A stretch of DNA of 39,631 bases from NCBI GenBank assembly GCA_005223125.1, contig NJBH01000035.1, positions 1-39,631 on the forward strand, written 5' to 3'. Positions 1 through 39,631 of the stretch are shown here, piece by piece. The DNA comes from Promethearchaeota archaeon Loki_b32 (GTDB lineage: Archaea > Asgardarchaeota > Lokiarchaeia > Sigyniarchaeales > SOKP01). The position numbers and the translations under genes were made by a program. A model generated the notes under the pieces. That model saw only the letters and a list, made by a program, of their open reading frames with translations, searched no databases and was not told the origin of the DNA. Positions within the stretch are counted from its first letter, which is position 1. The number at the start of each line of letters is the position of its first letter.

Positions 1-71
1 ATCAATCCTTCTTTAAAATCCCAATAGGTGTGGATTGTAGCTTTTTTAATTTCAGAAGGTTTTGCTGGCAT
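1..71 (-). CDS. 5' end of an unidentified gene, cut by window edge
   Basis: An ATG on the minus strand at 71 opens a frame that stays open for 23 codons to the window edge. It begins MPAKPSEIKKATIHTYWDFK. Nothing in this fragment identifies a family. The 158 bases between it and the next gene are AT-rich and would hold its promoter. It is called only because the frame is open and amino-acid use is protein-like; it could be chance. Confidence 0.35.
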   Translation of the reverse strand, partial: MPAKPSEIKKATIHTYWDFKEGL

Positions 72-229
72 TAAATAAGATAAGGATTTAACGAAGATAA
101 ATCTTTCTATTAAGCTTAACGAGCCTATTTATTTTTGTCGGGTGAGTGTTGTTTGACACTAAAGTTTTTTTTAATAGATGATCAAAAAATTAAAAGGTAC
201 AAATAAAAAAATGGCGAAATAATAAAGAC

Positions 230-1207
230 TTAAAGGAAACCTAAAAGTTCCATAATTAACGACTCATAAGATCTACCATGAATCTTTCCAATCTGAGTCA
301 AGCTTGCATTTTTTCCGCTATTTGGATTAATTTTAGCTAGATATGGAATACCGTTAACATCTATTGGATATAAGTTATTATTAGAATCACTAATGACATC
401 AATCCTCGCTAAATCGTGTATTCCAAAAATATCATAAATAATTTTACCCAATTCAATTAATCTATCATTAAGATCTAAAGATTTTACAGCATTTTTTTTA
501 TAGTGCTCTTCTTTCATATCGCGATCATAAACTTTTCCTAAGGGAATTCCTATTTCAACAGGATATATTTCTGGTTTTCCCCCAATAATCAATATTTGAA
601 ACTCCTTTTTACTCTCTAAAAACTTTTCAGCAATAACATCACTATATTGTTCTTTTAAAAACATAGTATGATATATTGCTAAATGAATATCTTCAAAAAC
701 AGCTATACCTTTACTGGAATAACTTTGAGATGGTTTTAAAATAATTTTTTTATGTCTGTTTAGAAATTCATTTAAACTATTAAAATTATTTACATCTACT
801 CTCATAAAAGGCAAAACTTCAATTCCGGAACTCTTTAACTTTTTTTGACATAAAATCTTATCATACATTAATTTCATGGTATCACTAGAACTCAAATAAT
901 GGGGAATCTTCTGTCTTTCAAGTTCATTAAAAATCCATTTTTTCATACCACTATTTGCTAAATTATGATAAAAATCACAAAAAACAATATTTGCACCTGA
1001 TTTTTTAAAAATGCTAGATAATTTGGAAAAATCATTTCCTATCTCAAAAAAATGAGTTTTAAAATCAATATCTTTCTTTTTCATAACCTCAATAACATAA
1101 GACATCTCACCACTATACTCCCGTTTAAACTCAATGTCTCTTTGATTTTCATCCAATCCTATCCATAAAGGACTTTCCCTTCCTAAAAATAAAATTCTAA
1201 TACTCAA
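230..1207 (-). CDS. ATP-grasp ligase, D-Ala-D-Ala-ligase-like
   Basis: A 325-residue protein with ATP-grasp architecture. A Lys in 'KIILKPSQSYSSKG' (about residues 153-166) fits the ATP-binding lysine and small loop. 'VIAEKFL' fits the second nucleotide-binding strand. The C-terminal 'ARIDVISD...LYPIDVNGIPYL' matches the metal-binding R-x-D...E/D-x-N signature of D-Ala-D-Ala-ligase-type enzymes, with Asp where Glu is usual. Such enzymes join a carboxylate to an amine through an acyl-phosphate. The substrate cannot be read here. The gene lies 71 bases downstream of the dehydrogenase-like gene on the same strand, so the two may share a transcript and act in one amino-acid-related pathway (inference). 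Length is normal for the family. Confidence 0.8.
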   Translation of the reverse strand: MSIRILFLGRESPLWIGLDENQRDIEFKREYSGEMSYVIEVMKKKDIDFKTHFFEIGNDFSKLSSIFKKSGANIVFCDFYHNLANSGMKKWIFNELERQKIPHYLSSSDTMKLMYDKILCQKKLKSSGIEVLPFMRVDVNNFNSLNEFLNRHKKIILKPSQSYSSKGIAVFEDIHLAIYHTMFLKEQYSDVIAEKFLESKKEFQILIIGGKPEIYPVEIGIPLGKVYDRDMKEEHYKKNAVKSLDLNDRLIELGKIIYDIFGIHDLARIDVISDSNNNLYPIDVNGIPYLAKINPNSGKNASLTQIGKIHGRSYESLIMELLGFL

Positions 1208-1278
1208 TTTTATCAGCTATGCATAATATATTTTAAAAACAATAATTTTAATCGATGCTTTCAAACACTGTTAGAACT

Positions 1279-2259
1279 TCAAATTTTGATCATTCCTAAA
1301 CTTTTGCTTATTTTATAAGGATTTATAGTAACTCTTCGAATATATTCAGGAAGAATGTCTAACCCTCCATCTGCAATCTCCAAAAGTATCGGAGCAACTT
1401 GAATGCTGTATCGCTTTGAAATTCCTACAGGATCAAGCCCTGGCCACCCCCAACAAGAAGTATGGATCACATCATCTACAATAAAAGAATTATCATCTAT
1501 ACTTGTCGGATGCATCGTCTCAATCGGTGATTGACCCTCAGGATTGGATATTAAATCAAGTATTACTGATCCAGGCTTAAAAAGTTTTAACATCTTTCTA
1601 GTAATAAGAATTGTTTTACCCCGTTTTTCCATAGGCCAGTTAATCCCATTAACTAATATATCTATTCCTGGAATATGTTTCTTCATTTTATAAAAATCTT
1701 TTTTATTAAGGACTGTAACTGAAGCAAAATTTCTTGCTGCAAATCTTATTGCGCCCCATGCTACAGGACCATAACCCATTACTTTCACCACACACTTTTG
1801 TGGATTTCTATATCTTCCAGCAGTCAGCCACAATTCAAAACCTTTCTTCATACCAAGATATCCTGTTTCATGAAGTGCTTCTATCTTGCGATCCCCTGAA
1901 GGATTTTTAATTTCTTCCATAGGTATGGCAAAAATATTACGCTTCTTTAATAAATCTCTTAGATTGCGATTGCCAGGAAGATGAAGCATTGAAAAAATTG
2001 CTGATCCTGGCTTCATAAGCTTGAGTTCTTCTTCCACTGGTTCTTTAAGTCTCACAACAATATCGCATGCATAAACTTCGGTTTTATTTACTACTTGAAC
2101 GTGAACATTCTGGTATTCTGAATCATCTATTCCGATCCCTCTTCCCGCACCACTTTCGACTAAAATTTCATGCTTATCAGAAAGCTCTTTGAGCTCTTGA
2201 GGTCTTAAAATGACTCTCTTTTCTTTTGGTCTATTTTCCGCAGCAATTCCAATTCTCAT
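1279..2259 (-). CDS. Alanine/saccharopine dehydrogenase-like oxidoreductase
   Basis: A 326-residue protein resembling the alanine dehydrogenase/PNT and saccharopine dehydrogenase (lysine-forming) group. The N-terminus 'MRIGIAAENRPKEKRVILRP' carries the K-x-x-E-x-R pattern of AlaDh_PNT domains. 'VVRLKEP' and 'FSMLHLPGNRNL' follow, as in this family. A dinucleotide-binding turn 'VMGYGPVAWGAIRFAARN' lies near residues 160-177. 'ALHETGYLGM' resembles the central helix of the family. It is somewhat shorter than typical AlaDH or LYS1 (about 370), with a compact nucleotide domain. Likely an NAD(P)-dependent amino- or imino-acid oxidoreductase in the cytosol; the substrate is not determined. It is probably co-transcribed with the ATP-grasp gene downstream. 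Confidence 0.75.
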   Translation of the reverse strand: MRIGIAAENRPKEKRVILRPQELKELSDKHEILVESGAGRGIGIDDSEYQNVHVQVVNKTEVYACDIVVRLKEPVEEELKLMKPGSAIFSMLHLPGNRNLRDLLKKRNIFAIPMEEIKNPSGDRKIEALHETGYLGMKKGFELWLTAGRYRNPQKCVVKVMGYGPVAWGAIRFAARNFASVTVLNKKDFYKMKKHIPGIDILVNGINWPMEKRGKTILITRKMLKLFKPGSVILDLISNPEGQSPIETMHPTSIDDNSFIVDDVIHTSCWGWPGLDPVGISKRYSIQVAPILLEIADGGLDILPEYIRRVTINPYKISKSLGMIKI

Positions 2260-2820
2260 ATAAAATTTACCCCTTAATTTTCAATAGAATTAACTTTTTT
2301 TCCTACAAAATTTTTAAAATGTATTTATTCTTAACTCTCTCTTCTATACCAACAAATTTATTAGAGTATGGGTTTTTTCATTCTAGATAATTTTTAGTCA
2401 TAAATTTTAACTCTTTTTGGTTTTTCTGATTTTTATTTCCAAATATTTTTTATATATGAAATTATCAATCAACTCAACAATTGGTATAGTGATTAATAAT
2501 ACGTGATAATGCTTGAAATTACTAATTTGTCTGTTAAATTTTTCTTTAGATATATTTTTATTAAAAAAGATAAAAATTTAACATAAAATCTTCAAATTAC
2601 TTGATTCACGTCATATTATTAGTGTAAATAGATAATAAGACACTTTATTTATAAACATGACTATTCTAATTAAAGAAAGTAAGTAGGGTATTTAATTAAT
2701 TAGAAAAATATTTGACTAAATAAATATCTAAACCATTTTTTTTATATGAAATTTATCTTGTAAAAAAATTTTTAATTTAACAATAATTTAATGTAAGTAG
2801 CATAGGTTTTAAAAAAAGGT
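2260..2820. other. AT-rich intergenic region upstream of tRNA-Thr
   Basis: About 560 bases without a supported gene. It must hold the minus-strand promoter for the dehydrogenase gene and the plus-strand promoter for tRNA-Thr. An imperfect inverted repeat pairs AATAATACGTGA (2495-2506) with TCACGTCATATTATT (2606-2620), about 100 bases apart. This could be an operator or a chance match in AT-rich DNA. No stable RNA recognised. Confidence 0.4.
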
Positions 2821-2863
2821 GCCTCAATAGCTCAGTCGGTAGAGCGTTGCCTTGGTAAGGCAA

Positions 2864-2893
2864 TTCATAAGGGATTTATCCCTTTGAGCTTAT
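2864..2893 (+). other. BHB intron 1 of tRNA-Thr (position 43/44)
   Basis: The 30-nt insert folds as a bulge-helix-bulge. The central 4 bp are AGGC (2858-2861) with GCTT (2888-2891), one pair being G·U. The 3-nt bulges are AAT (2862-2864) and ATA (2892-2894). The inner helix runs TCA/TGA then AAGGGA/TCCCTT with one bulged T. Cutting after the second base of each bulge removes exactly 2864-2893 and restores variable loop AGGTC. The outer helix is weak. Confidence 0.75.
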
Positions 2894-2909
2894 AGGTCGG
2901 GGGATCATA

Positions 2910-2939
2910 ATACTCGAGCATTTAGCTCGAAAAGGGTAA
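2910..2939 (+). other. Intron 2 of tRNA-Thr, in the T loop (near 59/60)
   Basis: The T loop carries 37 nt with a strong internal hairpin TCGAGC/GCTCGA (2914-2919/2925-2930). The best relaxed BHB uses GGGGG/CCCCC as outer helix and ATCA/GGGT (2904-2907/2934-2937, three of four paired) as central helix. The bulges are TAA and AAA. This gives a 30-nt intron at 2910-2939 and T loop ATCATAA. Borders could be off by a few bases. Confidence 0.6.
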
Positions 2940-2984
2940 ACCCCCTTGAGGCTCCATTGGAATAAAAGAGCTGGTGTGGCTTAT

Positions 2985-3776
2985 TTATGAACAACAAGAG
3001 TCTTTCCTTTTATATTTGCTTTTTAATGCTTGATTGATTGAACTTCCTAATGAATTTAAAATTTTTTCAATTTCTTCTCTTTTAAATTCCCATTTTTTTG
3101 GTCTAATTAATTCAAGAAATTTCTTCACATGATTTTTTGCTCTAATTAATACTTGATAAGCAATATATATTTTATTCGAAGATTTAGAAATATAAGGAGA
3201 TTCAGTTATTTTCCCCGTCCTGATTTTAAGAGATTTACACATTTCTTTAAAATCATGAACGAGAGAGATTGATGCATTTTTAAAGCCAATTCCAATTATC
3301 TTATTGAAATGATCTACATATATAGAACCATCTGTGTCTACCAATCCCCTTAAGCATCCGATGACTAATGAACGGTATTTCAATTCCCAATTTTTCTGAT
3401 TGTTTATAATCCATAATTCATCTTTTTTTATCCAATTAGGTACTGAGATTTGATTTTTAACTTTATCCCCTGTTAAAAGTCCTTTTAAAATCATAAAATC
3501 GATAATTTGATCATTATATATTTTCAAATCAATAGATTTACTATCGATTCGAACATGCAATTTTGGTTTTTCATTAAATAGACTAATTAAAAGTTGTCTA
3601 ACATATTCTACATATTCTGATTCCTCTATTCTATTGAGGGAAATACTTAAAACACTTCCGAGATAAGATTTTTCACCTTTTTTATGAAGATGTCCATCTC
3701 CAAGTAAAATTCCAATTAATTCTGCTAATGATTCATTTTCTTCTAAATAATATCCATTCGGATTATTCATAAACAT
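2985..3776 (-). CDS. LAGLIDADG homing endonuclease, free-standing
   Basis: A 263-residue protein with two LAGLIDADG-type motifs: 'LAELIGILLGDGHL' (about residues 18-31) and 'IGCLRGLVDTDGSI' (about 139-152). Each ends in the metal-binding Asp, so both active-site acids are present and the protein looks intact. The spacing of about 120 residues fits a monomeric, two-repeat endonuclease that cuts a long asymmetric DNA site. The gene is not inside an intron or intein. It ends 28 bases past the tRNA-Thr 3' end, convergent to it, and starts 135 bases before tRNA-Met. Its position between two multiply interrupted tRNA genes suggests past or present mobility of tRNA introns (inference). A second ATG two codons in is an alternative start. 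Confidence 0.85.
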   Translation of the reverse strand: MFMNNPNGYYLEENESLAELIGILLGDGHLHKKGEKSYLGSVLSISLNRIEESEYVEYVRQLLISLFNEKPKLHVRIDSKSIDLKIYNDQIIDFMILKGLLTGDKVKNQISVPNWIKKDELWIINNQKNWELKYRSLVIGCLRGLVDTDGSIYVDHFNKIIGIGFKNASISLVHDFKEMCKSLKIRTGKITESPYISKSSNKIYIAYQVLIRAKNHVKKFLELIRPKKWEFKREEIEKILNSLGSSINQALKSKYKRKDSCCS

Positions 3777-3870
3777 TCAAATCAGTAATTTTTTGAATAG
3801 AATAAATATACAAGCAGAGAATAGATTTATTAATTAAATATGAAAGAAAAAACAAAAAAGATAATAATAA

Positions 3871-3886
3871 TTTTATATTTATAAAA
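3871..3886 (+). promoter_or_regulatory. Probable TATA box of tRNA-Met
   Basis: TTTTATATTTATAAAA lies 26-41 bases before the first base of tRNA-Met, the distance expected for an archaeal TATA element. The region is AT-rich, so similar strings occur by chance. Confidence 0.4.
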
Positions 3887-3939
3887 TTACTAATCTTAAT
3901 ATACCTTATAGGCCGGTGTGGCTTAGCTGGTTATAAAGC

Positions 3940-3967
3940 ATTTGAGATAATCATATGTTTAATAGGC
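3940..3967 (+). other. Intron 1 of tRNA-Met, near position 25/26
   Basis: About 28 extra nt separate D-stem AAGC (3936-3939) from G26 and anticodon stem CCAGA. Because GC is repeated at both ends, the exact border can slide by up to two bases. AAGCAT (3936-3941) can pair with ATGTTT (3955-3960), so the D-stem strand may pair with the intron before splicing. No strict BHB was found by hand. Confidence 0.6.
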
Positions 3968-3980
3968 GCCAGACTCATAA

Positions 3981-4013
3981 TCCTACTGAAAAAATGGGTC
4001 AGACTGGATGTAT
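3981..4013 (+). other. Canonical 37/38 BHB intron of tRNA-Met
   Basis: A 33-nt insert follows A37. CAT of the anticodon pairs with ATG (4008-4010). The bulges are AAT (3979-3981) and ATT (4012-4014). The inner helix is CC/GG plus CTGA/TCAG. Cutting after the second base of each bulge joins CTCATAA to TCTGG exactly. The central helix has one T·T mismatch. Confidence 0.82.
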
Positions 4014-4318
4014 TCTGGAGGTTCGAGGGCTCGAATCCCTCCACCGGCACTCTTTTTACATTAAAAAAATTATATTAAAATTGGAATTAGTTTATTCTGA
4101 AATTCCCAGATTTAAGTATACAATAGAGACTTTCCTTTCAGGAATAGATGTTATGCCAATGGTTGGTTTAATGAAGCCTGACTTTTAAAATCCCCATACT
4201 TTTTTGATTTATAGTATTTATATTTTAAATTCACTTCTTTTTTAATTTGAAGTGTTTGATATTATTTAGATTAAGAACCTAAAAGGTTTTTTATAGCAAT
4301 ATCTTAAATAAAATTGTT

Positions 4319-5890
4319 ATGAAACCATTTAATTCTGAAATGATTAGTTCTGAAGAGATGGCGATTTTAGATAATAACTCAGAGTGGCTCGGAATACCTA
4401 AAAGTCACTTAATGGAATGTGCTGGTTATGCTTTCGCAACTAAAATTATGAATCGTGGTTATTTAGGGATAGAAAATAAAGCAGTAATTTTTTGTGGAAC
4501 CGGAAACAATGGAGGAGATGGATTTGTTGTTGCTAGGCACTTAAGTTCTTATGGAGTTAAAGTTTTGGTTATTTTAGTTGGCAATTCAGATAAAATTCGA
4601 ACTAAAGAGGCTCAGTTAAACTGGAATATAATTTTTAATAACCTTAATTATTCTATTGAAGTAGAAATAGTAAAAGATTCCACAGATTTAATTAATATAG
4701 GAAATAGTATTAAAGAAGATAAAAGTTATCATGTAATTGTTGATGGACTGTTAGGAACGGGAATAGAAGGAAAAATCAGAGAACCTATAGCTTCTGCAAT
4801 AGATCTAATAAATGATATTAAAAAATTAGAGAATGAAAGGATTACCGTAGTTTCCATTGATGTACCATCAGGAGTAGATCCCAATACTGGAGCTGTCTCT
4901 GATAAGGCAGTAAAAGCAGATCTAGTAATTACTTTTCATAGAAGGAAAAAAGGACTGTCTTGTAGCAGTGAGCATATAAAAGAGATTGTAGAAAAGTCGA
5001 TTGGTATCCCTCCAGAAGCTAGTATTTTTGTAGGTAGAGGTAATTTATTACCTACCTTGAAAAAAAGAAGAAAAGATGTTCATAAGGGAGAATTTGGAAA
5101 AATTTTGATAATTGGAGGTTCTAAAGATTATTCTGGAGCCCCGACTTATGCTTCATTAACTGGTATTAACTTCGGGATTGATTTAGTAATAACCTACGTG
5201 CCAGAAGTAATTGTAAATGCTCTCAGGAACTATTCTCCTAACATGATTGTGAGATCTAGTAAAGGAAACTGGCTAAATACAGAATCTTTAGATGATCTTA
5301 CAGAATTGATAAAATGGGCAGATTCAATATTAATTGGTCCTGGTTTGGGAATAGAAAAAGAAACCGAAAATTTATTGGTGAAATTGCTCAAAATTTTAAA
5401 ACAATTTAAAAAGCCATTTATACTTGATGCTGATGCTTTAAAATTGATAAAGAATCATCTTGATTTAATTAAAGGCTTACCTGTAATATTAACTCCTCAT
5501 GAAGGTGAATTAAAAATTATGACGGGTATGGAATTGCCCCCTTATAATAACATGGTTGATCGTAGTAAAATAATATTTGACTTGGCCAAAAAATTAGACG
5601 TAACTTTACTTGTAAAAGGACCATATGATTATATATCAAATCGAAAGCAAATTAAGATTAATAAAACTGGTTGTCCTGAAATGAGTATTGGAGGAACGGG
5701 TGATGTATTAGCAGGATTATGTGCTTGCTTTATTGCAATAAAAAATGATTCTTTTCAGTCTGCATGTTCAGCAGCTTTTCTTAATGGCATAATGGGTGAA
5801 TATTGTAAAACTAATATCGGTGATCGCTTTACAGCATTGGATTTGGTTAAAAATATTAATAATGTGATTAGAAGCGTTCTTAATTTTTAA
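4319..5890 (+). CDS. nnr: Bifunctional NAD(P)H-hydrate repair enzyme
   Basis: A 523-residue two-domain protein that repairs hydrated NADH/NADPH. The N-terminal YjeF_N-type epimerase (about residues 1-225) has 'GTGNNGGDGFVVARHL', 'DGLLGTG' and 'KADLVITFH', and interconverts R- and S-NAD(P)HX. The C-terminal ribokinase-fold dehydratase (about 250-520) has 'IIGGSKDYSGAP', 'LDADALKL', 'LTPHEGELKIMTG' and 'GGTGDVLAGL', and uses ATP or ADP to dehydrate S-NAD(P)HX. Order and length match the fused enzyme of many bacteria and archaea. Housekeeping and cytosolic. It stands alone between tRNA-Met and the cytoskeletal-type cluster, with no clear Shine-Dalgarno site before its ATG. Confidence 0.95.
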   Translation: MKPFNSEMISSEEMAILDNNSEWLGIPKSHLMECAGYAFATKIMNRGYLGIENKAVIFCGTGNNGGDGFVVARHLSSYGVKVLVILVGNSDKIRTKEAQLNWNIIFNNLNYSIEVEIVKDSTDLINIGNSIKEDKSYHVIVDGLLGTGIEGKIREPIASAIDLINDIKKLENERITVVSIDVPSGVDPNTGAVSDKAVKADLVITFHRRKKGLSCSSEHIKEIVEKSIGIPPEASIFVGRGNLLPTLKKRRKDVHKGEFGKILIIGGSKDYSGAPTYASLTGINFGIDLVITYVPEVIVNALRNYSPNMIVRSSKGNWLNTESLDDLTELIKWADSILIGPGLGIEKETENLLVKLLKILKQFKKPFILDADALKLIKNHLDLIKGLPVILTPHEGELKIMTGMELPPYNNMVDRSKIIFDLAKKLDVTLLVKGPYDYISNRKQIKINKTGCPEMSIGGTGDVLAGLCACFIAIKNDSFQSACSAAFLNGIMGEYCKTNIGDRFTALDLVKNINNVIRSVLNF

Positions 5891-6062
5891 TACTTTGCAA
5901 AACGATAACTGTCTATTAACAGATGTCAGAACGTGAATAAATTACAAAATAAAGATTTATTAATTTCTAATATTATTATATTATTAACTTAGTTATTGTG
6001 AAAACTTAAGTTGAGGTTGCAGATTTTAATTTAAACTAAATTTCAAAAAAAAAAAAAGGAGA

Positions 6063-6902
6063 TTGATTAAAATACCACAAGTATTTCTCATTAATCCAGA
6101 TGGAACAACTACAGAACTTACAAGTGACGGTCCGATTAAAGATATATTAAAGACGGAGGAATGTTATGTACTTATTGCTGATGATATAAGAAAAATGTTT
6201 CTATGGAAAGGTGTTAAAAGTAGCGTTAGATCAAAATTTATTGGGGCTAAAAGATCTCAAGAAATTAGAGGTCAAGTTGGAATGCACTATGCTGTGATCC
6301 CACTTGATGAGGGTGAAGAGGATCCTGAATTTATTAAGTTAATTGGAGGTCAAACAGAAGCAGGAATAGCAAAAGAAATTAGAGCAGCAGAAGTCTCTAC
6401 TCCTTCAGTGCATCCATTACGAGAAAAGAATATTTTTGGAACTCCAAGACCCGCTGAAGGTATGAATATAGCAGGAAGCAGAGATCGCGAAACTCAAAAT
6501 CTTGGTCCCTTATATAGGGGCGATGGATCTATGGCCGATTTGATGCAAGACCAAACTCAAGTTGATTTTCAAAAAGTGATGCAAAAATTAGAAGAAATTC
6601 AAATGCCCCCCGGATTTGAAAGAGAACTTATTATCATTGGTAATCATGCATACTCTATTGTTGAAAAAGTACAACAATTTCTTGGAAAAAAACAAGTCAC
6701 AAAGGAAATTTCTAAGGTCGGTGCGATTCCTGAGGGTGTATTTTTTGCTGAAGATTATTCTCCACGAATATTATCAGAAAATGGTAAAATTATTGCTATT
6801 GAATTTCTTAAACGTACTAACGCCACTTCCAAACCAGTAGAAGCTAAAAGCAAGAGAGAAATGTTAAAGGAGCAAATTAAAGAACAATTAGGAGGAAATT
6901 AA
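6063..6902 (+). CDS. Gelsolin/ADF-H-like domain protein
   Basis: A 279-residue protein. Residues about 30-95 ('CYVLIADDIRKMFLWKG', then 'SKFIGAKRSQEIRGQVGMHYAV') match the gelsolin-repeat pattern: a strand ending in a D/W-K-G turn, then a helix with conserved basic residues. Gelsolin-like proteins of Asgard archaea modulate actin filaments, so a role with the actin-family protein 5 kb downstream is plausible. The middle (about 105-170) looks flexible. The C-terminal part has an alpha/beta pattern and ends in a charged helix, and I do not recognise it. The proposed start is TTG at 6063, which sits only one base after GGAG (6058-6061). That spacing is too short for comfort, so the start is uncertain. 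Confidence 0.65.
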   Translation: MIKIPQVFLINPDGTTTELTSDGPIKDILKTEECYVLIADDIRKMFLWKGVKSSVRSKFIGAKRSQEIRGQVGMHYAVIPLDEGEEDPEFIKLIGGQTEAGIAKEIRAAEVSTPSVHPLREKNIFGTPRPAEGMNIAGSRDRETQNLGPLYRGDGSMADLMQDQTQVDFQKVMQKLEEIQMPPGFERELIIIGNHAYSIVEKVQQFLGKKQVTKEISKVGAIPEGVFFAEDYSPRILSENGKIIAIEFLKRTNATSKPVEAKSKREMLKEQIKEQLGGN

Positions 6903-7101
6903 AAATACAAAATTTCCCATCAACTTTATTCTTATTAATTTATTACTCATAAATTAAAAGCATTAAGATGTAAGATAATAATTTCATTTCAGATGTAAAT
7001 TTCTAAATCTTTAAAAACAAGATTTAACAAATTAGAAATATAAATTTTTAAGTTTAAACTTTTTAATTAATATTAATTAAATCACAATATTTTACTTTAT
7101 T

Positions 7102-7491
7102 ATGAGTGACTTAACTCCTGAAGAAGCAACTGCTTTAAGTAACTTTCTAGGGAGCATAACAGAATACTCTGAATTGGAAGCATTAGCACTAATAACACGA
7201 GAAGGTTTAAGATTAGCTTTTAGTGCTATTCCGGGATATAATTTGGATCCCGATCTCTTTTCAAGTCTTAGTGCGGTAGTTGTTCAGTCAGGAAGCGATG
7301 CTGTTGCTGCTTTAGGGTATACAAATATGCTTGAAGTTGTATTACGTGGTGATAATGGATTTATAATTCTTAGTGCTGCTGGACGATTTTTTTTAATGGG
7401 AGCCTCAAGAGATATTGCAGATCTGGGAAAAATCGTTAAAGTGTTTCGATATTACTCTCAAGAGATATCTAAACGTTATCCTTTAACATAA
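7102..7491 (+). CDS. Roadblock/LC7 (MglB-like) protein
   Basis: A 129-residue single-domain Roadblock/LC7 protein. It shows the helix-strand pattern 'ELEALALITREGLRLAFS', then a helix with 'SAVVVQSGSDAVAALGY', strands 'LEVVLRGDNGFIILSAAG' and 'FFLMGASR', and a C-terminal helix. The family forms dimers that bind small GTPases; MglB acts as GAP or scaffold for MglA. A possible partner is the MglA-like GTPase at 26.5 kb, although the two genes are not adjacent. It lies in the plus-strand cluster with gelsolin- and actin-like genes. Length is typical. Confidence 0.82.
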   Translation: MSDLTPEEATALSNFLGSITEYSELEALALITREGLRLAFSAIPGYNLDPDLFSSLSAVVVQSGSDAVAALGYTNMLEVVLRGDNGFIILSAAGRFFLMGASRDIADLGKIVKVFRYYSQEISKRYPLT

Positions 7492-7696
7492 AATTACGGT
7501 AATAGAAAGAAATCTCATATTAATATTGAATTTTAATATAAATAGATTTATATTTATTATAATATCAAATCTAGATAAATATCTTATACTGATATTAGTT
7601 TATTATTTATAAGGAATACAATTAATTGTTGATAGAAATTTTAAGTTTTATCACTTATATTATATTAAAAAACTTTAGTAAATAATTTGTATAATT

Positions 7697-9862
7697 ATGA
7701 CAGAAATTAAACTTTTTGTCGATTCGAATAATGATATAAAAGATAAGATCCTTATTTGCCAATCTAATGCAAATAAATTAGGGGTAAAGGATGGAGATTC
7801 AATAGAAGTCTTAAATATCGAGAACAATTTGAAAAAAACTGCAACTGTCGAAATTTCTGATACTATTTTAGATTTTGCTGGTCAATTTGCTAAGAATATA
7901 TTGGATGACTTACAATTTTCGGGAGTTGAATTATCAGTGCGTCCTAGTAGTGCTGCCGCAAAGCTCACACCAACATTAAGAGTTCCAAAAGTTCCTACAC
8001 CGCAACCTACCCCTCCATCGGAACCTATACCAGAACCTACACCGGGACCTACTTTATCTCCATTACCTACACCACCTACACCTCAGCCAACTCCTACACC
8101 GACACCTGCTCCACAACCTACATATACACCGACACCACCACCTCAGCCTTCTCTAATGCCACCACCTACTCCAATATCTCAACCTACTCCTGCACCCACA
8201 CTACCACCTCAACCTTCATTATCACCTCTCCCATCAAAACCTCCCCCTCCCATGGAAATTCCACAACCAAGTTATGATCAGCCAATGATAGAACCCACTG
8301 CCCCAGTTGAACCATTTCCAAATAAAATTGATATTAACATGCTACAGAGCCAAATAAATGGTATAATTCTTACGCCAAAGTTAGATAATAATATAGAAGG
8401 TGGACGAGTACAACTAAACGTTGGTATTCTTCAACAATTAGGCTTAGGTCAAGGAATGTTAATAGCATGGGAAGATCCTCTAACAAGAGCTATGGGTTCA
8501 GCAAGAATCGATCATGCAAATATTGGAATGAATGAAATTAGAATGAGTATGGATACGTATGAAGACACGAATATTCAAGCAGAGCAAGTTGTAGTATATT
8601 CCACTGAACCACCAATCCAGCAGGCTTCAGAATTAATGTTAGAAGTTCAATCGCAACCTAATCTAATGGGATATGCATTGGTAAGCCCAAGAACTCAATA
8701 TACTTTGGCAATACAGTCAGATGATATTCTAGCTTTTGAAGATGAACTTACTGGAGCTATGGGGGCTGGAAAAATAGAAGTTTCGGAGACAACTCCAGAT
8801 AATGTAATTATTATTGATAGTGAAATTTTAGAAGCTTCAGGAATTGGAAGCTTTGAAGTTAAAGTATTTAAAAATCAAAGAACTATTATCCCGTTACAAA
8901 ATATTTTCTTAGGGATATCACCCATTTCCGGAGAAAATATGTGGGAAATAATAAGTACTGCTCGAGAAAATATAGATTCCATGAAAGGATGGATTTCAAA
9001 TTATATTATCTTCAAAGGTATAAAACTAAGATGGTCTGCCGTCAATATCGCTTGTTCTATTATTGATACTGTTCCCGATCTAGTAGGGGATATTTTTGCT
9101 AGGGTTACCCCAAATACAACCTTATCTTTAAGTCCAGTTGGTTTAATTCCATTTAACGCGATTTTAATAGTAGATATAAGTCGTTCCATGATGGCCCGTG
9201 ATGTGCTCGTTACCAACATTGCTCCTGCTATTGAAGGAATAAAAGCGGCTATGGAATCTCGAGAAATCCAAGAATTTCTTAAACATTTTAAAGATGGAAT
9301 TAATATTCCTCGTAGAATTTCAGCAGCATTCGCAGCGGTTCTATTTTTAAGTGAAAAAGTAGGAAGAGGGTTTGGTGAGAAGGTTTCTGTAATTCGCTTT
9401 GCTGACGAAGCACAGGTATTGCCGTTTGGAGGTAGCTTCTACATGGATTCTGCTAGTGGTAAGAAGGGTGTGCTTGAAGATGCTGCTAGAATGATCGTAG
9501 ATAGAATCGGAAATTCATATGGTCAAGCTACTAATATGCATCTTGCAACGGATTCGGCGTACCAAATTCTCCAAGAATTCGATAAAATAACCCCAGATCA
9601 GCCTACTATGATCGTTCTGCTCACAGATGGGGAACCAACAATGAAGGAAGCATTTCTCCAATCCGTTAAGCGATTTAGCGACAACCCTAATGTTGTTATG
9701 TATATAGTAGGATTAGGTAATCCAAATCAGGAATTAATGTCACGAGCCGCAGCATTGTGTGGTGGTGAATACTTTGAGCCCGAAGATGCAGGAGAACTCT
9801 TAATTTGGTACTCAAAACGGGCAAGAGATCTAACGGTTAAACTGAAAGCTCATAAAGAGTAA
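7697..9862 (+). CDS. VWA-domain protein with barrel modules and Pro-rich linker
   Basis: A 721-residue multidomain protein. Residues 1-90 resemble a Cdc48-N/double-psi-barrel module ('ANKLGVKDGDSIEVLNI'). Residues about 95-205 are a Pro/Thr/Gln-rich spacer. Two further barrel-like segments follow (about 215-300 and 310-395), each with 'L..GD/GQGM'-like turns and a repeated 'DPLTRAMGSARI'/'DELTGAMGAGKI' core, which suggests duplication. The C-terminus (about 480-715) is a von Willebrand A domain with MIDAS residues 'DISRSMM' and 'LLTDGEP' and family-like 'VSVIRFADEA'. No signal peptide or membrane segment is seen, so it is likely a cytosolic adhesion or assembly scaffold with a metal-dependent ligand site. 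The partner is unknown. Confidence 0.75.
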   Translation: MTEIKLFVDSNNDIKDKILICQSNANKLGVKDGDSIEVLNIENNLKKTATVEISDTILDFAGQFAKNILDDLQFSGVELSVRPSSAAAKLTPTLRVPKVPTPQPTPPSEPIPEPTPGPTLSPLPTPPTPQPTPTPTPAPQPTYTPTPPPQPSLMPPPTPISQPTPAPTLPPQPSLSPLPSKPPPPMEIPQPSYDQPMIEPTAPVEPFPNKIDINMLQSQINGIILTPKLDNNIEGGRVQLNVGILQQLGLGQGMLIAWEDPLTRAMGSARIDHANIGMNEIRMSMDTYEDTNIQAEQVVVYSTEPPIQQASELMLEVQSQPNLMGYALVSPRTQYTLAIQSDDILAFEDELTGAMGAGKIEVSETTPDNVIIIDSEILEASGIGSFEVKVFKNQRTIIPLQNIFLGISPISGENMWEIISTARENIDSMKGWISNYIIFKGIKLRWSAVNIACSIIDTVPDLVGDIFARVTPNTTLSLSPVGLIPFNAILIVDISRSMMARDVLVTNIAPAIEGIKAAMESREIQEFLKHFKDGINIPRRISAAFAAVLFLSEKVGRGFGEKVSVIRFADEAQVLPFGGSFYMDSASGKKGVLEDAARMIVDRIGNSYGQATNMHLATDSAYQILQEFDKITPDQPTMIVLLTDGEPTMKEAFLQSVKRFSDNPNVVMYIVGLGNPNQELMSRAAALCGGEYFEPEDAGELLIWYSKRARDLTVKLKAHKE

Positions 9863-10205
9863 CTTTGAAATTTAAAATTTTTTCTTATTCTATCTCTAAA
9901 TTGTATTTATATCCTTTACTAGATTTAATATCTCAAGTTCCTAAACTTTAACTAAGGTACCTATGTCAAGTATTATAGTTATCTTCTAATAACAACTTCA
10001 AATTACAAATGAACGTATTATATGCCTTACATGATTTAATTCATTCAAAGATATCAAATTCTTTAATATATAGATGAAGAGATTATTGTTTAATTCATTA
10101 GGATTACATTAAAGTTATTAATAATAATTTTGATAATAATTATAATAACATTATTTCCATGAATTATAGTTAGAAATTTATAGCAGAAAAACAATAGTAA
10201 AAAAT
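9863..10205. other. Intergenic region, nothing recognised
   Basis: About 340 very AT-rich bases between the VWA and AbrB-ACT genes. No open frame with protein-like composition, no tRNA and no clear hairpin terminator were seen. It presumably contains the terminator of one unit and the promoter of the next. Confidence 0.4.
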
Positions 10206-10607
10206 ATGAAAGACGTAAAAATTATAACAATTGATAATCGAGGACGGATAGTATTGCCTTTAGTGACGAGGAAGAGTCTTGGTATAACCACCAATTCCCA
10301 GTTGATGTTAGTGAGCGATTCAGAAACAAAAGAGATAAGAATCACACCTATTGGATTAAGAGATGAAAGTAATCTGGTTAAATTAAAAGTAGTAATGAAA
10401 GACATTCCCGGAGCTTTAGCAAAGTTACTTGATATATTTGCCCAAGAAGGTCTTAGTTTAGTGTACAGTGAAGCTGTAATTGTTGAGAAGGATAAAACAG
10501 CAGTTTTAACTGCGATATCTGAAAGCCCGAGTAACGCAAATCAGTTAAAGGATATTTTGACTGAAAAGGGAGAAGCGTTAGAAGTTGAATTTTCTCCTTT
10601 AGATTGA
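10206..10607 (+). CDS. AbrB-type DNA-binding domain fused to an ACT domain
   Basis: A 133-residue protein. Residues 1-45 form a SpoVT/AbrB swapped-hairpin domain ('ITIDNRGRIVLPLVTRKSLGI', then 'MLVSDSETKEIRITPI'). Residues about 58-130 form an ACT domain ('LKVVMKDIPGALAKLLDIFAQEGL', then a strand and second helix). The combination suggests a dimeric regulator that binds DNA and senses a small ligand, often an amino acid. The target is not identifiable; the adjacent Lys-rich and actin-like genes 48 bases and 1 kb downstream are candidates. Length fits the two-domain form. Confidence 0.75.
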   Translation: MKDVKIITIDNRGRIVLPLVTRKSLGITTNSQLMLVSDSETKEIRITPIGLRDESNLVKLKVVMKDIPGALAKLLDIFAQEGLSLVYSEAVIVEKDKTAVLTAISESPSNANQLKDILTEKGEALEVEFSPLD

Positions 10608-10654
10608 TTTTTAAGTTTTATTTGCTAGAAGAGATTATTGAGAAGGTGTATTAG

Positions 10655-11557
10655 GTGGCGAAAAAGAAAAAAAAAGAAAAGAAGAAAAAACCCCAAGAGA
10701 AAAAGAAAAAACCACAGGAAAAAGAAAAAAAAGTTGATCAAATCCCAGAGTATTCTTTAGATTCTGCCTTATCTTCCGCAAGGACTACGGAAACTACATT
10801 ACAAACCTTATTAAAAGGGGTGTCTGAAGGAAAAGGATTTGTTCATCCATCCAAAGGAGGAAAAGTAAAGGTCACCCCACAGTTAACACACGAATCAAAG
10901 AGTAAGATAGCAGAAGCATATGTTATGGAAGATATTCCATTGACTCAAAGAGCACAGGATCATAAACAACCTCGTACAACACTAGTTCCTATGGCAAAAG
11001 AAAAAGCAACTACTCCAAAAAAATCAATAGGTTCAAAAACAGCACCACAAGAAAGCAAAGTAGAAGTTTCCACTCCAGCCAAACCTCAAACGATACCAGA
11101 AAAAACAGTTAAACCTCCTGTTGAAAAAGAAAAAGCAGAAGAATTACCCACAATTCCCTCTACTAAAAAAGAACCTTCATTTGTAAAAAAAGAGAGTATC
11201 TATTTAAAATTAACAGAATTTTTTGAAGGTTTATTGATGGGTTATAATGAGAACTATGATAGATGGGAAATGTCGATATCTAATATACTCGGAATCTTAC
11301 GAAAAATGCGAAAAATTACAAAGAAAAATACTGATGATTTAGTAGTATCAATTAATAATATTTTTGAAAAAATTCAAGCGAACTTAGAGCAATTTAAAGT
11401 GAAACGAAACGAAATCGAAAAAGTTGCTGAAGTTGACATTGAAACCATGTCGGGCGAATTTAAACAAGTTTTAGGGTTACTAGAGCTACAAATAAAAGAA
11501 TATCAATTAAAACGAGTTACTGATGATTTTGTTCATGAATTAAAATATTATCTATAG
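10655..11557 (+). CDS. Lys-rich, partly disordered protein with C-terminal coiled coil
   Basis: A 300-residue protein of unrecognised family. The start is GTG at 10655, with GAAGGTG (10642-10648) as a ribosome-binding site. Residues 2-27 are almost entirely Lys, Glu, Pro and Gln in short repeats (KKKPQEKK). Residues about 60-180 are Lys/Pro/Thr-rich and probably unstructured. Residues about 185-300 are predicted helical with heptad-like hydrophobic spacing. The basic tail could bind nucleic acid or acidic membrane lipids (inference). It starts 47 bases after the AbrB-ACT gene and ends 57 bases before the actin-like gene, so it may belong to the same unit. Confidence 0.6.
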   Translation: MAKKKKKEKKKKPQEKKKKPQEKEKKVDQIPEYSLDSALSSARTTETTLQTLLKGVSEGKGFVHPSKGGKVKVTPQLTHESKSKIAEAYVMEDIPLTQRAQDHKQPRTTLVPMAKEKATTPKKSIGSKTAPQESKVEVSTPAKPQTIPEKTVKPPVEKEKAEELPTIPSTKKEPSFVKKESIYLKLTEFFEGLLMGYNENYDRWEMSISNILGILRKMRKITKKNTDDLVVSINNIFEKIQANLEQFKVKRNEIEKVAEVDIETMSGEFKQVLGLLELQIKEYQLKRVTDDFVHELKYYL

Positions 11558-11614
11558 GAAATTTATTCTTAACTTAAATTCGATAATTTATAGAGATACA
11601 TTATTAAAATTACA

Positions 11615-12811
11615 ATGTTAACTGAAAATAAAAGCCAATTACGTCCAATAATTATAGAAATTGGAAGTCAAAACTTTCGATTAGGGTGGGCGGGTGATGA
11701 TTACCCGGATATTATTGCACCTAGTGTCTATGTTGATAATAACGATTACTTATTTACATCAGATGTAATTGATGGTCTTGAGGATATTTTTATAACTGAA
11801 AAGAATGCTGAAAACCACCTGTTTGGTCACGAAGCTTTAAAATATTCTAATATTCTTAAGATTCATTTTTTCAAGAAAGAAAGCAATTATAATGTTTTCA
11901 TGAAATACTTCTATCATCATTACAAACAATTAAATATAGCTGAGGAAAATCATTTCAAACAACCTATTATCATTATATCACCTTTTAATATGTCAGAATT
12001 GGAAAAAACAAAACTACAAGATATCTTTTTTAATGTATTTGACTTTCCCTCTTTACTATTTTTATCTGAATCACAAGGAATCTTAGCTACACTGCGAAAA
12101 ACTAGTGGTGTGGTTATTAATATGGGTGAAGCAAACACAACATTCACTACATTTTTACATGGATTTTCAAATGTAATGGCAAGGGATATATATCCTATTG
12201 CTGGCAAGGAATTAACAAATTACCTTCTAAATTTAATTTTAACAAGAAAAGGAATTGGAAAAACAGTTTATATTGACAAAATAATTGCAAAGGAAATCAA
12301 AGATAAGCTATCCTTATGTATTTTTAATCCAGATGAAGAAATAAAAAGAATAAAAGATGGATTAACAAAATATAATAGAACAATTGATTTACCGGATGGT
12401 TCATCCTTGGAAATTAATACAGAAAGATTTATGCTAGTTGAACCTTTATTCAATCCTTCATTAATTCATATTGATTACCTAGGATTACCTGAGGCGGTTT
12501 CAAAAGTTATTAAATTTTGGGATAGAGAAAACTGGGAGATAATAGTTCCAAATATTATCATTGCTGGAGGGGGTAGCCTAATTCCTGGATTAGAAAAACG
12601 TCTAAAATTGGAAATTGCAAAGCATTTTTCAGATAGATTGAAAGATAAAATTAACGTTATTGTTGTTTCTGGAAGAGAAAATATTGGCTGGATTGGTTCA
12701 TCAGTCTTGTGGGCTCAAGATAAGTTAAAGAAAGGATGGATTCAGAATCCTAGTCAAGAAGGTACAGACCAGGTACATAATGTGGAAGAACCCTCTCAAA
12801 ATGATAATTAA
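11615..12811 (+). CDS. Actin-family protein, divergent (Arp-like)
   Basis: A 398-residue protein with the actin fold. Phosphate-1 loop: 'IEIGSQNFRLGWAGDDYP', close to actin's start but with Glu for the first Asp. The segment 'SESQGILA' fits actin's catalytic Gln137 helix. Phosphate-2: 'VVINMGEANTTFTTF' (about residues 165-178), with Asn in place of Asp154. Adenosine motif: 'IIAGGGSLIPGL' (about 314-325). C-terminal 'GWIGSSVLWA' matches actin's W-I-G-G-S-I-L-A. Length is close to actin (375). Replacement of the metal-coordinating Asp suggests weak or altered ATP hydrolysis. It reads as an actin-related protein rather than the main filament actin. It is followed after 24 bases by the CHAT-fold gene, so the two are probably co-expressed. 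Confidence 0.85.
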   Translation: MLTENKSQLRPIIIEIGSQNFRLGWAGDDYPDIIAPSVYVDNNDYLFTSDVIDGLEDIFITEKNAENHLFGHEALKYSNILKIHFFKKESNYNVFMKYFYHHYKQLNIAEENHFKQPIIIISPFNMSELEKTKLQDIFFNVFDFPSLLFLSESQGILATLRKTSGVVINMGEANTTFTTFLHGFSNVMARDIYPIAGKELTNYLLNLILTRKGIGKTVYIDKIIAKEIKDKLSLCIFNPDEEIKRIKDGLTKYNRTIDLPDGSSLEINTERFMLVEPLFNPSLIHIDYLGLPEAVSKVIKFWDRENWEIIVPNIIIAGGGSLIPGLEKRLKLEIAKHFSDRLKDKINVIVVSGRENIGWIGSSVLWAQDKLKKGWIQNPSQEGTDQVHNVEEPSQNDN

Positions 12812-12835
12812 AATCGAAAAAGGTATTAAAATCTT

Positions 12836-15427
12836 ATGTCTGTGAGTTTAGATTTAAAGAAGGAATTTTTGACTAATTTCCAAAAAAAAATTATTACTGC
12901 TCGTAAATTACTTTTTGCTGCAAACCATAAGTGGGCTAGCAGTGTACTTGATAATTTAAGTTTTGATATAGAAAAAAGTGATTGGCTCGATATTCAGAAG
13001 AAGCATCAATTAAATATGGTAATTTCTAATTCTTGGTGGATGTATTTAAATTCATTAGTAAAACATAAAGAAGGAAAAGCTGACATCGATTTAATCAGAT
13101 ATATTGATGCATATAAAAGATTCTTCTCCTTTTTATCTAGACTAGACGATTTCTATTTATTTAATAATTTCAGTACTAACCTTTTAAAGAAGTTTGTAAA
13201 TATGGAAGATTTATCCCAAATTGGTATAACTAAATTTATCAACTCCTTTTCAGCAAAATTACAGGAAAAAGAAGAGTTCCAGAAATTATTTGAATTACAG
13301 ATATTACAAATTTTTTTGAGAAAATCAGTAGCACCTTCCGAGTATTTTCATTTAAGCATGGAAACATTAGGTAAAACAATTTTCAATATAGAGCCGAGCA
13401 AACGTGCTTTATTTCTTTATATAATTTTGGAAGACGTCTGTTTAAAATACAAATTAATGGGGGATTCTGCTGAATTTGTAAGATTAATAAATAAAATATT
13501 AGTAAACAGACTTCCTGGCTATTTAAAAAACGAATTCAGCAATATTAGTAGAATTACTATTAATGAAAGAAGTTTTGGAGCAACATTAATTGATCTTGAA
13601 GAATTGATATATTATTTGAATGATATAGGTGAATATTCGTGGATTATTCTCTTAATTCGCAATATTTTCTCAAAAATCCAAGAATATAATTCATTTGGTG
13701 AAGCTGTTACGTACATTCGGAAGTTTATCGATTTTTCAGTCGATAGAAATCGTTTTGAAATGGCATTTGATATTTATGATTTCTTAGAGGATTTGTTCAT
13801 GTATAAAACAGATTTATCTTATGATAATATATTAATTGAATTATGGGGTGAAGCTTGTAAGAAATTTGTTGATATGAAAGAAAAGAAATATTTACTTCAA
13901 TCCTTAGTAAAACTAAACAATCACTTAAAATTACCTCAAAAACATGATCAAATCTTTCATTATTTTTACACTTGCAATATTTTATGGCAATTTAAATCCA
14001 TGTTCTTTGCTTTAGAACAACGAGATTTTTGGAGAATGATGTTTTATCGTGCGCTTTTTGAAGAACAAAATTATCGAATAGCACAAAAAATACTCCTCTA
14101 CTTAGATGAGGATTTTAATAAAATAATACCAGATCTCAAAGTGCTATATAGCGAAACTGAACATTTACAAAAAGAAATTTACGCTTTTGATGATCAAAAT
14201 GCTGTTCCACATTTATTCCACAAGGATTTTGCGATAAAACAGTTAATTCTAAGAATCAATTTTAATGGGATGATTTCTTATAGAATGAATTCTGTTGATG
14301 ATGAAGTAATTGATGGTACAATCTCTAATGAATACTGGAATGATTCTCAAGTATTAGAATTATATAATGAACTCTTCACCGAACCTGAACATCGCAAATT
14401 CACCTTTGATTTGAATGAATTTGGTGAATTACTATATATTTTTCTCCCTAAGTTAATTAGAAATTTCTTTAAATCATTTAAAATTGAAAGTCTGAACTTA
14501 ATACCTCAAATTTATTTTGTATTAGACAATATAACCATCCCTTTTGATCTTATCTATGATAATAACTTTTTCTGTTTAAAATATTCAATTGGATATAAAC
14601 TATCTGAGGTTTCACTTAGAGGCGTAGTTTTCGATGATACTGATATTGAAGATTCTTCATTAGAGCCATCTAAAACAGGATATAAAGTTTTAATAATTGA
14701 TTCGATCAATTCAAAAAGTCCTTTAAAATGGAATGAAAAAGCAAGACAGAAGGAATTACTTTTTCCATTTCAAGCAGGAGCAGATGAATTGAATTATATA
14801 ATAAATTTCTTTAATGAAAGATCTGAAATTGATCAATTAACAACACTAATAGGTGCTAATTCAACACGAGAGAACATAATCTCAAATTTATCTGACGGAA
14901 CTTATCAAATTATAGTTTTTGTGGGGAATATTTTCTATTCTAAATGGAGTCCTAAAAATAGCTTTTTCCTTACAAATGATAATCATATTGTAACATTTAA
15001 TGAAATTAATCAAATCTTAAGCAAAAACTCCCTCAAAATTCAACCATTTATATTTTTTAATTCCCAAATTTATGATATTAACGGCAGAAAGATTAGAAAT
15101 ACCTTAACCAACTTTGGAGAAATTGTTGCTCAATTTGATTATAATAAAATTACGGGGATTGTATCAAAAAACTATCCTATTTTTAATGATGAGACAAAAC
15201 AAATTACTTCTAGTTTTTTCATAAATTTCTTTAACAAAACTAGCCAAGGAGTTTCTCTTTTGAAGGCTCGCCAACAATGTATAGCAAGGAAGATGGAAAA
15301 AATTCTAGAACAACAAGTTAAAGATTCAATTTCAAAAAATGGTACTACGAGAATTGATTTACGCAGTAGCTTAGCAATTTCAAGTTATTTACTTTTCGGA
15401 AAACCGTGGAGAAAAATTAGTTCTTGA
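12836..15427 (+). CDS. Large protein with CHAT-like domain lacking catalytic His/Cys
   Basis: An 863-residue protein. Residues 1-about 440 are strongly helical, with repeat-like pairs that could be TPR-type. The C-terminal part (about 610-863) follows the CHAT/caspase-fold layout: 'YKVLIIDSINSK', a helix, 'YQIIVFVGNIFYSKWSPKNS', 'FNEINQIL', 'IQPFIFFNSQ', 'ITGIVSKNYPIF', 'FFINFFNKTSQGVSLLKARQ' and 'SYLLFGKPW'. In active CHAT proteases the GH of 'HFaGH' and the Cys of 'LNAC' form the dyad. Here the His is Asn698, and Ser743 with no Cys stands at the other site. It is therefore probably a non-catalytic pseudoprotease acting as an interaction module. It starts 24 bases after the actin-like gene, with AAGGT upstream as a possible ribosome site. 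Confidence 0.7.
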   Translation: MSVSLDLKKEFLTNFQKKIITARKLLFAANHKWASSVLDNLSFDIEKSDWLDIQKKHQLNMVISNSWWMYLNSLVKHKEGKADIDLIRYIDAYKRFFSFLSRLDDFYLFNNFSTNLLKKFVNMEDLSQIGITKFINSFSAKLQEKEEFQKLFELQILQIFLRKSVAPSEYFHLSMETLGKTIFNIEPSKRALFLYIILEDVCLKYKLMGDSAEFVRLINKILVNRLPGYLKNEFSNISRITINERSFGATLIDLEELIYYLNDIGEYSWIILLIRNIFSKIQEYNSFGEAVTYIRKFIDFSVDRNRFEMAFDIYDFLEDLFMYKTDLSYDNILIELWGEACKKFVDMKEKKYLLQSLVKLNNHLKLPQKHDQIFHYFYTCNILWQFKSMFFALEQRDFWRMMFYRALFEEQNYRIAQKILLYLDEDFNKIIPDLKVLYSETEHLQKEIYAFDDQNAVPHLFHKDFAIKQLILRINFNGMISYRMNSVDDEVIDGTISNEYWNDSQVLELYNELFTEPEHRKFTFDLNEFGELLYIFLPKLIRNFFKSFKIESLNLIPQIYFVLDNITIPFDLIYDNNFFCLKYSIGYKLSEVSLRGVVFDDTDIEDSSLEPSKTGYKVLIIDSINSKSPLKWNEKARQKELLFPFQAGADELNYIINFFNERSEIDQLTTLIGANSTRENIISNLSDGTYQIIVFVGNIFYSKWSPKNSFFLTNDNHIVTFNEINQILSKNSLKIQPFIFFNSQIYDINGRKIRNTLTNFGEIVAQFDYNKITGIVSKNYPIFNDETKQITSSFFINFFNKTSQGVSLLKARQQCIARKMEKILEQQVKDSISKNGTTRIDLRSSLAISSYLLFGKPWRKISS

Positions 15428-15520
15428 ATTAAGATGTTCGATTAGAAAATAACAATAAATAAAAAATATTATTATAAATATTATTTATGGTATTTAATAA
15501 ATAAAAAAAAGAGTTGATAA

Positions 15521-16066
15521 GTGATAAGCCAAACTGACCGAATACTGGAATTAAGGGTGGAGAATAAACGACTTAAAGAACAGATAACTAACTTAGAAAA
15601 TAAAATACTGACATTAGTAGGGATGGTAAACATAGAATCTTCTGGAGACCCCGAAAGGAAAAATGTACTTAATGATCTTTTAATGAACATAATAAATTCC
15701 ACTAAAGACCAGTTAAATATCGTATCTCCTCGTATTGACAGTTTTTATGCAAAAGAACTTAAAAGACTTGTTGAACGAGGTATCCCAGTCCTCTTAATAA
15801 CTACTGATAGAGGAGAAGTTACTAAAAAAGATCTCCCAATTTATGATGATTTAAAACTTACTCAAGGAATTAGCGTAATAAATAATCCTAATGTGAAGTT
15901 TTTATTGGTTTTTAATACTGAACAAGCAGTTTATGCAGGAGGCTCTTTGGATAAAGAGGAGTTATCTAAATCGATTCTAATAATCACCAAAATTCAAGAA
16001 AAATCAAAGTTAAGGATGATAGCAGAAATCTTTTCCTTAATGCTTCCTACATTTATGAGAAAATAA
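15521..16066 (+). CDS. PLD-like-fold protein with N-terminal coiled coil
   Basis: A 181-residue protein starting at GTG. Residues 5-35 form a leucine-zipper-like coiled coil ('ILELRVENKRLKEQITNLEN'). Residues about 48-180 resemble the PLD-like regulatory domain seen in TrmB-type proteins: 'DQLNIVSPRIDSFYAKELKRL' then 'GIPVLLITTD', 'NPNVKFLLVFNTEQAVYAGG'. The HKD catalytic motif of phospholipase D is absent, so binding rather than catalysis is likely. It lies 93 bases downstream of the CHAT-like gene on the same strand and ends the plus-strand cluster. Confidence 0.6.
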   Translation: MISQTDRILELRVENKRLKEQITNLENKILTLVGMVNIESSGDPERKNVLNDLLMNIINSTKDQLNIVSPRIDSFYAKELKRLVERGIPVLLITTDRGEVTKKDLPIYDDLKLTQGISVINNPNVKFLLVFNTEQAVYAGGSLDKEELSKSILIITKIQEKSKLRMIAEIFSLMLPTFMRK

Positions 16067-16136
16067 CAATAGTTTTCTCTATTTTTTTTGTAATAGCATC
16101 TAATATTAGAGATGTTTAAGACCTCATTTTTTAGAA
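16067..16136. terminator. T-rich region between convergent genes
   Basis: The 70 bases between the convergent PLD-like and methyltransferase genes contain CTATTTTTTTTG (about 16079-16090) and CATTTTTTAG near 16125. T-runs of this kind terminate archaeal transcription. No strong hairpin is seen. Confidence 0.4.
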
Positions 16137-19103
16137 TTAGTATTCATGAATAACTATAGTATGGTCAACTGATCTTAAGATATTTATTCCTAATTTTTGA
16201 ATCTCTCTTAATTCATTTAAGATCAGATTTTTGATCTTAGTATCTTTAACTTTACTATTACTTAAAACATAACTTTTGATTTTTTGTGAACAATTTTTAG
16301 AAAGAGTAGAAATTTTCAACTGTTCATGAGTTTTCTTAAATTTGGGAATATTAAAATATAAAGGTCTTTTATGATGATGTCTTGTATCACTTATGATTTT
16401 AACACTTTTTGCCAAATCGGGAATACTTAACATTCCACATAAATAATAGGCTTCATCTTCGTTTTTTGTACCATAATAGTATAATGTTGAATCTACATAG
16501 ATTCTTCCATTTGGATCGTTAATTACAGCTGCAGTCAATCTCTTTGCATTCGGAAATACTACTTTAAAAGGCATTCTTTGATTTTTTTTAACAATATCAT
16601 TTGAACACAACTTATTCCTATAATTAATTCCTATCTTGAATAAATCCTTTTTAACTTCCTTTTGATAAAGATTTTTAATAAAATTCCAGTGCTTTCTACT
16701 AAATGGTCCTAATGTAGAAACAGAATAAGCATAATTTTCATTTAAAGGTAAGAATATAGTATAGGGTTTAAGATAAAAGGGATATAGTTGACGAGAAAGC
16801 GTTGCTTGAAAGAGACAACTTGTTTCAACACGTGCATGTTTGTAAGGTGTTTTTTTCCAAACTCCTTTAGCTTGAGGTGATATCCATGGATTAATTATAG
16901 AAATTTTATCACTTTGAGTGGTTTCTATAACATTACAATAAAGTAAAACCTTAGGAATTAAATCCGCTCCTTGAATAAATTCATTATAGTAATCAGATAA
17001 GTGACATGGAAGGATTTCACTTTTTCTTTCTGATTTAATTAATTTTTTTACTAAATATTTTTCATTCTTTTTTTCTTGGAAATAAACATATGGTTCTAGA
17101 TGGTATTGATCTAAAATCTCCATCGTATTAGCATCTAAATGATAACAATAGAGAGGATATTTCTTAAAAACATCCAATATTCCCAAATTTTTATCAACAT
17201 AATTAGCGAACATACAGCAACAATCAATATTAAATACTAGATCGCTAAATTCAAAAAATTCAATATTTTCAAATGGCTCAAATCTTCTTGCTTTTTGGTT
17301 TTGAGATGAAATAAGCAAAGAACGTGGCATTACGAATGCAATTTTACCTTTACCATCTTTTTTAAGATAAAGATCTGGAACCTTGTACAAAAAAATAACT
17401 GCTTCTTCTATATTAGTTATATTTTGAGCCCCAGGTTTTATATCGAACTTCTTCGAAACTTTTTTCATTGTTTCTTTTAATTTATGATCAGCATCTTTAT
17501 ATGTTAACCAAGGGGGATTTGTGATAATTAAATCCATTTTTTTTTTCAATAAAAGTAAACGTATTCCAACTAAATTATTCAAAATGTAAAGCCAAATATG
17601 ATCCTTATCTTGTTTTCTTAAAGCAAATAAATCTTTGAAAAATTTATGAATAACACGGATATTTGGGCTATCTAAATCTGAATAAAATTCTTTTAAACTA
17701 ATTTTATTTGAGATTGCAGCAGTCCAAGTATCTACAAATCGATCAAAATCTTCCCATACATTATAAAGTGATTTTATTAATGCTTGAAAAGTTTCAATAT
17801 TTGAAGGAGATAAGGCTTCACCGGGTATTCTAAGTTCTAATTCACTATCTAATAAATCAACACAAAAAGCATAGTATCTTCCTAGTTCGATATCTGCAAT
17901 TTCAGAAAATTCCAATGGGTCTATAGAATTACATAAATATATGTTAATAGAAATATTTTCAATCCATTCTTTTTTATTTTTGAAATATAATATACAATTT
18001 GCTTTAGTTGTTAAAACTGCAATAGGATTGATATCAAACCCAAAAATATTATTAATTGCATCAAACCATTCTTCAGAAGGTCTTTCATTTTTTTCCAATG
18101 TAAACTGAGAATCAATTTTTTTATAAGTTTCTATGAGAAAAGTTCCTGAACCACATGAAGAATCAAGAACTCTATCTCCTAATTTATATTGTTTTTCAAC
18201 CATTTTATTACATAAAGATTCAGGGGTATAATATTCTCCCAATCTATGTCTTACTCCAGCAATAATCATCTCTTGATAAATAGTCCTAAAAATATCAGTA
18301 GCTTTTAAAGTGATTATTTTTAAAATTTCGAAATAATCATCACATAATTCGTGAACATTAATTATCCACCTAAAAAAATCATAATGAAATAAAGATATAC
18401 CTAACAACTCGAAATAATTTTCTAAATCCTTAAAATACTCACGAGAGTATTGCTCCGGATTAATAAATTCTTTATATAAAATCAACTTTAAAAGCATACT
18501 CAAATAGGAGTGTCTTAAAAACAATTCCTTGCCCACTTCTTCATCATGATAAGCAAGTCTAAAATGTTTTTTCCACTGTTGAAAACAAACTGTTTTTTCT
18601 CCACTATGATCATCAAAATGTTTCTCGAGACGAGAATATGAAAGGATATATAATGGAGAATTTACTCCAAATAAAATAGCAAATTGCTCTGAATCTAAGG
18701 ATTTCGGCTCTAATAAACACTCAATTAAGGATTTAATTGATTTTTCATTAATTTCACGCTTATTTCTTAATATAAAATCCATATCATAGTACCAAATATA
18801 AGACTCAGAGATAACAATCAATAAAGAAGGATATTTACTCCTTGTGTCAAAAAACTCTTGGACATACTGTTTTCCTTTTGTATTTACCCAATTGTGTAAA
18901 TTCTTATTTGATATTTTATATTTGAAATCAATAATAATATCTCCGATCAAACAATCTGGCTTTCCATTTAAAATTCTATGTTGCGCTTGATAAGTTAATC
19001 CTATTTTATCAAATAAACTATCAAAACAATGCTCAACTTCGTATTCATTTGAAGCCCTTTTCACTGGATTTATGTCTATTTCAAGGTCCTTTATCAAGAA
19101 CAT
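16137..19103 (-). CDS. Type IIG-like restriction-methyltransferase
   Basis: A 988-residue fusion. The N-terminus has a probable PD-(D/E)xK nuclease: 'KPDCLIGDIIIDFKYK' (about residues 47-62) supplies the Asp and D-x-K residues. The middle is an N6-adenine methyltransferase with SAM motif I 'VLDSSCGSGTFLIE' (about 312-325) and catalytic motif IV 'LIITNPPW' (about 524-531). The C-terminal third (about 690-970) is a target-recognition region. This order (nuclease-helical-MTase-TRD) fits single-chain type IIG or BREX/PglX-like enzymes; the fused nuclease favours type IIG. It would methylate host sites and cut unmodified DNA. No other BREX or DISARM genes are nearby. Its C-terminal region is homologous to a separate gene at 19852-20700. 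Confidence 0.85.
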   Translation of the reverse strand: MFLIKDLEIDINPVKRASNEYEVEHCFDSLFDKIGLTYQAQHRILNGKPDCLIGDIIIDFKYKISNKNLHNWVNTKGKQYVQEFFDTRSKYPSLLIVISESYIWYYDMDFILRNKREINEKSIKSLIECLLEPKSLDSEQFAILFGVNSPLYILSYSRLEKHFDDHSGEKTVCFQQWKKHFRLAYHDEEVGKELFLRHSYLSMLLKLILYKEFINPEQYSREYFKDLENYFELLGISLFHYDFFRWIINVHELCDDYFEILKIITLKATDIFRTIYQEMIIAGVRHRLGEYYTPESLCNKMVEKQYKLGDRVLDSSCGSGTFLIETYKKIDSQFTLEKNERPSEEWFDAINNIFGFDINPIAVLTTKANCILYFKNKKEWIENISINIYLCNSIDPLEFSEIADIELGRYYAFCVDLLDSELELRIPGEALSPSNIETFQALIKSLYNVWEDFDRFVDTWTAAISNKISLKEFYSDLDSPNIRVIHKFFKDLFALRKQDKDHIWLYILNNLVGIRLLLLKKKMDLIITNPPWLTYKDADHKLKETMKKVSKKFDIKPGAQNITNIEEAVIFLYKVPDLYLKKDGKGKIAFVMPRSLLISSQNQKARRFEPFENIEFFEFSDLVFNIDCCCMFANYVDKNLGILDVFKKYPLYCYHLDANTMEILDQYHLEPYVYFQEKKNEKYLVKKLIKSERKSEILPCHLSDYYNEFIQGADLIPKVLLYCNVIETTQSDKISIINPWISPQAKGVWKKTPYKHARVETSCLFQATLSRQLYPFYLKPYTIFLPLNENYAYSVSTLGPFSRKHWNFIKNLYQKEVKKDLFKIGINYRNKLCSNDIVKKNQRMPFKVVFPNAKRLTAAVINDPNGRIYVDSTLYYYGTKNEDEAYYLCGMLSIPDLAKSVKIISDTRHHHKRPLYFNIPKFKKTHEQLKISTLSKNCSQKIKSYVLSNSKVKDTKIKNLILNELREIQKLGINILRSVDHTIVIHEY

Positions 19104-19221
19104 AATAGTATATTTTTTTCTTAGATTTATATTAAGTTTTCAATATAAATTACAAAATTCTAGTTCTCTTTAACTTTTTAAATATCTGTTGAAATAAATT
19201 ATAAATGAAAAAATTATACAC

Positions 19222-19761
19222 ATGATACACTATAAATCAATCAAAAATCTTGCGATTAAAGATTTTGATATAATAAAGCGAAAGTTAGAGATAATTGATA
19301 TAGCACTAAAAAAAATAGCTAAAGTTCTAGGTGAGAATGAATATGAGTCAATATATAATCTTGAAAAACAAAATAATATAAAAGTTGAATTTCAAGAAGT
19401 TGGGGAATTAAGAGGAAGAAATATTTGGATTTGGGTAATAATACCCTATAGTAAAGAAAGTTTAGAACTTGTAAGAGGAAAAATTTGTAAATTTGATATT
19501 CCCTTATTAGAATTTATCAAAAGCTTTTACATTTTTAATCAGAAATTTATTAAATATCCTGAGAAAGTAGAGAGTTGCAGAGTTAACAAAGAAATTTTCG
19601 GTCTCCTTAAAGAAATGCATGGTATATCAAGTAGTTATTTTAAAGATTATGAATGGGAACAAATTCAAAACTCAGATACTTGGATAAAAACACAAGCCGA
19701 AATCGCGCGAGAATTTGTCGCAGATAAATTATTGAATGAATCTAAAGCATTACTTTGTTAA
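19222..19761 (+). CDS. Unrecognised protein in the restriction-modification locus
   Basis: A 179-residue, mostly helical protein with no motif I recognise. It has a central strand pair 'GRNIWIWVIIPYSKE' flanked by helices, and ends with a helix rich in Ala/Glu. No signal peptide or membrane segment. It is divergent from the methyltransferase gene (118 bases between starts) and 90 bases upstream of the stand-alone recognition-domain gene on the same strand, so it may be co-transcribed with that gene. It could be an accessory or control protein of the system, but nothing in its sequence proves this. Confidence 0.5.
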   Translation: MIHYKSIKNLAIKDFDIIKRKLEIIDIALKKIAKVLGENEYESIYNLEKQNNIKVEFQEVGELRGRNIWIWVIIPYSKESLELVRGKICKFDIPLLEFIKSFYIFNQKFIKYPEKVESCRVNKEIFGLLKEMHGISSSYFKDYEWEQIQNSDTWIKTQAEIAREFVADKLLNESKALLC

Positions 19762-19851
19762 AATTATCATCCATGTAAGCTTTTAATTATCTTTTTTATT
19801 TAGTAATGTAATAAATTATATTTTTAAATCATTAATTCTAATAAGCTCTTA

Positions 19852-20700
19852 ATGCTTTCATCCCAATATAAAAGTAAATTTTCACAAGGAGCTAATCTCT
19901 TTCCACGAAGTCTAATATTTTTCGAAATTGAAGAAAAGAGAGATGGAACTCTTATTATTACATCTGATTTAGATGTATTATCCCGCTCAAAAAAAAAATG
20001 GGAGTATAGATTTCAAAGAAAAGAAATTGAAAGAGAGTTCCGATTTAAAACATTTTTAAATAAGGATTTAATACCCTTCTTTATAAAAAGCAAAAAGAAT
20101 GTGTTCCTTCCTATTAATGCAGATTTTAATTATGGCATTCAATTTCTAAAAGATTATCCTAAAGCTTCTGAATTTTATGAAGAAATAAATAATTTCTATA
20201 TAGATAATAAAAAAAAAACAAGTAAAATTAATACTTTGTTTGCGAGTTTGAACTATGGGAATAAACTAAAAAAACAACAAAAAAGCAATTCCAATATTGT
20301 TGTATATAATGCTAGTGGCTCTAGTTTGAATGCTTCTGTCATAGATAATGAAAAACAAAAAGTTATTATCGGATCTGAAAATTATTATTATTCCACTAAT
20401 TCAAAAAATGAAGCTTATTACTTATCAGCAATATTAAATGACCCTAATTTATCAAAGAATATAAAATTAATAAAAAGCTCAAGACATATTCATAAAAGAG
20501 TTTTCGATTTTCCAATTCCTACTTATGACAAAAATGAGATTTTACATAAGCGATTAACAAAAATAGGTAAAAAATGCGAGTTATTAGTTTATGATTTAGT
20601 TATGAATAATCCACGCATAAGTACCGAGAAAGTTAAGACGATATTATATCAAAAACTAATTAAGATACAAAAATTAACTGAACAAGTTTTTTTAGAATAA
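19852..20700 (+). CDS. Stand-alone target-recognition domain, homologous to the methyltransferase C-terminus
   Basis: A 282-residue protein that aligns along its length with the last 290 or so residues of the 988-residue enzyme on the other strand. Matching stretches are 'FSQGANLFPR' with 'FIQGADLIPK', 'VFLPINADFNY' with 'IFLPLNENYAY', 'NYGNKL' with 'NYRNKL', 'NEAYYLSAIL' with 'DEAYYLCGML', and 'SRHIHKR' with 'TRHHHKR'. It lacks methyltransferase and nuclease motifs. Its ATG falls at the domain border, which favours a genuine separate specificity subunit over a random fragment, though a relic of a lost second enzyme remains possible. Divergence between the two is large, so they may recognise different DNA sequences. 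Confidence 0.75.
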   Translation: MLSSQYKSKFSQGANLFPRSLIFFEIEEKRDGTLIITSDLDVLSRSKKKWEYRFQRKEIEREFRFKTFLNKDLIPFFIKSKKNVFLPINADFNYGIQFLKDYPKASEFYEEINNFYIDNKKKTSKINTLFASLNYGNKLKKQQKSNSNIVVYNASGSSLNASVIDNEKQKVIIGSENYYYSTNSKNEAYYLSAILNDPNLSKNIKLIKSSRHIHKRVFDFPIPTYDKNEILHKRLTKIGKKCELLVYDLVMNNPRISTEKVKTILYQKLIKIQKLTEQVFLE

Positions 20701-20795
20701 TATTATATTATTTTTTTACAAAACTTTATCTTCCTTAATTTATTTATTTAAATTGATAATGTGTGAAAAAGAAAACGTGATAGTGAAAAACAAAA

Positions 20796-21944
20796 TTGAG
20801 TTTTATAGATTTAGGTATTAGTGAAAAAAATAATAGTGCTTTAAAAAAATTAAATATTTTAAAACCTACACCTGTCCAGAAAAAAGCAATTCCACTTGTT
20901 TTAAACGGCAACCATTTGATGACCCAAGCTAAAACGGGTACTGGAAAAACTTTAGCTTTTATTCTCCCTATTATTGAGCAGTTAAAGTACGTTAATAATG
21001 AAGCATTAATTTTAGTTCCCACAAGAGAGCTTGCTAAACAAATAAATAGTGTTATTAAGGACTTAGGAAATCCTAAAGTTAAATCGATGACTATTTATGG
21101 TGGTGTCTCTATAAATAATCAAATTCAGAAATTAAAGAATGGTGTTAATATTATTGTTGGGACCCCAGGTAGAATCATTGATCTTTATAAAAGAAGAGAG
21201 CTGAAGCTCCAGAATATCCGATTTGCAGTTCTCGATGAAGGCGACAGATTGTGGGACATGGGTTTCGCTCCTGATGTAAAGTATATTCTAAATCAAATTA
21301 AATCATCATATCAGTTTATGCTTTTTTCAGCGACTTTAGATTCTGATATGAGGAAATTAGTCCAAAAATATTCAAAAAATAAATTTGAATTTTTAAATTT
21401 AAGTCGGGATAATTTAACTGTTGGAAATACAACTCAGGTCTATTATTTAGTTGAAAGGTTTGAGGAAAAATTTAAAACTTTTGTTAGAATTTTAAAGCTT
21501 GAAAAACCAAAGCATGCGCTAGTATTTGTAAATACAAAGAAAACCGCATCTTGGTTAGAAAAAAGATTGAAAACATATAAGGGTATAAATTTCAGAGTAG
21601 GGATTATATCTGGAAATTTATCACAATTCCAGAGAGAAAATGTCTTACACAAATTTAAGACACACAATATTAATTTATTAATAGGTACTGATGTAGCATC
21701 GAGGGGTCTTGATATAGATAATATCTCTCATGTATTTAATTATGATATCCCTAAATTTCCTGATAATTATATTCATCGAATAGGACGTACTTCACGAATG
21801 AGTAAAAAGGGAGTTGCTATTACACTTTGTTTAAAAGATGAATATGAATACTTATGTCACATTGAAGGTTTAATCGGTAAAGAAATTAAATTAAGAACCT
21901 TATATAATAGAGATATGAAGAATTATAATAATCCTTTTTATTGA
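20796..21944 (+). CDS. DEAD-box-family RNA helicase with DEGD motif II
   Basis: A 382-residue DEAD-box helicase core. Q motif 'LKPTPVQKKAIP', Walker A 'AKTGTGKT' (about residues 45-52), 'PTRELAKQ', 'GTPGRIIDLY', motif II 'VLDEGDRLWDMGF', 'SAT', 'GTDVASRGLDI' and 'HRIGRTSRM' are all present and in order. Motif II is DEGD rather than DEAD; the Asp and Glu that hold Mg-ATP are kept. Such helicases unwind short RNA duplexes in ribosome assembly, decay or cold response. The start is TTG at 20796; an in-frame stop lies four codons upstream, so a longer start is excluded. Length is that of a minimal two-RecA-domain enzyme without extensions. Confidence 0.92.
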   Translation: MSFIDLGISEKNNSALKKLNILKPTPVQKKAIPLVLNGNHLMTQAKTGTGKTLAFILPIIEQLKYVNNEALILVPTRELAKQINSVIKDLGNPKVKSMTIYGGVSINNQIQKLKNGVNIIVGTPGRIIDLYKRRELKLQNIRFAVLDEGDRLWDMGFAPDVKYILNQIKSSYQFMLFSATLDSDMRKLVQKYSKNKFEFLNLSRDNLTVGNTTQVYYLVERFEEKFKTFVRILKLEKPKHALVFVNTKKTASWLEKRLKTYKGINFRVGIISGNLSQFQRENVLHKFKTHNINLLIGTDVASRGLDIDNISHVFNYDIPKFPDNYIHRIGRTSRMSKKGVAITLCLKDEYEYLCHIEGLIGKEIKLRTLYNRDMKNYNNPFY

Positions 21945-21954
21945 TATTTCTGTC

Positions 21955-24900
21955 TTAAACAAATTTTTCTTTCCAATTTTCTAATTCAGCTAAAAATTCC
22001 TCTTTAATTTCATCTTCTAAAGGTTCTTTTATAGATCTTAGTTTACTTATCCATTGCCTTATTACATTCACTGCTACGGCACCATGAGATTGTAAAAGAA
22101 TATCAGCAATATTCTGTAAATTATCACTTAATTCATTGCCGTTATGAGTTGGAGCATTCTGTATCAAAGCATTGAATTTGTCATTTAAAGTTCCTCCGTT
22201 CCCAATTCCACTTCCTTCACTAGATTCTTCAATCATCTCAAACGAGGGACTAAAATCTAATCCAGTCTCGTCATCTTCGGTTGAATATTTTTGTTTTAAC
22301 TTTAAAAATTCTACTTCAAAGTCTTCTTTAATTTCAGTTTCAAGAGGCGTTCTAATCATTCGCAGTTTACTTACCCAATCTTTGATTCCCTTGAGAGCCA
22401 TGGAATATCCTTCAGTTTCTAAAATAATATCAACTATATTTTGTAATAACTTACTGATTTCAGTTCCACTTAATTGCCCTAGGTTTGCTTGGATCTTATT
22501 AAATATTTCATTCCTTTCTATTTCAGGAGCAATCTTATCTGTATCATCAGTAGCAGAAGTGTCTGCTTCATCGCCAAATTGAGATTGTGAAAGACCAGGA
22601 CTAATATATTCTTCTTCAAAAATTGATGAAGTTGTTTCTTGTTTCGATGTAGTTTGTTGAGACTGTTCAAAAGTCTCAGTAGGTATTTCTTTTGATAGTA
22701 TGGAAGAAGATGATGCTTGCTGTAATATTCCGTTTTTCCACTTTAAAAGATCTTTTCTTATTTTTTCTTTAAATGGTTCTTCTAGCATATCTTCTACGGT
22801 GGATAAACTCTTCTTCCACTCGATAATTTCAGAATATCCTTGTAATTTTAAAATTACTTCTATAAATTTATCAATTTGTTCACCAATTTCTACACCTTTC
22901 AGCTCATCAATCTTGTCTAGTAGAATCTCAAATAAGTTATTGATTTTTTCTGGATCAAGTGGTTCAATTACAGTATCCTCTATGATAATCTCACCCTCAA
23001 TTTTCTCTTTCGTTTCAGTTTCTAAAAGAGGAGGTCTAAATTCTGGAGGATAAATTAATTCTAATGTCGAGAATTTTTTGTTTAGTTTATTAAGCTCGTT
23101 AATAACATATTCTTTCATTTCATCATTTAATGGATGATATGATTTTTCTAATTTGCCAGCTAATAATTTAAGTTCCAAAATATCAAGAGAAATTCCATCT
23201 TTTTCAAAAGCAACATCTAACAATCTTTTTAATCTTTTACTGATTTTTTTTCCTATATAATCATTGATATTTTCAATAATTTCATTAAATCCTCTATTTA
23301 TTTCAATTTCCTTAGGATGTTTTGCTTTATTCCTGATTTCTTCAATTAGAGGTCTAATTATCTCTAATGTAGGTTTATATGACGTGAAAAAGCCACTTAT
23401 CTCAAATGTGGGTTTAATACTTGTTTGATGGTAAACTCCAAAAGCCAAATATGAATCATCTCCAAGAATAGCAAAAATGCTATTATTTTTTAATTGTAAA
23501 TATTCAGTATTCGCTTTATTTGCAAAGGCTAAAGCGTGCTTACTATCATGAGATTCTGATGAAATTAGTTGCAATTGTAATCCCATGGATTGAGGTTTTT
23601 CTTTAGAGAATTTCTCTTTTAATTCATCAACCAATTCTTTTTCTGGTTCTTCCTCTTTTTTTTTCACTTTTAAATAGTCTTTCTTCCACTTTCCAATATT
23701 TTCCAGAAGTAAATATTGCGTATTTGAATCTAGATGTTTTCTAATAACTAAGAGTCTATTCAGCCACCCCTGTATACTATCTAGAGTAGCAGATTCGGGG
23801 TTTACTTCAGAAATTGATGATAAAACCTCAGCGATATCGTGAGTTAATTCAAATCCTTTTAATTCAGCCACCTTTTTAGATGTAAGGTCAAGTTTCTCTT
23901 CAATCTCTTTTTTTTGTTTTTTAGTAATTGAAGGTCCTTTACGTGCAGACTTTTTAGGTGTTACTGGAGCTACTTTTTTCTCTAAACTAATATCTTCAGA
24001 GTAATCTAACTCAAAATTCTCTAAGGGAATAAATTTTTTGATATTAGGAACTATAATTGTTAAATTATGAGTACATTTGTCTAATAATATAGCAATAATT
24101 TCTTTAATTTTCTCATAATTGTTAATAGACCAAAATTTTTCAATTGAACCCTTATTTACGCTAATATAATTTTTTAAAATATCATTTACTGAGTTTTTAA
24201 TGGACTCAATTTTATCTGAAGGGACAGAACCAGGGACTCTAGAGATTTCGTTAACTCCTTTTTCTATTGACTCTCCTAACCTTCTTATAAATATCTTAAA
24301 TGCCTCAATCTGAGAAGTTTTATCAGGAGTAGCCATTTCTTTCACGATACCTCCAAATTGGGCAAACATATTTGTTACAATTTCTTCTGATTCTGTAATT
24401 TTCTGTTTAACTAAATTGATGAGTTTACTAAAATCACGAGCATCCACTCCGGATTGCATTTTAAGAGGTGAGATCATCCCTATAACATCATTTAATATTA
24501 CTTGAGCAAATTTCTTTACATTTTCTTCAACTTCAGCTAAAATTTCTGTTGTTTGAATGGCACTATCTTGAGAACTAATCGCATCGATTAAATCACCAGT
24601 AATATTTTCGATATCCTGGTATAATGCTTCCTGAAATCCCTCTAGCGTAGGAGTTTTCTTTGAATCCTTAACTTCATTATCTTTAGGACCTTTATATAAT
24701 TCAGTTATACTATTGAGCATTGCTGCGAATGGTGGTATAATAATATAGTGTGTTAATGATTCTGAATATTTAGGGTTAATCAGGATAATTAATTTTTTCT
24801 CTATAAGTTCATCAAGAGTCTGTTTCATTTCTTTTTCTGAGAGATCTGGGATAATACTTTGGATTTCACTAAAAGTATATGGAGATTTCCCTAATCCTTC

Positions 24901-24957
24901 AATATAAATTCTGATAGCATTATCAGAAAGGCCAAATGATTTCAAAAGAGTTTTCAA
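21955..24957 (-). CDS. 1000-residue wHTH protein with four helical repeats
   Basis: A large acidic, helical protein. Residues 1-85 form a winged helix like TrmB-family regulators ('LKSFGLSDNAIRIYIEGLGK', a recognition-type helix, then a wing). Residues about 450-550 have an alpha/beta pattern that may sense the C-terminal region or a ligand ('FAILGDDSYLAFGVYHQ'). Four copies of a repeat of about 75 residues occur near 355-430, 660-735, 800-880 and 915-1000. Each has L/I-x-G-x-E-I/L...ILxxxGxxxxxxxIxxWxxxLxxIRxPLxxEIKExF. Acidic linkers separate them. It is not a known enzyme; a cytosolic scaffold or DNA-linked regulator is possible. It is divergent from the kinase remnant. Confidence 0.6.
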   Translation of the reverse strand: MKTLLKSFGLSDNAIRIYIEGLGKSPYTFSEIQSIIPDLSEKEMKQTLDELIEKKLIILINPKYSESLTHYIIIPPFAAMLNSITELYKGPKDNEVKDSKKTPTLEGFQEALYQDIENITGDLIDAISSQDSAIQTTEILAEVEENVKKFAQVILNDVIGMISPLKMQSGVDARDFSKLINLVKQKITESEEIVTNMFAQFGGIVKEMATPDKTSQIEAFKIFIRRLGESIEKGVNEISRVPGSVPSDKIESIKNSVNDILKNYISVNKGSIEKFWSINNYEKIKEIIAILLDKCTHNLTIIVPNIKKFIPLENFELDYSEDISLEKKVAPVTPKKSARKGPSITKKQKKEIEEKLDLTSKKVAELKGFELTHDIAEVLSSISEVNPESATLDSIQGWLNRLLVIRKHLDSNTQYLLLENIGKWKKDYLKVKKKEEEPEKELVDELKEKFSKEKPQSMGLQLQLISSESHDSKHALAFANKANTEYLQLKNNSIFAILGDDSYLAFGVYHQTSIKPTFEISGFFTSYKPTLEIIRPLIEEIRNKAKHPKEIEINRGFNEIIENINDYIGKKISKRLKRLLDVAFEKDGISLDILELKLLAGKLEKSYHPLNDEMKEYVINELNKLNKKFSTLELIYPPEFRPPLLETETKEKIEGEIIIEDTVIEPLDPEKINNLFEILLDKIDELKGVEIGEQIDKFIEVILKLQGYSEIIEWKKSLSTVEDMLEEPFKEKIRKDLLKWKNGILQQASSSSILSKEIPTETFEQSQQTTSKQETTSSIFEEEYISPGLSQSQFGDEADTSATDDTDKIAPEIERNEIFNKIQANLGQLSGTEISKLLQNIVDIILETEGYSMALKGIKDWVSKLRMIRTPLETEIKEDFEVEFLKLKQKYSTEDDETGLDFSPSFEMIEESSEGSGIGNGGTLNDKFNALIQNAPTHNGNELSDNLQNIADILLQSHGAVAVNVIRQWISKLRSIKEPLEDEIKEEFLAELENWKEKFV

Positions 24958-25071
24958 ATATAAAACCTCAATTATCTATTTAAAATTTTGAACTTAATTC
25001 ACTTATAATATCATGAAAAAACTTACTTTTTAATATTCTGAAAAAAAAAATTTAGAGGAAGAAATTCATGA

Positions 25072-25341
25072 AATTCTAAAACGCTAGTTGATAGGAAAAA
25101 TTTTATCAAGATGGAATTTAGTGATAATGGAATTGGAGTACCAGAGGATAGAAAAGAAATAATATTTAAACGGGGCAATAGAGAACTAAAAGGGTCTAAA
25201 GGTATGGGAATAGGGCTATCTCTTGTGAAAAAAATTATCAAGGGATACAATGGAAAAATATGGGTTGAGGATAAAGTGAAAGGTGATTATTCTCAAGGAA
25301 GTAATTTTATCCTTTTAATTCCAGAAATCATTCAATATTAA
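25072..25341 (+). pseudogene. Histidine-kinase ATPase-domain remnant
   Basis: The frame open from 25072 encodes the end of a HATPase_c domain: 'IKMEFSDNGIGVPEDRKEII' (G1 box), 'GMGIGLSLVKKII' (G2 box) and a terminal strand 'SNFILLIPE'. The N box, the phospho-accepting His and all sensor domains are missing. The frame is closed by a stop at 25069-25071, and no good ribosome site precedes the ATG at 25111. ATP binding without the N box is unlikely. In another frame just upstream, 'EEIHEILKR' before a stop may be a further remnant. It is read here as a decayed kinase gene; a short expressed protein from 25111 is the alternative. Confidence 0.6.
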
Positions 25342-25456
25342 TTATTATGTTATAAGAGATGTTATTTTGATATTAGACTTAGTAATCTTAATAGAGTTAG
25401 CTTTATTCTAAAAAAAGCAAAAATTATAATTAATATTAGGAATAAAAATTAATATT

Positions 25457-26278
25457 ATGCCTTTTGCAGAAGTTAATAATATTAAAATTTGTTATGAGAT
25501 TTATGGAGAAGGGTATCCTTTATTATTAGTTCATGGTTATGATGCAAAAAAAGAAGTGTGGGTTGCTCAAATTGGCGCATTATCCGAAAAATTTAAAGTT
25601 ATTACGGTAGATCTTCGTAGTAGTGGAAAATCTGATAGAACAGAAGAACCTTACACGATGGATAAACTTGTAGAAGATTTAAAAGGATTAATGGATTTTC
25701 TCAAAATAGAAAAAGCTAATTTGATGGGGCAATCAATGGGTGGATGGATTATTCAAAATTTTTTATTAAAATATCCAGAACCAGCAGGTAAACTAATTTT
25801 AATCGCAACTAATCATAAAGGAGCGGGTATACATGTATTAAAAGAATCACTTATAAAAGAAATTGAAATTCGTGAAAAAGATCCCGTAGAGGCTTTTTTA
25901 AAGCATGCCCGATTAATGTATCATCAAAAATTTAGAAAAGAAATGGAAGAAAACCTCTCGAAAAAATTCCATGGCATCTGGTCTCCTGAAGATCTGATAA
26001 AAGAAAGCACATTAGACCCTAAGTCAACTCGAGATCTTGAAAATCTTGCTACTGCTAGTGCTTCTCATAATACTCTTGAAAAACTTGATCAAATTAAAAA
26101 TCCAACTTTATTAATAACAGGATCTCATGATAGGATGTCCCCTAAAATTGTACTCGATCAAATGCATGAAAAGCTTCCAAACAGCACTTTAAAATTGTTT
26201 GATAAGACGGGACATAAATCATTCTTATCAAAAGCACCGGAAGTAAATCAAGTAATCTTAGAGTTTTTAGCAGACTAA
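25457..26278 (+). CDS. Alpha/beta-hydrolase
   Basis: A 273-residue alpha/beta-hydrolase. Oxyanion-type 'LLVHGYDAKKEVW' lies near residue 25. The nucleophile elbow 'GQSMGGW' has Ser at about 95. An acid is in 'TGSHDRMSP' (about 225), and the catalytic His is in 'TGHKSFL' (about 252). The triad is therefore complete. A helical cap lies between about 130 and 200. Esterase, lactonase or haloperoxidase-like activity is possible; the substrate cannot be inferred. It is flanked by AT-rich spacers and seems to be transcribed alone. Confidence 0.88.
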   Translation: MPFAEVNNIKICYEIYGEGYPLLLVHGYDAKKEVWVAQIGALSEKFKVITVDLRSSGKSDRTEEPYTMDKLVEDLKGLMDFLKIEKANLMGQSMGGWIIQNFLLKYPEPAGKLILIATNHKGAGIHVLKESLIKEIEIREKDPVEAFLKHARLMYHQKFRKEMEENLSKKFHGIWSPEDLIKESTLDPKSTRDLENLATASASHNTLEKLDQIKNPTLLITGSHDRMSPKIVLDQMHEKLPNSTLKLFDKTGHKSFLSKAPEVNQVILEFLAD

Positions 26279-26501
26279 ATTGTAATTATAATTATTGAAT
26301 TTTATTCTTTTTGCTTTTTAAATTATATAGGAGTATATATAATATTTGGATATTAGAGCTAATTACAAATAAAAACTATACTCTCAATACTTAAAAAACA
26401 TAAAACTTTTCTTTTGCAAATTTTTATATTACAAGAGTTTTATAGAATTAATAAGATTTATTTATAATTATTTGAATATCTAAAAGCGAGGATTGCTATA
26501 T

Positions 26502-27116
26502 ATGCCAAGTCGTCGAGGAGATGGGACTCTCGTGTTTAAAATCTGTTTTTATGGTCCAAGTTTAGGTGGAAAGACCACAGCATTGGACTGGGTTTATAAA
26601 CGAGAAGGATTAGCCACGGGAGATATGCAACAGATACAAGATCCCACTGGTCGAACACTCTTTTTCGATCGCGTCGTTGCAAGGGTTTCAAATGTAGTAT
26701 TTCAAGTTTACACTGTTGCTGGTCAGCGGAGACATAAATTCCAACGTCAAACAGTTCTTAAAGGTACAGATGCTGTTATATTTACTTGGGATTCATTAAT
26801 AGACCAGTGGGGAGAGAACATATGGAGTTTAAAAGAATTGCTCCGATTCTATGGCGATAGACTAATCCCAACTGCAGCTTTTGAACCTCCTCAAGTACCC
26901 TTAACGGCACTAGCAAATAAAAGAGACCTAGAGGATATTATAGAAATCTCTAAAATACGACAAGCACTCGATACCGCTAAACTCAATCATGTGTTAATAT
27001 ACGAGACTATAGCGATTCAAGGAGTGAACGTAAAGAGGGCTTTTGTTTACGCTGCTCGCCAAGCAGTATTAAACCATTACAAGAAACTTTCAGGGAAAAC
27101 AATGGAAAGTGCTTAA
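26502..27116 (+). CDS. MglA-like small GTPase
   Basis: A Ras-superfamily GTPase of about 204 residues. G1 is 'FYGPSLGGKTT', G2 'DPTGRTLFFD', G3 'VYTVAGQRRHKF', G4 'ANKRDLED' and G5-like 'ETIAIQG'. The G3 form T-V-A-G-Q, lacking the usual Asp before A-G, and the P-loop G-P-S-L-G-G-K-T point to the MglA group rather than to Ras, Rab or Arf. MglA works with Roadblock proteins in polarity and motility. A TTG nine bases upstream (26493) would also open the frame, but the ATG at 26502 sits 10 bases after GAGG (26488-26491) and is preferred. No lipid-attachment Cys at the C-terminus. Confidence 0.88.
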   Translation: MPSRRGDGTLVFKICFYGPSLGGKTTALDWVYKREGLATGDMQQIQDPTGRTLFFDRVVARVSNVVFQVYTVAGQRRHKFQRQTVLKGTDAVIFTWDSLIDQWGENIWSLKELLRFYGDRLIPTAAFEPPQVPLTALANKRDLEDIIEISKIRQALDTAKLNHVLIYETIAIQGVNVKRAFVYAARQAVLNHYKKLSGKTMESA

Positions 27117-27223
27117 TCTAATTTTTTTCTATTATAAGTAAATTATTTTTGATTTAGCTTTTCTTAAGAACTCTAAGATATCCACACATTTAAGTACCAA
27201 CAAAACATTTTAGGTAGAATATT

Positions 27224-27594
27224 TTAAGATTGGAATTTAAATCCACAATTGATGCAAAATCTAATTTCCGTACTTATAAGTTTTTGACCACATTCAGGAC
27301 AGTATCTCACTTGAATGTTTATAGGTTCTATTGGAGTTTTTATGATTAAATCTTTCCTTTCTTCAATCCGAATAACCTCTTCTCTTGGTTTAATAGTCCT
27401 AATAGCAATAGTCCCGATGATAGCTAAGGCTGCGCCTATGAATGGAGCAATCAAAGCGAATCCTGGGTTGTTTGCCCCCGCCTATAACTCAAAATCTCGT
27501 TCAATGCCAATATAGTCATAAAAAATATTCCCAAAAAAATATGAAGTTTTTTTAAATCGATAAAAGTTCTTCTTTTGATATTTCTTGTTGACAT
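27224..27594 (-). pseudogene. Two-TM zinc-ribbon protein interrupted by a -1 frameshift
   Basis: Two adjoining minus-strand frames appear to be one gene. The first (ATG at 27594, stop 27451-27453) encodes a basic start and a membrane segment ('LHIFLGIFFMTILALNEIL'). The second, open from 27481 to 27224, has a membrane segment ('FALIAPFIGAALAIIGTIAI') and a C-terminal zinc ribbon, C-P-E-C and C-I-N-C. It has no ATG of its own; only a TTG at 27454. The frames meet at a run of five G (27475-27479 on the complementary strand). One extra G would fuse them as '...SYRRGANNPGF...', giving about 123 residues. A sequencing error, real decay or ribosomal slippage are all possible. Confidence 0.6.
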
Positions 27595-27655
27595 ATATTT
27601 GAATCTAATGATTAGAGTTTAGATAGTTTTATATATTAATTCTAGAAAACGTGTT

Positions 27656-28090
27656 TTAGAAATTTTTACTGTTCTTTCTCTTTGCTCTTTTTGAATTTAA
27701 TTTTATATGTAAATCTTCACACCGCTTATACCACAGAATTTCATAATCTTTTTGGTCAATAACTCGATCACTTAGATCCGCAATAGAAAATAGACCTTCA
27801 TCTTTACACCATTTTATACATATTTTATACAACTCCCAGTCTAATTCCTCATCTTCCCAAATTACAGGAATTTCTGTAAAACCCGATTGATAAGCAGCAA
27901 AAGCTCTTGTATGACCATCAGTATAAAAGATATCTTTGCCTAGTTTTTTAATAGGGATAACCCCTAAAGTCGAAAGATTTTTTGGGTCGAAAGATTCTTT
28001 AATCATGGCAAGTTTTTTCTTGCTGATGTATAATTGACTAGGTTGGATTTCGCTTAATTTTAATTTAAAAGAAATATCTACAGAATTCAT
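27656..28090 (-). CDS. ParB/sulfiredoxin-fold protein
   Basis: A 144-residue protein with a ParB-N-like fold: 'LKLSEIQPSQLYISKKKLAMI' at the start, then 'GVIPIKKLGKDIFYTDGHTRAFAAYQSG'. Here D-G-H-T-R-A stands where ParB has the G-E-R-R-x-R-A CTP-binding motif. The helix-turn-helix and dimer domains of true ParB are absent. Similar small proteins are annotated as ParB-like nuclease or kinase-fold domains; activity is unproven. It starts 31 bases after the end of the phosphoesterase gene, in the same orientation. Confidence 0.65.
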   Translation of the reverse strand: MNSVDISFKLKLSEIQPSQLYISKKKLAMIKESFDPKNLSTLGVIPIKKLGKDIFYTDGHTRAFAAYQSGFTEIPVIWEDEELDWELYKICIKWCKDEGLFSIADLSDRVIDQKDYEILWYKRCEDLHIKLNSKRAKRKNSKNF

Positions 28091-28121
28091 TATTTAAGAT
28101 AACATTTGCAAGATTATTAAA

Positions 28122-28664
28122 TTATAAATAGATTATTTCAGGCTCAACTTTTTCTTGAGATATTCTAAGGTATCCATAAGAGTTAATACTAGTAAATTTT
28201 TTATCCATAGGGGTACCTGGACTGATGTACAATTTACCATTCCTCCATACTTCATTATAAGGGCGGTGAACATGCCCAAAAATTATAATATCATATTTAG
28301 ATAAATCATGACTTCTATTCAATCGTTTGATTATGATATTGGGTCCACCCGTTCCGTGTGTTATAAAAATATTATGTCCAAATAAATTCAGCTCTATAGT
28401 TTCTGGTAACTCTTGTTTTATTTTAGATTCATCCATATTACCTTTAATTCCTATAACTTTCTCTTTACCAAAAATATCTTGAAGGTACTCATATACTTTA
28501 AAGCTAGTAAAATCCCCTAGATGAACTAAGCAATCAATATTTTTATCTTTAAAGTCTTCTATAATGAGTTGTGGGATTTCTGGTTGTCTTGAGGGAATAT
28601 GAGTATCGCCAATAAGTCCGATCAATAGTTCTTTCTTATTCGTTGTTATCATTTTTTTCCGCAT
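28122..28664 (-). CDS. Metallophosphoesterase, YfcE/MJ0936 family
   Basis: A 180-residue calcineurin-like phosphoesterase. All metal ligands are visible: 'GLIGDTHIPSR', 'LVHLGDFTS', 'IGIKGNMDE', 'ITHGTGG' and 'IFGHVHRPYNE', with 'ISPGTP' at the end. The family hydrolyses phosphodiesters with two metal ions. The first ATG overlaps the end of the preceding gene by 29 bases. A second ATG four codons on (28652) shortens the overlap and is equally plausible. The overlap indicates translational coupling with the upstream amidotransferase-like gene. Confidence 0.9.
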   Translation of the reverse strand: MRKKMITTNKKELLIGLIGDTHIPSRQPEIPQLIIEDFKDKNIDCLVHLGDFTSFKVYEYLQDIFGKEKVIGIKGNMDESKIKQELPETIELNLFGHNIFITHGTGGPNIIIKRLNRSHDLSKYDIIIFGHVHRPYNEVWRNGKLYISPGTPMDKKFTSINSYGYLRISQEKVEPEIIYL

Positions 28665-29568
28665 CTTTCAATCTTGTTTTAGTTACTCTTAAGGCAAAAT
28701 TAATTACTTCCTCTAGATTTGCCCATTTTCCTTTATTTATCATTTCCTTAATCCAATAAAATAGATCTTGGCTAATGGCAACAGTAGTAAGTATTGGTTT
28801 TAATGCTTGTTGTTCATCAGATTTTGCTTTATTTAACAACCAAGAAATCATATTGGTTACTAATTTAAAGTTATCAGCAGCTCTTATTCCATAAGATTTT
28901 TTCAAACTTGAAAATATTGATAAATTTCCTATCACAATTACTTTTCCAGGACCATAGTGTGTAGCGCCAATGATTGGAAGCTGTTGTTCTGATTTGTCCT
29001 GCCACTCATTTCCATTAAAATATCTATGCCATGAAGTGGTTTCAGAAGAAAATGCTAAACTATTCACATTAATATTTTCATCTTCGATTGATTTATCTAT
29101 TACTAATGAGCATCCATTTGAGTGAATAATTTGATAAATATCTCTTGTAATAAAGTGGTTTCTAAAATCCTTTATTATTGGATGAGCATTATCTTTTGAG
29201 AAATTCTTATTATCAAATAATATATCTGAATTAAAAACTATCCCAAAGTTTTTAGTTAATTCAGAGAGATTATTTTTATTTTCATAATCACCACCACCAT
29301 CATTAATTACAAGAAGACTTCCTCCATCTTTAGCATACTTAACTAAAGCACTAATTTCATCGATATCAAAATCAGGACCAAGATGGGGTACTCCAATTAT
29401 AAAGAGATCATATTTATTTAGCTTTTCATAAGTAAAGCCCGCTTCAATTTTCCCCAATTTAAAAGCTGAATCGAAAAGATATTGAATAAAATCAGTAAAT
29501 GCATTATTTTCAATAGTTAATTTATTATTATGAGAATGATCAAAACCAATTGCGATTTTCTTTGTCAT
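28636..29568 (-). CDS. GATase1/GIFT-like domain with C-terminal RHH-type segment
   Basis: A 310-residue protein. Residues 1-about 245 follow the class I glutamine-amidotransferase-like/GIFT (IFT52, GldG, DUF4350) layout: 'IAIGFDHSHNN', 'LFIIGVPHLGPDFDIDEISALVKYAKDGGSLLVI' and 'GKVIVIGNLSIF'. No catalytic Cys-His pair is apparent at the usual elbow. Residues about 262-300 look like a ribbon-helix-helix unit ('LTTVAISQDLFYWIKEMI', 'WANLEEVINFALRV'), which could bind DNA or dimerise. It is the first gene of a minus-strand group with the phosphoesterase, which it overlaps. Confidence 0.6.
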   Translation of the reverse strand: MTKKIAIGFDHSHNNKLTIENNAFTDFIQYLFDSAFKLGKIEAGFTYEKLNKYDLFIIGVPHLGPDFDIDEISALVKYAKDGGSLLVINDGGGDYENKNNLSELTKNFGIVFNSDILFDNKNFSKDNAHPIIKDFRNHFITRDIYQIIHSNGCSLVIDKSIEDENINVNSLAFSSETTSWHRYFNGNEWQDKSEQQLPIIGATHYGPGKVIVIGNLSIFSSLKKSYGIRAADNFKLVTNMISWLLNKAKSDEQQALKPILTTVAISQDLFYWIKEMINKGKWANLEEVINFALRVTKTRLKDAEKNDNNE

Positions 29569-29639
29569 AATTTAATATACGTAATGTTTTCTTATTAAAA
29601 TCATTTTTAATTTGATACAATGATATGAATACAACACTA

Positions 29640-31007
29640 TTATTTTGTTGATAAGTTTTTTAAGGTGATAAATGCACTTCCAATTTGAACTCGAACTAGT
29701 TTTTGGATTGGAATAACTTCGAATTTTGTTTGGCTTAATAACTCGTTTATTCTTTTTTTAATCCATTTTTCTAAGTCAGTTTTGATTTTCATCAGTTCTG
29801 TTTTCTTTTCTGGATGATTCAAAAAGGCTTCTTGACACAATCTTACTATCATTGATATAGAGAGTAAACTGTAATATCTACTTGAGATGTTTGAATCAAA
29901 TGCTTGCGACACTGTTGCTTTTCCATCATACATGGATGATGTTTTAGCATCTTGCATATATACTTCTAGCATCATTCCAGAAGTTTTAATTAGATACTCC
30001 ACCGCACTATAAAGTTTTGTAATCTTTTTGCAATATTTCTTAATTGATCGAAAGATTTTCTTAGAATGATTATAGACATCTTTCATGTAATCTATTGACT
30101 TTATAAGAAGGTCTCTTCTTTCAAATTCAGTGTGAGATAAATCATCGATAGCTTCATCGTAAAAATAAGGCATTTCACAAACTAATGCCATGCTTTTATC
30201 ACCCATGATTCTTTTAAGATAATCATCTGATGATGTCCCACACCGTAAAATGTCTTGAGGATCCTCTACACCATTAGTTTCAACAAAATCATAAGTCTCT
30301 TGGATACCAAAGAGTTCGAAAACTGCATCATGTAGAGTTTTAATATAAGGTGCTTCAGGTTCTCCAAGATGTAATGGTAACTTTTCTTTTTTAACAAATT
30401 CAATGAGATCAGTAAATAAGTTTCCAACTCCACGAGTAACATAGAAATAGACACCACCAAAACCCGAATTATGGAGACTATACATGAACTTAGGTTTTAA
30501 TTTTTTCATTAAAGACATTAAAGCTTGAGTTTCGGATGGTGGAGTTTTGAATTCAAGCTTCTTGTATTTAGTGGGAAAAGACCATTCAATTTGTTCATAA
30601 CCTGCGGGTCTATAATAATTCTTAGCATATTTTAAAGGATTAAATTCCCCTTTAAACCATCCTTCGTTAAGAATCGCACCATCAATATCAATTGCTTTAA
30701 TTAAATACCATGTATAACCGGTTTCTTTCGTAAACTCAGGATTTTCTGCTAAAAAACATGATAAGAACTCCAAACTCATACTCCCTATTGGTTCATTGGG
30801 ATGTGGGAATCCAAAGAGAAGTGTATTCTCTTTTCCTTCACCAATTTTTAAGCAATATATTGTTCTTCCTTCTCGTGATTTACCAATTTCTTTCAAGTCT
30901 ACATGGTCAAATTTCTCAGCTAGCTTTTTACTAGAATCATCCAATTCCGCAATTGTCATGAATTCTTTATATTCTGGGATTTGGTTTAAGATTTCTATTA
31001 GTTCCAT
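29640..31007 (-). CDS. M14-family zinc carboxypeptidase
   Basis: A 455-residue peptidase of the carboxypeptidase A/M14 type. Zinc ligands are H and E in 'GFPHPNEPIG' (about residues 68-77) and a later His in 'YSLHNSGFGG' (about 178-187). 'CEMPYFYDE' near 275-283 is a candidate for the catalytic Glu region. There is no signal peptide, so it probably acts in the cytosol. A helical C-terminal extension of about 140 residues follows the catalytic domain. The start ATG lies near AGGGTG (about 31017-31022 on the complement), a plausible ribosome site. It seems to be transcribed alone. Confidence 0.85.
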   Translation of the reverse strand: MELIEILNQIPEYKEFMTIAELDDSSKKLAEKFDHVDLKEIGKSREGRTIYCLKIGEGKENTLLFGFPHPNEPIGSMSLEFLSCFLAENPEFTKETGYTWYLIKAIDIDGAILNEGWFKGEFNPLKYAKNYYRPAGYEQIEWSFPTKYKKLEFKTPPSETQALMSLMKKLKPKFMYSLHNSGFGGVYFYVTRGVGNLFTDLIEFVKKEKLPLHLGEPEAPYIKTLHDAVFELFGIQETYDFVETNGVEDPQDILRCGTSSDDYLKRIMGDKSMALVCEMPYFYDEAIDDLSHTEFERRDLLIKSIDYMKDVYNHSKKIFRSIKKYCKKITKLYSAVEYLIKTSGMMLEVYMQDAKTSSMYDGKATVSQAFDSNISSRYYSLLSISMIVRLCQEAFLNHPEKKTELMKIKTDLEKWIKKRINELLSQTKFEVIPIQKLVRVQIGSAFITLKNLSTK

Positions 31008-31168
31008 TTTTTTTCACCCTTAAAAATTAAGTGAATTTCGCTTATAAGTATTATAAGAATTTAATATTTTTTTCTTTATAAAATTGTTATATCTTCTTTT
31101 AATCATTTACTGTTAGTGGATAAGTAGACAAACTATAATTTTAATAGATTAAGAAATTTAATTTATTT

Positions 31169-31531
31169 ATGTTAAAAAAGAATTATAAGGATGTTGATGC
31201 ACAAGAAGCAGTTCTAGCCGATGGTACAAAAGTAAATGGTATTTATATTAGATGGTTAATCGATGAAAATTTAGGTGCTAAGAATTTCGCAATGAGGCGA
31301 ATTAAAATTAAACCAGATCAACGTGTTCCTCTTCATAATCATCCTGAAGAACATGAAATTTATGTGTTATCTGGGACTGGGAAATTTTATAATGATAAAG
31401 GGGAGGCTGAAATTGCAAATCAAGGAGATTTTGTTTATATTCCTTCTAATGAAAAGCATGGAATGGACAATATAGGTGAAGATAATCTGATTTTTCTCTG
31501 TCTTATCCCATATCTTAAAAGCAATAATTAA
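31169..31531 (+). CDS. Small cupin-domain protein
   Basis: A 120-residue single-domain cupin. The metal-binding motif 1 'PLHNHPEEHEIYVLSGTGKF' has the H-x-H-x4-E spacing. Motif 2 'GDFVYIPSNEKHGMDN' supplies the last His. All four ligands are kept. Such proteins are isomerases, dioxygenases or ligand binders; the substrate is not evident. It ends eight bases before a second copy of the gyrA 3'-end sequence, and is divergent from the carboxypeptidase gene. Confidence 0.88.
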   Translation: MLKKNYKDVDAQEAVLADGTKVNGIYIRWLIDENLGAKNFAMRRIKIKPDQRVPLHNHPEEHEIYVLSGTGKFYNDKGEAEIANQGDFVYIPSNEKHGMDNIGEDNLIFLCLIPYLKSNN

Positions 31532-31538
31532 ATTTATT

Positions 31539-31587
31539 AAGTTTCTTGTTCACATTTCCTTATTGCTACTACAGAATCATTTTCATA
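31539..31587 (-). repeat. Degenerate second copy of the gyrA 3' end
   Basis: These 49 bases match the last coding bases of gyrA at 32572-32620 with four mismatches. Read on the minus strand they still encode 'SVVAIRKCEQET' and a stop, against 'FVVAIGKCEQET' in gyrA. The copy is in direct orientation and about 1.03 kb away. With the intact gyrA end it brackets the toxin-antitoxin cassette. Confidence 0.88.
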
Positions 31588-31609
31588 AAAATTTTTATTA
31601 CTAATATAT

Positions 31610-32038
31610 TTAGGAATTCTCATTAACATATTCATCAAAAAAAATAAGTTCGACATCAAACAATTCATTTTCCATTGCTTTTTCAAGTTCTTTCACTTTA
31701 TGATAAAAAATTGCTTTTCCATTAATCGATTCGGCTAATGCAATTGTTAAACAATCTGCAATCGCAATAGGTCTCTGACATTTTAATTGCGAGGCTCTAT
31801 TTATTAAATTATTTATAGGTTCAATCTGAATAATATGACTTTCTTTTAAGGCATTAACCTTTTTCTTTGCGATTTTCCAGGTAAATTTTCGACAAAGGAT
31901 ATAAAAAGTTTCTAATATTGCCATTTCTGAACAATATCCTTTCCATTTAGTCTTTAAAAGGTTCTGAAATATTTTCTTTAACGGTTCGTCAGCTTGGATT
32001 GCTATTAAGCAACTTGCATCAATAGATACTAAATTATT
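31610..32038 (-). CDS. PIN-domain (VapC-like) toxin, no standard start codon
   Basis: The open frame encodes a complete PIN domain of about 140 residues: 'LVSIDASCLIAIQAD' with the first Asp, 'SEMAILETFY' with the conserved Glu, and 'IAIADCLTIALAESI' with the third acid. PIN proteins of VapBC systems are Mg-dependent RNases that cleave tRNA or rRNA. The only ATG (31924) would remove the first catalytic Asp. Between the preceding in-frame stop and that Asp there is no ATG, GTG or TTG. The frame overlaps the antitoxin stop by a few bases, as expected for coupled genes. Either a non-standard codon is used after reinitiation, or the start has been lost and the toxin is silent. Confidence 0.7.
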   Translation of the reverse strand, partial: NNLVSIDASCLIAIQADEPLKKIFQNLLKTKWKGYCSEMAILETFYILCRKFTWKIAKKKVNALKESHIIQIEPINNLINRASQLKCQRPIAIADCLTIALAESINGKAIFYHKVKELEKAMENELFDVELIFFDEYVNENS

Positions 32039-32276
32039 TTTCGTCTTCCTTTCGCCCCCTTCTTAATTCTCTCAGTAGATCTTCAGAAGATACATTTTCC
32101 ATGGTTTCACAAAATATTTCAAATTTTTCCCAGTTCTGCTCTTGATTAAAGTATTGATCAATTAAGTAAGAAATAGCCCTATCAAAGTCGACTCGAGTAC
32201 CTGTTTTTTTCTGTAAATCTGCCGCTACTTTTATTAATTTAATTTTTGTGTCCTTCTTAAGCATAACTGTTCCCAT
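32034..32276 (-). CDS. VapB-like antitoxin
   Basis: An 80-residue protein immediately upstream of the PIN gene. The N-terminus 'TVMLKKDTKIKLIKVAADLQKKTG', then 'DFDRAISYLIDQYF', fits a ribbon-helix-helix DNA-binding fold. The C-terminus is charged and probably flexible, as in antitoxins that wrap a PIN toxin. Its stop overlaps the start region of the toxin, the usual antitoxin-first arrangement. It likely autoregulates its own promoter in the 290-base region upstream. Confidence 0.75.
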   Translation of the reverse strand: MGTVMLKKDTKIKLIKVAADLQKKTGTRVDFDRAISYLIDQYFNQEQNWEKFEIFCETMENVSSEDLLRELRRGRKEDEK

Positions 32277-32569
32277 ATTTATATCACATCTTTATAGTTT
32301 TAACAAAGAATATAATCATGATATTTATAATATAAATTATAATGAATTAAATATATATTTTTTTGTATTATTTAATGATTTATAGAGAAAAAGAATTTAT
32401 CTTGTTATCTTGGCACTAATAATGAAAAGAGTGTAAAATTGTACAGACATTTTGGGTTTAATATTCTGAAAAAGCATCAAACCTCTGAAACTGATGTTCT
32501 AAATTAGTCAGTATTAAGAAAAAATCCACTATATGATATGATAGATTCTATAATTTTCTCCGAATAAAT
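32277..32569. other. Spacer between vapB-like gene and gyrA
   Basis: Nearly 300 AT-rich bases with no supported gene. It lies inside the repeat-bounded cassette and should contain the gyrA terminator and the antitoxin promoter. Confidence 0.4.
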
Positions 32570-35008
32570 TTAAGTTTCTTGTTCACATTTCCCTATTGCT
32601 ACTACGAAATCTTTTTCATATAATTTGATAACTCGAACTCCTTTTGCTTTTCGATGTGTTATTCTTATTGAATCCACTGGAACCCTTATTACTTGCCCTT
32701 GTTCTGTTCCAACTAATAAATCCATGTGTTTTGCTATTTTTATTGCTATCACTTCATCATTTTTTGCTTTATTTAATGTGATATTCCTTACACCTTTAGC
32801 GGACCTACCAGTTTTACGATATTCTTTAACGTAAGTTCTTTGACCATACCCATTTTGAGTGAGTGTTAATATTATCTCATCATTAGATACAAGGAGACTA
32901 TCAATTACTTCATCATTTTCTCTTAGTTCTGCTCCTTTTACTCCCATAGAAGTACGGCCTAATTCTCTTAATTCAGATTCATCAAATCTAACAGCATAGC
33001 CTAATTTAGTAGCTATAAAAATATCTTGGAGTTCATTGGAGAGTCTTTTAACACTTATTAATGCATCATCTGCCCTAATCCTTTGAGCTCTTACCCCAGT
33101 ACTTCTAAATTTTGAGAATAGTTTTAAAGGAGTTTTTTTAATAATCCCATTCTTTGTCGTCATAATAAGCATTTCATTAGTATTGAAGTTATTAATTGGT
33201 ATCATAGCTGATATATTTTCGCCTGATTGCAATGGTATAAAATTAATAATTGGTTTTCCTCGAGCAGTTCGTTTTTGTGGTGGAATATTAAAACATCTAA
33301 TCGAATAAACCCTCCCTTTTGAAGTAAATATTAAAATTGTATCATGAGTTGTACAAACAAATAAATCAGTAATAAAATCCTCTTCACGTATAGTCATACC
33401 TCTTTTCCCGCGACCGCCTCGTCTTTGAGCGTGGTATTCTTCCAAAGATATTCTTTTGATGTATTGATTTTTAGTAAAAATTACAATGGTGGTTTCTTTT
33501 TTGATTAAATCTATGTTTTCAATTTCTTTTATTTCATAGTGTTCAACCATTTTAATTTCAGTCTTTCTATCATCTCCGTACTTTTTGTTTAATTCGATTA
33601 AATCGTTTTTAATTATATCTAAACGAACCTGTTTTTCTTTCAGAATTTTATTATAATCTTCAATACTAGTATGTAATGATTTTTGTTCATCTACTAACTT
33701 TTGTTGTTCTAAATTGGTTAATCGAGATAGAGGCATACTTAAAATAGATTGAACTTGAATATCACTTAATTTATAAGTTACTTTTAACTTATTTTTAGCT
33801 TCTTTAGTGTCTTTCGAACTTTTGATTATATTCACTACATTATCAATATCATTTAACGCAATTAAAAGACCTTCAACTCTATGAAGTCGATCTTTTGCCT
33901 TTTTTTGGAGATATTCGGTTCTTTTTTGAATTATAACTAATCGATGTTCAATATATTCATTAATAATTTCTTTTAGATTGAGAATTTTTGGTTGCTTACC
34001 ATCATTAACCAGAACTAGATTAGTTATATTAAATGTTGTTAGAAGTCTAGTCCTTTTAAAGAGAATATTTTTTATTATAACAGGTTGAGCTTTTTTAGAT
34101 AAATCTAATACAATGCGCATTCCTTTTCTATCTGATTCATCACGCAAATCTCTAATATCCTTAATTACTCCATCTTTTATTAGTTTAGCGATAGATTCAA
34201 TTAAAGTTGTTTTATTAACTAAATAGGGAATTTCAGTAATGATTAAACTAGTTTTGTTTCCTTTTATTTCAGTTTCAATCCTACCACTATTATTAATAGT
34301 TCCATTCCCTGTATGATATGCATTGTAGATTCCATTTGTGTCAGTAATAATTCCTCCTGTTGGAAAATCAGGACCTTTTATGATTTCCATTAATTCGTCT
34401 ATGGAAATTTCAGAATCTTCTATAGTTGCGACAATCGCATTACAAACTTCTGTTAAATTATGTGGGGCCATGGATGTTGCCATTCCCACAGCAATCCCTT
34501 TAGTACCATTTAATAAAATATTCGGAAGTTTTGCTGGTAAACATAATGGTTCAGAGGTACTATTATCAAAATTCGGTTGAAACTCTACAGTCTCTTTATC
34601 AATATCTCCAATCAATTCATTTGAGATTTGAGATAATCTTGCTTCAGTATACCTATAGGCTGCGGGAGGATCTCCATCTATAGATCCGAAATTTCCCTGT
34701 GGATGGATTAAAGGATATCTTAATGAGAAATCTTGTCCCATTCTAACAAGTGCATTATAAACAGACATATCGCCGTGAGGATGATAGTTTCCTAATACTT
34801 GGCCTACAATTTTAGCACACTTGACGTGTGAACTATTCCAATTCCAATTACTTTCAGCCATAGCGTAAATAATACGTCTGTGAACGGGTTTCAGACCGTC
34901 CCTGACATCTGGAATGGCTCGTCCTACGACTACGCTCATAGCATAATCGATGTAGCTGCTTTGCATTTCATCTTTTAATAAAATCTCTTCTATTTGTTCT
35001 GAAGTCAA
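32570..35008 (-). CDS. gyrA: DNA gyrase subunit A
   Basis: An 812-residue GyrA, bacterial in type and normal in length. 'MSVVVGRAIPDVRDGLKPVH' is near the start. The catalytic Tyr120 is in 'AAYRYTEARLS'. The GyrA box 'QRRGGRGKRG' lies near residue 532, which separates gyrase from topoisomerase IV. A six-bladed C-terminal wrapping domain follows. With GyrB it introduces negative supercoils using ATP. At the quinolone-pocket positions, Ser83 and Asp87 of E. coli are Met and Asn ('HPHGDMSVYNALVRM'). It lies 48 bases downstream of gyrB, so they form one unit. Gyrase in archaea derives from bacterial transfer. Its last 49 bases recur at 31539-31587. Confidence 0.97.
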   Translation of the reverse strand: MTSEQIEEILLKDEMQSSYIDYAMSVVVGRAIPDVRDGLKPVHRRIIYAMAESNWNWNSSHVKCAKIVGQVLGNYHPHGDMSVYNALVRMGQDFSLRYPLIHPQGNFGSIDGDPPAAYRYTEARLSQISNELIGDIDKETVEFQPNFDNSTSEPLCLPAKLPNILLNGTKGIAVGMATSMAPHNLTEVCNAIVATIEDSEISIDELMEIIKGPDFPTGGIITDTNGIYNAYHTGNGTINNSGRIETEIKGNKTSLIITEIPYLVNKTTLIESIAKLIKDGVIKDIRDLRDESDRKGMRIVLDLSKKAQPVIIKNILFKRTRLLTTFNITNLVLVNDGKQPKILNLKEIINEYIEHRLVIIQKRTEYLQKKAKDRLHRVEGLLIALNDIDNVVNIIKSSKDTKEAKNKLKVTYKLSDIQVQSILSMPLSRLTNLEQQKLVDEQKSLHTSIEDYNKILKEKQVRLDIIKNDLIELNKKYGDDRKTEIKMVEHYEIKEIENIDLIKKETTIVIFTKNQYIKRISLEEYHAQRRGGRGKRGMTIREEDFITDLFVCTTHDTILIFTSKGRVYSIRCFNIPPQKRTARGKPIINFIPLQSGENISAMIPINNFNTNEMLIMTTKNGIIKKTPLKLFSKFRSTGVRAQRIRADDALISVKRLSNELQDIFIATKLGYAVRFDESELRELGRTSMGVKGAELRENDEVIDSLLVSNDEIILTLTQNGYGQRTYVKEYRKTGRSAKGVRNITLNKAKNDEVIAIKIAKHMDLLVGTEQGQVIRVPVDSIRITHRKAKGVRVIKLYEKDFVVAIGKCEQET
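32572..32620 (-). repeat. gyrA 3'-end copy of the direct repeat
   Basis: The functional terminus of gyrA; 45 of 49 bases are identical to 31539-31587 in the same orientation. Confidence 0.88.
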
Positions 35009-35056
35009 TTATAACACCATTTCTATTTCAAATTATTATAAATTAATAGATAAGAA

Positions 35057-37122
35057 TTAAATATCTAATGTTTTAACTTCATCAAAATTACTAATAATGA
35101 ACTTTTTACGGGCTTTTACTTCTTTACCCATTAATTTTGTAAAGATTAAATCATTTTCGAGATAGTTTTCATAAGTTACTTTTTTCAATCTTCTTGATTC
35201 TTTTTTCATTGTAGTATCATATAGTTCATCAGAGTTCATCTCCCCAAGGCCTTTATAGCGCTGAGTTTTGATAGAATCCAGATTCTTTAAATTGTATTTT
35301 TCTTTGATACTTTTAAGTAAGTTCTCTTTCTGATTATCTGAATAAACATATTCTTTTGTTTTTTTATAAGAAACTTTATATAAGGGAGGTACAGCAATAT
35401 ATAAGTGCCCCTCATCTATTATTGGACGTAAATACCTAAAAAAGAAAGTAAGTAATAAGGTTTCGATATGAAATCCATCAATGTCTGCGTCGCACATGAT
35501 TATGACTTTATGATATCGTAGTTTACTTAAATTGAAGTTTTCTTCGGTCTCTTCCCCATTCTCTTCTATTTCACCATTTGTTCCATTCATTTGACTGGAA
35601 TCTTGAAATCCAACTCCCAAAGCTTTTATAATAGCTTGAATTTCGTTGTTTTGTAATACTTTATCTATTCTAGCTTTTTCAACATTGAGAATTTTGCCTC
35701 TAATGGGAAGGATTGCTTGATAAGTTCTATCTCTACCTTGTTTAGCAGGGCCGCCTGCTGAATCACCTTCTACTATAAAAATCTCTACTTTTTCAGGATT
35801 ATTTGATGAACAATCGGCTAGTTTTCCTGGCATCCTAGCACTATCTAATACTGATTTTCTCCGAATTAATAATCTCGCTTTTTGAGCGGCTTCTCTCGCT
35901 ATTTTTGCATTAATAGTTTTTAATACAATCTTTTTAGCGGTCTGTGGATTCTCTTCTAGATATTGAGTTAACCTGTTTGTAACAATTTGGCTTATAATCT
36001 GTCTAATTTCAGGATTACCTAACTTAATTTTTGTCTGACTTTCAAATTGAGGATCAGGAAGTTTAACGGAGAGGACAGCTGATAACCCTTCTCTTGTATC
36101 AGCTCCACTTAAGACGTGTCCTTTATACTTTTTTTCCATATAATTTTCTACATATGAATTAAAAATTCTTGTTAGAGCAGATTTAAATCCAGTGAGATGT
36201 ACTCCGCCTTCAATAGTGTTGATCGTATTTGCATATGTTAAAATATTTGTTTGGTATCCTTGAGTATATTGCATTGAAAGGTCCAGAAAAACATCTGATC
36301 CATCCGCATCTTTACCTGAATCACTTATAAATATGATATCATTATGAAGCGGTTGCCTATCTTTATTCAAATACGAGACAAATTCTTTAATGCCACCCTC
36401 ATAGTGAAATTCTTCCTTTTCATCATTGAATTTATCATTAAGTTCAAACCTAGTATGAGGTGTAAGAAAGGCTAGTTCACGCATTCTATTACTAATGGTA
36501 TAGGCATTAAAAAGAGGTTCATTTGGTATGAATTCAAAAATCTCTTTATCTGGGTAAAAGTGTATCTTAGTATATGACTCCTTTGCGTTAGATTCTACTA
36601 CTGTTGGCTCTGAAGCTTTTTTCCCCTTTGAAAATTTCTGTGTGTAGTTTTTCCCGTCTCGACAAATTTCTACATTCATCCAATCTGTTAAAGCATTAAC
36701 AACTGATAATCCAACACCATGTAAACCACCTGAAATTTTATAACTTTTATTGTCAAACTTACCACCAGAATGTAAATATTCCATAATTACTTCAACAGCA
36801 GGTTTCTTAAATTCTGGGTGTATATCAATTGGAATCCCGCGTCCATTATCGAATACCTGAACTGTGTTATCGTTATAAAGTGTAACTTTTATCTCATCTG
36901 CATAACCTCCCATAGCTTCGTCAACAGAATTATCCAAAACTTCGAAAATAAGGTGGTGAAGCCCTTTCTTCCCTTGATCCCCAATATACATTGCTGGGCG
37001 TCGACGCTAACGACTCAACGCGAATCGCGTATATTATTCAAGATTTACTATAATGAGTTTACGCCTTCGAGCCCTTTTAATACCTGAATATCCTCTGCAT
37101 CATACACATTCCTATCAGCCAT
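35057..37122 (-). CDS. gyrB: DNA gyrase subunit B, split by a 53-nt intron
   Basis: Exon 1 (37122-37060) encodes 21 residues, 'MADRNVYDAEDIQVLKGLEG' plus V. Exon 2 (37006-35057) continues 'RRRPAMYIGDQGKKGLHHLI' to a 670-residue GyrB. The joined 'LKGLEGV-RRRPAMYIGD' matches the highly conserved GyrB N-terminus. The GHKL ATPase motifs 'EVLDNSVDEAMGG', 'FDNGRGIP' and 'SGGLHGVGLSVVNAL' follow. The TOPRIM 'VEGDSAGGPAKQGRDR', 'IMCDADIDGFHI' and 'QRYKGLGEMN' come next. Exon 1 uses ATG with GGA eight bases upstream. Starting instead at the Met of MYIGD would delete the N-terminal arm that helps bind ATP and dimerise. gyrA follows after 48 bases. The two-exon reading is preferred because both exon ends match homology exactly. 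Confidence 0.92.
37007..37059 (-). other. BHB-type intron in gyrB mRNA
   Basis: In the transcript the insert and its borders fold as a bulge-helix-bulge. The outer helix is UCGA (37070-37067) with UCGA (37004-37001), next to one A·G mismatch. The central 4 bp are GGCG (37065-37062) with CGUU (37012-37009). The bulges are UAA (37061-37059) and AGC (37008-37006). The inner helix is ACUCA (37058-37054) with UGAGU (37017-37013). Cutting after the second base of each bulge releases exactly 53 nt and restores the GyrB frame. An ACGCG/CGCGU hairpin lies inside. The insert is not a multiple of three and contains stops. Confidence 0.85.
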
Positions 37123-37501
37123 AAGATCCAAACCAAAAATTTTTGTAAAAGCAAATTTATCAAATCTAAAATGAATTTGTGTGATAATTTACAAAATTAC
37201 TAAGTAACTAGTGGTAATGAAAACATTTAAATGTATCTGCACTTTTTTAACGTTCAAAAGACCGACTTCTCTTTAAAAATACACCCAGCGCTAATGTCCT
37301 TTAATTAAAGAGTAATATCAATTGAATTGAGCTAAAGATTAAGAGTTCTCTACATAGAAAGCCCTAATTTTTAACTAAAAAATTTATACATAAAAACAAA
37401 AGATTACTAATTCTCTTGAATCTCCTCAACTAATATAGACAAAATCATTATTGTACTACACTAAACAAGTAGACAAGCAAGAATAGAACAATATGAGTTG
37501 T
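37123..37501. other. Intergenic region upstream of gyrB
   Basis: About 380 AT-rich bases between gyrB and the zinc-binding gene. It should contain the gyrB promoter. No gene or stable RNA was seen. Confidence 0.4.
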
Positions 37502-37837
37502 TCAGTAGCTTTCTTTCCTTAATTTTCTCAAAGAAGGTATAACTCCTTTCTTTAAACAATCAGTACAATACCAACACTTATGCCGCGGAATGTAGATTCT
37601 GTCTCCGTCTAACTTAGAGCATACACTACACACTAAAATTGAATCACGATAATTTTGACGGAATTGTTCAAGCTTTCGAAGAAGTGATAGTTGCTCATTT
37701 CCCTCCGCACCTAACCACAGTGCTTTAAGAGCTGCCTCCTGATCATAAAAAGTGTTCATTAGAACTTTCCTTAAATTAAGTCTTACATTTCTAAGTCTCG
37801 AGTCTTTAATTCTAATAATTCTTTGTCTTCTTAGCAT
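37502..37837 (-). CDS. Small protein with C-terminal zinc-binding motif
   Basis: A 111-residue protein of unrecognised family. The first 65 residues are basic and helical. The C-terminal part has C70-x2-C73, then H86, C88, C91 and C94 ('VCSVC' and 'HKCWYCTDC'), which could bind one or two zinc ions. The spacing resembles half of a RING or treble-clef finger but does not complete a canonical RING. It lies 35 bases downstream of the HNH-like gene on the same strand, so the two are probably expressed together. DNA, RNA or protein binding are all possible. Confidence 0.6.
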   Translation of the reverse strand: MLRRQRIIRIKDSRLRNVRLNLRKVLMNTFYDQEAALKALWLGAEGNEQLSLLRKLEQFRQNYRDSILVCSVCSKLDGDRIYIPRHKCWYCTDCLKKGVIPSLRKLRKESY

Positions 37838-37872
37838 TCTTAATAATAATATAAAAAATTAATAATTTAAAA

Positions 37873-39195
37873 TTATGGATTAGGATTACCAAGGAAATTC
37901 GTAATTTGAACTTGCGAGGAGACTAAACCAAGCTTACTCAGAATGGTATTTGGCAATTTTGGTATTGTATTATATTTTTGAATCCAACTATGTATCATAC
38001 CTCTTATTCCTAATTCAATAGTTCTAGCGGCGACATTTGATCCAAAGACTCTCTCAATAACATCAGGATAAAAATCTAAAAGAAATCTACCCACTCCTTC
38101 TTTCTTTATAAAATTTCGTCTATCTATAACTTCCGCCCATTGTTCCCTCCAAGTATCTGGATAAGAATTCTTATAATAATCTGGACAAGAATCACTGCTC
38201 CAATCAAGCATTTGATCTATTAGCGTATTAATTAATTTAGCATCTAAATTTTCCAAGTAAGGATGCAAACCTTTTAAAACAAGGACAATCCTATTGGGAT
38301 CAATAGATTTTTTATCGTTCTTAAAAATATGATGACGTTCAAACTTGAATCTATCTCTAAGAGAAATTTTGAAGGATATAGAATCAATTTTTTCTAACGA
38401 TCCTATACCAATACCTAAATCCCGAAGTAATAAAGCAATAATATGAAAATCAATCACATCTGGGTTCAACCAATCTTGATTATATTCCTTTTTTGAAGCT
38501 GTGACTTCACGTCTACTCAAATATTCACGAATTGCACTTGAAGCACGACGATAATTTTCTCCTGTAAACTCTTTTCTAAGAGTACCAATTTGGTAAAAAT
38601 TACCCTTAAATTCACCAATTAGACTAGTAAGAGTCCTCCAACTCATAGGACTAGCAGCTCTAGCAAATAAAAATCCAAAATGTCCACCAAGTCGTTCAGC
38701 GAACTCTTTGTGGGATAATGGTCTATTATTCTCTTTTGAAAATGCAATATACAGCTCTGAACACAAGTCATATTCAGGAGCAAAATACGAAGCACTACGA
38801 CGGATATAACTGGATCTAGCATGTATATATTTTCTTTCAAATGGATTACCGAAAATGAATGATTTAACTATCTTTTTGATACTTTCTTTTAATCTTTGTA
38901 CACTAAACTCATTAGCTTCGCTAATACCAAGTTGCCTTAGTTTACTAACAGTAATTTTCTCATTGAGATAAAGTAATTCAAATAATTTATAAAGATTAAT
39001 ATACTCATGCCCAGATGCAGAGAAAACTCCAACTCTACTATTTTTATTATAAAAAATCTTAGTAAGCAAATTTCCGCTAAATCCTCTTCGATTGCCCGTA
39101 TCCTTGTAGCGTGGAAATTCCGACAAAAAGACCTTCTGCAACCAACTCCCTAGGGAGTCTCTGATTGGAGTTCTTGTAGTTGAAACACCAGACAA
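37873..39195 (-). CDS. Possible HNH-nuclease-like protein
   Basis: A 440-residue protein, basic in its first half. I do not recognise the whole family. Near residues 285-315, 'FKFERHHIFKNDKK', then 'DPNRIVLVLKGLHPYL', has the order and spacing of an HNH endonuclease core (H-H-I, N, H), which usually reads 'HHI.P...N.I.L....H'. The supporting CxxC pairs common in HNH proteins are missing. The N-terminal 'RDSLGSWLQKVFLSEFPR' and several Arg/Ser-rich helices suggest nucleic-acid contact. With the downstream zinc protein it may be part of a mobile or defence unit. It is divergent from the gene at 39438. Confidence 0.5.
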   Translation of the reverse strand: MSGVSTTRTPIRDSLGSWLQKVFLSEFPRYKDTGNRRGFSGNLLTKIFYNKNSRVGVFSASGHEYINLYKLFELLYLNEKITVSKLRQLGISEANEFSVQRLKESIKKIVKSFIFGNPFERKYIHARSSYIRRSASYFAPEYDLCSELYIAFSKENNRPLSHKEFAERLGGHFGFLFARAASPMSWRTLTSLIGEFKGNFYQIGTLRKEFTGENYRRASSAIREYLSRREVTASKKEYNQDWLNPDVIDFHIIALLLRDLGIGIGSLEKIDSISFKISLRDRFKFERHHIFKNDKKSIDPNRIVLVLKGLHPYLENLDAKLINTLIDQMLDWSSDSCPDYYKNSYPDTWREQWAEVIDRRNFIKKEGVGRFLLDFYPDVIERVFGSNVAARTIELGIRGMIHSWIQKYNTIPKLPNTILSKLGLVSSQVQITNFLGNPNP

Positions 39196-39437
39196 TTTTT
39201 TTTTTAATTTTAAGTATTTATTAATAACTTAATAAATCAAAAATCGTAAAAAATACCAATGCTAAGTATTAAAATTATAAGTCAGTTTTTAAATTACAAG
39301 ATGTACTAGATTTTTTAGTTTTTTTTAGTTTTTTATTTATAGGGTATTATCAAACCGAAAAAATCGGCAAATTTTAGAGAGAATTTGCTTAATCATTCGT
39401 TGTAAATACACTAATTTGTTGATACAAGGAAATAAAA
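39196..39437. other. Divergent intergenic region with two hairpins
   Basis: About 240 bases of T-rich DNA between two divergent genes. Two short hairpins lie side by side: CCGA/TCGG (39356-39368) and CAAATT/AATTTG (39370-39389). They may be operators or a 5' leader structure for the gene starting at 39438. Confidence 0.4.
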
Positions 39438-39631
39438 TTGCGTAACAAAGAAAGTCGTAACAAGGTAGCCGCAGGTTCCCCTACGGCGGTTTTTTTAGAT
39501 AGCACAAATGAAGAATTCGCCTCCCTAAATTGTGTGATTAGAAATAATTTATTTGAAAACAATACCTCTTATGCTTTAATCCTTTCAGCTTTTATGGAAC
39601 AAAGTTTTACTGAGTATCAGAGATTAAGTAT
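39438..39631 (+). CDS. 5' part of an unidentified gene containing 16S rRNA-like sequence
   Basis: A frame open to the window edge (64 codons). It starts at TTG with AGGA (39427-39430) seven bases upstream; a stop at 39420-39422 excludes a longer start. The product begins 'MRNKESRNKVAAGSPTAVFL' and continues 'DSTNEEFASLNCVIRN...'. Codons 5 to 17 are formed by sequence from the 3' end of 16S rRNA. After that the peptide has ordinary soluble-protein composition. The family is not recognised. It could be a mobile-element protein (inference from the HNH-like neighbour). Confidence 0.6.
   Translation, partial: MRNKESRNKVAAGSPTAVFLDSTNEEFASLNCVIRNNLFENNTSYALILSAFMEQSFTEYQRLS
39452..39487 (+). repeat. 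16S rRNA 3'-end fragment with helix 45 inverted
   Basis: AAGTCGTAACAAGGTAGCCG (39452-39471) equals the universal 16S segment before helix 45. The next part, 39468-39487, is the exact reverse complement of archaeal helix 45 (GCCGTAGGGGAACCTGCGGC), so the hairpin is flipped in place and has a TTCC loop instead of GGAA. The preceding decoding helix and the following anti-Shine-Dalgarno tail are absent, so this is not a 16S gene. Confidence 0.85.

Follow-up and report, generated by a model that had tools for sequence, protein, structure and literature searches.

An intron of the bulge-helix-bulge (BHB) type in an archaeal protein-coding gene is reportedly known from the cbf5 pre-mRNA of Thermoproteota (Watanabe, 2002). 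The portion of PMC2738675 available to us treats the gain and loss of the cbf5 intron, its relaxed motif and its link to hetero-oligomeric EndA, and mentions unconfirmed earlier predictions of BHB introns in other genes. According to a study from 2020, a single BHB intron besides that study's own mRNA substrate had been reported in archaea for RNAs other than tRNA and rRNA, namely the one in cbf5 mRNA (PMC7714728, excerpt).

With respect to the enzyme, excerpts of a review (PMC6379350) state that EndAs of the (alpha beta)2 and epsilon2 types efficiently remove introns with relaxed motifs. The breadth of the A. pernix EndA is there attributed to a loop with a conserved lysine, and the M. kandleri (alpha beta)2 EndA, which is without such a loop, is described as more constrained. 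Introns occur in 92-95% of the tRNA genes of three Asgard genomes according to an excerpt of PMC11291895. Further known work, also available to us as excerpts, is found in PMC4090602, PMC6125680, PMC12397907, PMC3491384 and PMC12558985. Among the matches listed in a search of the open-licence literature, no paper on a BHB intron in gyrB was found by title or by the beginning of the abstract.

Here, we describe an insert in the only gyrB of a Lokiarchaeota genome, Loki_b32. We consider it very likely that this insert is a small pre-mRNA BHB intron with a relaxed motif, removed by the tRNA-splicing endonuclease. The term window is used for the whole stretch of 39,631 nucleotides that was analysed.

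The gyrB locus and its insert

The gyrB locus of the window comprises the following features:
37060 to 37122, minus strand: gyrB exon 1, 21 codons (MADRNVYDAEDIQVLKGLEGV), 3' end GGC GTA
37007 to 37059, minus strand: putative BHB intron of 53 nt containing in-frame stops; same-site inserts in relatives
35057 to 37006, minus strand: gyrB exon 2, 649 codons plus stop, beginning CGT CGA CGC (RRR)
32570 to 35008, minus strand: gyrA, uninterrupted ORF directly downstream of gyrB, with the Pfam domains DNA_topoisoIV (2.3e-161) and DNA_gyraseA_C (5.3e-70)

Exon 1 starts with an ATG at 37122-37120 and reads GLEGV at its end (37060); past this position its frame gives NSL followed by two stops. The exon 2 peptide, RRRPAMYIGD, is found from 37006, immediately 3' of an in-frame TAG, and the frame is open until the stop ending at 35057. 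The Pfam domains DNA_gyraseB, HATPase_c, Toprim and DNA_gyraseB_C in exon 2 identify the product as gyrase B. It is the single gyrB match in the Loki_b32 genome (4.13 Mb in 71 contigs, 95.5% estimated completeness). The preliminary description of this DNA had reported an insert of 53 nt at 37059-37007 separating GLEGV from RRRPAMYIGD, and we could reproduce the insert, its coordinates and the separation from the sequence.

A search for gyrB gave matches in 55 of the 65 genomes of the window's family, with a readable 5' end in 52; in G036, G077 and G082 the match starts inside the gene. Alignment of related gyrB 5' ends, proposed as a check in the preliminary description, places an insert of 30-53 nt at the identical codon junction in nine of the 52 readable genomes, and the gene is uninterrupted in the remaining 43. 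The insert has 53 nt in G000 (the window's genome), G018, G004 and G003, 33 nt in G080, 31 nt in G027 and 30 nt in G030, G022 and G062. Identical inserts and coordinates allowed five carriers to be assigned to named records, i.e. G004 to CP070831.1 (a chromosome record), G003 to JAGXNO010000015.1, G027 to RDOA01000027.1, G022 to SDNY01000035.1 and G080 to JAUWNA010000043.1. Every carrier has one gyrB match per genome.

Outside the family, a gyrB match was obtained in 13 of 18 genomes of the class, and all 13 are uninterrupted. In these genes GLEGV or a variant of it continues straight into R-x-RP; five of the genomes have Ile for Val at the junction with the reading frame continuous. From 40 gyrB loci in named genomes, the 29 closest belong to Lokiarchaeota or Lokiarchaeia assemblies, and the other 11, at a best-segment identity of 42-49%, come from ten bacteria and a single Micrarchaeota record.

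The nine inserts differ in sequence, and the BHB pairing is kept. Exon 1 ends in GGCG-UA in all nine, followed by A (seven carriers) or U (two) as the first base of the insert. The last six bases of the insert are CGYY with AA or AG in seven carriers, CGACAA in G003 and AGCCAA in G027. All nine inserts contain an in-frame stop at insert codon 2-5, and four have a length divisible by three, so that frameshifting offers no rescue for those four. In G018 and G003 the frame of exon 2 remains open into the sequence upstream of it. Joining the sequence at the predicted cuts gives GTA followed by AGA, AGG or CGT in all nine carriers, i.e. Val-Arg as in the uninterrupted genes.

A segment of 20 nt is present in the four 53-nt introns and absent from the five introns of 30-33 nt, and an apical stretch similar to AUAAAUCAU is common to most introns, with G000, G004 and G003 departing from it. 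Since the 53-nt introns resemble short ones with 20 nt added, and the apical stretch is mostly common, homology of all nine introns is probable.

An RNA model (R1) was built from this insert and those of the eight other carriers, and it finds the window insert with E = 1.5e-13. Over the 65 family genomes it gave one match each in 38, namely all nine carriers, gyrB sites without an insert in 28 genomes (identified by coordinates) and a weak match in G006 (E 0.04). In this search 62 candidates were scored per genome with strict filters, and a model based on gyrB would miss unlike introns elsewhere. The TruB/Cbf5 homologue of Loki_b32 is uninterrupted, with one open frame of 355 amino acids.

Other classes of element were also considered. 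A group I or group II intron, with a catalytic core, was rejected on the basis of the insert length of only 30-53 nt and of the region 36800-37300, which gave no Rfam match up to E = 5. An intein was likewise rejected.

Structure of the predicted intron

The predicted structural elements in the window are:
37062 to 37065, minus strand: central helix 5' side GGCG, in exon 1; GGCG in all nine carriers
37009 to 37012, minus strand: central helix 3' side CGUU, in the intron; two G-U pairs with GGCG
37059 to 37061, minus strand: bulge 1, UA/A, predicted cut 37060/37059; UAA in seven and UAU in two of nine carriers
37006 to 37008, minus strand: bulge 2, AG/C, predicted cut 37007/37006; AAA in seven and AGC in two of nine carriers (assigned register)
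37054 to 37058, minus strand: inner helix 5' side ACUCA, pairing with UGAGU at 37017-37013
37013 to 37017, minus strand: inner helix 3' side UGAGU, pairing with ACUCA at 37058-37054
37067 to 37074, minus strand: outer helix 5' side GGGCUCGA, in exon 1; exon-exon duplex of -13.2 kcal/mol in the window
36996 to 37004, minus strand: outer helix 3' side UCGACGCCC, in exon 2; C37000 bulged
37016 to 37035, minus strand: extra 20-nt segment with the hairpin ACGCGAUUCGCGU at 37030-37018; columns 54-73 of alignment A1

The carriers fit an arm order that brings the last bases of exon 1 into pairing with the 3' end of the intron. The central 3' strand is CGUU, CGCC, CGCU or CGUC in seven carriers and has one mismatch each in G003 (CGAC) and G027 (AGCC). 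Hence 34 of 36 central-helix cells are paired over the nine carriers, and the last central pair is formed in eight of them. With exon 1 fixed, every change in this helix affects one side only. A 4-bp central helix with a 3-nt 5' bulge is thus found, and the bulge is flanked by an inner A-U pair in 9/9. The first four pairs of the inner helix are standard in 32 of 36 cells, with the helix weak in G062, G030 and G018.

The preliminary description had named outer, 4-bp central and inner helices with two 3-nt bulges. The central helix, the 5' bulge and the inner helix are in place; the 3' bulge is not directly closed by the outer helix, as the strict hBHBh' form with its 3-nt 3' bulge would have it. 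An A.G mismatch lies between the outer and central helices in the window, and in G030, one example among the other carriers, 3 nt stand opposite the bulge and 4 further nt between the central and outer helices. As the outer helix does not reach up to the 3' bulge, we call the motif relaxed and place it outside strict hBHBh'. The same description had put the canonical cuts exactly on the exon borders, and this is borne out, as predicted cuts two nucleotides into each bulge restore the Val-Arg junction throughout the carriers.

Folding was evaluated with and without constraints. The fold of the window insert is not special when compared with shuffled sequences (z = -0.84; 37 of 200 shuffles fold as well). 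In the BHB-constrained folds the bulges were kept open, and the central pairs were permitted with none enforced. With both bulges held open, the window fold lies 2.1 kcal/mol above the free minimum with three of four central pairs formed; the cost is 2.1-3.3 kcal/mol in G000, G004 and G003, in G003 without the central helix. The free minimum contains the central helix, the 3-nt 5' bulge and the inner stem in G022 and G080, the central helix with the first inner pairs open in G030 and G062, the central helix without the inner helix in G018, and three of the central pairs next to an enlarged bulge in G027. Since the window fold is not significant alone, the case beyond chance rests on comparison with the eight other carriers.

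An exon 1 ending in GGCGTA is found in 9/9 carriers and in 4/43 uninterrupted family genes (Fisher 1.9e-7). Across the carriers, 13 of the last 15 exon-1 codons vary, 10 of these synonymously only, and the two invariant codons, GGC GTA, carry the exon strand of the central helix and the two bases with which bulge 1 begins. The median exon-exon duplex is -13.9 kcal/mol in the carriers versus -5.2 kcal/mol in the uninterrupted genes. When compared with synonymous-codon shuffles, the outer pairing has p < 0.05 in all nine carriers (p = 0.007 in the window) and in 6 of the 43 uninterrupted genes. Combined over the uninterrupted genes, p is 0.03; this excess is weak and could represent footprints of lost introns.

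In permutations among the carriers, exon 1 forms stronger pairing with exon 2 of the same gene than with that of another carrier (p = 6.5e-4), and for the inner stem, too, the native partner is the better one (p = 4.5e-4). The covariance of the structure, another check named in the preliminary description, was evaluated with 20 pairs on alignment A1. Of the cells, 84.4% are paired, and the covariation of 0.271 versus 0.179 was reached by none of 500 shuffles; because the carriers are related, the p values of these tests are optimistic and the shuffles overstate independence. Sliding the partner by 1-3 columns reduces the pairing to 33-45%. The RNAalifold consensus of a MAFFT alignment is partial, with the central helix and part of the outer helix, without the inner one, and with a covariation term of +0.12. 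Judged by this comparison of sequences, the insert is real, conserved and structurally constrained, and the nine carriers strongly support the BHB-type intron and the borders given for it in the preliminary description, with splicing as a prediction.

Probable exchange of the 5' segment between lineages

A tree of exon-2 proteins was made from 53 rows (the nine carriers, four outgroup sequences and 40 family genes taken from the 43 that are uninterrupted), and on this tree the intron requires at least eight changes. Close pairs were defined by an exon-2 body identity of at least 0.84 among 49 family genes. In the region 27-170 nt upstream of the exon-1 end, identity is 0.50-0.64 in the 11 intron-discordant close pairs and has a median of 0.94 in the 26 uninterrupted ones. 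The upstream-minus-body identities of the two sets do not overlap (U = 0; p = 1e-6), the pairs being non-independent and forming about four groups. G030/G062, the only pair in which both members are carriers, likewise has a low upstream identity (0.69), and taken alone the upstream identity may remain compatible with a fast-diverging 5' region in carriers.

Downstream of the intron, nt 22-60 of exon 2 differ less clearly (p = 0.026), being low in the pairs of G000, G022 and G003 and 0.90-0.97 in those of G080. The identity of G080 and G065 is 0.85 at 120-180 nt upstream, 0.95 beyond 180 nt and 0.95 from exon-2 nt 120. For G022 and G061 it is 0.75-0.92 beyond 420 nt upstream and at least 0.85 from exon-2 nt 60. 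For G000 and G002 the value is 0.63 up to exon-2 nt 60 and 0.88-1.0 from there on; on the upstream side identity is not regained over 600 nt, a range in which it also decays between the uninterrupted G002 and G001.

Separate trees were built for 27 rows from two genera, using the exon-2 body from nt 151 and the 5' segment without its last 21 nt. The body tree gives G012(G001(G002,G000)) with every branch starred, and a clade of G000, G018 and G004 is rejected (AU p = 3.7e-6). The 5' segment tree places G000, G018 and G004 together (96/93) and rejects G000 with G002 (p = 1.15e-4). The body tree has G000 inside three intron-less levels, the members of which group in the 5' tree (91/97). Six intron changes are needed on the body tree versus two on the 5' tree (bootstrap ranges 5-6 and 2-4).

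The presence of the intron follows the promoter/exon-1 segment and not the gyrB body, which indicates that the intron and its flanks recombine between lineages. In G000, the promoter, exon 1 and the intron probably came, through recombination, from a lineage like that of G018 and G004; elsewhere, intron loss by the same recombination route is equally possible. The preliminary description had suggested insertion after gyrB, presumed to be of bacterial origin, entered the lineage. This part fits the absence of the insert in the 13 genomes outside the family, and the later history is not simply vertical, following the recombining 5' segment.

We also propose, tentatively and with more doubt than belief, that the gyrB intron might be a transmissible module, with promoter, exon 1 and intron spreading between Lokiarchaeota species by short recombination tracts that surround the intron site, in a co-conversion-like manner. 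The driver of such a spread might be a break at the empty site favouring the intron allele (homing-like, with the enzyme encoded elsewhere) or selection for a control of gyrase through splicing.

Splicing enzymes, alternative explanations and known systems

The Loki_b32 genome contains two PF01974 genes, for EndA alpha (L106) and EndA beta (L107). The best match of the alpha protein is 3p1z (2.4e-35), which we take to be the A. pernix EndA, and the alignment is gapless through GYYGQPLDVEKPR / RFFGSPLGISKPR with the Lys conserved. This segment is presumably the loop that gives breadth, and its Lys presumably K44. For the catalytic triad we assumed the positions of the M. jannaschii EndA. At these positions the alpha protein has a His where 3p1z has His and 3ajv has Ala, together with the aligned Tyr and Lys; the beta protein, with 1a79 as its best match (7.9e-24), keeps the aligned Tyr and Lys and has Ser at the His position. 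With His in alpha and Ser in beta, an (alpha beta)2 assembly is the most likely form of the enzyme.

A gene for RtcB, which was looked for in the Loki_b32 genome only, is present, so that this genome has both the tRNA-splicing endonuclease and the ligase. Over the family, PF01974 matches were found in 64 of 65 genomes (two in 52, three in one and one in 11). Two matches are present in seven of the nine carriers, i.e. six of the eight besides the window's genome. Using both proteins as queries, only a beta-like gene was found in G030 and only an alpha-like gene in G062, for which assembly incompleteness may be the explanation (92% and 71% complete, respectively).

Six of 21 tRNA matches in Loki_b32 are 102-138 nt long (150 of 330 first-look candidates scored), and these six genes probably hold introns. 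One tRNA gene lies in the window:
3912 to 4049, plus strand: tRNA gene with a CAU anticodon by inspection (Rfam RF00005, 40.7 bits); two apparent introns
Here, the match to the Rfam model skips two stretches of 32 and 36 residues, located in the D arm and the anticodon loop. They would be substrates of the splicing system proposed for gyrB.

The proposed splicing would proceed as follows. In the gyrB transcript, the end of exon 1 (GGCG) would pair with the 3' end of the intron and leave unpaired bases at each border. The two-gene EndA would cut after 37060 and after 37007, and RtcB would ligate the exons to give GLEGV-RRRPAMYIGD in a GyrB of 670 residues. On an unspliced mRNA, translation would stop after 24 codons and yield a peptide of 24 residues. 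That cleavage and ligation take place, and that both are needed, we infer from the sequences.

Splicing would be dispensable if GyrB started at the internal ATG at 36991 (MYIGD), from which an open frame exists, with the upstream 21 codons being a relic or a short upstream frame. We consider this improbable, because nine diverged carriers preserve the coding of exon 1 (variation in 13 of 15 codons, only synonymous in 10 of these) with invariant border codons, because the structure covaries, and because the segment is in frame in all 56 uninterrupted genes (43 in the family, 13 outside). Ribosomes might also hop over the 30-53 nt by translational bypassing. This is known from T4 gene 60, also a topoisomerase subunit gene; the gyrB gap is of similar size, lies near a gene start and contains secondary structure. 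Bypassing requires matching take-off and landing codons, whereas here all nine carriers have GTA for take-off and TAG, CAA or TAA as the triplet preceding exon 2, giving a match in 0/9. The conserved parts are moreover those of a BHB, including the exon-exon helix, and the genome holds EndA genes and apparently intron-bearing tRNAs, all of which makes bypassing very improbable.

The preliminary description had listed an assembly artefact as an outcome that would overturn its interpretation, and the window's genome is indeed an assembly of 71 contigs. An artefact, a sequencing error or a pseudogene is nevertheless hardly credible, given that nine genomes share the site, five of which were assigned to separate named assemblies, and that the downstream frame of 649 codons is intact in the only gyrB match of the genome. 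A further possibility accepts the BHB intron and adds that it is selected as an on/off control of gyrase, being spliced under some conditions only. This would fit the in-frame stop that an unspliced mRNA meets at insert codon 2-5 in every carrier, and the fact that the only gyrB match is affected. We regard it as unlikely, as 43 of 52 relatives are without the intron, which argues against an essential switch. A BHB intron removed by the tRNA-splicing endonuclease thus remains our preferred reading.

If this reading is true, gyrB would hold a second conserved BHB intron within a coding region, in Asgard archaea and in the gene for a central DNA enzyme, and gyrase would depend on the tRNA-splicing machinery. 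It would mean splicing of a protein gene without a spliceosome in organisms related to the archaeal lineage that gave rise to eukaryotes, and an archaeal pre-mRNA intron exchangeable with its flanks between species. Gene callers could also miss the N-termini of GyrB in such archaea.

The intron itself would join a rare known kind, and what is new here is the exchange history of its 5' segment. Relaxed BHB forms (hBH, HBh') and several introns per gene are described for archaeal tRNAs as EndA substrates (PMC6379350 and PMC11291895, excerpts), and the tRNA gene in the window has two apparent introns. The host RNA of the gyrB intron differs in being an mRNA, with no tRNA fold to aid recognition. 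An mRNA substrate of an archaeal EndA, as proposed for gyrB, is the BHB of HVO_1309 in Haloferax, which is located in the 5' UTR, whereas the gyrB intron is inside the coding frame (PMC7714728, excerpt). A likeness is also seen to the cbf5 intron, in the available part of PMC2738675 also a short BHB in a coding frame, often relaxed, patchy among related species and tied to hetero-oligomeric EndA. The two differ in gene, which here is that of DNA gyrase, and in phylum, here Asgard. They also differ in history, since the cbf5 intron is described, in the same part of PMC2738675, as present in a common ancestor with losses in lineages, while the gyrB intron follows a recombining 5' segment.

Apparently interrupted tRNA genes

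One tRNA gene of the window carries two apparent introns, of which one is placed in the D arm and one in the anticodon loop.

Window 3912-4049, plus strand: tRNA gene with two apparent introns, anticodon CAU by inspection

tRNA genes were not found when ARAGORN was run over the window, and an Rfam search of the same stretch gave two tRNA matches. The whole genome, with a completeness estimate of 95.5%, gave only 21 tRNA matches among the 150 of 330 candidates that were scored. Possibly, many of its tRNA genes are interrupted to such a degree that the Rfam model misses them.

gyrB in related genomes and nearby ORFs

In G065, another genome of the same Lokiarchaeota family, the BHB site in the gyrB 5' end is without an insert. 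This gyrB is one uninterrupted frame of 1121 aa (218-3583 of sequence L115, minus strand) containing an intein (Pfam Intein_splicing 2.4e-20) close to the Toprim region. A weak match to the gyrB intron model (E 0.04) was obtained in the family genome G006 (contig 7, 3976-4018, minus strand), where a gyrB search gave zero matches.

Two other ORFs of the window had Pfam matches:

Window 28636-29568, minus strand: ORF with IFT52 GIFT domain match (4.7e-11)
Window 26493-27116, plus strand: small GTPase-like ORF (Arf 1.5e-7, Ras 1.8e-6)

The former lies near gyrA and gyrB, and its domain is named after an intraflagellar transport protein.

The splicing endonuclease

A single EndA gene was found in each of two assemblies carrying the gyrB intron, beta-like in G030 and alpha-like in G062. 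The catalytic subunit gene of Loki_b32 was located on sequence L106.

L106 1165-1773, plus strand: EndA catalytic subunit gene, Lokiarchaeota

A segment of A. pernix EndA, which we take to be the Crenarchaea-specific loop, aligns with this subunit without gaps, a Lys included. This segment is possibly a common basis of a broad substrate range in the Lokiarchaeota and A. pernix enzymes.

Follow-up and report, generated by a model that had tools for sequence, protein, structure and literature searches.

What is the sequence at the extreme 3' end of contig C56, where a piece of 16S rRNA is followed by an inverted helix 45? The analysis covered the whole contig, called here the window (39,631 nt), and the odd feature occupies its final 180 nt. 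We consider it likely that these 180 nt are an artefact, a chimeric contig tail originating from a chimeric read or molecule.

The 16S-like sequence was first compared with the other contigs of the same genome. The 20-nt match to the universal 16S segment that had been noticed in the original prediction is exact with the genome's own 16S gene on contig C48, and the perfect reverse complement of helix 45, claimed over 20 nt, extends to 21 nt (Table 1). Chance was rightly excluded, as about 1e-4 matches of a 20-mer to 16S are expected across the whole window. The source on C48 was called archaeal SSU rRNA by Rfam, whereas on the window Rfam reported no rRNA at the mosaic site and only two tRNAs elsewhere. 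A search of the own genome with RF01959 returned nothing, although Rfam detects the 16S end on C48. The 16S gene at C48:148725-149096 runs off the contig end, and in this assembly no more than the gene's 3' part was found. Carry-over of the primer 1492R was also considered. The match of the 16S piece begins at the start of the primer's complement and 20 of the 22 nt agree (GCCGCA versus GCCGTA, by eye). This candidate was rejected, as the agreement stops at these 20 nt and no amplicon sequence follows.

Table 1. Pieces of the mosaic at the 3' end of the window and the reading frame that spans them
Feature	Position	Strand	Basis
Left AT-rich sequence up to junction 1	39196..39451		no other substantial match in own genome
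16S rRNA 3' region, sense, 20 nt, AAGTCGTAACAAGGTAGCCG	39452..39471	+	exact match to own 16S, contig C48
Inverted helix 45, 21 nt, AGCCGCAGGTTCCCCTACGGC	39467..39487	-	exact match to reverse complement of own 16S
GG at junction 3	39488..39489		junction comparison with C65
Interior of NosD-like right-handed beta-helix gene, 122 nt	39490..39611	+	100% match to C65:14543-14664 (minus strand)
Last 20 nt, then contig end (junction 4)	39612..39631		own-genome search
64-codon ORF of the original prediction, open at contig end	39438..39629	+	ORF list; spans the putative chimera

The tail is a mosaic with four junctions within 180 nt, at 39451/39452, 39467-39471, 39487-39490 and 39611/39612. Junction 2 is a switch across the inverted repeat of helix 45, where the two 16S pieces overlap by the 5 nt AGCCG that are common to both 16S strands. 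Junction 3 is without clear homology and lies near a T-run, which reads GGG and 8 T in C65 and GG and 7 T in the window. For the terminal 20-22 nt no second match was found in the own genome when up to 2 mismatches were allowed. Both donors, the 16S on C48 and the beta-helix gene on C65, are undisturbed elsewhere in the same assembly.

The donor ORF on C65 is intact, encodes 379 aa and matches Beta_helix/NosD in Pfam. The reading of the window, FLDSTNEEFASLNCVIRNNLFENNTSYALILSAFMEQSFT, is in this gene's own frame. The mosaic reads without stops because the frame is inherited from the interior of the C65 gene, and the open reading is therefore silent on the 16S pieces. The 16S sequence had been described as lying in frame inside a gene, just after a ribosome-binding site and a TTG start. 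The stop-free reading was confirmed but the gene was not, since the frame is that of the copied 122 nt, and the ribosome-binding site and start codon turned out to be mere sequence resemblance without support. The 64-codon ORF gave no Pfam match and is most likely a reading that spans a chimera and not a gene. In G014, a genome of the same genus, an orthologue of the beta-helix gene has 91% DNA identity across the same 122 nt.

An element with a function, or a site that is commonly targeted, would be expected in other genomes as well. With a degenerate pattern, no exact match of the flipped helix 45 was found in 84,980 species genomes or in IMG/VR, and allowing up to 3 mismatches gave 0 hits among the other 227 genomes of the phylum. 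A search of the tail within the genus recovered only ordinary 16S genes and the one beta-helix orthologue of G014. Since the flip does not recur, it does not represent a conserved element. A mobile element or gene with the 3' end of 16S as its cargo or target had been proposed and is highly improbable, given that no genome or viral contig searched contains the flip and that the protein encoded downstream is, according to Pfam, part of a NosD-like beta-helix protein rather than a member of a transposase or homing family. The proposal gains something from the neighbouring gene p440, which belongs to a patchily distributed family and has a degenerate partial second copy in the own genome, on C36. 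However, searches with p440 gave no match in Pfam or PADLOC and nothing credible in NCBIfam, and the gene does not reach into the mosaic, as its N-terminus ends at 39195.

The p440 gene encodes a 440-aa protein and forms a two-gene pair with a gene for a 111-aa zinc-ribbon-like protein (37502-39195, minus strand). The protein contains the motif HHIF..D..S.DPN, which looks HNH-like by eye. The two genes are adjacent in several relatives (G005, G007, G014 and G017) and possibly constitute an uncharacterised mobile or defence module. Relatives carry longer homologues of p440, of 533 and 594 aa, and in the best match the alignment begins only at residue 171 of the homologue. The missing N-terminus was not found on contig C22, and no p440 relatives were confirmed among the 84,980 species genomes. 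In G014 the pair and the beta-helix orthologue lie about 4 kb apart on a single contig with ribosomal-protein-like ORFs between them, and this contig shows no collinearity with the mosaic. In the relatives, folP directly precedes gyrB. In this genome, the zinc-ribbon-like ORF and p440 come before gyrB on C56, and folP is found near the start of C22. Plausibly, the end of C56 and the start of C22 flank a single assembly gap that falls within a species-specific insertion.

We then considered whether the tail could be an mRNA leader that mimics rRNA and binds ribosomes or the methylase KsgA/Dim1. The resemblance to 16S is all that speaks for such a mimic. The plus strand presents a UUCC loop instead of GGAA and contains a C/A mismatch. 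The predicted hairpin has -10.1 kcal/mol (z -1.1), compared with -19.4 kcal/mol (z -4.0) for the native helix, which was folded as a longer segment of 36 nt. Shuffled sequences folded as well in 28 of 200 cases for the flipped helix and in 0 of 200 for the native one. In addition, the anti-Shine-Dalgarno tail is not included in the copied piece, no complete gene follows downstream and the 227 relatives hold no conserved copy. The suggested mimicry of rRNA or of a KsgA substrate is thus extremely improbable.

The assembly that holds C56 comprises 71 contigs with 4.13 Mb and is 95.5% complete with 4.6% contamination. When 101 fetched 1-kb contig ends were compared with each other, exactly 127 nt were common to many pairs of ends, and two further end overlaps of 127 nt were found when contig ends were searched against the whole genome. 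These exact overlaps are the signature of a short-read de Bruijn assembly with k=127. The end of C56 has no 127-mer in common with another contig of its genome, and the longest shared piece is the one of 122 nt. An assembler with k=127 can pass a piece of this length, and the break thus resembles a dead end more than the edge of a repeat.

Other contig ends were surveyed for similar tails. Among 20 other ends (170 nt each) searched against the whole own genome, 0 had a mosaic tail; this search detects pieces of the own genome and is blind to chimeras with foreign DNA. The mutual comparison of the 101 ends likewise revealed no similar chimeric tail. As the surveyed ends lack such a tail, the mosaic of C56 is singular among them. 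A scan for abrupt GC shifts at contig ends gave no clear second case. The starts of contigs C2, C6 and C13 have a GC content of about 0.5 or more in the otherwise AT-rich genome. By eye, the C2 start resembles an animal glycosidase gene and the C13 start bacterial DNA, which suggests that foreign contigs are present in the genome bin.

All parts of the mosaic can be explained by template switching in vitro. One chimeric library fragment or read would have joined four scraps, beginning with the true sequence to about 39451 and continuing with 20 nt of 16S. A template switch across the inverted repeat of helix 45 (AGCCG...CGGCT) would then have led to 21 nt of the opposite 16S strand, and the last scrap would be the 122 nt of the C65 beta-helix gene with the terminal 20 nt. 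The short-read assembler, having no better-supported continuation, would have kept the chimera as a contig end. We infer that the pieces were joined in vitro, while the DNA was amplified, end-repaired or made into a library, and not in the cell. Of the suggestions in the original prediction, only a hairpin-mediated chimera of amplification or assembly fits the mosaic at the contig end and the helix-45 repeat at one of its junctions.

The chimera is favoured by the place of the mosaic at the very end of a contig that breaks off in an apparent dead end, by the lack of the flip in all other genomes searched, by the origin of the pieces from two distant contigs, C48 and C65, and by the fact that the sequence is inverted at one of the four junctions, where a natural inverted repeat provides a microhomology of 5 nt. 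Against it counts that four switches in 180 nt are many for one library molecule and that at 39451 the assembly contains no alternative branch. Further, a random metagenomic chimera need not draw its pieces from the same genome bin, but the 122-nt piece comes from this bin and not from another member of the community. The chimeras that arise in MDA are mostly of the inverted type, with pieces that meet at short complementary stretches (85% of 475; PMC1855051). The tail resembles these by its inverted join with short complementarity and by pieces of one genome that are out of order, but its four junctions in 180 nt are dense. Flips at inverted repeats have also been described as an artefact of library end repair (PMC10908179). 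As in these PDSM artefacts, the inverted sequence lies between repeat arms, here AGCCG/CGGCT of helix 45, but the PDSM model alone leaves the join to the C65 gene unexplained.

The main rival is a scar in the genome, since a cell that repairs a DNA break could switch templates by the same steps. When breaks are repaired with templated insertions, short copies from distant loci are joined in series, and the tail has the same arrangement. Here, short 16S pieces with a fold-back at helix 45 and the piece of the C65 gene would have been copied into a break near p440, perhaps in only a part of the population. Every identifiable piece can derive from the same genome, the site lies within the species-specific insertion beside gyrB, and the lack of mosaic tails at the other surveyed contig ends counts for the scar as it counts against the chimera. 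On the other side, the tail is confined to the dead end of a contig, where the sequence stops. It differs in this from the known break-repair insertions, as its status as an insertion is not demonstrable from one flank. A real scar should also have been assembled through, because a repeat of 122 nt would not stop a k=127 assembler, and it is absent from every relative examined. We therefore regard a scar of this kind as unlikely, and the serial copying of 16S rDNA and a distant gene into a break of the archaeal chromosome, as a genuine template-switch insertion, as slightly less likely still. Were it real, the tail would be one of the rare recorded cases of a multi-part templated insertion in an archaeon. 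With the chimera as the preferred reading, a striking but probably false lead is removed, and a practical check follows: where a contig ends in a mosaic of exact pieces that lie on further contigs of its genome, a chimera should be assumed unless reads show the contrary.

In the same assembly, the 25-kb contig C8 has an inverted repeat of about 120 nt (94%) at its two ends. The contig was considered as a linear element and set aside because its genes look chromosomal, among them a sugar phosphorylase-like gene and an ABC transporter. The two tRNA genes that Rfam found on the window are located at 2821-2891 (+) and 3912-4049 (+), and neither was reported by ARAGORN in the bacterial mode. The latter spans 138 nt and may contain an intron.
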